DNA from: Methylotenera sp.
Lineage (GTDB): Bacteria > Pseudomonadota > Gammaproteobacteria > Burkholderiales > Methylophilaceae
Direction: 5' to 3'
Length of the DNA: 40,302 nt
Assembly: GCF_013141425.1 (NCBI RefSeq)
Contig: NZ_JABFRA010000024.1
Location: forward strand, 1 to 40,302
Part shown: positions 1 to 40,302 of the stretch, piece after piece
Layout of the letters: the number at the start of each line of letters is the position of its first letter
How positions within the stretch are numbered: position 1 is the stretch's first letter
Position numbers and translations under genes: made by a program
The notes under the pieces: model-generated
What the model saw: the letters and a program-made list of their open reading frames with translations, nothing else
What the model was told of the DNA's origin: nothing
Database searches by the model: none

Positions 1-87
1 ACACTTATCAGTTGTTATTTTGTTAAAGAACAGTGTCGAAAATTAGCTTCCTTTTTCAACTTCTCAATAACGCTTTGCGTTAACGAG
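1..87 (-). other. 5' leader of an rRNA operon (16S gene lies beyond the left edge)
   Basis: Read on the minus strand, the segment between the promoter at 94-121 and the window edge resembles a proteobacterial pre-16S leader. It contains TGTTCTTTAACA at 21-32, nearly identical to the boxA-like TGCTCTTTAACA found ahead of E. coli 16S genes, where NusB/S10 antitermination factors bind. Just before the edge it runs into the AT-rich stretch that normally precedes mature 16S by some tens to a hundred bases. The 16S gene itself is not in the window, so this is inferred from the promoter and boxA. Confidence 0.75.
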
Positions 88-93
88 GTGCGC

Positions 94-121
94 ATTATAC
101 AGAGCTTTTAAAGCTCGTCAA
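94..121 (-). promoter_or_regulatory. rRNA operon promoter (sigma70 type)
   Basis: On the minus strand a -35 box TTGACG (116-121) and a perfect -10 box TATAAT (94-99) are separated by 16 bp. The bases after the -10 box are GCGCACC, a GC-rich discriminator typical of stringently controlled (ppGpp/DksA-sensitive) stable RNA promoters. The 30 bases upstream of the -35 box are very AT-rich and could act as an UP element. Predicted transcription starts near 87 and runs left into the boxA leader. Confidence 0.8.
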
Positions 122-181
122 TACTAAATTTGATTTGATCCATATTTATTATTGAATGCATCTGCGTACAGATAAAATCTT

Positions 182-258
182 TGGTTGCGGGAACAGGATT
201 TGAACCTGTGACCTTCGGGTTATGAGCCCGACGAGCTGCCAGACTGCTCCATCCCGCG
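182..258 (-). tRNA. tRNA-fMet (initiator, anticodon CAT)
   Basis: The minus strand folds as a complete 77-base tRNA with an encoded CCA end (182-184). The anticodon is CAT. Two hallmarks identify it as the initiator rather than an elongator: an unpaired C1-A72 at the end of the acceptor stem, and three consecutive G:C pairs (GGG/CCC) closing the anticodon loop. The T-loop GTTCAAATC is canonical. The gene lies about 60 bp upstream of the rRNA operon promoter in the same orientation. No clear intrinsic terminator separates them, only a short ATCTG/CAGAT hairpin without a T-tract, so some read-through into the rRNA operon is possible. Confidence 0.97.
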
Positions 259-292
259 TCCGATTCGACTTACTGTTGCGTCGAGAGGTGGG

Positions 293-321
293 ACTATAGC
301 AAACTTAGCCTTTTATCGCAA
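293..321 (-). promoter_or_regulatory. promoter of tRNA-fMet
   Basis: On the minus strand a -35 box TTGCGA (316-321) and a -10 box TATAGT (293-298) are separated by 17 bp. Transcription would start about 30 bp before the mature tRNA 5' end. The discriminator CCCACC is GC-rich, as expected for a stable RNA promoter. Confidence 0.65.
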
Positions 322-409
322 GAACTATTGCGTTTTTTATTTATAAAAGCTGTAGATTACGTCTTGAACTTCAGTAGAATTAAGGCATCAGCGGCATTGA
401 AGTGCCCCT

Positions 410-1186
410 TTAACGCATCACGTTGCGCACGTAATCAAGATCTTCCTGTGTATCTACTCCAGCCGCAGGTGCATTATGCGAAATTGACACGGCTATCTTG
501 TAGCCATGGTGCAACACGCGAAGTTGTTCCAAACATTCAATCTGCTCAATCTCACTTGGCTGCATCGTCGCATACTGCTTAAGAAATCTCGCTCGATAAG
601 CATAAATGCCAACATGGCGATATGCCGGCAAGTTTAACGGAAGCTCTAGCTCTATAGCAAAAGCATCTCTTGGATAGGGGATAGGCGCTCGACTAAAATA
701 AAGTGCATTCCCCTTTGCATCCAATACCACCTTAACGACATTGGGGTTTAAAAAATCCACTTTATTGGTGATCGCATGACAGGCTGTTGCCATCACAGCT
801 TCACTATTGGCACTTAATGTGGTGGCTACTTCAACAATCAGTGAAGCTTCGATCAGAGGCTCATCGCCTTGAACATTAACAATAATGGCGTCATCTGGCC
901 AATTTTTCAGCAATGCCACTTCGGCGATACGATCCGTTCCACTGGCATGATTCGGCTTTGTCATTACGCCTTGATGACCATACTGCTGAATCGCCTCTAA
1001 AATTCGTGTGTCATCTGTGGCAACAACAACGGCTTTAGCTCCACTTTGCTTTGCGCGCTCGGCCACCCATACCACCATGGGTTTTCCTGCAATATCCAGT
1101 AAAGGCTTGCCGGGCAACCTAGTGCTGGCGTAACGCGCCGGAATTACTACATAAAACTCAGGGGTACTAAGCTTCAAGTTGCGCAA
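410..1186 (-). CDS. kdsB: 3-deoxy-manno-octulosonate cytidylyltransferase (CMP-Kdo synthetase)
   Basis: Activates Kdo with CTP to give CMP-Kdo, the donor for the lipopolysaccharide inner core; cytoplasmic. The N-terminus carries the nucleotide-binding signature [17 protein letters not shown] (residues 13-29), followed by NVQGDEPLI, the metal/nucleotide site of the KdsB family, and HVGIYAYR near the C-terminus. Length (255-258 aa) is normal. The start is uncertain because no ATG lies near the expected position. TTG codons at 1186 and 1177 are both in frame, each with a weak GAAG purine run upstream. Either start overlaps the end of the Trm112-like gene by 11-20 bp, so translation is probably coupled. 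Last gene of the envelope block; no convincing terminator was seen after it. Confidence 0.96.
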
Positions 1187-1358
1187 CTTCAGCTTCTGTT
1201 AACTTGCGCGCCTCTTCCTCTAGCATCACTGGGATACCATCTTTAATTGGATAAGCCAACTGTGCCGACTTGGAAATAAGCTCATTTGTCGGCTTATTAT
1301 ATATGAGTGGGCCTTTCGTTACTGGGCACACTAGAATTTGTAGAAGTTTGTTATCCAT
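1167..1358 (-). CDS. Trm112-like small zinc-ribbon-family protein (YcaR/UPF0434)
   Basis: A 63-residue protein of the Trm112/YcaR family. It begins with the family signature [15 protein letters not shown] and contains the conserved [12 protein letters not shown] segment. In the typical family the first knuckle is CPxCKGPL; here the second cysteine is Thr (CPVTKGPL), so a full zinc site is unlikely. E. coli ycaR sits in the same place, immediately before kdsB and after lpxK, and that linkage is kept here. Eukaryotic and archaeal Trm112 proteins activate methyltransferases, but no role is established for this short bacterial form. It lies 10 bp after the lpxK stop and overlaps kdsB. Confidence 0.93.
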
Positions 1359-1368
1359 AATTGAACTC

Positions 1369-2394
1369 TCAGTGATTCATTCTCAGTTTTTGCAAAATAT
1401 GTGCCGTTAACGACTGCCCTGACGGTTTATCTAATACGGCCGTCACTGGCAAATACCAAGCATCGACTGCATTTAACATCTGACATTTTACGGCATCTTT
1501 TTCTGTCATTAATAGTGTTTTATTAGCGAACTGCAGCAAATCCTGCTCAGTAAACACATGGTGGTCTGCAAATATCTTACGTTCGAATTGTAAGCCCAAG
1601 CCTATAAGTTGATTAAAAAAGCGCTCTGGATTGCCAATGCCAGCAATAGCGACCAAGGGCTTATCTCTAAAATAATCGACCGATTTAATTTGCTTGATTC
1701 CACTTATATTTTCAAAGGCGTCACCTTGCAAACGCATGCTAAATATAGGTGGCAGCAGTTTTTCTGTAATATTAAAATTACGCACGTCTGCACTACCACT
1801 ATTCACCAAGGCATCAACACCTTGTAGCCGCGTAACTTTCTCACGCAATGGTCCTGCTGGCAGTAAAAGTTGATTTCCAAACTGCAAGTCAGAATTAATC
1901 AGGGCAATTTCAAAATCACGCTGCAAACGATAATGCTGCAAACCGTCATCGCTCACGAGGATATTACATTCAGGATGCGCGCTTAACAAAGCCCTGCCAG
2001 CGGCCACACGGTTAGCGCCAACAAACATGGGGCTAGCTGTTCGCCTTGCAATTAACACTGGCTCATCGCCGACTTCTGATGGATGACTATTTACAAATAC
2101 TTCTGCAATATTTTTGTAGCCGCCACCATAGCCTCGACTAACCACGCCCGGAGTATAGCCTTGCTTTTTTAACTGCTCGACTATCCAGATAACTAAAGGT
2201 GTTTTACCCGTGCCTCCAACATTAATATTTCCTACGATAATTACCGGAACAGGCAGGCGATAGCTTTTAAATAGCCCGAGTCTATAGAGTGCTCGTCTAA
2301 GGCAAGTTAAACCTGCAAAGACCCACGACAGCGGTAGCAACAAAATATGCAATGGCGTGTAGCAAAGCCACTGTTTTTGTAGCCAATTACTCAT
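1369..2394 (-). CDS. lpxK: tetraacyldisaccharide 4'-kinase
   Basis: Inner-membrane-associated kinase that phosphorylates the 4' position of the lipid A disaccharide precursor to give lipid IVA, in the Raetz pathway. The 341-aa length is normal. A hydrophobic N-terminal segment (about residues 12-31) is followed by the P-loop [13 protein letters not shown] (about 57-69) and by the LpxK motifs SRGYGGG and [11 protein letters not shown]. The start is an ATG at 2394. The gene follows msbA by about 30 bp and precedes the Trm112-like gene by 10 bp, the same order as E. coli msbA-lpxK-(ycaQ)-ycaR-kdsB. Confidence 0.97.
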
Positions 2395-2425
2395 GCGATT
2401 TCAACCCAAGCATACCAGAAAGAAA

Positions 2426-4180
2426 TTAACCAAATTGCTTCTGGTATAACTTAGCATAATGACCATCGATAGCAATTAATGCTGCGTGAGACCCACTCTC
2501 GACAATCTTACCTTGCTCCATCACCATAATGCGATCTGCATTTTCAATTGTACTGAGTCGATGTGCAATCACGATGCTGGTTCGGTTTTGCATCAAAGCA
2601 TCCAAAGCGGCTTGCACATGCTGCTCTGATTCAGTATCCAGCGCGGATGTTGCTTCATCCAGCAACAAGATGGGAGCATCTTTCAAAATGGCACGTGCTA
2701 TAGCAATGCGTTGTCGCTGCCCACCAGACAGCCGAACACCACGATCGCCAATTTCATTTTGCAGCCCATTGGGTAGTTGCTGAATGAATTCCCAAGCATG
2801 GGCGGCTTTTGCTGCTGCAATCACTTCTTGTTCCGTGGCATTTCTTAATACGCCATAAGCAATATTATTAAACACTGTGTCATTAAACAGCACGATATCT
2901 TGGCTGACTAAAGCAAATTGCTCACGTAAGTTACTTAATCGCAAGTCCCGAATATCCACACCATCAAGAAATATAGCACCTTGCTGCAACGCATAAAACC
3001 TTGGCAGCAAGTTCACCAACGTGGTCTTACCACCACCTGAACGGCCGACCAAGGCTACTTTTTCACCAGGCATAATCTTAAAACTTAGGTTATCAAGCGC
3101 TACACCACTAGCACTTTCGTAACGCAAAGTGACGTTTCTAAATTCAATTTCACCCTTTGCGCGTCCTATTTCAATGATACCCGCATCGACCTCAGGGCTT
3201 GCATCCATTACCTCAAAAATGCTTTGTGCCGCAGCCAATCCCACTTGAAAATCCTCATTGGCCGCTGCGATATGTTTTATCGGTGAAATTAACATCAGTA
3301 AAGCGCCTACAAAGGCGGCGAACTCGCCCACGGAAAAACTACCCATGGCGTAATAAATCACCAAGGCTAGCGCCAACGCAGCAAATATCTCAACAACAAA
3401 ACTACTCAAACCCGCGATACGGGTTAAACGCAACTCAATACGACGATTATTCGTCGTGATTTCGGAAAAACGCTGATATTCGAAATCCTGTGCGCCAAAA
3501 ATCTTAACAATACGTTGCCCACTAATCGCCTCTTCCGCAGATTTAGTCATTTCGCCCATGCTATGTTGCACCCCTTTTGCATTGGACTTAAGTTTAGGCG
3601 TAATTTTTTTTAAATACAGAGTAACCAAAGGCAAAATGCTGGCAAACACCAAAGTGAGACGCCAATCCAAGTAAAACATATACGCAATCAGCCCAACTAC
3701 TGTCAAAATGTCACGTAATACATTCATCCAAGTGCGCGTAGTCGCAACTGAAAGACGCTCAACATCGTAGGTAAATTTTGACACCAACGCTCCTGCCGAG
3801 CGTGCATCAAAATAATGCACTGGCAACAACATTAATCGACTGAACATTTCCTTGCGAAAGTCCTCCACTACCCGTCGAGCGACAACACGCATGGAATAAA
3901 CAGAAACATAGCCAGCGATACCGCGTACCAACATTAATCCAAATAACATTAGCGGCAACAACACATTTTGATTCGCCACTTTTTTAACAAACCCCTCATC
4001 AGTGATTTGTTTTATCAACGCCAGAAAACCAGTATTACTGGCTGACAAGATCACGAGTGAGAGAATACTGGTAAGAAATACATACTTATAACGCCAGGCA
4101 TGACGAAGCAAACGCAAATACAATTCTTTTGCATTTGAAATTTCAGGAAGTTTTTCTTTATTACGTCTTACTTTTGCCAT
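2426..4180 (-). CDS. msbA: lipid A export ABC transporter MsbA
   Basis: Homodimeric ABC half-transporter that flips core-lipid A across the inner membrane. The 584-aa protein has an N-terminal six-helix membrane domain (about 30-310) and a C-terminal ATPase domain. Walker A is GRSGGGKT (379-386), the Q-loop contains SQD, the signature is LSGGQ (484-488) and Walker B is ILLLDEATSALD (about 504-515), followed by the switch histidine in IAHRLST. Length matches E. coli MsbA (582 aa). It sits between exbD and lpxK, so lipid A phosphorylation and export are co-encoded. Confidence 0.97.
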   Translation of the reverse strand: MAKVRRNKEKLPEISNAKELYLRLLRHAWRYKYVFLTSILSLVILSASNTGFLALIKQITDEGFVKKVANQNVLLPLMLFGLMLVRGIAGYVSVYSMRVVARRVVEDFRKEMFSRLMLLPVHYFDARSAGALVSKFTYDVERLSVATTRTWMNVLRDILTVVGLIAYMFYLDWRLTLVFASILPLVTLYLKKITPKLKSNAKGVQHSMGEMTKSAEEAISGQRIVKIFGAQDFEYQRFSEITTNNRRIELRLTRIAGLSSFVVEIFAALALALVIYYAMGSFSVGEFAAFVGALLMLISPIKHIAAANEDFQVGLAAAQSIFEVMDASPEVDAGIIEIGRAKGEIEFRNVTLRYESASGVALDNLSFKIMPGEKVALVGRSGGGKTTLVNLLPRFYALQQGAIFLDGVDIRDLRLSNLREQFALVSQDIVLFNDTVFNNIAYGVLRNATEQEVIAAAKAAHAWEFIQQLPNGLQNEIGDRGVRLSGGQRQRIAIARAILKDAPILLLDEATSALDTESEQHVQAALDALMQNRTSIVIAHRLSTIENADRIMVMEQGKIVESGSHAALIAIDGHYAKLYQKQFG

Positions 4181-4294
4181 CGTGGGTGTTTGCCATAGGT
4201 TTAGGATTGATGGTCGCCAAGACGTCGCTAAGACCTAGCGCCAGCGAAGAAAGTCGGGGCTAAAAATACTATTAAAAAAATCAGATATAAGAAC

Positions 4295-4711
4295 TTATTG
4301 GCCAGACTGTGTCGCAAAGGTAATGTGCGTATAACCTGCTACACGCGAGGCTTCCATCACATCAATAACAGACTGGTGTGTCGCTTTTGCATCTGCATTG
4401 ATAATAATGGTTGGTTCTTTTCCACCACTGGCTGCAGCTTGTAAAGCTGCGCCAATTCCTGCAACGGATGAATCAGCCAAACCTTTGCCGTTTACTATAT
4501 ATTTTCCGTTGGCATCTACGCCCACTTCAATGGTCAAGGGTTTTTCTTGCGGGGTATTGGCTTCCGCGGTAGGCAGATTAATCTGCAACTCACTGGTGCG
4601 TGAAAAAGTAGCGCTCACCACCAAGAAAATAATAATCACCAACAGCACGTCAATTAGCGGCACGAGATTCATCTCAAGCTCTTCATGGCGCTTTCCACGT
4701 TGAAAATTCAT
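4295..4711 (-). CDS. exbD: ExbD/TolR-family biopolymer transport protein
   Basis: Partner of the ExbB proton channel, coupling proton motive force to outer-membrane or envelope processes. The 138-aa protein has a short cytoplasmic N-terminus (MNFQRGKRHEELEMNLVPLI), then a single membrane helix (about residues 16-38) with the conserved aspartate of NLVPLIDVLLV, then a periplasmic domain. No tonB or TonB-dependent receptor lies nearby. Location beside msbA and lpxK is common in proteobacteria, and a role in lipid A or other envelope transport rather than iron uptake is possible. ATG start at 4711. Confidence 0.94.
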   Translation of the reverse strand: MNFQRGKRHEELEMNLVPLIDVLLVIIIFLVVSATFSRTSELQINLPTAEANTPQEKPLTIEVGVDANGKYIVNGKGLADSSVAGIGAALQAAASGGKEPTIIINADAKATHQSVIDVMEASRVAGYTHITFATQSGQ

Positions 4712-4819
4712 ATTAAAATCCTTTAACTAAATTCAATTCAAATGACCTGAAGACAAGGCACTTTTATGCAAACAGTACGCCCAGCAATTTAATTAACTAA
4801 CATAACAATTAATATAATA

Positions 4820-4840
4820 CGGCGAATAAAAGTAACGCCG
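4820..4840 (-). other. small hairpin between exbB and exbD
   Basis: CGGCG and CGCCG arms (4820-4824, 4836-4840) enclose an 11-base AT-rich loop, followed on the minus strand by TATTATATT. The 158-bp exbB-exbD gap is unusually long for this pair, so the hairpin could attenuate or process the transcript. It lacks a true T-run, so a terminator call is not supported. Confidence 0.35.
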
Positions 4841-4869
4841 CATTTGTGTCATTTCAATCGAATTAAAAT

Positions 4870-5475
4870 TTACTTACGTTCGCCGTGAATAATTTCCACC
4901 AACTTAATCGCTTGTTGCTCCATATCCACCAGCAAACCATCTACTTTTGAGCGGAAATATCGGTAAGCAATCATCGCGGGCACCGCCACCACAATCCCCG
5001 CCGCCGTGTTATACAGCGCCACAGAAATGCCACGGGCAAACTGCGCAATATCGTGACCAGTATTAGTAAAGGCCCCGAACAACTCCACCATACCAATCAC
5101 CGTACCGAGCAAGCCTAGCAAAGGTGCCACGGTTGCGATTGTGCCTAAAGTAGAAAGATACCGTTCGAGCTTATGTGCAACAGCGCGACCTGATTCCTCA
5201 ATCGCCTCTTTGGTGACTTCACGCGAGTTTTTTGAATTCGCCAAGGCACTGGCAAACACTTGTCCTAAAGGCGAATGTTGTTCTAACTTGCCAATTGTTT
5301 CTTTTGTAACCCCGCCTTTAGCAAGCCAAGCTTGCAATTCAGGTAAAAGATTTTGTGGTGTTACGATATTTTCACGAAGCGCAATAGCACGCTCACCGAT
5401 AATCGCCAACGCTACCACTGACGCGAAAATAAGCGGCCAAATTGGCCAGCCTGCTGCTAAAATAATTTGCCACAC
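4870..5475 (-). CDS. exbB: MotA/TolQ/ExbB-family proton channel protein
   Basis: Integral membrane component of an Exb/Tol-type energy transducer. In 201 aa there is an N-terminal membrane helix (about 8-26), a cytoplasmic region, then the family signature LGLLGTVIGMVELF (about 119-132) and a final pair of helices including YNTAAGIVVAVPAMIAYRYF. The start is a GTG at 5475, preceded by GGGAG at a 7-bp spacing, a good Shine-Dalgarno. It is the first gene after the comEC gap and has a candidate promoter at 5546-5574. ExbD follows after 158 bp. Confidence 0.95.
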   Translation of the reverse strand: MWQIILAAGWPIWPLIFASVVALAIIGERAIALRENIVTPQNLLPELQAWLAKGGVTKETIGKLEQHSPLGQVFASALANSKNSREVTKEAIEESGRAVAHKLERYLSTLGTIATVAPLLGLLGTVIGMVELFGAFTNTGHDIAQFARGISVALYNTAAGIVVAVPAMIAYRYFRSKVDGLLVDMEQQAIKLVEIIHGERK

Positions 5476-5545
5476 AGTGCAACTCCCTAAATTTCAAAAT
5501 AGCAATTAATGATTCGTCTGACTTACTGGAATCTATCTTTGCGAT

Positions 5546-5574
5546 ACTTTAGCCTTTCGCCCGCATTTGGGCAA
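5546..5574 (-). promoter_or_regulatory. candidate promoter for exbB
   Basis: On the minus strand TTGCCC (5569-5574) and TAAAGT (5546-5551) are separated by 17 bp, within the 145-bp comEC-exbB gap. Each hexamer matches the sigma70 consensus at four positions. This would separate exbBD-msbA-lpxK-kdsB from upstream transcription. Confidence 0.35.
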
Positions 5575-5620
5575 GCTGCAACTGCATAACATTCGCAAAT
5601 GCAACCCACTATTAGCCAAT

Positions 5621-8038
5621 TTAATCTGCGGCAAAAGTATCATGCCAGTAACGCTGATATTGCCTACGCCAGCTCACCATCTGTATATTATTTTTTACAA
5701 AAAACATCACCAAGGCACCTTGGTAATCCGAGCGATAGCGATGGCTATTTTCTGCTTGATAGCGCGCCAATACTTCTGGCTTAGGGTGTTTGTAGCGGTT
5801 TAAATAGCCAGAGGTAAAGACGCTCAAGCTAGGTGCCACTGCTGCAATAAACTCTGCCGTCGAGGAAGTTTTGCTACCGTGATGCGGCACAATTAACACG
5901 TCGCTTTTCAATCCATCTGCATCCGCTTCCAGCAAGGCATATTCAGCTTCTTTTTCAATATCCCCTGTAAGTAACAGACTGCCGAATTCACTAGTCACTT
6001 TTAACACACAACTACGATTATTATCCTTAAGTTTTAAATCATCATAACTTTCTATGCTTGGGTGTAGTACTTCGAATAGCACTCCGTCCCACAACCAACT
6101 TTGACCAGCGTAACATTGCATCTTTTCCAAAGTCGCTGGCGTTTCAATCGTCTCTGGTAAAGAGCTGTTCAGCCAATCAACAGGCATTATAGCTAGCACA
6201 GAAGTCATTCCTCCGCTGTGGTCAATATCATTATGGCTTACCATAAGGCCATCTAATTTACCTATACCCTCACCTCGCAAATACGGGATTACAATGCGGC
6301 TGCCTGCATCGCTTTGCGCGTTAAATTTAGGGCCAGCATCATAAAGTAAGGTATGTTTAGCTGTTTGTACCACTACGCTCAAGCCTTGCCCGACATCCAG
6401 CACAGTGACTTTCATCTCGCCCGAAGCTGGTAGAGCGGGCACAATGACTAGCATTGGCAAAAAACCAACAACACCCAACCAGCGCATCGGAAAACCACGT
6501 GGCAGTAGCAACCACAGCACACCTAACAAAGCCGGAAAAAGCGTCCAAATAGCAGGCGAATGCTGTTGCCAGTTGGCGATGGGCAATTGATTCAAACTAT
6601 TCAACCCCCACATACATGCTTGCAAAACCCAATACGACAGGTGCAACAACCAATCGATTGATAAAAAACTCCCCAGTAGTGCCAGTGGGGTCACAACAAA
6701 ACTAATCAAAGGAATTGCAAATGCATTGGCGATTGGCGAAATAAGCGACGCTTGATTAAACATAATCAACAACAGGGGAAACATACCAATAGTCACCGCC
6801 CATTGCGTCACTAGCGCCGACTTAACCCAGCGAACTTGACCGATACGGCCGTTAAAAACATAAGCCAGTAGCGCGACTGCTCCAAATGACAGCCAAAATC
6901 CTGGTGCATTCACCGCCCAAGGATCAATCAACACCACAACAAATAGTGCCAATGACAGCACCTGTGCAATCACCAATTGCGGCGCTGTCCAAAGCGCAAT
7001 GGCAAATACGATCAACATGTAAACCGTGCGCTGTGTAGGAACAGAAAATCCAGCAATCAGCGCATACGCCAGAGCCACCAAGACACCCGCCAACGTTGCC
7101 GCTTTGCGTGCTGGCAATTGCATCATCAGTTTAGGGCTACGCCGCCAAAAACAATTCACCAAAGCAAAAGCCAACCCTGCAAGCATGGTGATATGCAGAC
7201 CTGAGATTGACATCAAATGTGAGGTTCCTGTGCGCATAAACACCTGCCAGTCATTTGTGCTTATTTGACTATCATCGCCCATAACCAGTGCTTGAATTAC
7301 GCCACTATAGGGTTTGTCCACTAGCACTCGTAATATGCGCTGCTGGGTAAGCTCACGCAAATGCTCAACAATGTAACTAGGGCGCCAAACCAAGTTATCT
7401 AGCATCTTAAATTCGGCCTTGGTCTTAATGCTGCCTGTGGCGCGAATATTTTCGCTCAGCGCCCACGATTCAAAATCAAACCCATGCGGATTCACCGTGC
7501 CATGCGGACGCTTTAAACGCACCGACAAGCGCCAGCGCTCGCCCGCGTGAAACGGGCTAAAAATTGCGGCATCTGACTCAGCATCCTCAAAAACTGCCTC
7601 GTTAGCCTGTTTGTACAAAGGATTCACAACATAATGATTGAGACTAATGTGACGCGGCACAACGGCCGCTTGTGTGATGATTTTTTCGATATCAAATTTA
7701 AATCGCGCACCACGCTCCGTCAGTTCAGGCACGCTTGCCACCACTCCTTCAATGACAATGGTTTTTTGCTCCCAAGCATGCGGCAGGTCATCCTGCATTC
7801 TCCACCAGGCTATACTGCTCGCCCAACTGAAGCCCACTAAAAAAGCGGCCAAGCTGAGCAAGCCCACCTGCAAAAACTTTGGCTGACGAAATACTCTAAA
7901 AAACGATGGTATTAAGCCTAAAGCAACAAGAGAAATAGCTAAAAAAGCGGCGCAAATCAGCCAAGTAACACTAGGCAACTGAGGCAGTTGCTGCACAACC
8001 CAGGCACCAAAAACAAATATCAGTGCAACAAGAATCAT
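5621..8038 (-). CDS. comEC: DNA internalization protein ComEC/Rec2
   Basis: Inner-membrane channel that takes single-stranded DNA into the cytoplasm during natural transformation. The 805-aa protein has the full three-part architecture: N-terminal membrane helices with a soluble OB-like region (about 60-230), a central competence domain of many helices containing the MSISGLHITMLAG signature, and a C-terminal metallo-beta-lactamase-like domain. That last domain begins at VLDVGQGLSVVV and keeps SHNDIDHSGG (the HxxxDH metal motif) and VPHHGSKTSS. It appears intact, so with the pilT/pilU genes in this window the organism may be competent. Starts at ATG 8038, 16 bp after lolD. Confidence 0.96.
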   Translation of the reverse strand: MILVALIFVFGAWVVQQLPQLPSVTWLICAAFLAISLVALGLIPSFFRVFRQPKFLQVGLLSLAAFLVGFSWASSIAWWRMQDDLPHAWEQKTIVIEGVVASVPELTERGARFKFDIEKIITQAAVVPRHISLNHYVVNPLYKQANEAVFEDAESDAAIFSPFHAGERWRLSVRLKRPHGTVNPHGFDFESWALSENIRATGSIKTKAEFKMLDNLVWRPSYIVEHLRELTQQRILRVLVDKPYSGVIQALVMGDDSQISTNDWQVFMRTGTSHLMSISGLHITMLAGLAFALVNCFWRRSPKLMMQLPARKAATLAGVLVALAYALIAGFSVPTQRTVYMLIVFAIALWTAPQLVIAQVLSLALFVVVLIDPWAVNAPGFWLSFGAVALLAYVFNGRIGQVRWVKSALVTQWAVTIGMFPLLLIMFNQASLISPIANAFAIPLISFVVTPLALLGSFLSIDWLLHLSYWVLQACMWGLNSLNQLPIANWQQHSPAIWTLFPALLGVLWLLLPRGFPMRWLGVVGFLPMLVIVPALPASGEMKVTVLDVGQGLSVVVQTAKHTLLYDAGPKFNAQSDAGSRIVIPYLRGEGIGKLDGLMVSHNDIDHSGGMTSVLAIMPVDWLNSSLPETIETPATLEKMQCYAGQSWLWDGVLFEVLHPSIESYDDLKLKDNNRSCVLKVTSEFGSLLLTGDIEKEAEYALLEADADGLKSDVLIVPHHGSKTSSTAEFIAAVAPSLSVFTSGYLNRYKHPKPEVLARYQAENSHRYRSDYQGALVMFFVKNNIQMVSWRRQYQRYWHDTFAAD

Positions 8039-8054
8039 CCGCTAAGGCTTAAGT

Positions 8055-8741
8055 TTAAAGTGGCTGTAACTTACCATCGACCAGCCGATATTGACGTTGC
8101 ATCTTTTTGGCCAATTCTAAATCGTGCGTAACCACCACCAAACTACGTTGCTGGGTTTGATTCACTTCCAGCAGCAAGTCAAACACGGCATGCGCGGTAT
8201 GGCGGTCCAGATTACCAGTCGGTTCATCGGCCAAAATGCATTGTGGCTGCGTTACCAACGCCCGCGCTACAGCTGCGCGTTGACGCTCACCGCCAGACAG
8301 TTCGCCGGGCATGTGTTCAAGCCGATGCGCAAGGCTCACTTTAGCTAATGTTTCAGCCGCTAGTGTAAGGGCTTGCCCACGCGGCATGCGGCGAATCAGC
8401 AAGGGCATCGCTACATTTTCTAATGCAGTGAATTCAGGTAATAAATGATGAAACTGATAAACAAAGCCCAGTGACTGGTTACGCAAGAGGCCTTTATTGG
8501 TCTCGCTCAACTTCACAATATTGCGATCCAAAATGCGCACTTCACCACTAGTAGGTGCATCCAAGCCACCCAGCAAATGCAGCAAGGTGCTTTTGCCCGA
8601 CCCTGAAGTGCCGACAATCGCAATTTGCTCACCTGCATTTACCGTCAAGTCAATGCCGTTAAGCACCGCAACTTCTAAACCATGATAGGTTTTGTGTAGA
8701 TTTTGGCAGGAGACAATACTTTTAGAGGCTGAGTTATTCAT
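8055..8741 (-). CDS. lolD: lipoprotein-releasing system ATP-binding protein LolD
   Basis: ATPase of the LolCDE complex, which extracts lipoproteins from the inner membrane and hands them to LolA. In 228 aa: Walker A GTSGSGKS (44-51), signature LSGGE (148-152), Walker B with DEPTG (172-176), and the [16 protein letters not shown] segment typical of the LolD/MacB branch. The start overlaps the lolC stop by 8 bp, so translation is probably coupled. Confidence 0.96.
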
Positions 8742-10056
8742 AGCGTAAAGCCTCGGCAGGGTTTATTTTACTTGCGCGCCAGCTAGGATAAAGTGTGGCG
8801 AACAAGCTTAAGATAAAGGACACAATCACTATCGTAATCACATCCAACCAAACCAGTTCAGAAGGTACCTCGCTAATTTGGTAGACATCTTTTTCTAAAA
8901 ACTGAACATGAAACAAGCCTTCAATAAATGGAATAATCACATCAATATTTAACGCGATAAGAATGCCAAAAAATGCGCCAAGAATAGTACCAATCATGCC
9001 GATCAACGCGCCCTGCACGATGAAAATCAACATAATACTGCCTGGGCTGGCGCCAAAGGTACGCATAATCGCTATGTCAGCGCGCTTGTCCGTCACCGCC
9101 ATTACCAGTGTAGACACGATATTAAACGCCGCTACCGCCACGATGAGCGTGAGGATAATAAACATCACGCGTTTTTCCATTTTAATGGCTTTAAAAAGAT
9201 TACTTTGTTGCTGCGTCCAATCAAAAGCGTAATAAGTGCCGTTGGGATTCGGCGGATTATTCAGCGAAGCCGAATATTCCTGCGCCACTTGCGGCGCAAT
9301 AAATAAATCATCCAACTTTAAACGCACCCCAGAAACCGCATCGCCCATGCGATATAGCTTGGCGGCATCTTCCATGTGTATCAGAGCCAGCCCCGCATCG
9401 TATTGCTGCATACCCGCCTGAAACAACCCAACCACGGTAAATTGTTTCAAGCGCGGCACCACGCCTGTCGGCGTAAACTGCCCCTGTGGCGCCATCACAA
9501 CAACTTTATCGCCCATTTGCGCGCCTAAGTTGTAGGCTAAATCTGCCCCCAAAATAATGCCAAACTCACCTGCGCGTAAGTCATTTAGATTGCCGACTTT
9601 CATGTTTTTGCCCAAGTCAGCCACTTTATCTTCTGCCGCTGGCAAAATACCGCGAATAATCGCCCCTTGCACGCCTTGCCCATAGCTCAGCATCGCCTGC
9701 GCCGTGATATAAGGCGCACTTGCTAGCACATGTTCACGCTTAAACGAAGATTCGTAAATGGTTCGCCAATCCTCCAGTAAGTTATTGGTGCCTGTGATTT
9801 CCACATGCGATGCCACGCCCAAAATGCGCGCCCGCAAATCTTTCTGAAAACCATTCATCACCGATAGCACAACAATTAATGCCGCAACCCCAAGCGCAAT
9901 ACCAATCATACTGGTGAGTGAAATAAATGAAATAAAATGGTTATTTCGCTTTGCCCGCGTGTAGCGCATGCCAACAAAGAGTTCATAACCGACCAGATTG
10001 GAAATTCCTGATTCAAGATACAAGGCATGCAGGAACGATTTTATTTTTTTCAACAT
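8734..10056 (-). CDS. lolC: lipoprotein-releasing system membrane protein LolC/LolE
   Basis: Membrane subunit of the lipoprotein-release ABC transporter. The 440-aa protein has an N-terminal helix with [20 protein letters not shown] (about 42-61), a large periplasmic domain (about 70-300), then three helices and the C-terminal FtsX-type sequence [16 protein letters not shown]. Only one LolC/E gene is present next to lolD. It has about 25 residues before the usual family N-terminus. The ATG at 10056 lacks a Shine-Dalgarno, but an extended -10 (TG-T-TAGAAT) ends 7 bp before it, so the mRNA may be leaderless. Confidence 0.94.
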
Positions 10057-10063
10057 AGGCTAA

Positions 10064-10072
10064 ATTCTAACA
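10064..10072 (-). promoter_or_regulatory. extended -10 element abutting lolC
   Basis: On the minus strand TG (10071-10072), one base, then TAGAAT (10064-10069) end 7 bp before the lolC ATG. Transcription would be expected to start at or next to the start codon. A weak -35 (TTTAAG, 10087-10092) is correctly spaced. Confidence 0.4.
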
Positions 10073-10217
10073 GGGTTAGCGATTTGCTTAAAAACTTAAT
10101 TCCGTGTGAAGTTATTGCGCTTAAAACTAATGTGTTCATGCAAAACGATATTTAAGAAATTTATAGTCAATATTTCGAAACATACTCGGCTACGTACCAA
10201 CTTGTGCAGAAACATAC

Positions 10218-10265
10218 AAAAACGATGCCCTGCAAGCCCCATGGATATTGGTTCGCAGGGCATCG
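10218..10265 (-). terminator. intrinsic terminator of cbbY; copy 1 of the AATATCCATG stem-loop family
   Basis: On the minus strand an 11-bp perfect stem (CGATGCCCTGC at 10255-10265 paired with GCAGGGCATCG at 10223-10233) is followed directly by TTTTT (10218-10222), the standard intrinsic-terminator form. It lies about 75 bp downstream of the cbbY stop. The stem continues past a G-T and an A-T pair and an A/C mismatch to two C-G pairs, and closes on the loop AATATCCATGG. The same internal mismatch and loop core recur at 33102-33140 and 36231-36269. Confidence 0.8.
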
Positions 10266-10340
10266 GTTCCTAAAAGCTATCTATCCAAAAAATCCATCGT
10301 TTAAATTAGAGCAAGCTCTCATTACTCAATATCAAAGGTT

Positions 10341-11087
10341 TTAAAGTTTGGCCAAGCCCAACAAGCTTAGATAGCGTTCACGATACAAACTGCCATGCAA
10401 TACTTGGCAAGGGTTTTCTGGCTCGCCAAGGTCACTCAACACCAATGCTGCTCCAGTAAAATCGTGGTTCACTGTGTAGTCATTGATGGTTATCACTGTT
10501 TTTATACCAGCGCCTAGGCTTGATTTCAAACCATTTTCCGAATCTTCAAAAGCAAGGCACTCATCCGCGCTAAGTTGCAACTTTTTTAGTGCACACAAGT
10601 AAATATCCGGTGCAGGTTTTTTGGCGGGGACAATATCGCCCGCCGCTATTACTTCAAACCAGTTGAGTGAATCTTCACCTAAAGTATAGTTTAGTAGCGC
10701 CGTCACGTTTTCGGGTGTTGTGGTGGTTGCAATTGCCAGCTTTAAGCCTGCTTCTTTGGCTTCCTGTAACAAACGCTTCACACCAGGCCGCAAGGGGATT
10801 TTTCCAGTGGCTAATAATTCAGTATAAATACGCGTTTTCGCTTGGTGCAATTCAGCAATCATATCAGCAAGATTTACGTCATTTTTCAGTGCTGGCTTGT
10901 AGCGCTCAATAAAAAATCGAATGCGCTCTTTACCGCCCGTAACGGCAAGCAATTCACCATAAAGCGCCACATCCCAACGCCAATCCAAACCAGTCTGTTT
11001 AAACGCTTGGTTAAAGGCAGGCCGATGCCCATCGCGTTCGGTATCTGAGAGTGTGCCATCCACATCAAAAATGAGTGCTTTAATCAC
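10341..11087 (-). CDS. cbbY: HAD-superfamily phosphatase, CbbY-like
   Basis: Cytoplasmic haloacid-dehalogenase-type hydrolase (248 aa) with the nucleophile motif FDVDGTLSDTERDGH (about 8-22), a helical cap containing TGGKERI, motif II TTTTPENV, the conserved lysine in KKPAPDIYLCAL, and motif IV FEDSENGLKSS. It resembles CbbY of Calvin-cycle and methylotrophic bacteria, which dephosphorylates xylulose-1,5-bisphosphate, but substrate cannot be assigned from sequence alone; beta-phosphoglucomutase-like or phosphoglycolate activity remain possible. The start is a GTG at 11087 with AGGA 5 bp upstream. It is monocistronic, divergent from ribE, and has a strong terminator. Confidence 0.88.
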   Translation of the reverse strand: MIKALIFDVDGTLSDTERDGHRPAFNQAFKQTGLDWRWDVALYGELLAVTGGKERIRFFIERYKPALKNDVNLADMIAELHQAKTRIYTELLATGKIPLRPGVKRLLQEAKEAGLKLAIATTTTPENVTALLNYTLGEDSLNWFEVIAAGDIVPAKKPAPDIYLCALKKLQLSADECLAFEDSENGLKSSLGAGIKTVITINDYTVNHDFTGAALVLSDLGEPENPCQVLHGSLYRERYLSLLGLAKL

Positions 11088-11183
11088 AATTATCCTAACG
11101 ACGAATCGAATTTTTAAGTTAGCAAAGTATGTCGCAACATTTCACCTTACGTCAATCAGCATATTGCCACCAAGTCACGCAAC

Positions 11184-11197
11184 AAGTCTGATAAAAT
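11184..11197 (+). promoter_or_regulatory. extended -10 element abutting ribE
   Basis: TG-A-TAAAAT, with TAAAAT at 11192-11197, ends 6 bp before the ribE ATG. There is no well-spaced -35 and no Shine-Dalgarno, so this fits an extended -10 promoter producing a leaderless or near-leaderless mRNA. The short gap (116 bp to cbbY) also leaves no room for a canonical FMN riboswitch, and none was seen. Confidence 0.4.
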
Positions 11198-11203
11198 TAC
11201 GCC

Positions 11204-11800
11204 ATGTTTACTGGCATCATACAGACCATAGGTCAAATCGAGTGCGTTAGCCCCTTGGGGGAAGACGTTAAACTCAACATCAATTGCGCAGGCCTTGGCA
11301 TGCAAGACGTTAAAACTGGCGATAGCATCGCTGTTAATGGCGTTTGCCTGACGGCAGTGAATTTCAACAACACGCATTTTGAAGCGCACGTGTCGAAAGA
11401 AACTTTATCTGTAACCGCGGGTTTAAATAAACCACAAGCGGTCAACCTAGAAAAAGCCTTACGGCTGAACGATAGGCTGGGCGGCCATTTGGTGAGCGGT
11501 CATGTAGATGGCGTGGGCGAAGTAGTACTTTTTGAAGCATTAGGTGATTGCTGGAAATTAGACATACGCGCGCCGCATGCCATTTCAAAATACATCGCGG
11601 TGAAGGGTTCAATCGGCGTCAATGGCGTTAGCCTAACCGTCAACACCATTACGGCAGATGTATTCAGCATTAACTTAATTCCACACACGCTTGAAAATAC
11701 CACCTTAAATTTATTGCAAGCAGGCAGTTTGGTGAATCTGGAAGTTGACCAAATCGCCCGCTACGTGGAGCGCATGACGCTTTGGGCGCAAGAATACTAA
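11204..11800 (+). CDS. ribE: riboflavin synthase alpha chain
   Basis: Converts two molecules of 6,7-dimethyl-8-ribityllumazine into riboflavin plus a pyrimidine. The 198-aa protein shows the family's two lumazine-binding repeats. The first begins MFTGIIQTIGQIE and contains GDSIAVNGVCLTA; the second contains GHLVSGHVDGVGEV and IGVNGVSLTV. It is followed directly by ribB, with the GTG of ribB 27 bp after this stop. Lumazine synthase (ribH) and nusB, which often accompany these genes, are not in the window. Confidence 0.97.
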   Translation: MFTGIIQTIGQIECVSPLGEDVKLNINCAGLGMQDVKTGDSIAVNGVCLTAVNFNNTHFEAHVSKETLSVTAGLNKPQAVNLEKALRLNDRLGGHLVSGHVDGVGEVVLFEALGDCWKLDIRAPHAISKYIAVKGSIGVNGVSLTVNTITADVFSINLIPHTLENTTLNLLQAGSLVNLEVDQIARYVERMTLWAQEY

Positions 11801-11826
11801 CAAACTATAGGATAAAAAATAATAAA

Positions 11827-12933
11827 GTGACTATAAGCAGCGCAAAAGAAATTATTGAAGAAATCAAACATGGCCGTATGGTGGTGTTGGTGGACGACGA
11901 AAACCGCGAAAACGAAGGTGATTTAGTCTTAGCCGCCGAGTTTGCAACGGCTGAACATATCAACTTTATGGCGAAATATGGGCGTGGCTTGATTTGCTTA
12001 ACACTGACCGAAGCACGTTGCCACCAGCTAAACCTGACTAAAATGGTACAGCAGAATGGTGCGCGCATGGGCACCAATTTTACTGTTTCGATTGAGGCGG
12101 CTGAAGGTGTTACTACCGGCATCTCCGCGGCAGACCGTGCCCGTACTGTGCAAGCGGCGGTTGCCAAAAATGTTAAGCCACAAGACATTGTCAGCCCAGG
12201 GCATATTTTCCCCCTTGCTGCGATGGATGGCGGTGTATTAGTACGCGCTGGCCACACCGAAGCGGGCTGTGATTTAGCGCAACTTGCTGGGCTTGAACCC
12301 GCCAGTGTTATTTGTGAGATTCTTAAAGATGACGGCAGCATGGCGCGCGTGCCTGATTTAAAACTATTTGCCGCTGAACATGGTTTAAAAATCGGCACGA
12401 TTGCAGATTTGATTCAACATCGCGCGCAAACTGAACGCTTGGTTGAACGTGCTGCCGAGCGCACGATACAAACACCTTACGGCGAACTAAAATTAATTGC
12501 CTATCGCGATAAAATCGCTAAAGAAACCCATCTGGTTTTAATTAAAGGAACACCCTCGCCAGAAAAAGAAACCTTGGTGCGCGTGCATGAGCCACTCTCC
12601 ATATTTGATTTGCTCGACAGCTCAAGCTGCTCGCATAGCTGGAATACTTTAGAGGCCATGCAAGTAATTGCCAAGGCAGAATCTGGGGTCATTGTGCTAT
12701 TGCATCAGCAAGAAACAGGCGAAGCAATTATTGAACGCATTCAAGGAGCAGATGAACCAGTGCGCATCAACCAAGAATTGCGTACCTACGGCATCGGTTC
12801 CCAAATACTGCTCGATTGCGGCGTAGGTAAAATGAAACTGCTTGCCACCCCCCGCAAAATGCCAAGTATGGCAGGCTTTGGCCTAGAGGTGACAGGCTAT
12901 TTAGAAGCGCCCAACACCCACGGAATATCGTGA
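11827..12933 (+). CDS. ribB: 3,4-dihydroxy-2-butanone 4-phosphate synthase with degenerate GTP cyclohydrolase II-like domain (RibBX type)
   Basis: The N-terminal half (about 200 aa) is a full DHBP synthase with DDENRENEGDL (Mg/substrate loop) and RAGHTEAGCDLAQLAG. It makes the four-carbon precursor of riboflavin from ribulose 5-phosphate. The C-terminal half aligns with GTP cyclohydrolase II, but the zinc ligands are gone: where RibA has RVHSEC...RCDCG this protein has RVHEPLSIFDLLDSSSCSHS. It is therefore unlikely to open GTP, and a separate ribA is needed elsewhere. A GTG at 11827 is chosen because MTISSAKEI matches the family start. An upstream in-frame TTG at 11782 would overlap ribE and add 15 atypical residues. 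AGGA lies 14 bp upstream, a long spacing. Confidence 0.93.
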   Translation: MTISSAKEIIEEIKHGRMVVLVDDENRENEGDLVLAAEFATAEHINFMAKYGRGLICLTLTEARCHQLNLTKMVQQNGARMGTNFTVSIEAAEGVTTGISAADRARTVQAAVAKNVKPQDIVSPGHIFPLAAMDGGVLVRAGHTEAGCDLAQLAGLEPASVICEILKDDGSMARVPDLKLFAAEHGLKIGTIADLIQHRAQTERLVERAAERTIQTPYGELKLIAYRDKIAKETHLVLIKGTPSPEKETLVRVHEPLSIFDLLDSSSCSHSWNTLEAMQVIAKAESGVIVLLHQQETGEAIIERIQGADEPVRINQELRTYGIGSQILLDCGVGKMKLLATPRKMPSMAGFGLEVTGYLEAPNTHGIS

Positions 12934-12950
12934 TTATAATCAACTTGATA

Positions 12951-12959
12951 TGTTAGAAT
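12951..12959 (+). promoter_or_regulatory. extended -10 element at the yqgE start
   Basis: TG-T-TAGAAT (12951-12959) sits just before the annotated ATG (12961) and 7 bp before an in-frame TTG (12967). The arrangement is the same as upstream of lolC. If it is used, the ATG would be outside the transcript and the TTG would be the start. Confidence 0.3.
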
Positions 12960-12960
12960 A

Positions 12961-13545
12961 ATGCCATTGGAAAACATCAATCTCACCGGTCACTTTCTCA
13001 TCGCGATGCCCGCCATGACAGACCCGTTTTTTGCAAAATCTGTCACCTTTATCTGCACGCACAATCAAGACGGCGCTATGGGAGTGATGATTAACCGGCC
13101 GACCGACATCACCTACGACACGATTTTTGAAAAAATCAAAGTAGAGCTACTCAATACGGCGGTTGCAGACCAGCCCGTGCTGTATGGCGGACCAGTACAA
13201 CCCGAACGCGGTTTTGTGTTGCACGAAACTGCAGCGGGCGAATGGGATAGCACCATCACCATTGCTGAAAACACCGCGCTAACCACTTCAAAAGACATTC
13301 TAGAATCCGTTGCGATTGGCTCTGGGCCAGCAAAAATGTTGCTTACCTTGGGTTACGCCGGTTGGACACCAGGCCAACTTGAAGAAGAAATCAAGCAAAA
13401 CTCCTGGCTATCGGTGCAAGCAAAAGATGTCGCAACGCTGCATAAAATACTCTATGAAACAGATTATGACGAAAAACTCAGCGCAACTTTAGCCTTGTTA
13501 GGGGTAGACCCTGCGATGCTTTCTGACGTGGCGGGACACGCCTGA
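12961..13545 (+). CDS. yqgE: YqgE/AlgH family protein (UPF0301)
   Basis: A 194-aa member of the UPF0301/DUF179 family, with the conserved N-terminal block NLTGHFLIAMPAMTDPFF, then ICTHNQDGAMGVMINRP, LYGGPVQPERGFVLH and the C-terminal LGYAGWTPGQLEEEI. Its biochemical role is not settled; the family was linked to alginate regulation in Pseudomonas (AlgH). The yqgE-ruvX pair followed by pyrR-pyrB-pyrC' matches the Pseudomonas order. The stop codon overlaps the ruvX start by one base. An in-frame TTG at 12967 is an alternative start. Confidence 0.94.
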   Translation: MPLENINLTGHFLIAMPAMTDPFFAKSVTFICTHNQDGAMGVMINRPTDITYDTIFEKIKVELLNTAVADQPVLYGGPVQPERGFVLHETAAGEWDSTITIAENTALTTSKDILESVAIGSGPAKMLLTLGYAGWTPGQLEEEIKQNSWLSVQAKDVATLHKILYETDYDEKLSATLALLGVDPAMLSDVAGHA

Positions 13546-14039
13546 TGGTAAAAAATCCCAATATTCTGCCAACTGCACACGGCCAGATTATTGATAATGA
13601 AAATGTTTACGATGCAAAAATAGTACTCGCCAGCACCGCGCTGAGTTTTGACTTTGGTGAGCAGCGGATTGGCGTGGCCGTGGGCGAGCATGTTTTAGCG
13701 AACGCCAACCCGCTCACCACGATTGATAACGAAAGCAATGAAGTACGCTTTCAGGCGATAAGCAAACTCATTAACGAATGGCAGCCAAAATTACTTATTG
13801 TTGGTTTGCCCTTAAGTTTAGACGGGGCGGAGACGAATGTGACGCAGCTTTGCAAAAAGTTTGCCAGGCGGCTTAACGGCCGCTTTAATTTGCCTGTCAT
13901 ACTGATTGATGAGCGTTACAGCTCAGTTGAGGCGAGCGAGCGGCTTAAGCAAACAGGTGTTAAAGGTCGCGCGCAAAAAACCATGCTTGACCAAGTAGCC
14001 GCACAAACCATATTGCAGAGTTACTTTGATAGCTTGTAA
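13545..14039 (+). CDS. ruvX: YqgF/RuvX family RNase H-fold nuclease (pre-16S rRNA processing / Holliday junction resolvase-like)
   Basis: A 164-aa RNase H-fold protein. The first acidic motif is LSFDFGEQRIGVAVGE (about 33-48), followed by LLIVGLPLSLDG, then the second acidic residue in LIDERYSSVEA, and a C-terminal DQVAAQTIL carrying the last aspartate. E. coli YqgF is implicated in 16S rRNA 5' maturation. About 30 residues precede the first motif, which usually lies near residue 10. The ATG shares a base with the yqgE stop, supporting a coupled start; an internal start closer to the motif cannot be excluded. Confidence 0.94.
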   Translation: MVKNPNILPTAHGQIIDNENVYDAKIVLASTALSFDFGEQRIGVAVGEHVLANANPLTTIDNESNEVRFQAISKLINEWQPKLLIVGLPLSLDGAETNVTQLCKKFARRLNGRFNLPVILIDERYSSVEASERLKQTGVKGRAQKTMLDQVAAQTILQSYFDSL

Positions 14040-14078
14040 ACTTGAACTTTGGTCATAAAAGATGAGTACATTAAACAA

Positions 14079-14651
14079 ATGAGTTCAAACAACATCAAAC
14101 CAGCAGATAGCCAACTTGCAAGTGCAGAAGAATTACTCAAAACACTTGCCAAAAAACTTCAACCCTTGCTGCAAGCTAATACCGCCTTAGTCGGCATTCA
14201 AAGTGGCGGTGTATGGCTATTGCAAAGACTGCTTGTTTTGCTTGAAAAAGACATAGCAATTCACGCGATTGAACACGGCACGCTGGATGTTTCCTTTTAT
14301 CGGGATGACTACGAAAAGCGCGGCTTAAAAGCAGAAAATCGCCCGAGTCAAATTCCGTTTGATGTGGACAATAAACACATCATCCTCATTGATGACGTTT
14401 TTTATACGGGTCGCACGACCCGCGCCGCCATGAACGAATTGTTCGACTACGGTCGCCCCGCCAGCATTTCACTGGTAGCTCTGGTAAATCGTGGCGGACG
14501 TGAATTGCCTATCGTACCGCAAATCACCGCCGCAGATATTGCTTTAGAGGCCACACAAAATCTGCAATTGGTACAAAATTCAGACGGTCACTTAAGTCTA
14601 GAATTGCAAAGCCTCCCATTACAATCTTCATCAGGGTCTACACCAGAATGA
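14079..14651 (+). CDS. pyrR: PyrR-family uracil phosphoribosyltransferase / pyrimidine regulator
   Basis: A type I phosphoribosyltransferase-fold protein with the PRPP loop [18 protein letters not shown] and the PyrR-type [11 protein letters not shown] segment. In Bacillus PyrR binds UMP and attenuates the pyr operon; in Gram-negative bacteria the regulatory role is less uniform and UPRT activity may dominate. The ATG at 14079 gives about 190 aa. An upstream in-frame TTG at 14049 would add ten residues and is less likely. The gene overlaps pyrB by ATGA (14648-14651). No PyrR-type attenuator was recognised upstream of it. Confidence 0.92.
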
Positions 14652-15610
14652 ACAACCCGCAACTCGATACTGACGGCCGTTTACGACACCTGCTTTCCAT
14701 TGAAGGCTTACCAAAAAAAATATTGAACCAAATATTAGATACCGCCGAATCCTTTGTAGGCGTGGCGGAACGCGAAGTTAAAAAAGTGCCACTGTTACGT
14801 GGAAAAACGGTTTGCAACCTGTTTTTTGAGAACAGCACCCGCACCCGCACTACTTTTGAAATCGCCGCAAAACGTCTTTCTGCCGACGTGATTAGCCTGA
14901 ATGTTAATACTTCATCGCAATCAAAAGGCGAAACAATCTTAGACACTGTAGATAATTTAATTGCCATGCACGCCGACATGTTTGTCGTACGTCATTCGCA
15001 ATCTGGCGCTGCACACTTTATTGCCAAACACGTACCCAATCATATTCATGTCATTAACGCAGGCGACGGTCGTCACTCGCACCCCACGCAAGGCTTGCTA
15101 GATATGTTCACCATTCGCAAATACAAGCCTGACTTGCACAATTTACGCGTAGCGATTGTCGGCGATGTATTGCATTCACGTGTGGCACGCTCCGAAATTC
15201 ATGCATTAACGACACTTGGCGTGCCAGAAGTACGTGTAATCGCGCCAAAAACACTACTACCAGCCCATGTGGAAAAGCTAGGCGTGCATGTGTTTCACGA
15301 CCTGCAAGCCGGCTTAAAAGACGTGGACGTGGTAATGATGTTGCGCCTACAGAACGAACGCATGAACGGCGCCATGTTGCCAAGCCCACAGGAATATTTT
15401 AAAACCTACGGCCTCACCCAAGAAAAGTTGAATCTGGCAAAACCCGATGCCATCGTGTTGCATCCAGGCCCAATGAACCGTGGCGTTGAAATTGATTCCA
15501 GCGTAGCCGATGGCGCGCAATCTGTGATTTTGCCGCAAGTCACCTATGGAATTGCCATTCGTATGGCGGTCATGGCCATGCTTGCGGGTGGGCAAGGAGG
15601 TCAAGCATGA
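14648..15610 (+). CDS. pyrB: aspartate carbamoyltransferase catalytic subunit
   Basis: Second step of pyrimidine synthesis: carbamoyl phosphate plus aspartate to carbamoyl aspartate. The 320-aa protein has the carbamoyl phosphate loop [13 protein letters not shown] (about 59-71), the SQSKGET loop (about 97-103), the HPTQGLLD motif and [13 protein letters not shown] near the C-terminus. No pyrI is present. Instead it is coupled to pyrC' (4-bp overlap), as in Pseudomonas, where ATCase is a dodecamer of PyrB with a non-catalytic dihydroorotase homologue. Confidence 0.97.
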
Positions 15611-16881
15611 AAATTCAAATCAAAAATGGTCGCGTTATTGACCCAAAAAATAATATCGATCGCCAACAAGATATGTATATTGTGGCGGGTAAAATCGTTT
15701 CCCTCGGAGCAGCACCAGATGGCTTTGTCGCCAATCAAATCATCGATGCCAGTGGTTTAATTGTAAGCCCCGGCTTGGTGGATTTATCGGCCCGACTGCG
15801 CGAACCAGGTAACGAATACAAAGCAACATTAGAAAGTGAATTACAAGCCGCCGTGGCTGGCGGTATCACCAGCCTAGCTTGCCAACCAGACACTAACCCT
15901 GTGTTGGATGAACCTGGTTTGGTGGAAATGTTAAAGCACAGAACCAAACAACTTCACCTTGCGCGCGTTTACCCGCTGGGCGCGCTCACGCGCCAATTGC
16001 AAGGCAAAGAACTAGCCGAAATGGGCGCACTGCGTGACGCAGGCTGTGTTGGCTACTCACAGGCCAATATTGCGATTACCGACACACAAGTGCTATGGCG
16101 CGCTATGGAATACGCCGCGACTTTTGGTTTTACTTTATTTTTACACGCAGAAGAACCCTTTTTGGCCAAAGGTGGGGTTGCGCATGACGGTGAAGTCGCC
16201 AGCCGTCTTGGCTTAAAAGGCATCCCAAGCGCAGCGGAAGCACTTGCACTTGCCAGCATCTTACGCATCGCCAAAGAAACCGGCGCACGTGTGCATATTA
16301 GCCGCTTATCAACGGCGGAAGGCGTAGAAATGATACGTACTGCTAAAAAACAAAACGGCAACATTAGCTGTGATGTAAGCGCCAATCAATTACACCTGAC
16401 AGAACACGATATTGCCTATTTTGATACTAATTGCCACTTAAAGCCGCCCTTACGCAGCCAGCGTGATAAAGACGCATTAAGTGCAGGTTTAAAAGACGGG
16501 ACAATTAACGCGATTTGCTCAGACCACACCCCCGTTGATAACGACGATAAATTAGCCCCTTTTGCCGAAGCGGAAATTGGTGCAACTGGCTTAGAACTCC
16601 TATTAGCCCTCACCCTAAAATGGGCGAAACAGGAAAAAATTGAGATTACTTCAGCCATTGCACGTATCAGCACAAACGCTGCAAAAATATTAGGCATACC
16701 TGCGGGTGATTTATCGGTGAACAGCCAGGCAGATATCTGCATTTTTGATGCCAACGAATACTGGAAAGTAGAACCCAGCGTATTAACAAGCCAAGGCAAA
16801 AACACGCCATTCATTGGGCTGGAAATTGCCGGTAAAGTTAAAACCACTTTAGTGAACGGTCTGGTGGTTTATCAAGCTTAA
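15607..16881 (+). CDS. pyrC': dihydroorotase-like protein PyrC' (probably non-catalytic ATCase subunit)
   Basis: A class I dihydroorotase homologue (424 aa) whose metal site is broken. Where active enzymes have DxHxHLREPG, this protein has [10 protein letters not shown] (59-68), so both histidines are lost. Where active enzymes have a histidine before the VST motif, it has HISRLST (R233). The aspartate of ICSDHTP (D306) and H180 remain. This loss matches the Pseudomonas PyrC' proteins that are required to assemble PyrB but do not catalyse dihydroorotase. Its ATG overlaps the end of pyrB. An active dihydroorotase should be encoded elsewhere. Confidence 0.93.
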
Positions 16882-17037
16882 CTTTTTTGTTTGTGGCTCA
16901 AACAAGCATTCAGTATTGATTCGCTTAAGCCAAGAATGAGGATTAAGTTTTACTCTTTACAAGTTGAGTAAGTCATCCACCACTTAGTGACTGAAAAATA
17001 TAGACGGTTCCGTTCTCTGGTATACGATCAGAAAGTT

Positions 17038-18174
17038 TTATACAATTCCCAAGTTATCCAAACCTATCGATAAATCTTTACCATGCGAAGCCTTGCCATC
17101 TAATTTTATCTTCAACCGGATGTCATTCACAGAATCGGCATTTCGCAAGGTATCTTCGTAGGTAATAATATCCGCCTCGTGCAAATCGAAAAGCGCTTGG
17201 TCAAAAGTTTGCATGCCTAGTTCACGCGATTTGGCAATAATCGATTTAATTTCATGCACATCACCTTTGAAAATCAAATCAGAAATCAGGGGCGAATTCA
17301 GCATCACCTCCATGGCAGCGGCACGGCCCTTGCCTTCTTTTTTCGGGATGAGACGTTGCGAGATAAATGCACGGGTATTTAGCGAAAGATCCATTAGCAG
17401 TTGATGCCTGCGCTCTTCTGGAAAGAAGTTGATGATACGGTCTAAGGCCTGATTGGTACTATTGGCGTGTAGTGTTGCCATACATAAGTGACCCGTTTCA
17501 GCAAAGGCAATCGCATAATCCATGGTTTCGCGATCGCGAATCTCACCAATCAAAATCACATCTGGTGCCTGACGCAGGGTGTTTTTAAGTGCAATGTGCC
17601 AGTTATCGGTATCTACACCGATTTCACGTTGCGTGACTATGCAGTTGATATGCTCGTGCACAAATTCCACAGGGTCTTCAATGGTAATAATATGGCCATA
17701 ACTGTTTTTATTTCGGTAACCGACCATTGCAGCTAAAGAAGTGGACTTGCCAGAGCCCGTACCGCCGACAAAAATCACCAAGCCGCGCTTAGTCATGGCG
17801 ATATCTTTAAGCACTTCAGGCAAACCGAGGTCTTCAAACTCTGGAATTTTGGTGGTAATCGTTCTAAATACCAAGCCGACTGAGCCGCGCTGCACAAAGG
17901 CATTTACCCGAAAACGCGCAACACTTGGAATACCAATTGCAAAATTACATTCGTTGGTTGCATCAAACTCGGTAGTTTGCTTATCGTTCATAATGGAACG
18001 TGAAATTTCACGCGCTTGCTGTGCAGACAGCACCTGACTGCTGACTGGCGTTACTTTTCCATCGATTTTCATCGCGGGTGGAAAGCCTGCAGTGATAAAT
18101 AAATCCGACGCGTTCTTCGCCAGCATCAACCGTAATAAATCAAATACAAACTTTTCTGCCTGACCTTTTTCCAT
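17038..18174 (-). CDS. pilU: type IV pilus retraction ATPase PilU
   Basis: Hexameric cytoplasmic ATPase accessory to PilT in twitching motility and DNA uptake. In 378 aa: an N-terminal PAS-like region ending near 100, Walker A GGTGSGKS (137-144), the Asp box IITIEDPVEFVHEH, Walker B APDVILIGEIRD, and the His box GHLCMATLHANSTNQALDR. The longer C-terminal tail (about 345-378) and the GGTGSGKS variant distinguish it from PilT. It follows pilT on the same strand after 68 bp, the usual pilTU order. Confidence 0.95.
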   Translation of the reverse strand: MEKGQAEKFVFDLLRLMLAKNASDLFITAGFPPAMKIDGKVTPVSSQVLSAQQAREISRSIMNDKQTTEFDATNECNFAIGIPSVARFRVNAFVQRGSVGLVFRTITTKIPEFEDLGLPEVLKDIAMTKRGLVIFVGGTGSGKSTSLAAMVGYRNKNSYGHIITIEDPVEFVHEHINCIVTQREIGVDTDNWHIALKNTLRQAPDVILIGEIRDRETMDYAIAFAETGHLCMATLHANSTNQALDRIINFFPEERRHQLLMDLSLNTRAFISQRLIPKKEGKGRAAAMEVMLNSPLISDLIFKGDVHEIKSIIAKSRELGMQTFDQALFDLHEADIITYEDTLRNADSVNDIRLKIKLDGKASHGKDLSIGLDNLGIV

Positions 18175-18242
18175 TATTCACCCTTAACTTGCATTAATTC
18201 ACTTGCATTAATTCATTAGTTAGCTTAAAAAAATTGTTATGG

Positions 18243-19286
18243 CTAGCCCATGATGGAGTCTTTATTTGCTGCTTTGGAGCGTGCTTCATTCGCTGAAACC
18301 AGATTACGTTTAACCAAATCTTGTAAATTTTGATCAAGCGTTTGCATACCAACATTTTGCCCGGTTTGAATCGCTGAGTACATTTGAGGAATTTTAGCTT
18401 CACGAATCAAATTTCGAATCGCTGGCGTGCCAATCATAATTTCATGCGCGGCCACACGACCTTGCTCATCTTTAGTTTTTAATAAGGTTTGTGAAATTAC
18501 CGCACGCAATGATTCGGAAAGCATTGAACGTACCATTTCCTTTTCTGCTGCTGGGAACACGTCAATAATACGGTCAATCGTTTTTGCGGCTGAACTGGTA
18601 TGCAGCGTACCAAACACCATGTGCCCCGTTTCAGCCGCAGTCAGCGCTAAGCGGATTGTTTCTAAGTCACGCATTTCACCCACTAAAATCACATCAGGGT
18701 CTTCACGCAGTGCCGCGCGCAAGGCATTGTTGAATGAAAGTGTATGCGGGCCTACTTCTCGCTGATTAATCAAACATTTTTTAGATTGATGCACAAACTC
18801 GATTGGGTCTTCTACCGTTAAAATATGGGCGAATTCTTTATCGTTAATATAATCAATCATCGCCGCCAGCGTTGTGGATTTTCCTGAACCCGTTGGCCCT
18901 GTTACCAAACACAAGCCGCGTGGCGTATCGGCAATTTCTTTAAATATCGCCGGGCAGTTTAATTCTTCCAAAGTTAATATTTTAGAAGGAATGGTACGAA
19001 AAACCGCGCCAGAACCACGATTATGATTGAAAGCATTGACCCGAAAGCGCGCTAAATTGGGAATTTCAAACGAAAAGTCACACTCCAAGGTTTCTTCATA
19101 CACTTTGCGCTGACCATCGCTCATAATGTCGTACACCATGTCGTGCACGGCGGTATGGTCTAAAGCGGGGACATTGATTTTACGAATATCGCCATGTACC
19201 CGAATCATCGGTGGCAAACCTGCAGACAGATGTAAGTCCGATGCTTTATTTTTAACTGAGAATGCGAGTAAATCTGAAATATCCAC
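18243..19286 (-). CDS. pilT: type IV pilus retraction ATPase PilT
   Basis: Motor that depolymerises pilin and powers retraction. The 347-aa protein has the PilT N-terminus DISDLLAFSVKNKASDLHLS, Walker A GPTGSGKS (130-137), the Asp box ILTVEDPIEFVHQS, Walker B DPDVILVGEMRDLETI, the His box GHMVFGTLHTSSAAKTIDR and the retraction-specific AIRNLIRE motif. The start is a GTG at 19286 with AGGAG upstream, and the N-terminus matches the family without extension. Divergent from yggS. Confidence 0.97.
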   Translation of the reverse strand: MDISDLLAFSVKNKASDLHLSAGLPPMIRVHGDIRKINVPALDHTAVHDMVYDIMSDGQRKVYEETLECDFSFEIPNLARFRVNAFNHNRGSGAVFRTIPSKILTLEELNCPAIFKEIADTPRGLCLVTGPTGSGKSTTLAAMIDYINDKEFAHILTVEDPIEFVHQSKKCLINQREVGPHTLSFNNALRAALREDPDVILVGEMRDLETIRLALTAAETGHMVFGTLHTSSAAKTIDRIIDVFPAAEKEMVRSMLSESLRAVISQTLLKTKDEQGRVAAHEIMIGTPAIRNLIREAKIPQMYSAIQTGQNVGMQTLDQNLQDLVKRNLVSANEARSKAANKDSIMG

Positions 19287-19436
19287 AACGTGCTCCTGTT
19301 ATAATTTATTGTAGCTGTAACTTTATAGTGCCATTTTTAACGATAAGCTCGTTAATTTGTGTAAATCTATTTGATTTAATTAATTTTAAGTTATCCATTA
19401 AGTTAAACATTAGTGAAAATTTAGACTAAGTGAATT

Positions 19437-20129
19437 ATGACCACAATTGCTAATCGCTTGCAAGATATTCTAGCAACAATTCAATCAACAAAGTCCATAC
19501 ACCACTGCAAACAGCATGTTAACCTACTTGCTGTGAGTAAAGCACAGGCGTCCTCGGCTATTCGCGAAGCTCACGCGGCAGGGCAAACCATGTTTGGCGA
19601 AAATTACCTGCAAGAAGCCTTAGAAAAACAAGCGCAGCTACAGGATATAGCCATTGAATGGCACTTTATTGGCCCCATTCAAAGCAACAAAACGCAACTC
19701 ATCGCCCAAAATTTTTCATGGGTGCATAGTGTGGACAGGCTTAAAATTGCACAGCGCTTAAACGACGCGCGACCTGAAAATTTAGCACCGCTGCAAGTGT
19801 GCATTCAAGTTAATACAAGCAACGAAGTGAGTAAAAGCGGCGTTAACCCATCAGAATTAGTTGCGCTTGCTAACTCCATTTCCAGCATGCCACGATTAAA
19901 GTTGCGTGGCTTAATGTCAATACCAGAACCAACACAAGACGTAAACAAACAACGTGCACAGTTTAAACAAGTGCGAGAATGTTATGATGCGCTGTTGGCG
20001 AAAGGCTTTGCATTAGATACACTCTCGATTGGCATGTCAGATGACTACCAGATTGCGATTGAGCAAGGCGCCACTATTGTGCGTATAGGTTCTGCCTTAT
20101 TTGGTGCGAGACATTATGACCAACTTTAA
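19437..20129 (+). CDS. yggS: PLP homeostasis protein, YggS/ProSC family
   Basis: A fold-type III PLP-binding protein (230 aa) that keeps pyridoxal 5'-phosphate and amino-acid pools balanced; no enzymatic activity is established. The PLP lysine is in LLAVSKAQ (K35), followed by FGENYLQEA, WHFIGPIQSNK, VNTSNEVSKSG, LRGLMSIPEP and SIGMSDDYQIAIEQGATIVRIG. It is next to proC and yggT, the classic yggS-proC-yggT neighbourhood beside the pilT locus. Confidence 0.97.
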   Translation: MTTIANRLQDILATIQSTKSIHHCKQHVNLLAVSKAQASSAIREAHAAGQTMFGENYLQEALEKQAQLQDIAIEWHFIGPIQSNKTQLIAQNFSWVHSVDRLKIAQRLNDARPENLAPLQVCIQVNTSNEVSKSGVNPSELVALANSISSMPRLKLRGLMSIPEPTQDVNKQRAQFKQVRECYDALLAKGFALDTLSIGMSDDYQIAIEQGATIVRIGSALFGARHYDQL

Positions 20130-20193
20130 ATTTAGCCAACTAGGCAATAAAAAATTAATAAACTGCCAGTAAAAAATTAGGATAAATAATCGA

Positions 20194-21012
20194 ATGAACA
20201 TTAGTTTTATTGGTGGCGGCAATATGGCAAAAGCCATCATTAGTGGCTTAAGGCAGAATGGTTTTGACATGTCAGCTATTACTGTCATTGAGCCTGACGA
20301 GCAAAAACGCAAGGCATTAGCCAATGAGTTTAATGTACAAGTTAGCGACAGTTATGTTGCGATAGTCAACACCATTGCGTCTCAAAGCGCTATTGTTTTA
20401 GCGGTTAAACCACAACAATTGCAGCTGGTATGCAAGCAACTCGCAGATTCACTCAACACTCAATTGATTATTTCAATCGCCGCCGGCGTTCGAAGTGCAG
20501 ACATATCGCGCTGGCTGGGTAATTATCAAGCCATTGTGCGCGTTATGCCCAATACGCCTGCGCAGATTCAGGCAGGCATTTCGGCGCTGTATGCCAACGC
20601 CAGTGTCAGCGAGCAACAACGCCACCTCGCCAATACTATTTTGGCAGCTGTTGGTTCAACGCTCTGGCTAGACGATGAAGCTAAAATGGACGCGGTTACC
20701 GCAATCTCTGGTAGCGGCCCTGCGTATGTGTTTTATTTAATTGAAGCCTTACAAGAAGCCGCCATCAGCTTGGGACTTAAAGCAGACGAAGCCAAATCTT
20801 TAGCACTGCAAACATTTGCAGGGGCGAGTTTACTTGCCGCACAAAGCCATACGGATGTTAAAACTTTACGCGCACAAGTCACTTCAAAGGGTGGCACAAC
20901 CGAGCAAGGCATACTTGCATTAGAAACGGCCAACATCAAAAACACCATCCAGTTGGCAGCCAAGGCTGCTGCCGATAAATCACGTATATTAGGTGACGAC
21001 CTTGCTCAGTAA
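20194..21012 (+). CDS. proC: pyrroline-5-carboxylate reductase
   Basis: Last step of proline synthesis, reducing pyrroline-5-carboxylate with NAD(P)H. The 272-aa protein has the Rossmann motif ISFIGGGNMAKAI at the N-terminus, VKPQQL, RVMPNTPAQIQAG, and the C-terminal signature AITAISGSGPAYVFYLIEAL-type block (here VTAISGSGPAYVFYLIEAL), then VTSKGGTTEQGI. ATG at 20194 with AGGA upstream. Its 3' end overlaps the yggT start region. Confidence 0.97.
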   Translation: MNISFIGGGNMAKAIISGLRQNGFDMSAITVIEPDEQKRKALANEFNVQVSDSYVAIVNTIASQSAIVLAVKPQQLQLVCKQLADSLNTQLIISIAAGVRSADISRWLGNYQAIVRVMPNTPAQIQAGISALYANASVSEQQRHLANTILAAVGSTLWLDDEAKMDAVTAISGSGPAYVFYLIEALQEAAISLGLKADEAKSLALQTFAGASLLAAQSHTDVKTLRAQVTSKGGTTEQGILALETANIKNTIQLAAKAAADKSRILGDDLAQ

Positions 21013-21577
21013 CGCATTGATTTTTTTAGTTAGAACCCTTTTAGATTTGTTAACTATCACATTTCTACTGCGCTTTTACTTCCAATTAACACGCGTGCCG
21101 TTTCAAAATCAGGCAGCACAATTTATTGTCACGCTCACGAATTTCGCAGTGAAACCTGTGCGAAAAATAATCCCCAGTTTAGGTAAAATTGACCTCTCCA
21201 CCCTGCTGCTGGCTTTTATCACTCAACTGATACTCACTATTTGCATACAGTGGCTTCGTGACTTTCCCCTATTGATTGTGGGGAGTCACGTCTGGCTCAC
21301 ATTAACTACAGTCGCAGCCATTGGCGTTATCAGCTTAAGTATTACTATTTTTTTATACGCTGTGTTAATTCAGGCCATATTGAGCTGGATAAACCCGCAC
21401 ACTGCGATTGCACCAGTTTTAAACAATTTAACCAGCCCCATTCTAAAATTTTTCAGGAAATTTATTCCCTTGGCTGGTAATATAGATTTATCGTCACTTG
21501 TTTTCATTATCATGGCACAGTTGTTGCTGACTACGATATTGATTCCTTTGGAAAATAACTTACTATTAACCTTATAA
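21002..21577 (+). CDS. yggT: YggT family integral membrane protein
   Basis: A small membrane protein with two YggT repeats, each a hydrophobic helix pair with a basic/proline-rich interhelical segment (QLTRVPFQNQ... and SWINPHTAIAPVLNNLTSPIL). The function is unproven; bacterial YggT proteins are linked to osmotic stress and, in related families, to membrane or division roles. TTG at 21002 is preferred: AGGTGA lies 5 bp upstream and the product then begins LSNALIFLVRTLLDLL like its family. The alternative GTG at 20993 would start inside that ribosome-binding site. Overlaps the last bases of proC. Confidence 0.9.
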   Translation: MLSNALIFLVRTLLDLLTITFLLRFYFQLTRVPFQNQAAQFIVTLTNFAVKPVRKIIPSLGKIDLSTLLLAFITQLILTICIQWLRDFPLLIVGSHVWLTLTTVAAIGVISLSITIFLYAVLIQAILSWINPHTAIAPVLNNLTSPILKFFRKFIPLAGNIDLSSLVFIIMAQLLLTTILIPLENNLLLTL

Positions 21578-21596
21578 GTTAATATTAGATGACATT

Positions 21597-23669
21597 ATGA
21601 GCACTCAACACACAGACAGCGTATCTAATCAGCCAGGCATAATTGCCTCTAGTTTAAATACTAAAATATCCGAATATAGTGAATGGCGTGAAACGCTAGT
21701 AGCCACTATTGACGACTATATTGACTGGCTAGGTCAATCTGAATCACTAGATGCGATTCAGGAGTTGCGACTTTACGACATCAAAGAAATCTTGAAAAAA
21801 GATCAGTTGGTGATGGCGTTTTTAGCGGAGTTTTCACGCGGCAAGACAGAAACAATCAATGCGCTGTTTTTCTCTGACTTCAATCAGCGTCTTTTACCAA
21901 GTGCGCCGGGCCGCACCACCATGTGCCCAACAGAAATATTCTGGGATTCACGTGAAGAAGCTTGCATCAAACTACTGCCGATTGAAACTAGACAAACGGA
22001 CGACACACTTACCTACCTGAAAACCACGCCCGATATCTGGCATAAAATCCGACTAGACATTACCTCGCCAGACGCTATGAAAGAAGCACTAAAAGCCTTG
22101 GTGCAAAAACGTGAAGTTGATTTGGAAACCGCAAAATCACTGGGTTTTTGGAATGAAAATGACCCAAGCATGCGCCGTTTACTCGCGGAAAAAGGCACGG
22201 TAGAAATCCCCGTTTGGCGCCATGCGCTCATCAATTATCCGCATCCCTTATTAAGAAGTGGTCTAGTCGTTATCGACACACCGGGGCTGAATACCATGGG
22301 TGCTGAGCCAGAACTAACACTAAGCATCATACCGAATGCGCATGCTGTCTTGTTCTTAACCGCCACCGACACCGGTATTACCAAGTCTGACATGCAAATA
22401 TGGTCAGAATACGTGCAAAAACGCGCAGCGCATAAACTGGTGGTTCTCAACAAAATTGACATTCTTTGGGATGGGCTTGAATCTGAGGCCGAAGTCGAAG
22501 CACTCATTCAAAAACAAATTCAAAATACAGCACGTGAGTTGGGTCTGGATGCTCGCAATATTTTTGCCATGTCTGCCCAAAAGGCCTTGGTTGCCAAAAT
22601 CAGAAAAGACGCCGCATTACTAAAACGCAGCGGCATCGGCCTGCTTGAAGACGCACTAGCCAATCAACTCATTGAATCTAAACACGAAATTTTAGGACGT
22701 GCGGTCGTTACTGAGTGTTCCAATATGATACGCTCTTCACGCAAAGTGGCGCAGATGCGTATCACCTCCATTAAAAGTCAGCTGGCAGAACTCAAAGAAA
22801 TTCAGACCCAAAACCGTGATGCCTCAAAAGAAATTTTAGCCAACGTAGTTGCGGAACGTAAACGCTACGAAGCCTCTGTGCTTACATTTAATCAAGGTAG
22901 CGAAAAAATTAAACGCCTGAGTGACAAACTCTTGCGGCATCTAAGCTTAGGCTTTTTAGATACCACCTTAGAACAAACTAAGCAGGACATGGGCGACAGC
23001 TGGACTACGGTTGGATTAAACCGCAGTATTCGTGAGCTGACACGCTTAGCGATTAAACTGGCCGAAGACATTAAAGTTGAAGGTGGTACCATTAAAAAAC
23101 ATGCCGATGATTTATATCACCTGTTTTGGAGCAAGCATGGCTTTGAAAAAACGGTAGCGATTGAACTGAATATGAGTAATTTCATTCAGAATATGCAATC
23201 GTTGGAAAAAATCACAAATGATTTTTGTGCAGACCCAGTGAACGTATTAACGGAAAAACGGTTTTTAATTCGTAAATTTTACTTAGGCCTTGGTGCACAA
23301 ATTCAGGCTAATTTTGAGCAGGCCAACGTCGATTGTAATCTTTGGCTAAACGCAGTTATTGGCGAGTTGAAGACGCAAATCAACTCGCATAAAAAATCAC
23401 TGGATAAACGTGCAGAATCCCTAATGGAGTCTCACGAAAGTGCTGATAAACTCATTAAGAATCTTGAATCTACCGAAAAAGATTATTCAAAGCTACTACA
23501 GCAATCCAATCAGCTAGATGCCATATTGCTTAGACTCATGCGCTGTGCAAAATTTGATGCGAACAAGCCAAGTGCTACATCTTTAAACGCAGCTAAAACA
23601 GCTACAGCAGATTCCAGTAAGCCCACAGCACTGCATGATGCGCCATTTATTGGCGGCAAGTCCAGCTAG
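21597..23669 (+). CDS. dynamin-family large GTPase
   Basis: A 690-aa bacterial dynamin-like protein. GTPase motifs are in order: G1 AEFSRGKT (77-84), G2 threonine in GRTTMCPTE (about 105-113), G3 DTPG (227-230) and G4 NKID (285-288). The G1 glycine at position 1 is alanine (A77), and the serine of GKS is threonine. The rest (about 340-690) is predicted largely helical with coiled-coil-like stretches and ends in a low-complexity A/S/T-rich tail. Such proteins remodel membranes in other bacteria, but the role of this one is unknown. No Shine-Dalgarno-strength site was noted. It is 20 bp after yggT and may share its transcript. Confidence 0.85.
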   Translation: MSTQHTDSVSNQPGIIASSLNTKISEYSEWRETLVATIDDYIDWLGQSESLDAIQELRLYDIKEILKKDQLVMAFLAEFSRGKTETINALFFSDFNQRLLPSAPGRTTMCPTEIFWDSREEACIKLLPIETRQTDDTLTYLKTTPDIWHKIRLDITSPDAMKEALKALVQKREVDLETAKSLGFWNENDPSMRRLLAEKGTVEIPVWRHALINYPHPLLRSGLVVIDTPGLNTMGAEPELTLSIIPNAHAVLFLTATDTGITKSDMQIWSEYVQKRAAHKLVVLNKIDILWDGLESEAEVEALIQKQIQNTARELGLDARNIFAMSAQKALVAKIRKDAALLKRSGIGLLEDALANQLIESKHEILGRAVVTECSNMIRSSRKVAQMRITSIKSQLAELKEIQTQNRDASKEILANVVAERKRYEASVLTFNQGSEKIKRLSDKLLRHLSLGFLDTTLEQTKQDMGDSWTTVGLNRSIRELTRLAIKLAEDIKVEGGTIKKHADDLYHLFWSKHGFEKTVAIELNMSNFIQNMQSLEKITNDFCADPVNVLTEKRFLIRKFYLGLGAQIQANFEQANVDCNLWLNAVIGELKTQINSHKKSLDKRAESLMESHESADKLIKNLESTEKDYSKLLQQSNQLDAILLRLMRCAKFDANKPSATSLNAAKTATADSSKPTALHDAPFIGGKSS

Positions 23670-23679
23670 CTATTGTTTT

Positions 23680-23704
23680 GCTGTAATTTCCGTGTAATTA
23701 CAGC
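23680..23704. other. hairpin between convergent dynamin-like gene and rng
   Basis: A perfect 9-bp inverted repeat, GCTGTAATT and AATTACAGC, with a 7-base loop fills most of the 44-bp gap between two convergent genes. Neither strand has a T-run after the stem, so it is not a canonical intrinsic terminator, but it is placed where a bidirectional 3'-end structure would be expected. Confidence 0.5.
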
Positions 23705-23713
23705 TCATCTAAA

Positions 23714-25165
23714 CTACATCAAAATAATATCAAACGATTCTTGGCTATAGCTGGGCTCGACTAACAGTGAAATTGGCTTACCGATAAAGTCAGATAAATT
23801 AGCCAAGCTTTGCGATTCTTCATCTAGTAGCATGTCGATTACTTTAGGTGCTGCTAGCACCCTAAGCTCGCGCGCATTAAATTGGCGCGCCTCGCGTAGC
23901 AACTCCCGCAAAATCTCATAACAGACTGTTTGTGCGGTCTTGATTTCACCTCGGCCTTGGCATGTAGGGCAAGGCTCACAAAGTATATGCGCCAGGCTCT
24001 CACGTGTGCGCTTACGCGTCATTTCCACCAAGCCTAATGGGGTAAACCCATTCACCCCAATACGTGAACGGTCTAGCGCCACGGCTTTTTGCAGCTCTTC
24101 TAAAACGGCTTCACGCTGGCTATCTTCATCCATATCAATAAAATCAATGATGATGATACCGCCCAAGTTTCTTAACCGTAGTTGCCGGGCAATCGATTGT
24201 GCAGCTTCAAGATTGGTTTTAAAAATGGTGTCGGATAGATTTTTACCACTAACAAAACTGCCTGTGTTCACATCAACAGTGGTTAGCGCTTCCGTTTGAT
24301 CAAAAATCAAATAGCCGCCAGACTTAAGCTGTACTTTGCGTGACATGGCATTTTCAATTTCTTGCTCGATGCTATACAAATCAAATAAAGGCCGCTCGCC
24401 TGAATAATGCACCAGTTTATCAACTGCAGTAAGGGCGTATAGATTCGCAAACTCCACTAATTTTTGATAGGTTTCACTGGAATCAATACGTACAGTTTCG
24501 GTGTCTGCACACAACACATCACGCAAAACGCGCATGGGTAAGTTTAAATCCTGAAAAACCAATGAGCGATCCGAGGTTGTTTTGTATTTTGCTGAAATAT
24601 GTGCCCAGGTTTTGGTCAAATAATCAATGTCTGCCAGCAGTTCAGCATCTGTGGCAGTTTCTGACATCGTTCTAATAATGTAGCCACCCACATGGGTCGT
24701 AGGTAGCAAGCCCAACAGGCGCGCCCTTAAATGCTCACGTTCGTCTTCATTCTCAATGCGTTGCGATACGCCAATATGATCTTGCTGAGGCAAATAGACT
24801 AAAAATCGACCCGCAATGCTAAGTTGCGTAGTTAAGCGTGCACCCTTTGTGCCAATCGGTTCTTTAATGACCTGTACCATGATGGACTGGCCTTCATGCA
24901 ACACCGATTGAATCGGTAATTGCGTCTCAGATTGACCACATTCAAAAATATCCCCCACATGCAAGAAAGCCGCGCGCTGCAAACCAATCTCTACAAAGGC
25001 CGATTGCATGCCCGGCAAAACGCGACAGACTACACCGCGGTAGACATTACCCACCAGGCCTAGTGACGAGCCGCGTTCGATTTGCAGTTCTTGCACCACA
25101 CCATTTTCCATCATGGCAATGCGCGTTTCTTGCGGGGTTACGTTAATTAGTATCTCTTCACTCAA
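23714..25165 (-). CDS. rng: ribonuclease G
   Basis: Endoribonuclease of the RNase E/G family that matures the 5' end of 16S rRNA and takes part in mRNA decay. The 483-aa length matches RNase G and lacks the long C-terminal scaffold of RNase E. Seen are the N-terminal EILINVTPQETRIAMMENG, the S1 domain with GNVYRGVVCRVLPGMQSAFV, the catalytic region with LTTVDVNTGSFV and GGIIIIDFIDM, and the zinc-link CEPCPTCQGRG. The start is a TTG at 25165; no ATG is available and the residues match the family N-terminus. Downstream of maf by 65 bp, probably co-transcribed. Confidence 0.96.
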   Translation of the reverse strand: MSEEILINVTPQETRIAMMENGVVQELQIERGSSLGLVGNVYRGVVCRVLPGMQSAFVEIGLQRAAFLHVGDIFECGQSETQLPIQSVLHEGQSIMVQVIKEPIGTKGARLTTQLSIAGRFLVYLPQQDHIGVSQRIENEDEREHLRARLLGLLPTTHVGGYIIRTMSETATDAELLADIDYLTKTWAHISAKYKTTSDRSLVFQDLNLPMRVLRDVLCADTETVRIDSSETYQKLVEFANLYALTAVDKLVHYSGERPLFDLYSIEQEIENAMSRKVQLKSGGYLIFDQTEALTTVDVNTGSFVSGKNLSDTIFKTNLEAAQSIARQLRLRNLGGIIIIDFIDMDEDSQREAVLEELQKAVALDRSRIGVNGFTPLGLVEMTRKRTRESLAHILCEPCPTCQGRGEIKTAQTVCYEILRELLREARQFNARELRVLAAPKVIDMLLDEESQSLANLSDFIGKPISLLVEPSYSQESFDIILM

Positions 25166-25230
25166 CTTTATTCTCTTTATATCTCTACTTTAATTCTAAA
25201 TTATTAGTAAACGGACTTTAAAAAAATCGA

Positions 25231-25836
25231 TTAAAAAACACCAACGCCTGCTTTTCTTAATAAAGCAGCTGTTTCATACACTGGCAAACCCATTACACCA
25301 GAATAGCTGCCGTCAATGCGTTTAATCCAGGCGCCAGCCAAACCTTGTATACCGTAACTCCCTGCCTTGTCGAGATGCTCGCCCGATGCAATGAAATGAG
25401 CTATTTGCCTTTCACTCAGTACCATCATTTCTACCAAAGAATTTGATACTACAACTTCGATGTTGCCTTTCCAAGCCATTGCGACTGCCGTAAGTACCAC
25501 ATGCACACTGCCTGATAACTGTTGCAACATGTTACGTGCATCGGCATCATCCACTGGCTTTTCAAGTACGTTTTCCGCTAGAACAACGGTCGTGTCTGCC
25601 GCGATCACAGGATGAAGACCTTGTTCGCTAGTCAATCGTGTCAAACAGGCCGCTGCCTTTTGTCGCGCTAACCTTGTGACATATGTTTCGGGTGACTCGC
25701 CAATCTGTTTTGTTTCATCAATATCCGCTGGCAAGCTTTCGCAACGCACCCCTATCTGGTTTAATAATTCGACTCTGCGCGGGCTACGAGAGGCTAGATA
25801 AACGAAGGGTTTTGTACTGAATTGCGAAATAACCAT
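25231..25836 (-). CDS. maf: Maf family nucleoside triphosphate pyrophosphatase
   Basis: A 201-aa Maf/YhdE-type pyrophosphatase that hydrolyses non-canonical or excess nucleotides (dTTP/UTP in E. coli YhdE). Motifs: LASRSPRRVELLNQIGVR at the N-terminus, PADIDET, VIAADTTVV, KPVDDADARNML and the C-terminal DKAGSYGIQGLAGAWI. Maf next to rng repeats the E. coli maf-rng (yhdE-cafA) linkage. ATG at 25836, divergent from marC. Confidence 0.95.
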   Translation of the reverse strand: MVISQFSTKPFVYLASRSPRRVELLNQIGVRCESLPADIDETKQIGESPETYVTRLARQKAAACLTRLTSEQGLHPVIAADTTVVLAENVLEKPVDDADARNMLQQLSGSVHVVLTAVAMAWKGNIEVVVSNSLVEMMVLSERQIAHFIASGEHLDKAGSYGIQGLAGAWIKRIDGSYSGVMGLPVYETAALLRKAGVGVF

Positions 25837-25961
25837 TTATAAACTCAACATTGGGTTAACTAACATTTTCTTACGCATGCGGCTACTTTAATTTACTATG
25901 TTGATATTAACAAAGGTTTAATCAAAAATTCTTTAATTCTGCAATTAATCGGCTATTTTAC

Positions 25962-26597
25962 ATGACAGACTGGGCGACTCTACTTAAGGTGACCATTGCA
26001 TTATTTGCCATTGTGAACCCGATCGGCAGCATACCTATCTTCATCAGCGCAACTGATGGCTGGAGCAGGCAAGAACGTGCCAAAACAGCCAAAACCGTGG
26101 CAATCACCGTATTTATCGTGTTGGCAGTTTCTGCTTTTGTGGGCGATAAAATACTCGATTTTTTCGGCATCACTATTCCCTCTTTTCAGGTGGGCGGCGG
26201 CATATTGCTTATGCTCATTGCCATTTCCATGATGCACGGCAAGCAAAGTGGTACACGTCAAACGCCTGAAGAAGCGCAATCCATGGCAGAACGCAATGTG
26301 ATTGCTATTGTACCCTTGAGCATCCCTTTGCTCGCTGGCCCTGGCGCCATCAGTAGCATGATTATCGCCGCACAACAAAATAGCAGCTTTGCAGGCCATT
26401 TATCTTTATTGGCGCCCATCTTCATCATTTCTGTCATTATTTGGCTGGTGCTGCGTTTATCGGTTGGTATCTCACTTAAACTCGGCACCATCGGCATCAA
26501 TATTGTTACGCGCCTAATGGGGCTTATTTTAGCGGCCATGGCGGTAGAGTTTATCGCACATGGTTTAATCGGCCTTTTCCCCCAGCTTGCCAGCTAA
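25962..26597 (+). CDS. MarC family integral membrane protein
   Basis: A 211-aa six-helix membrane protein of the MarC/NAAT family. It shows the conserved FAIVNPIGSIPIFIS in the first helix and VPLSIPLLAGPGAISSMI in the middle, with helix-rich sequence throughout and NIVTRLMGLILAAMAVEFIA at the C-terminus. MarC was once linked to multiple antibiotic resistance, but that link has been withdrawn; some members move neutral amino acids. Monocistronic in appearance, with divergent maf upstream. Confidence 0.9.
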   Translation: MTDWATLLKVTIALFAIVNPIGSIPIFISATDGWSRQERAKTAKTVAITVFIVLAVSAFVGDKILDFFGITIPSFQVGGGILLMLIAISMMHGKQSGTRQTPEEAQSMAERNVIAIVPLSIPLLAGPGAISSMIIAAQQNSSFAGHLSLLAPIFIISVIIWLVLRLSVGISLKLGTIGINIVTRLMGLILAAMAVEFIAHGLIGLFPQLAS

Positions 26598-26616
26598 ATC
26601 TGCTTTTTTCATACGA

Positions 26617-26635
26617 TTAAGCCACTTCGGCTTAA
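26617..26635 (+). other. hairpin after marC
   Basis: A 7-bp perfect stem TTAAGCC/GGCTTAA with the 5-base loop ACTTC lies 20 bp after the marC stop. No T-run follows it, so termination is uncertain. Confidence 0.35.
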
Positions 26636-26680
26636 ACACTTCGGGTTAAAATAGTACAAACATAACTGAAGACATAAACC

Positions 26681-27124
26681 ATGCAATGGAAGCCACATGC
26701 AACTGTCGCGGCAATCGTAGAAGATAGCGGAAAATTCTTACTGGTGGAAGAAACCACCGATCGCGGCAACCGCTTCAATCAGCCCGCCGGGCATTTAGAA
26801 GACAACGAAACTTTGCTAGAAGCTGTGATACGCGAAACCTTAGAAGAAACCGCTTATAACTTTAAGCCAGAGGCATTGCTAGGCATTTATCATTGGAAGC
26901 ATGAACACAATGACACCACGTATTTGCGCTTTGCCTACATTGGTACGGTAGCGAATCATCAACCAGAACTGGGGCTGGACGATGGCATTATTCGCACTGT
27001 TTGGATGTCCCTAGAAGAAATTCGTAGCAACGCTAAGTTAATGCGTAGTCCGCAAGTGATTACGTGTATTGAGGATTATTTAAATGGGCAAAAATTTCCA
27101 CTGTCTGTTGTAACGCATTTGTAA
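26681..27124 (+). CDS. nudJ: Nudix hydrolase, NudJ-like
   Basis: A 147-aa Nudix protein with the box GHLEDNETLLEAVIRETLEE at about 37-56, continuing with TAY where the consensus has an invariant-type Gly. The N-terminus WKPHATVAAIVEDSGKFLLVEE and the position before mnmA match E. coli NudJ (YmfB), which hydrolyses thiamine pyrophosphate precursors and nucleoside di- and triphosphates. nudJ-mnmA linkage also occurs in E. coli (ymfB-trmU). A repeat begins directly after its stop codon. Confidence 0.92.
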   Translation: MQWKPHATVAAIVEDSGKFLLVEETTDRGNRFNQPAGHLEDNETLLEAVIRETLEETAYNFKPEALLGIYHWKHEHNDTTYLRFAYIGTVANHQPELGLDDGIIRTVWMSLEEIRSNAKLMRSPQVITCIEDYLNGQKFPLSVVTHL

Positions 27125-27143
27125 CCCTTCGACAAGCTCAGGG
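27125..27143. repeat. CCCTTCGACAAGCTCAGGG repeat unit
   Basis: A 19-base imperfect palindrome directly after the nudJ stop. The core CTTCGACAAGCTCAG recurs in slightly altered form in both arms of the inverted repeat at 28295-28354, so mnmA is flanked by the same repeat family. From memory, sequences of this type are widely scattered between genes in unrelated bacteria. Confidence 0.7.
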
Positions 27144-27176
27144 CGATTAATTATATTTAACAAGGTTTAAAGTATT

Positions 27177-28268
27177 ATGAAGAAAAAAGTAGTTGTTGGT
27201 CTTTCTGGTGGAGTTGATTCTTCTGTAACTGCCTTGTTACTTAAACAACAAGGATATGAAGTGACGGGCCTTTTCATGAAAAACTGGGAAGACGATGACA
27301 CCGATGAATACTGTTCTAGCAAGCAAGATTTGATAGATGCGGTTTCTGTGGCCGATAAGATTGGCATCGATATTGAAGCAGTCAACTTTAGTGCTGAATA
27401 TAAAGACCGCGTGTTTGCTAATTTTTTAAGTGAGTACAAAGCTGGACGCACACCAAACCCCGATATTTTATGCAATGCAGAAATTAAATTTAAAGCATTT
27501 TTAGACCATGCCATGGGCTTGGGGGCTGATTTAATCGCCACTGGGCATTACGCACAAGTGCGCGAAAATCCGCTTAAACCTGGCTTGTTTCAGCTCCTGA
27601 AGGCCGATGACGGGAGCAAAGATCAAAGTTATTTTTTATACCGCTTAAACCAAGCGCAGTTGAGCAAAACCTTGTTTCCACTTGGGCAAATGCTCAAGCG
27701 TGAAGTACGCGAAATTGCGCGTAATGCAGGGTTAATCAATGCAGAGAAAAAAGATTCGACTGGCATTTGCTTTATTGGTGAGCGCCCTTTTCAAGAGTTT
27801 TTAAGCAAATATCTGCCACGCGAACCTGGCGACATTAAAACGCCTGAAGGTAAATTGGTGGGGCGTCATGAAGGCTTGATGTATTACACGCTCGGTCAAC
27901 GCCAAGGCTTAAAAATCGGCGGCAGCCGTGAAAGCAATGGCGAACCTTGGTTTGTGGCCGCCAAAGATATGGATAAAAACGAGTTGGTCGTTGTGCAAGG
28001 CCACGAACACCCGTTGTTACTAAATGATGGCTTAAAAGCCAGCCAATTGACATGGATAGACAACGAAGAGCCCATCACCAATTGGGTGTATGCGGCCAAA
28101 ACGCGTTATCGCCAACCCGATGCACCCTGTGAGATTGATCGCTTGACTCAAGAGGAGGTGGAAATTAAATTTGGTCAAAAGCAATGGGCGATTACACCTG
28201 GTCAATCCGCGGTAGTGTATGAAAGCAATGTTTGTCTAGGTGGTGGCATTATCACCAGCGCGATATAA
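27177..28268 (+). CDS. mnmA: tRNA-specific 2-thiouridylase MnmA
   Basis: Thiolates U34 of tRNA-Lys, -Glu and -Gln to s2U with sulfur delivered by the IscS/Tus relay. In 363 aa: PP-loop SGGVDSS (10-16), the catalytic nucleophile C99 in NPDILCN and the second catalytic C198 in STGICFIG, and the C-terminal [16 protein letters not shown]. All key residues are present. ATG at 27177. Both flanks carry the TTCGACAA repeat. Confidence 0.98.
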
Positions 28269-28294
28269 ACAAGATACCAATCAGTTAAAATCTC

Positions 28295-28354
28295 GTCCGC
28301 TGAGTTTGTCGAAGGGCGGTCCGATCAATACCCCCTTCGACAAACTCAGCGGAC
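28295..28354. repeat. 22-bp perfect inverted repeat downstream of mnmA (TTCGACAA family)
   Basis: Two perfect 22-bp arms (28295-28316 and 28333-28354) separated by a 16-base spacer lie 26 bp after mnmA. Each arm contains CTTCGACAAACTCAG or its complement. The element can form a long hairpin, but no T-run follows, so it is a repeat first and at most a transcription-blocking or mRNA-stabilising structure. The paired head-to-head layout is that of REP-like/MITE-like elements. Confidence 0.85.
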
Positions 28355-28385
28355 TAGAGGCACAAAGAATCATAAAAGGATACAC

Positions 28386-29135
28386 ATGCCATACATTTTA
28401 GGTAGCATCCATATTTTAATCGCCCTGTTTTTTGCAGTGCATGCTATGCGCACTGGGCGTCAAATGTATTGGCTACTCATTTTATTCTCCTTTCCGCTGC
28501 TGGGTAGCGCCGTCTACTTTTTTGCGGAATATTTGCCTTCGTCAAAAGTAGAACGTGGCGTCAAACAAGTCTCCAGCATTGCCTTGACACTGCTGGACCC
28601 CACACGAGAACTCCGTGAGGCAAGGCAAGCCTTTGACTTAACCCCTACAGTACAAAACAGAATGCGCCTAGCGGCGGCGCTTGATGGCGCAGGTGAATAT
28701 AACGAGGCGGTGGTGCAATTTGATGCCTGCTTAAGCGGCCCATTTGCCAATGACCCAGAAGTTTGTTTTGGCGCGGCCAAAGCAAAAATTCACAATAAGC
28801 AGCCGCACCTTGCCACCGAACTGTTATTAGATATCAGACAAAAACAAGCGACTTTTAGGCCAGAAGAATTAAGCCTGTTACTCGCCCAAAGCTATGCGGA
28901 AAGCCAAGATAACTCCAACGCAGGCGTTGAATTTGCAAAGGCCGCTGAAAAATTCGGCTCAGCTGAAACCCGCGTTCGCTACGCACTCTGGGCGGCAAGC
29001 ACTGGCGATATTCAAACGGCGAAAAACCTAAAAACAAGCTTAGAAAAAGATTGGCAGCATTGGAACAAGCACACACGCGGCTTATATAAAGCGCTCTTTA
29101 ATGAGCTAGATGCGGCATTAGCAAACCCGCCCTGA
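28386..29135 (+). CDS. membrane-anchored tetratricopeptide-repeat protein
   Basis: A 249-aa protein with two N-terminal membrane helices (about residues 4-20 and 27-47), in a layout resembling the PLD-nuclease N-terminal (PLDc_N-like) helix pair, GRQMYWLLILFSFPLLGSAVYFF. The rest is alpha-helical with TPR-like units, for example RLAAALDGAGEYNEAVVQF and LLLAQSYAESQDNSNAGVEFA. No catalytic residues were recognised. The ATG at 28386 has AAAGGA upstream. A role as a membrane-tethered scaffold is a guess. Confidence 0.7.
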   Translation: MPYILGSIHILIALFFAVHAMRTGRQMYWLLILFSFPLLGSAVYFFAEYLPSSKVERGVKQVSSIALTLLDPTRELREARQAFDLTPTVQNRMRLAAALDGAGEYNEAVVQFDACLSGPFANDPEVCFGAAKAKIHNKQPHLATELLLDIRQKQATFRPEELSLLLAQSYAESQDNSNAGVEFAKAAEKFGSAETRVRYALWAASTGDIQTAKNLKTSLEKDWQHWNKHTRGLYKALFNELDAALANPP

Positions 29136-29283
29136 GCAACTTAGCCTTGATTGGACTATGGCGTATAAGAAATTGCTAAAGTCAAAATTTGAAGTCTATT
29201 CCACCGTTTATTCCCTGATTTGGCTTTAGCCCACAAGCAATAAAATGATCTCATTTAAATGCGAGTAGATTGCTGAGATTACC

Positions 29284-29622
29284 ATGGCCTATATCTTAAG
29301 AAACCCACAGGGAAACATTACGGGCACTTCGTCTGAGAACTTGGGCAATGGCTGGGAACTCATTGATAACAACGCGAAAGAGTATCTTGATTTCTTAGAG
29401 AATTCGCTGGCTGAAGGTTCGCCCTTCCGTGAAAGCGACATTCAATTAGCACGAGTATTGGAAGATTTGATTTCGATATTAATCGACAGAGGCATGTTGC
29501 GCTTTACCGACTTTCCACCTGCTGCACAAAAACGTTTAAATTACCGTCAATCCATGCGTAAAAAAAATCGGCTGTCTGGAATTGTCGATGAAAGCCACGA
29601 TTTTTTTACCAGTTTGCTATAA
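29284..29622 (+). CDS. small conserved protein of the 'tryptophan synthase subunit beta-like' family
   Basis: A 112-aa protein with no membrane helix. It resembles, in pattern, small betaproteobacterial/proteobacterial proteins that databases often call 'tryptophan synthase subunit beta like': a short N-terminal strand pair (YILRNPQGNITGTS), then an acidic helix (ARVLEDLISILIDRG), FTDFPPAAQKRL and a basic C-terminus. The database name is probably a misnomer; no PLP lysine or TrpB motif is present. Function unknown. It faces the convergent GST gene across only 23 bp. Confidence 0.75.
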   Translation: MAYILRNPQGNITGTSSENLGNGWELIDNNAKEYLDFLENSLAEGSPFRESDIQLARVLEDLISILIDRGMLRFTDFPPAAQKRLNYRQSMRKKNRLSGIVDESHDFFTSLL

Positions 29623-29645
29623 CCAGCAAGTATATATTAAAGAAT

Positions 29646-30275
29646 TTAAGCGACGGGCAAACTGTCTTTAAACGATTGTCTTTTTAGAAGCGCGGCATTT
29701 AAACGCTCTAAATTGGGATATTCTGCTGCAAGATTAATCACCTGGCCAAAGCGCAAATTAATGTAACCCAGCGTACAGCCTACCGCCACATCCGCCAAAC
29801 TAAAGGTCCCATTTACGTACCACTGACTTTTTGTGAGCTTTTTATCACTTTCCAACGCCTCATTTAAGGCTTGCAAGCCACGTTTGACTTTTTCCATTTG
29901 ACGTTCAATGAAGCTGGCATCTTGCTTCTCGGCGAATTTACGTTGTTCGAGCATTGTGGCGACGGCGGCATCACAAACACCATCGGCCAGCGCCTCCCAG
30001 CGGCGTACTTGAATTTTAGCGCCATGATCTTGCGGAATCAAATGTGCTAACGGAGTGCGGTTGTCTAAGTATTCAACAATCACGCGAGAATCATACAAGC
30101 TATCACCATCTTGCAACACCAATACTGGTACCTTACCTAATGGGTTATATTGCTTAACAGGGCAATCTGGCGCGGCCAGCACCACTTCCTCAAGTTTCAA
30201 ATCAATGTGTTTTTCTGCTGCCACGATGCGTACTTTGCGTGCATACGGGCTATTGAGTGTGTATAAAAGTTTCAT
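29646..30275 (-). CDS. glutathione S-transferase family protein
   Basis: A 209-aa soluble GST-like protein. The N-terminal thioredoxin-like domain begins KLLYTLNSPYARKVRIVAAE (Ser/Tyr active-site region) and carries the glutathione-binding NPLGKVPVL (about 43-51) with DSRVIVEYLD. The C-terminal all-helical domain contains FSLADVAVGCTLGYI. Bacterial relatives are often annotated as YibF or stringent-starvation-like GSTs; substrate is unknown. Divergent from nadC. Confidence 0.9.
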   Translation of the reverse strand: MKLLYTLNSPYARKVRIVAAEKHIDLKLEEVVLAAPDCPVKQYNPLGKVPVLVLQDGDSLYDSRVIVEYLDNRTPLAHLIPQDHGAKIQVRRWEALADGVCDAAVATMLEQRKFAEKQDASFIERQMEKVKRGLQALNEALESDKKLTKSQWYVNGTFSLADVAVGCTLGYINLRFGQVINLAAEYPNLERLNAALLKRQSFKDSLPVA

Positions 30276-30309
30276 ATTATGCGCTAAGCTGATTTTTTAC
30301 TAAAAATAA

Positions 30310-31218
30310 ATGATTGATAGCATTATAATTCAAACCATGAGTTTATTTAACCAATATTACCCAGCTAATTCAACAGTCTTCAACGATTTGGTTCGCCAGC
30401 AGGTACAAGCTGCGCTGAATGAAGACATTGGCACGGGCGACCTGACGGCATCGCTGGTGCCAGCCGCACAAGATGTAACTGCAACCATTATCGCACGCGA
30501 GACTGCGGTGATTTGCGGCATACCTTGGGTAAAAGCGTGTTTTAGGCAAGTAGATGCTGGCGTTACCATTGAATGGAAAGTAAGCGAAGGCGAGCGCGTT
30601 CAGGCAAACCAAATATTGTGTGAAATCAGTGGTACTGCCCGCTCCCTGCTAACAGCGGAGCGCTGCGCGCTGAATTTCTTGCAAACATTGTCGGCCACCG
30701 CCACAGCAACGCGTCAATATGTAGACGCCATTGCTGGTACGCAAAGTCAAATTTTAGATACCCGCAAAACTATTCCTAATTTACGTTTAGCGCAAAAATA
30801 TGCAGTGACTGTTGGTGGCGGCCATAATCAGCGCCTCGCCTTATACGACGGCATTCTTATCAAAGAAAATCACATTGCCGCCGCAGGTGCAATAGACAAA
30901 GTCTTGGCGCAAGCCTTTGCACTAAACTCTGGCAAAAGTATACAAATTGAAGTTGAAAATATGTCTCAACTAAAAGAGGCATTAGCCGCAGGTGCCACCA
31001 GTATTTTGCTCGATAACTTTAGTACAGAACAATTAGCTGAAGCGGTGCGCTTTAATTTACAATCAGGCAAACGGGCTGTGCTAGAAGCCTCAGGTGGCAT
31101 AGGGCTAAAAAATGTACGTGAAATTGCATTGACTGGCGTGGATAGAATATCGATTGGCGCGATTACCAAGCATATACAGGCTACCGATTTATCCATGAGA
31201 ATCATTCAAACTGATTAA
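30310..31218 (+). CDS. nadC: nicotinate-nucleotide pyrophosphorylase (carboxylating)
   Basis: Makes nicotinate mononucleotide from quinolinate and PRPP in NAD synthesis. Seen are the family motifs LNEDIGTGDLTASLVP, LLTAERCALNFLQTLSATAT, ILDTRKTIPNLRLAQKYAV (the catalytic Arg/Lys region), GGGHNQRL, KENHIAAAG, IEVEN and the C-terminal EASGGI. The first ATG (30310) gives 302 aa, but an in-frame ATG at 30337 (293 aa) fits the family better. TATAAT ends 7 bp before that second ATG and no Shine-Dalgarno is present, so the second start, leaderless, is plausible. Confidence 0.96.
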   Translation: MIDSIIIQTMSLFNQYYPANSTVFNDLVRQQVQAALNEDIGTGDLTASLVPAAQDVTATIIARETAVICGIPWVKACFRQVDAGVTIEWKVSEGERVQANQILCEISGTARSLLTAERCALNFLQTLSATATATRQYVDAIAGTQSQILDTRKTIPNLRLAQKYAVTVGGGHNQRLALYDGILIKENHIAAAGAIDKVLAQAFALNSGKSIQIEVENMSQLKEALAAGATSILLDNFSTEQLAEAVRFNLQSGKRAVLEASGGIGLKNVREIALTGVDRISIGAITKHIQATDLSMRIIQTD

Positions 31219-31249
31219 AACAAGTGCTTTAACAAGGACCACAAGCCCG

Positions 31250-33034
31250 ATGAGCAAACCGACGATTTTAAGCAACCCAAATGGCCGCCTGACGCTGGGC
31301 GACACGTTACGCATGCTAGTCAGCGATGGCATTGTGGATAAAGCCCACGCAGAAAAGTTATACAAAGATCGCAAGCTTGATTCGTCCAACCTGCATCCGC
31401 TCGTGGTAGTCGGCGAGCAAAAATGGAAAAGTCTAAAAGCAGCGCAAAAACCCATCACCGTTGAAATGCTCTCAAACTGGCTTGCAGAGCGCTCTGGGCT
31501 TGATTTTTACCATATTGACCCACTTAAATTGGATTTTGGTTCTGCCGCTAAAATCGTTTCGCAAGGCTATGCGGAACGCCTAAAAATCATGCCAATTTCA
31601 GTAAAAAATGGTGAAGCTGTCATTGCTACCACGGAGCCCTTCAGCACCGACTGGATTACCGACCTTGAGCGTGTGCTTAAGATGAAAATCAAGCTGGTCA
31701 TGGCGAATCCGTTGGAGATTAGCCGTTATTTGCCTGAGATTTACAACCTTGCCAACTCAATGAATGCCGCTGATTTAGCCAAAGCGGGACAAATCGTTGG
31801 TGTGCAAAACTTTGAGCAATTAATTGAACTGGGCAAAGATAAAAACCTTGATGCCAACGAGCAGCATGTGGTGAATATTGTCGATTGGTTGTTCAAATAC
31901 GCCTTTGAACAGCGCGCCAGCGACATTCACTTAGAGCCGCGCCGTGGCATGGGCATCATGCGTTTTAGAATCGATGGTGTGTTGCATCAAGTGTATCAAC
32001 TGCCTCCGAATATTATGAACGCCATCACCAGCCGCATTAAGTTGCTAGGCAGAATGGACATGGTAGAAAAACGCCGCCCACAAGATGGGCGCATTAAAAC
32101 TTTAAGTGCAGAAGGTCAAGAAATCGAGCTGCGGCTATCCACGATGCCTACCGCGTTTGGTGAAAAATTAGTCATGCGGATTTTTGCGCCTGAAGTCTCC
32201 GAAAAAGGCTTTTTAGCGCTAGGTTTTGCCGAAGCGCAAGCGCAAATTTGGCACGGTTGGACAAAATCGCCCAACGGCATCATTTTAGTTACTGGGCCAA
32301 CGGGCTCGGGTAAAACCACCACGCTGTACGCCACTTTACGCACACTGGCCACGCCAGAAGTGAATGTATGTACGGTAGAAGAGCCGATTGAAATGGTCGA
32401 GCCTTTATTTAACCAAATGCAGGTACAGCAAAATATTGGCTTAAACTTCGCCGCGGGCATCCGCACCCTAATGCGGCAAGACCCCGACATTATCATGGTC
32501 GGTGAAATTCGCGATTTAGAAACGGCGGACATGGCGATTCAAGCCGCACTTACTGGGCATTTGGTGCTATCCACCTTGCACACCAACGATGCGCCTTCTG
32601 CTGTCACACGACTATTAGATTTAGGCGTACCTTCGTACCTGATACACTCAACGGTATTAGGCATTATGGCACAACGCCTAGTGCGTACATTATGCACCAG
32701 TTGCAAAGTGCCAGAGCCGATTGACCAAAGCACATGGGATGCACTGGTAGGCGACTTTAAACTCGCAAAACCAGCCCACATCTACAAACCGGTAGGCTGT
32801 TTAGAATGCCGCAATACAGGCTTTAGAGGCCGCAGTGGCATTTATGAAATGCTCACCATTACCCCTGCCCTGCGTAAACTTATTACGCCAGAAACGAATT
32901 TAGCCGACCTCACCAGACAAGCCTATAAAGATGGTATGCAGCCACTAGTAATCAACGGCGCTGAGAAAATAGCTGCAGGCATAACAACGATTGAAGAGTT
33001 GATGAAAGTGGCGCCACCGCTGGAGGCGGATTAG
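31250..33034 (+). CDS. GspE/PilB-family secretion ATPase (orphan)
   Basis: A 594-aa cytoplasmic hexameric ATPase. There is an N-terminal T2SSE_N-like domain (about 70-170) and then the core: Walker A GPTGSGKT (349-356), the Asp box CTVEEPIEMVE, Walker B DPDIIMVGEIRDLETA and the His box GHLVLSTLHTNDAPSAVTR. A tetracysteine zinc site is given by C482, C485, C517 and C520. It is most like GspE/PilB assembly motors, but no gspF, pilC, pilin or secretin gene is adjacent. AAGGA lies about 11 bp before the ATG. Confidence 0.92.
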   Translation: MSKPTILSNPNGRLTLGDTLRMLVSDGIVDKAHAEKLYKDRKLDSSNLHPLVVVGEQKWKSLKAAQKPITVEMLSNWLAERSGLDFYHIDPLKLDFGSAAKIVSQGYAERLKIMPISVKNGEAVIATTEPFSTDWITDLERVLKMKIKLVMANPLEISRYLPEIYNLANSMNAADLAKAGQIVGVQNFEQLIELGKDKNLDANEQHVVNIVDWLFKYAFEQRASDIHLEPRRGMGIMRFRIDGVLHQVYQLPPNIMNAITSRIKLLGRMDMVEKRRPQDGRIKTLSAEGQEIELRLSTMPTAFGEKLVMRIFAPEVSEKGFLALGFAEAQAQIWHGWTKSPNGIILVTGPTGSGKTTTLYATLRTLATPEVNVCTVEEPIEMVEPLFNQMQVQQNIGLNFAAGIRTLMRQDPDIIMVGEIRDLETADMAIQAALTGHLVLSTLHTNDAPSAVTRLLDLGVPSYLIHSTVLGIMAQRLVRTLCTSCKVPEPIDQSTWDALVGDFKLAKPAHIYKPVGCLECRNTGFRGRSGIYEMLTITPALRKLITPETNLADLTRQAYKDGMQPLVINGAEKIAAGITTIEELMKVAPPLEAD

Positions 33035-33101
33035 ATGAGGCCGCAGAACATTTAAAATAGTTTTCTTTACTAAAACTGAGGCTAAGCATTCGTCCATTTA
33101 G

Positions 33102-33140
33102 CTGCCCCACAAGCCAATATCCATGCGGGTCGCAGGGTAG
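33102..33140 (+). repeat. copy 3 of the AATATCCATG stem-loop family
   Basis: Between the GspE-like gene (+) and the SCO-like gene (-). The stem is less perfect than in the other copies (TGCCCCAC against GCAGGGTA), but the closing C-C/G-G pairs and the loop AATATCCATGC are kept. Similarity to copy 2 continues past the right arm (AGGT-ATTT). ATTTTTA follows a few bases later, so it could weakly terminate the + strand transcript. Confidence 0.7.
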
Positions 33141-33196
33141 GTCATTTTTATCCTCTTACATTAATGTCTGGCAAGCAACATCCTATTCAGGCGCAT

Positions 33197-33826
33197 CTAC
33201 ACCGTAAGCCATTTAAACGTACTGGCAATATTATTCGGCGACGACCGTAGCGACACCATGCCCCAGCGCTCTAATTTATCATTGCCATAGCGGGCTAGGC
33301 TGGTGTGATTTTGCAAATCGTTGTCCAGTTCAGGGTCTGCATCTGCAAAACCTAAAGTACGGCGCAAGGTTTCAACATCCTCGGGCTTCCCTGTCAGCAA
33401 ATCCCAGCCTGGCTTTGGTTTGAAAATTTCCGCGTATTTATTTAAGGCTTGCGGCGTATTTAACAAAGGTTGCAAGGTAATGGATAGAAAGAACACATCT
33501 TTGCCCATGCGACTACCTAGCATGTTTTGCACTTGCCTTAAATTAGCCATGGCTAATGGGCATCGCCCTTCTGAACATTGAATTAAGAAAAAATTAATTA
33601 ATACGGTTTTTTCACGCACCAAATCATCATAAAACCGAACGTTTTGATTGCGATGCGTGACCAATGGCACATTCGGTAAAAAGCCATTTTTGGCTAGTCG
33701 CGATAACGGCTCAGCAGGCTGGTTGGCCATGGACGCAACAGGCGCAGAAATAGTATTAGTAGCCGTCACCGATGTTGATAACAAAAATGGTGCTAGCCCT
33801 AAATTGAAGAACTCTCTTCTATTCAT
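33197..33826 (-). CDS. SCO1/SenC-like exported thioredoxin-fold protein
   Basis: A 209-aa protein with an N-terminal NRREFFNLGLAPFLL sequence, which resembles a twin-arginine (Tat) signal, and an exported thioredoxin-like domain. The metal-thiol site is CSEGRCP (C84, C89), spaced CX4C rather than the CX3C of typical SCO proteins. A conserved histidine (H174 in NHTSLARYGN) is retained as third ligand. SITLQPLLNTPQAL and KPGWDLLTG are SCO-family blocks. SCO proteins load copper into enzymes or manage cuproprotein thiols. It lies 45 bp downstream of the multicopper oxidase in the same operon. Good Shine-Dalgarno GGAG. Confidence 0.85.
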   Translation of the reverse strand: MNRREFFNLGLAPFLLSTSVTATNTISAPVASMANQPAEPLSRLAKNGFLPNVPLVTHRNQNVRFYDDLVREKTVLINFFLIQCSEGRCPLAMANLRQVQNMLGSRMGKDVFFLSITLQPLLNTPQALNKYAEIFKPKPGWDLLTGKPEDVETLRRTLGFADADPELDNDLQNHTSLARYGNDKLERWGMVSLRSSPNNIASTFKWLTV

Positions 33827-33871
33827 GATGCGTCTCCTTCACTTGAAAACACAAAAACTTTCGTAAAAGCA

Positions 33872-35782
33872 TCATACCAATTTCCACAACACCATCATGG
33901 CGTGATCTTCATGCACGGTATTGTGACAATGCATAACGTAGAGCCCTTTAAAATCGCGGAAGCGTAAGTAAATTTCGGCATAAGCGTTTTTTTCTAATGA
34001 AATAACATCTTTACGCCCTGCATATAGCCCGCCTACGGGTTTACCGTTATAACTCAACACCCGATGCTCCTCATGATGTACATGTATAGGGTGTGTCCAA
34101 CCACCGCCGCCATTCACAATCGTCCATTTTTCTGCCGTGCCTTCTTGTATGGTGGCGCTAATCACATTTCGATCAAATGGCTCTCTGTTTACAACCCACT
34201 CACCGCTTCTCCGCTTAAACTCCCAAGTGCGGTTGTTAGTAACAGGAGTCGAGATGTCAGGTAGTGGGCGTAAAGTACTTGGAATAATACTATTGTCGAC
34301 GACTGCTCCAGTATCCACGATAAATTTAAGAACCGGCACGCCAGGCGTTAACAATTTACCTGTGGGTTTAGCGCCACTGGTTTGCTCAGCACGGTTATAC
34401 AAAATGATTTGTGTCCCTGGCACATATTTTGAAAAATCCAGAATGACATCAAAACGTTCCGCAGGAACTTGTTGAAAGGTTTTTACAGTAATAGGGGCTG
34501 GCAGCAAATTACCATCGGTAGCGATAACAACAAAATTTGAATTATTGCTTAATGCCCATTGATAGGTACGTGACGGCCCGATATTCAACATCCTGAAACG
34601 GTATTTACGCCGCTTTACTGGGAAAAACGGCTGTATTTTGCCATTTACCGTGATTTTATCGCCTACAGCCCCATCGAAACAGGCCAGCGGGAAAAAGTCA
34701 GCTCCCAAAGTATCAAATTGCCTGTCGTGAAAGACCAAACCCACATCAAACTCAAAATTGGGTCCACAAGGCAAACGCCAGCCAGTGGCTTCCTCCGGGT
34801 CACCATAATCGCCCATAGTCGGGTTGGCATAAATACCTGGGGCATCGTAAATACTGGTCATGCCGACCAAGCCTGCATAAACGTTCTGTGCGGTAAAATC
34901 CAGCTTATGATCGTGGTAAAACAAGGTCCCCAGCCCTTCGTTGGGGTTACCTAAACCTCCAAATTGTTTCACTCCCGCATACACATTTGGGTAATGATGA
35001 TCCCAATAAGAGCCGGAATAATTTGGCAACAAGGGGTTGCCGTCGCTTTCAGCAGGCATGTGCATATTGTGCAAATGTGTACTGGTTTGATTAATGCCAA
35101 AACCTAAATTACGCGTAGGCAAATCGTTATGAATGCGCACAAAATGCGGTTCTCCATAACGCACGCGGAACATCGGGCCAGGAAACACGCCATCAAATCC
35201 CCATGCGGGCTGTCCCCCGCTCCCAGCAGGCAGGTCTTTATGCCAGACATGGTCGAATTGTTTTTCTCTTAGTTCATACCACTTTTCGGGTGGGCAATAA
35301 ATCAACCCATTAGCAGACCAAGCTTGATGCCCCATATTTTGCACCGGGAAATGGGAAGCCATTTCTGGGTGATCATACAAACAATGGATTTTGGAATCGC
35401 CACCCCTGCCCTGCGCATCACCTACAGGCATCGGCCCTGGCGCACCCCCATAACCATAATATCCTGTATCAATATTATCGGGGTGATTGCCACGTACTGT
35501 TTGTTTTTCAACCAAACGTGGCATTTCCTCTATCCAAGGGCGTGTTGGCGGACTAATCATCCCCAGTGGTGGAGCAAGCCCTGGAACGGGGCAAATGGCA
35601 GGGTTAGTGGGATCGTCGTCTTTTGCTAAGGCGCGTAAACTTAATCCTGACATTGGCAAAAGCATGCCTGTCGCAGCGCTTAACATCCCCATCTTAAGCA
35701 AATCACGACGCGTTAGCTTTGCCTGCGTTATCTGACGGTGCAAATCTATTGTATTTTGCACTAATTTTTCATATGAGCTCAT
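33872..35782 (-). CDS. exported multicopper oxidase
   Basis: A 636-aa protein with a twin-arginine signal (LTRRDLLKMGMLSAATGM, about 22-39). All four copper motifs are present: HLH (236-238) with H241, HDH (290-292), HPIHVH (564-569) and HCHNTVHEDHAMM (618-630). T1 plus a T2/T3 trinuclear centre are thus expected. Overall it resembles the bilirubin-oxidase/CotA-type or copper-resistance MCO group; substrate (phenols, Cu(I), Mn(II)) cannot be told from sequence. The Tat route implies folding with copper or cofactor before export. ATG with AAAGGGG upstream. Its partner is the SCO-like gene. Confidence 0.93.
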   Translation of the reverse strand: MSSYEKLVQNTIDLHRQITQAKLTRRDLLKMGMLSAATGMLLPMSGLSLRALAKDDDPTNPAICPVPGLAPPLGMISPPTRPWIEEMPRLVEKQTVRGNHPDNIDTGYYGYGGAPGPMPVGDAQGRGGDSKIHCLYDHPEMASHFPVQNMGHQAWSANGLIYCPPEKWYELREKQFDHVWHKDLPAGSGGQPAWGFDGVFPGPMFRVRYGEPHFVRIHNDLPTRNLGFGINQTSTHLHNMHMPAESDGNPLLPNYSGSYWDHHYPNVYAGVKQFGGLGNPNEGLGTLFYHDHKLDFTAQNVYAGLVGMTSIYDAPGIYANPTMGDYGDPEEATGWRLPCGPNFEFDVGLVFHDRQFDTLGADFFPLACFDGAVGDKITVNGKIQPFFPVKRRKYRFRMLNIGPSRTYQWALSNNSNFVVIATDGNLLPAPITVKTFQQVPAERFDVILDFSKYVPGTQIILYNRAEQTSGAKPTGKLLTPGVPVLKFIVDTGAVVDNSIIPSTLRPLPDISTPVTNNRTWEFKRRSGEWVVNREPFDRNVISATIQEGTAEKWTIVNGGGGWTHPIHVHHEEHRVLSYNGKPVGGLYAGRKDVISLEKNAYAEIYLRFRDFKGLYVMHCHNTVHEDHAMMVLWKLV

Positions 35783-36230
35783 GATTACACCCCTTTCAAC
35801 AACTAAGGATTACCGTGCATCATTCACCGACATCTGCAACCAGCCATCAAAGACACACGATTAAAAATCTCCTTACCTCATTGACTCCATTAATAATATT
35901 TTTCTTATTGTTAGGGGTACCAACTTACTAGCGTTAGCTTCAACGACCAGCCTATTTTTGCCACCTAATTCATTTTTTAAACTGCCAATTTCTGCTTATA
36001 AAGCAATAGTTTTTTTATTAAGATTTGTACTACATTGGATACCACATTAGGCTTGTTCTCACCGGCTCACAATCACCTAAACGTGTGGTAGGGTATTTGG
36101 TTTTATCGACATGCCATTAAAATAGCGAGTAAATTTAATGCTCACAAAATAATGGACGATAGTTAACTGTAAAGTAGGCAATTCGTTAAACGATAAATAA
36201 TCTAATTCAAGCTAAAAACGATCAAAGTCT
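35783..36230. other. intergenic region between divergent MCO and ilv genes
   Basis: AT-rich 450 bp without a supported gene. It must hold the promoter of the MCO/SCO operon, but no well-spaced -35/-10 pair stands out and no CueR- or CopR-type palindrome was recognised. A hairpin TGCTT-ATA-AAGCA at 35993-36005 followed by seven T (36010-36016) is terminator-like on the plus strand, but no plus-strand gene precedes it. Short frames lack ribosome-binding sites and were not called. Confidence 0.5.
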
Positions 36231-36269
36231 CTGCCCTGCAAACCAATATCCATGAGGCTTGCAGGGCAG
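36231..36269 (+). repeat. copy 2 of the AATATCCATG stem-loop family
   Basis: The best-folded copy apart from the terminator: stem CTGCCCTGC/GCAGGGCAG (9 bp), two A-T pairs, an A/C mismatch, two C-G pairs, and the 11-base loop AATATCCATGA. It lies 230 bp upstream of ilvI and 450 bp from the divergent MCO. No T-run follows, so it is not a standard terminator. Confidence 0.75.
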
Positions 36270-36419
36270 GTGATTTACACTCTATTTTAGAGATAAGATT
36301 TTAAGCCTCCGCAATAGCAACCGAACTTGCGTAAAGCTTGACGCGCGCGATGAACCAAGAACAATCGAATAAACAGAGTTTTATCTCAAAAAAACAATGC
36401 ATGCGCTACACTTTCATTC

Positions 36420-36448
36420 TTGACCAAACGGGCTCAAACCGTTAATCT
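36420..36448 (+). promoter_or_regulatory. candidate promoter for ilvIHC
   Basis: TTGACC (36420-36425) and TAATCT (36443-36448) are separated by 17 bp, giving a 5' leader of about 45 bases before ilvI. No branched-chain-rich leader peptide or attenuator hairpin was found between them and the gene. Confidence 0.4.
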
Positions 36449-36499
36449 ATGGGGTTACCGAATAATATTAAAAAATAGAAATATTTTATTTAAAGATTT

Positions 36500-38215
36500 A
36501 TGGCAGATACTAAAAAAATCACGGGCGCAGATATCATCATTCGTTGCTTGGAAGAAGAAAAAGTCAAATTCGTTTTTGGCTATCCAGGTGGGGCAGTGTT
36601 GCACATTTACGACGCGATTTACAATCAAGATTACTTTAAACACATTCTCGTGCGTCACGAGCAGGCCGCGGTGCATGCAGCCGATGCATTCTCGCGCGCA
36701 ACAGGTGAAGTGGGCGTGGCGCTTGTTACCTCTGGCCCTGGTGCAACTAATGCGATCACTGGCATTGCGACGGCTTACATGGATTCCATCCCGCTGGTGG
36801 TGATTAGCGGCCAAGTGCCTGTACCTGCGATTGGTTTAGATGCTTTCCAAGAAGTTGATATGGTGGGCATCACACGCCCCTGCGTTAAGCACAACTTTTT
36901 GGTAAAAGATGTCAAAGACATCGCCGTTACCATGAAAAAGGCCTTCCACATTGCCAGAACTGGGCGCCCAGGGCCGGTAGTGGTTGATATTCCAAAAGAC
37001 ATTACCGCTAATTTGGCTGAGTTTAATTACCCCAGCACGATTGAGTTGCGCTCGTACAACCCAATAACGAAAGGCCATAGCGGCCAAATCAAAAAAGCTG
37101 TTAAATTGCTACTCGAAGCAAAACGCCCCATGGTTTATACCGGTGGTGGCGTGGTATTGGGCGATGCTTCTGAAGCACTGGTTAAATTGGTTAAAGCGCT
37201 AGGCGTACCAGTAACCAACACCCTCATGGGCTTGGGTGGCTATCCTTCTACCGACAAACAATTTGTTGGCATGCTGGGCATGCACGGCACTTACGAAGCC
37301 AATATGGCCATGCAAGACTGTGATGTGCTGCTTGCCGTTGGCGCGCGTTTTGACGACCGAGTCATTGGCAACCCAGAACACTTTTTTAGCAAATCGCGCA
37401 CCATTATTCATATCGACATTGACCCATCGTCAATCTCCAAACGCGTTAAAGTGGATGTGCCGATTGTAGGCGACGTGAAGTCGGTACTGGCTGAAATGAA
37501 TGACCTGATCGCCATAGAAAAACCGCAACCATCTGCTGCGCTTAAAGCATGGTGGGCGCAAATTGACGCTTGGCGCAGCAAACTCTGTTTAAACTACGCC
37601 AACAATAACGGCTTAATTAAACCGCAATACGTGATTGAAAAACTTTGGGAAGTCACCAAAGGCGAGGCATATGTAACCTCCGACGTGGGCCAACACCAAA
37701 TGTGGGCAGCTCAATATTACAAATTTGATAAACCGCGTCGCTGGATCAACTCTGGCGGCTTAGGCACCATGGGCGTTGGCTTGCCTTACGCCATGGGCTG
37801 TCAACTGGCCGACCCGACCGCACAGGTAGCCTGTGTGACCGGTGAAGGTAGTATTCAAATGAATATTCAAGAGCTTTCAACCTGTAAGCAATATCATTTG
37901 CCAATTAAAGTGATTTTACTCAATAACCGCTATTTGGGCATGGTGCGCCAATGGCAAGAGTTCTTCTACGAAAATCGCTACTCCGAATCTTACATGGACA
38001 GCCTGCCAGACTTTGTTAAGTTGGCTGAATCTTACGGCCACGTAGGCATGCAAATTACCAAGCCGGAAGATGTAGAAGGTGCGCTGAAAGAGGCGTTTGA
38101 CCTGAAATCGCGCTTTGTATTCCTCGATTTTATTACAGACCAAAAAGAAAACGTGTTCCCGATGATTGCCAATGGTAAAGGGTTGTCTGAAATGATTCTG
38201 GCGGAGGACCTATAA
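36500..38215 (+). CDS. ilvI: acetolactate synthase large (catalytic) subunit
   Basis: Condenses pyruvate with pyruvate or 2-oxobutyrate in valine/leucine/isoleucine synthesis, using TPP, Mg and FAD. The 571-aa protein has the N-terminal FGYPGGAVLHIYDAI, the catalytic glutamate E54 in RHEQAAVHAADAFSRATG, FQEVDMVGITRPCVKHNF and the TPP-binding region GEGSIQMNIQELST ... VILLNNRYLGMVRQWQ. The TPP motif reads GEG rather than the usual GDG, still an acidic metal ligand. The next gene is ilvH, with overlap of one base. Confidence 0.97.
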   Translation: MADTKKITGADIIIRCLEEEKVKFVFGYPGGAVLHIYDAIYNQDYFKHILVRHEQAAVHAADAFSRATGEVGVALVTSGPGATNAITGIATAYMDSIPLVVISGQVPVPAIGLDAFQEVDMVGITRPCVKHNFLVKDVKDIAVTMKKAFHIARTGRPGPVVVDIPKDITANLAEFNYPSTIELRSYNPITKGHSGQIKKAVKLLLEAKRPMVYTGGGVVLGDASEALVKLVKALGVPVTNTLMGLGGYPSTDKQFVGMLGMHGTYEANMAMQDCDVLLAVGARFDDRVIGNPEHFFSKSRTIIHIDIDPSSISKRVKVDVPIVGDVKSVLAEMNDLIAIEKPQPSAALKAWWAQIDAWRSKLCLNYANNNGLIKPQYVIEKLWEVTKGEAYVTSDVGQHQMWAAQYYKFDKPRRWINSGGLGTMGVGLPYAMGCQLADPTAQVACVTGEGSIQMNIQELSTCKQYHLPIKVILLNNRYLGMVRQWQEFFYENRYSESYMDSLPDFVKLAESYGHVGMQITKPEDVEGALKEAFDLKSRFVFLDFITDQKENVFPMIANGKGLSEMILAEDL

Positions 38216-38706
38216 TGCGCCACATTATTTCTTTGTTAATGGAAAATGAATCTGGCGCGTTATCTCGCGTGGCTGGCTTATTCTCTGCACGTGGCTACAA
38301 CATTGAGTCACTCACCGTAGCCCCGACCGAAGACCCAACTTTGTCACGCATGACCATTGTGACTTCAGGCTCAGAAGAAGTCATCGAGCAAATTATCAAG
38401 CAACTTAACAAACTGGTGGATGTTGTAAAAGTGCTCGATTTGAATGATGGTAAATTTATTGAACGCGAATTGATGCTGGTTAAAGTAAAAGCCACTGGCG
38501 CGTTCCGTGAAGAAATGAAACGTATGTGCGATATTTTCCGTGGCCGCATTATCGATGTGGCAGACGGCAGCTTTACGATTGAGCTTACCGGCTCAGGTCA
38601 CAAGTTAGATGCTTTTATCGAAAGTTTAGATAAAGCCGCAATTCTAGAAACAGTGCGTACAGGCGCTTCTGGCATTGGCCGCGGCGACCGTATTCTAAAA
38701 GTTTAA
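38215..38706 (+). CDS. ilvH: acetolactate synthase small (regulatory) subunit
   Basis: The 163-aa ACT-domain subunit that activates IlvI and confers valine feedback inhibition. The N-terminal ACT domain begins RHIISLLMENESGALSRVAGLFSARGYNIESL, written here in pieces as ISLLMENESGALSRVAGLFS and RGYNIESLTVAPTEDPTLSR; the C-terminal domain has RELMLVKVKA and FRGRIIDVADGSFTIELTG. GGAGG lies just before the ATG, overlapping the ilvI stop (38213-38215), a coupled start. Confidence 0.97.
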   Translation: MRHIISLLMENESGALSRVAGLFSARGYNIESLTVAPTEDPTLSRMTIVTSGSEEVIEQIIKQLNKLVDVVKVLDLNDGKFIERELMLVKVKATGAFREEMKRMCDIFRGRIIDVADGSFTIELTGSGHKLDAFIESLDKAAILETVRTGASGIGRGDRILKV

Positions 38707-38732
38707 AAATCAGCTATAAATCCTCTCTCTAA

Positions 38733-39785
<1,053 letters not shown>

Positions 39786-39808
39786 TTCTAATTAGCGAAT
39801 TCATTGAA

Positions 39809-39839
39809 GGGCAAAACGTTTAGCGGTTTGCCCTTTTTT
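39809..39839 (+). terminator. intrinsic terminator of ilvIHC
   Basis: Stem GGGCAAA (39809-39815) / TTTGCCC (39827-39833) with a short loop and TTTTTT (39834-39839) immediately after, 23 bp past the ilvC stop. Confidence 0.9.
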
Positions 39840-39847
39840 CTTGCTAA

Positions 39848-39926
39848 CTCTCATTCCGACGCAGGTTGGAATCCAGAGGCGTAGAATCTAAAGTCACGAG
39901 ATTCCGACCGTCGTCGGAATGACGAG
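39848..39926. repeat. imperfect inverted repeat of the TCATTCCGACG / GGAATCCAG type
   Basis: Two arms (39848-39876 and 39897-39926) share CTCATTCCGACG and GGAATC in opposite orientations, with several small differences. Each arm can also fold on itself (ATTCCGAC against GGTTGGAAT). This is the layout of small REP-like repeats common between proteobacterial genes. It separates the ilv terminator from psd and ends about 18 bp before the psd start. Confidence 0.7.
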
Positions 39927-39943
39927 ATACAAGGAATTTAAAA

Positions 39944-40302
39944 TTGAAATTTAGCATCATCTTACAATATCTCACGCCTAAACAAGACATTACTGCGCTT
40001 GCAGGCAAACTTGCGCACTTGCAAGGCGGCAGCATCACCACATTGGTGATTCGCTGGTTTGTAAAACGTTACAACGTGAACATGGCAGAAGCGGCGAACC
40101 CTGACATTGCTTCTTACAAAAGCTTTAATGAGTTTTTTACCCGGCCGCTAAAGCATGGCGTCCGACCGTTTGCTCAGGCTAATTATATTTGCCCAGTTGA
40201 TGGTGCGATTAGTCAGTTTGGCGCAATTGAAAAAGACCAAATCTTTCAAGCCAAAGGCCATGCCTACTCAACTGCCGCACTAGTGGGCGGTGATAAGAAC
40301 TT
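39944..40302 (+). CDS. psd: phosphatidylserine decarboxylase (5' part, runs off the edge)
   Basis: Membrane-bound proenzyme converting phosphatidylserine to phosphatidylethanolamine. A TTG start at 39944 with AAGGA about 8 bp upstream opens a frame to the window end: FSIILQYLTPKQDITALAGK..., then the family blocks SFNEFFTRPLKHGVRPF and CPVDGAISQFGAIEKDQIFQAKGHAYS. The GST/LGST maturation site near the C-terminus lies outside the window. psd after ilvC is a common betaproteobacterial order, often followed by pssA and leuA. Confidence 0.94.
   Translation, partial: MKFSIILQYLTPKQDITALAGKLAHLQGGSITTLVIRWFVKRYNVNMAEAANPDIASYKSFNEFFTRPLKHGVRPFAQANYICPVDGAISQFGAIEKDQIFQAKGHAYSTAALVGGDKN

Follow-up and report, generated by a model that had tools for sequence, protein, structure and literature searches.

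In Pseudomonas putida GB-1 and strains MS-1 and DSV-1, the multicopper oxidase (MCO) gene mcoA is followed downstream by a gene for a predicted SCO1/SenC copper chaperone, and the putative mnxG operon includes two SCO1/SenC genes; the available passages of that study name MnxG, McoA and MopA as the Mn oxidases of GB-1 (PMC11409713). MopA is described, in the text available, as an animal haem peroxidase with RTX repeats (PMC9765421). SCO1/SenC genes are also reported, in the available excerpts, from ompB/mofA-like clusters and from the Slit_1812-1818 cluster (PMC5566968; PMC12016527), and the available account of Rhodobacter capsulatus cutFOG states that the MCO CutO requires the CX3C protein CutF to be active (PMC8456105). 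A sequence-only reading of the DNA analysed here had regarded an MCO with its own SCO as a distinct pairing. That part of it does not stand, since mcoA-SCO1/SenC, mnxG, ompB/mofA-like and Slit_1812-1818 are already in print (PMC11409713; PMC5566968; PMC12016527, as far as the available passages go). The pairing is already known; the unusual feature in this genome is a spacing between the SCO cysteines that is one residue longer.

The window, by which we mean the whole 40,302-nucleotide stretch of Methylotenera sp. DNA that was analysed, carries the pair on its minus strand at 33197–35782 as two open reading frames (ORFs), MCO first and SCO second:

33872–35782, minus strand: three-domain MCO of 636 aa with a twin-arginine leader and all type-1, type-2 and type-3 ligands (ORF; PF07731, PF07732 and PF00394; ligand columns; nearest solved structures by sequence bilirubin oxidase 2xll, E 6.9e-52, and CotA)
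33827–33871, minus strand: 45-bp gap between the MCO and SCO genes of the presumed operon (ORF coordinates)
33197–33826, minus strand: SCO-family protein of 209 aa with a twin-arginine leader, CSEGRC (CX4C) and His174 (ORF; PF02630, 46.7 bits; fold Z 17 to Sco1/ScoI)

Both ORFs lie where the sequence-only reading had put them, 45 bp apart on the same strand. A scan for promoter- and terminator-like sites around the pair counted no more than in shuffled sequences.

By gene order, the window resembles mcoA-SCO1/SenC, in which the SCO1/SenC gene lies directly downstream of the MCO gene and the two are kept as a pair; however, Mn oxidase activity is reported for McoA, while the window pair is known from its genes alone, and the available mcoA passages are silent on cysteine spacing and Tat export (PMC11409713). 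The mnxG operon likewise joins SCO1/SenC genes to a metal-oxidising MCO, but in the available description it comprises six genes, including cytochrome c-domain and SurA-like genes, against two in the window (PMC11409713). The ompB/mofA-like and Slit_1812-1818 clusters resemble the window pair in encoding a putative SCO1-SenC copper chaperone together with extracellular MCOs, and differ in their cytochrome c partners and, in the Slit cluster, in having several MCOs; the SCOs are compared here by the available descriptions only (PMC5566968; PMC12016527). The cutFOG operon offers a precedent by function, in that an MCO needs a Cys-pair protein of its own, although CutF is 118 aa long with a putative Sec signal, is encoded upstream of cutO and is not described as an SCO in the text available (PMC8456105). 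The available part of PMC5566968 does not mention SCO cysteine spacing, and those of PMC11930936, PMC10734462 and PMC13386937 do not mention an SCO partner. Across the accessible portions of the open-access literature we found no statement on the cysteine spacing or Tat export of MCO-paired SCOs, which is not proof of absence.

The MCO matches Cu-oxidase_2 (61 bits), Cu-oxidase_3 (36 bits) and Cu-oxidase (25 bits), all above the Pfam cut-offs. Its cupredoxin domains carry four copper motifs with ten histidines, one cysteine and an axial residue (H236 H238; H290 H292; H564 H567 H569; H618 C619 H620 H624, with axial M629), whose type-1, type-2 and type-3 roles we take from general knowledge of the family. 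The four-motif oxidase noticed from the sequence is thus complete. Its structure prediction had a mean pLDDT of 50 and was left out of the analysis.

The smaller protein scores 46.7 bits against Pfam SCO1-SenC, above the gathering cut-off of 22.8; an NCBIfam search listed no family for it. Its AlphaFold model (mean pLDDT 87) aligns with solved Sco1/ScoI structures at Z about 17 (yeast Sco1 2b7j, Z 17.4, 145 residues, rmsd 2.3) and with ResA-type thiol reductases at a lower Z of about 13. Ten-residue blocks of the model average 94–98 over residues 41–200, barring block 81–90, which contains the Cys loop and is modelled with less certainty than the rest of the core (mean pLDDT 77). The motif QCSEGRCP places the two cysteines at positions 84 and 89, so the CX3C copper motif of SCO1/SenC is replaced by CX4C with both cysteines present, and the distal His174 is invariant in two SCO alignments (A1 and A3). 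The CX4C spacing and retained third-ligand histidine read from the sequence are both borne out. By profile and predicted thioredoxin-like Sco fold, the protein is a SCO1/SenC member, variant at its cysteine spacing. The second SCO of the same genome has CPDVC and sits on another contig.

Twin arginines are seen by eye in both leaders (NRREFF in the SCO, LTRRDLLK in the MCO), as had been claimed. Pfam TAT_signal scores 12.6 bits on the MCO, under its cut-off of 22.7, and is not listed for the SCO; TatC is encoded in the same genome. Among 95 full-length pairs (see below), RR occurs in 75 SCOs, in 88 MCOs and in both partners of 73, counting the first 45 residues of the mechanical ORF for the SCO and the first 80 for the MCO.

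The pair occupies a site that is empty in relatives. A search of 52 genomes of the genus at E 1e-20 found the MCO in one, the window's own. Ten of the 12 relatives read have mnmA, GST, nadC, gspE and ilvB in the window order, with gspE followed directly by ilvB and no SCO or MCO between them; the remaining two stretches show ilvB only. In the window, the MCO-SCO pair is the entire insert separating gspE from ilvB, and copies of a dispersed repeat lie on either side:

33034–36390, no strand assigned: segment unaligned to the closest relative read (G131), comprising the two genes and non-coding flanks (alignment stops at 33033 and restarts at 36391)
33114–33142, plus strand: dispersed repeat, copy on the left of the pair; hairpin not significant (z -0.4; alignment, repeat search and folding)
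36243–36271, plus strand: the same dispersed repeat, copy on the right of the pair, oriented like the left one and lying within a strong hairpin (z -4.9; repeat search and folding)

Two relatives, G149 and G090, align at this place to both repeat copies through one overlapping stretch, as though the repeat had been the site, or the means, of the pair's entry. When no more than two mismatches are allowed, the repeat is found at nine places in this genome and 19 in G149, and nowhere in G131, G090, G078 or G006; the G090 copy is therefore a diverged one.

The same pair recurs far outside this genus. We built an SCO profile from an alignment of 15 SCOs, all from beside MCOs, and scanned named genomes, keeping the best 80 of 554 relatives; the seed choice fixes the SCO subfamily sampled, and the scan itself judged only the SCO. 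An MCO lies on the same strand within 250 bp in 77 of these 80 loci, upstream of the SCO in 76. The exceptions are L073, where the contig gives only about 245 bp upstream of the SCO, L132 and L137 (MCO 1.4 kb downstream). By record name, the hosts are Methylotenera and other betaproteobacteria, Nitrosomonas, Methylobacter and other Methylococcales, Pseudomonas, Acidobacteria, Rokubacteria and a deltaproteobacterial MAG. A finding confined to this genome is thereby ruled out: the pairing is widespread, in several phyla.

Other searches returned the pair as well. Starting from the MCO, 17 places were found in 9 of 300 genomes of the order, the window's own included, and 15 have an SCO in the fetched stretch; both places without one are in a single genome (G151), where less than 100 bp of sequence extends beyond the match. 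At the level of the phylum, profile matching in 398 genomes returned a close SCO in five, each adjoined by an MCO, and a single-sequence scan of genome contigs gave no match. Among eight plasmid records opened, the pair is direct in Skermanella, Fuscovulum and Limimaricola, one small gene separates MCO from SCO in the Paraburkholderia and Comamonadaceae records, and a profile-matched MCO beside the SCO is absent from three (Microvirga, Roseomonas and Sphingobium). As a control we took the 23 SCO loci that scored lower in the family search, together with the genome's other SCO. The motif found a candidate ORF in 21 of these 24, the other three being excluded; none of the 21 has an MCO within 250 bp and none has twin arginines. 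Five close relatives (L004–L007 and L029), kept out of the control by design, all have the MCO.

We then compared the two partners directly. From 115 distinct SCOs, 20 were set aside because no MCO lay within 250 bp or the MCO ORF was shorter than 480 aa (several of them contig-end cuts), leaving the 95 full-length pairs. Distances among the SCOs track those among the MCOs, with a matrix correlation of r = 0.85 that is partly raised by the shared organism history of the two proteins; the highest of 2000 permutations reached 0.14. All 12 ligand residues are kept in 93 of the 95 MCOs, the other two being gapped at the N-terminal ligands, and both cysteines and the histidine are retained in 112 of the 115 SCOs. 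The proposal that the SCO is dedicated to the MCO is upheld by these comparisons: 77 of the best 80 of 554 relatives are paired and 73 of 95 pairs have twin arginines in both partners, against neither feature in any of 21 ordinary SCOs.

The CX4C spacing is a minority variant, found in 13 of the best 80 of 554 loci. Among the 115 aligned SCOs, 95 are CX3C, 17 CX4C (the window included), one CX5C and two cysteine-less. The observation in the window is therefore confirmed as beyond chance on both counts, pairing and spacing. Every member of a ten-row betaproteobacterial clade containing the window has CX4C (support 100/99). The spacing is also seen in three SCOs from G121 and G077, which belong to the same organism family but take another tree position (100/99), and in four rows that are acidobacterial or from Rokubacteria; its search in other genomes thus finds it clade-specific and recurrent. 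For the reduced tree, 8 long or duplicate and 13 near-identical rows of 116 were dropped; the 95 rows left need four CX4C changes, two of them forced by well-supported branches. A single origin appears in none of 200 bootstrap trees and is moderately rejected by the AU test (p = 0.033, for a group defined once the tree had been inspected). Recurrence in independent records refutes a sequencing error. The extra Cys-loop residue is thus tolerated and is probably a recurrent change rather than a unique invention; it could alter copper affinity. The two cysteine-less SCOs (L040 and L146) also lack the histidine, yet both adjoin an MCO, and that of L040 has its full ligand set; a Cys-based copper site is accordingly not strictly needed for the partnership.

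On balance we favour, with moderate confidence, a dedicated, Tat-exported SCO that assists copper loading of the MCO. The sequence basis is a ligand-complete MCO, an SCO fold with two cysteines and a distal histidine, a conserved MCO-then-SCO order, co-divergence, and presence of the pair as a unit where relatives have nothing. Both proteins would fold in the cytoplasm and be exported by Tat. The periplasmic SCO would then use Cys84, Cys89 and His174 to bind copper, despite the additional residue in its loop, and would either pass the metal to the apo-MCO or keep the type-1 Cys619 reduced for copper entry, after which the loaded MCO would oxidise an external substrate with O2. Retention of the Cys pair and histidine in 112 of 115 SCOs, and of the full ligand set in 93 of 95 partner MCOs, fits copper handling. 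Our confidence is held down by the weaker model of the Cys loop and by the three plasmid records without the pair. The two cysteine-less partners further argue that in some lineages the SCO helper may do something other than Cys-based transfer.

The resemblance of the SCO fold to ResA-type thiol reductases (Z about 13) raises another role, that of a thiol-disulfide partner which reduces or isomerises MCO cysteines after export rather than donating copper. MCOs of the betaproteobacterial CX4C clade do have additional cysteines: Cys368 is present in all eight full-length pairs of the clade against none of the 87 others, Cys64 in eight of eight against one of 87, and Cys339 in six of eight against one of 87. 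These cysteines track one clade, however, and so are not independent; shared descent alone could explain them. Disulfide repair is also improbable as a general role because 34 of the 95 partner MCOs have three cysteines or fewer in total, and the distal copper-ligand histidine is retained in 112 of 115 SCOs. We regard a thiol role as unlikely. Far less probable still is a general assembly factor for the CuA centre of cytochrome oxidase that merely lies beside an MCO. Although the Pfam family carries the name SCO1-SenC, the genome's other SCO (CPDVC) is a separate protein that could serve cytochrome oxidase, an MCO adjoins the SCO in 77 of the best 80 of 554 loci across several phyla, and the SCO co-diverges with its MCO; for these reasons we rejected the window protein as the cytochrome-oxidase SCO.

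A further alternative concerns the oxidase itself, which could be a copper-detoxifying cuprous oxidase of the CueO/CutO type with the SCO in the place of CutF. The logic of a helper plus an oxidase is common to cutF-cutO, and the MCO scores 151.3 bits with the CueO NCBIfam equivalog model. That score is nonetheless far under the cut-off of 525, as is the 36.9 bits against copper-resistance CopA (TIGR01480, cut-off 478.95), and bilirubin oxidase and CotA are closer among solved structures. No copper-efflux or copper-sensing gene was recognised by eye in the ORFs adjoining the pair, whereas a different MCO on another contig of the genome (C104) follows a gene that reads, by eye, as an outer-membrane efflux protein. 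A detoxifying oxidase is accordingly quite improbable, though less so than the CuA factor, and dedicated copper loading by the SCO remains our preferred reading.

As to the substrate of the MCO, Mn(II) is the leading candidate, though no more than a fair one. MopA-like RTX haem peroxidases are encoded near the pair at several loci and at a separate location in this genome, and the two-gene core is shared with published operons for Mn oxidases. Possible alternatives are Fe(II), phenolics or bilin-like compounds. The peroxidase of this genome is a protein on contig C105 that combines PF03098 (An_peroxidase, 212 bits) with PF00353 (RTX, 54 bits), the MopA-type arrangement of an animal haem peroxidase with RTX repeats. 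It is likened to MopA by architecture, as given in the available description (PMC9765421), and its gene is on a different contig from the pair. An_peroxidase occurs in 3 of 150 genomes of the family, two of them among the five with a CX4C pair (Fisher p = 0.0026, on small numbers); G149 has the peroxidase and no MCO.

At eight loci the fetched sequence flanking the pair encodes a peroxidase confirmed by Pfam: L036 (same family), L069 (a betaproteobacterial MAG), L105, L111, L136 and L140 (Nitrosomonas), and L057 and L058, which are Rhodobacterales plasmids with distant, cytochrome-fused SCOs. Matches with strong repeat bias (L109, L039, L103 and L044) or confined to the N terminus (L034 and L043) were not counted. 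Only 5 of the best 80 of 554 scan loci have a confirmed flanking peroxidase, and most are without one. A simple motif scan of 25 Pseudomonas loci found no sensor kinase or sigma-54 regulator beside the pair, the MnxS/MnxR-type neighbours of mcoA, so none could be named mcoA. We found nothing in the accessible part of the open-access literature that joins Nitrosomonas, multicopper oxidase, SCO, peroxidase and manganese, and in manganese-removing sand filters Methylotenera is listed, in the available text, among methane and methanol oxidisers, not as a Mn oxidiser (PMC12070406).

A broader proposal, doubtful but conceivable, is that a Tat-exported SCO subfamily would be the dedicated metallation partner of a large multi-phylum MCO family. 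Its cysteine spacing might then drift freely (CX3C, CX4C, CX5C or no cysteine) since the copper site would need only transient transfer, and together with a MopA-like peroxidase the pair might form an unrecognised Mn(II)-oxidising module in Methylophilaceae and Nitrosomonas. How copper reaches multicopper oxidases in the periplasm is only partly settled, and this separable two-gene module, with its natural CX3C, CX4C, CX5C and cysteine-less variants, supplies ready constructs on possible MCO loading by SCO proteins and on cysteine spacing. If Mn(II) is the substrate, methylotrophs and ammonia oxidisers would join the candidate Mn oxidisers.

Related SCO-family proteins that lie near multicopper oxidases (MCOs) include a cytochrome-fused variant, whose C terminus carries a CXXCH haem-binding stretch, at the following loci:

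L055, 7896-8843
L057, 7848-8888
L058, 7911-8909
L045, 3412-4344

Among MCO-paired proteins, the SCO-like partner encoded directly downstream of the MCO lacks both cysteines and the histidine at L040 and L146, and a deltaproteobacterial SCO protein has CX5C spacing (CVGEALC) at L107:

L040 (genome G164), 3056-3691
L146 (genome G779), 1414-2142
L107, 7857-8540

An animal haem peroxidase resembling MopA and bearing RTX repeats is encoded in the window's own genome (contig C105; L160, 1-3843), and such peroxidases occur in 3 of 150 Methylophilaceae genomes. In the closest CX4C relatives, a protein of ~1115 residues with two CXXCH motifs is encoded upstream of the MCO (L032, 10300-13650; L033, 10550-13891); that of L032 matches CCP_MauG. 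No such reading frame adjoins the window pair.

The window pair is flanked by copies of a dispersed repeat in the same orientation:

33114-33142, copy 1
36243-36271, copy 2

Allowing up to two mismatches, this repeat has 9 sites in the window's genome, 19 in the relative G149 and none in four other relatives (G131, G090, G078 and G006). The flanking copies may be a trace of the MCO-SCO pair's route of entry.
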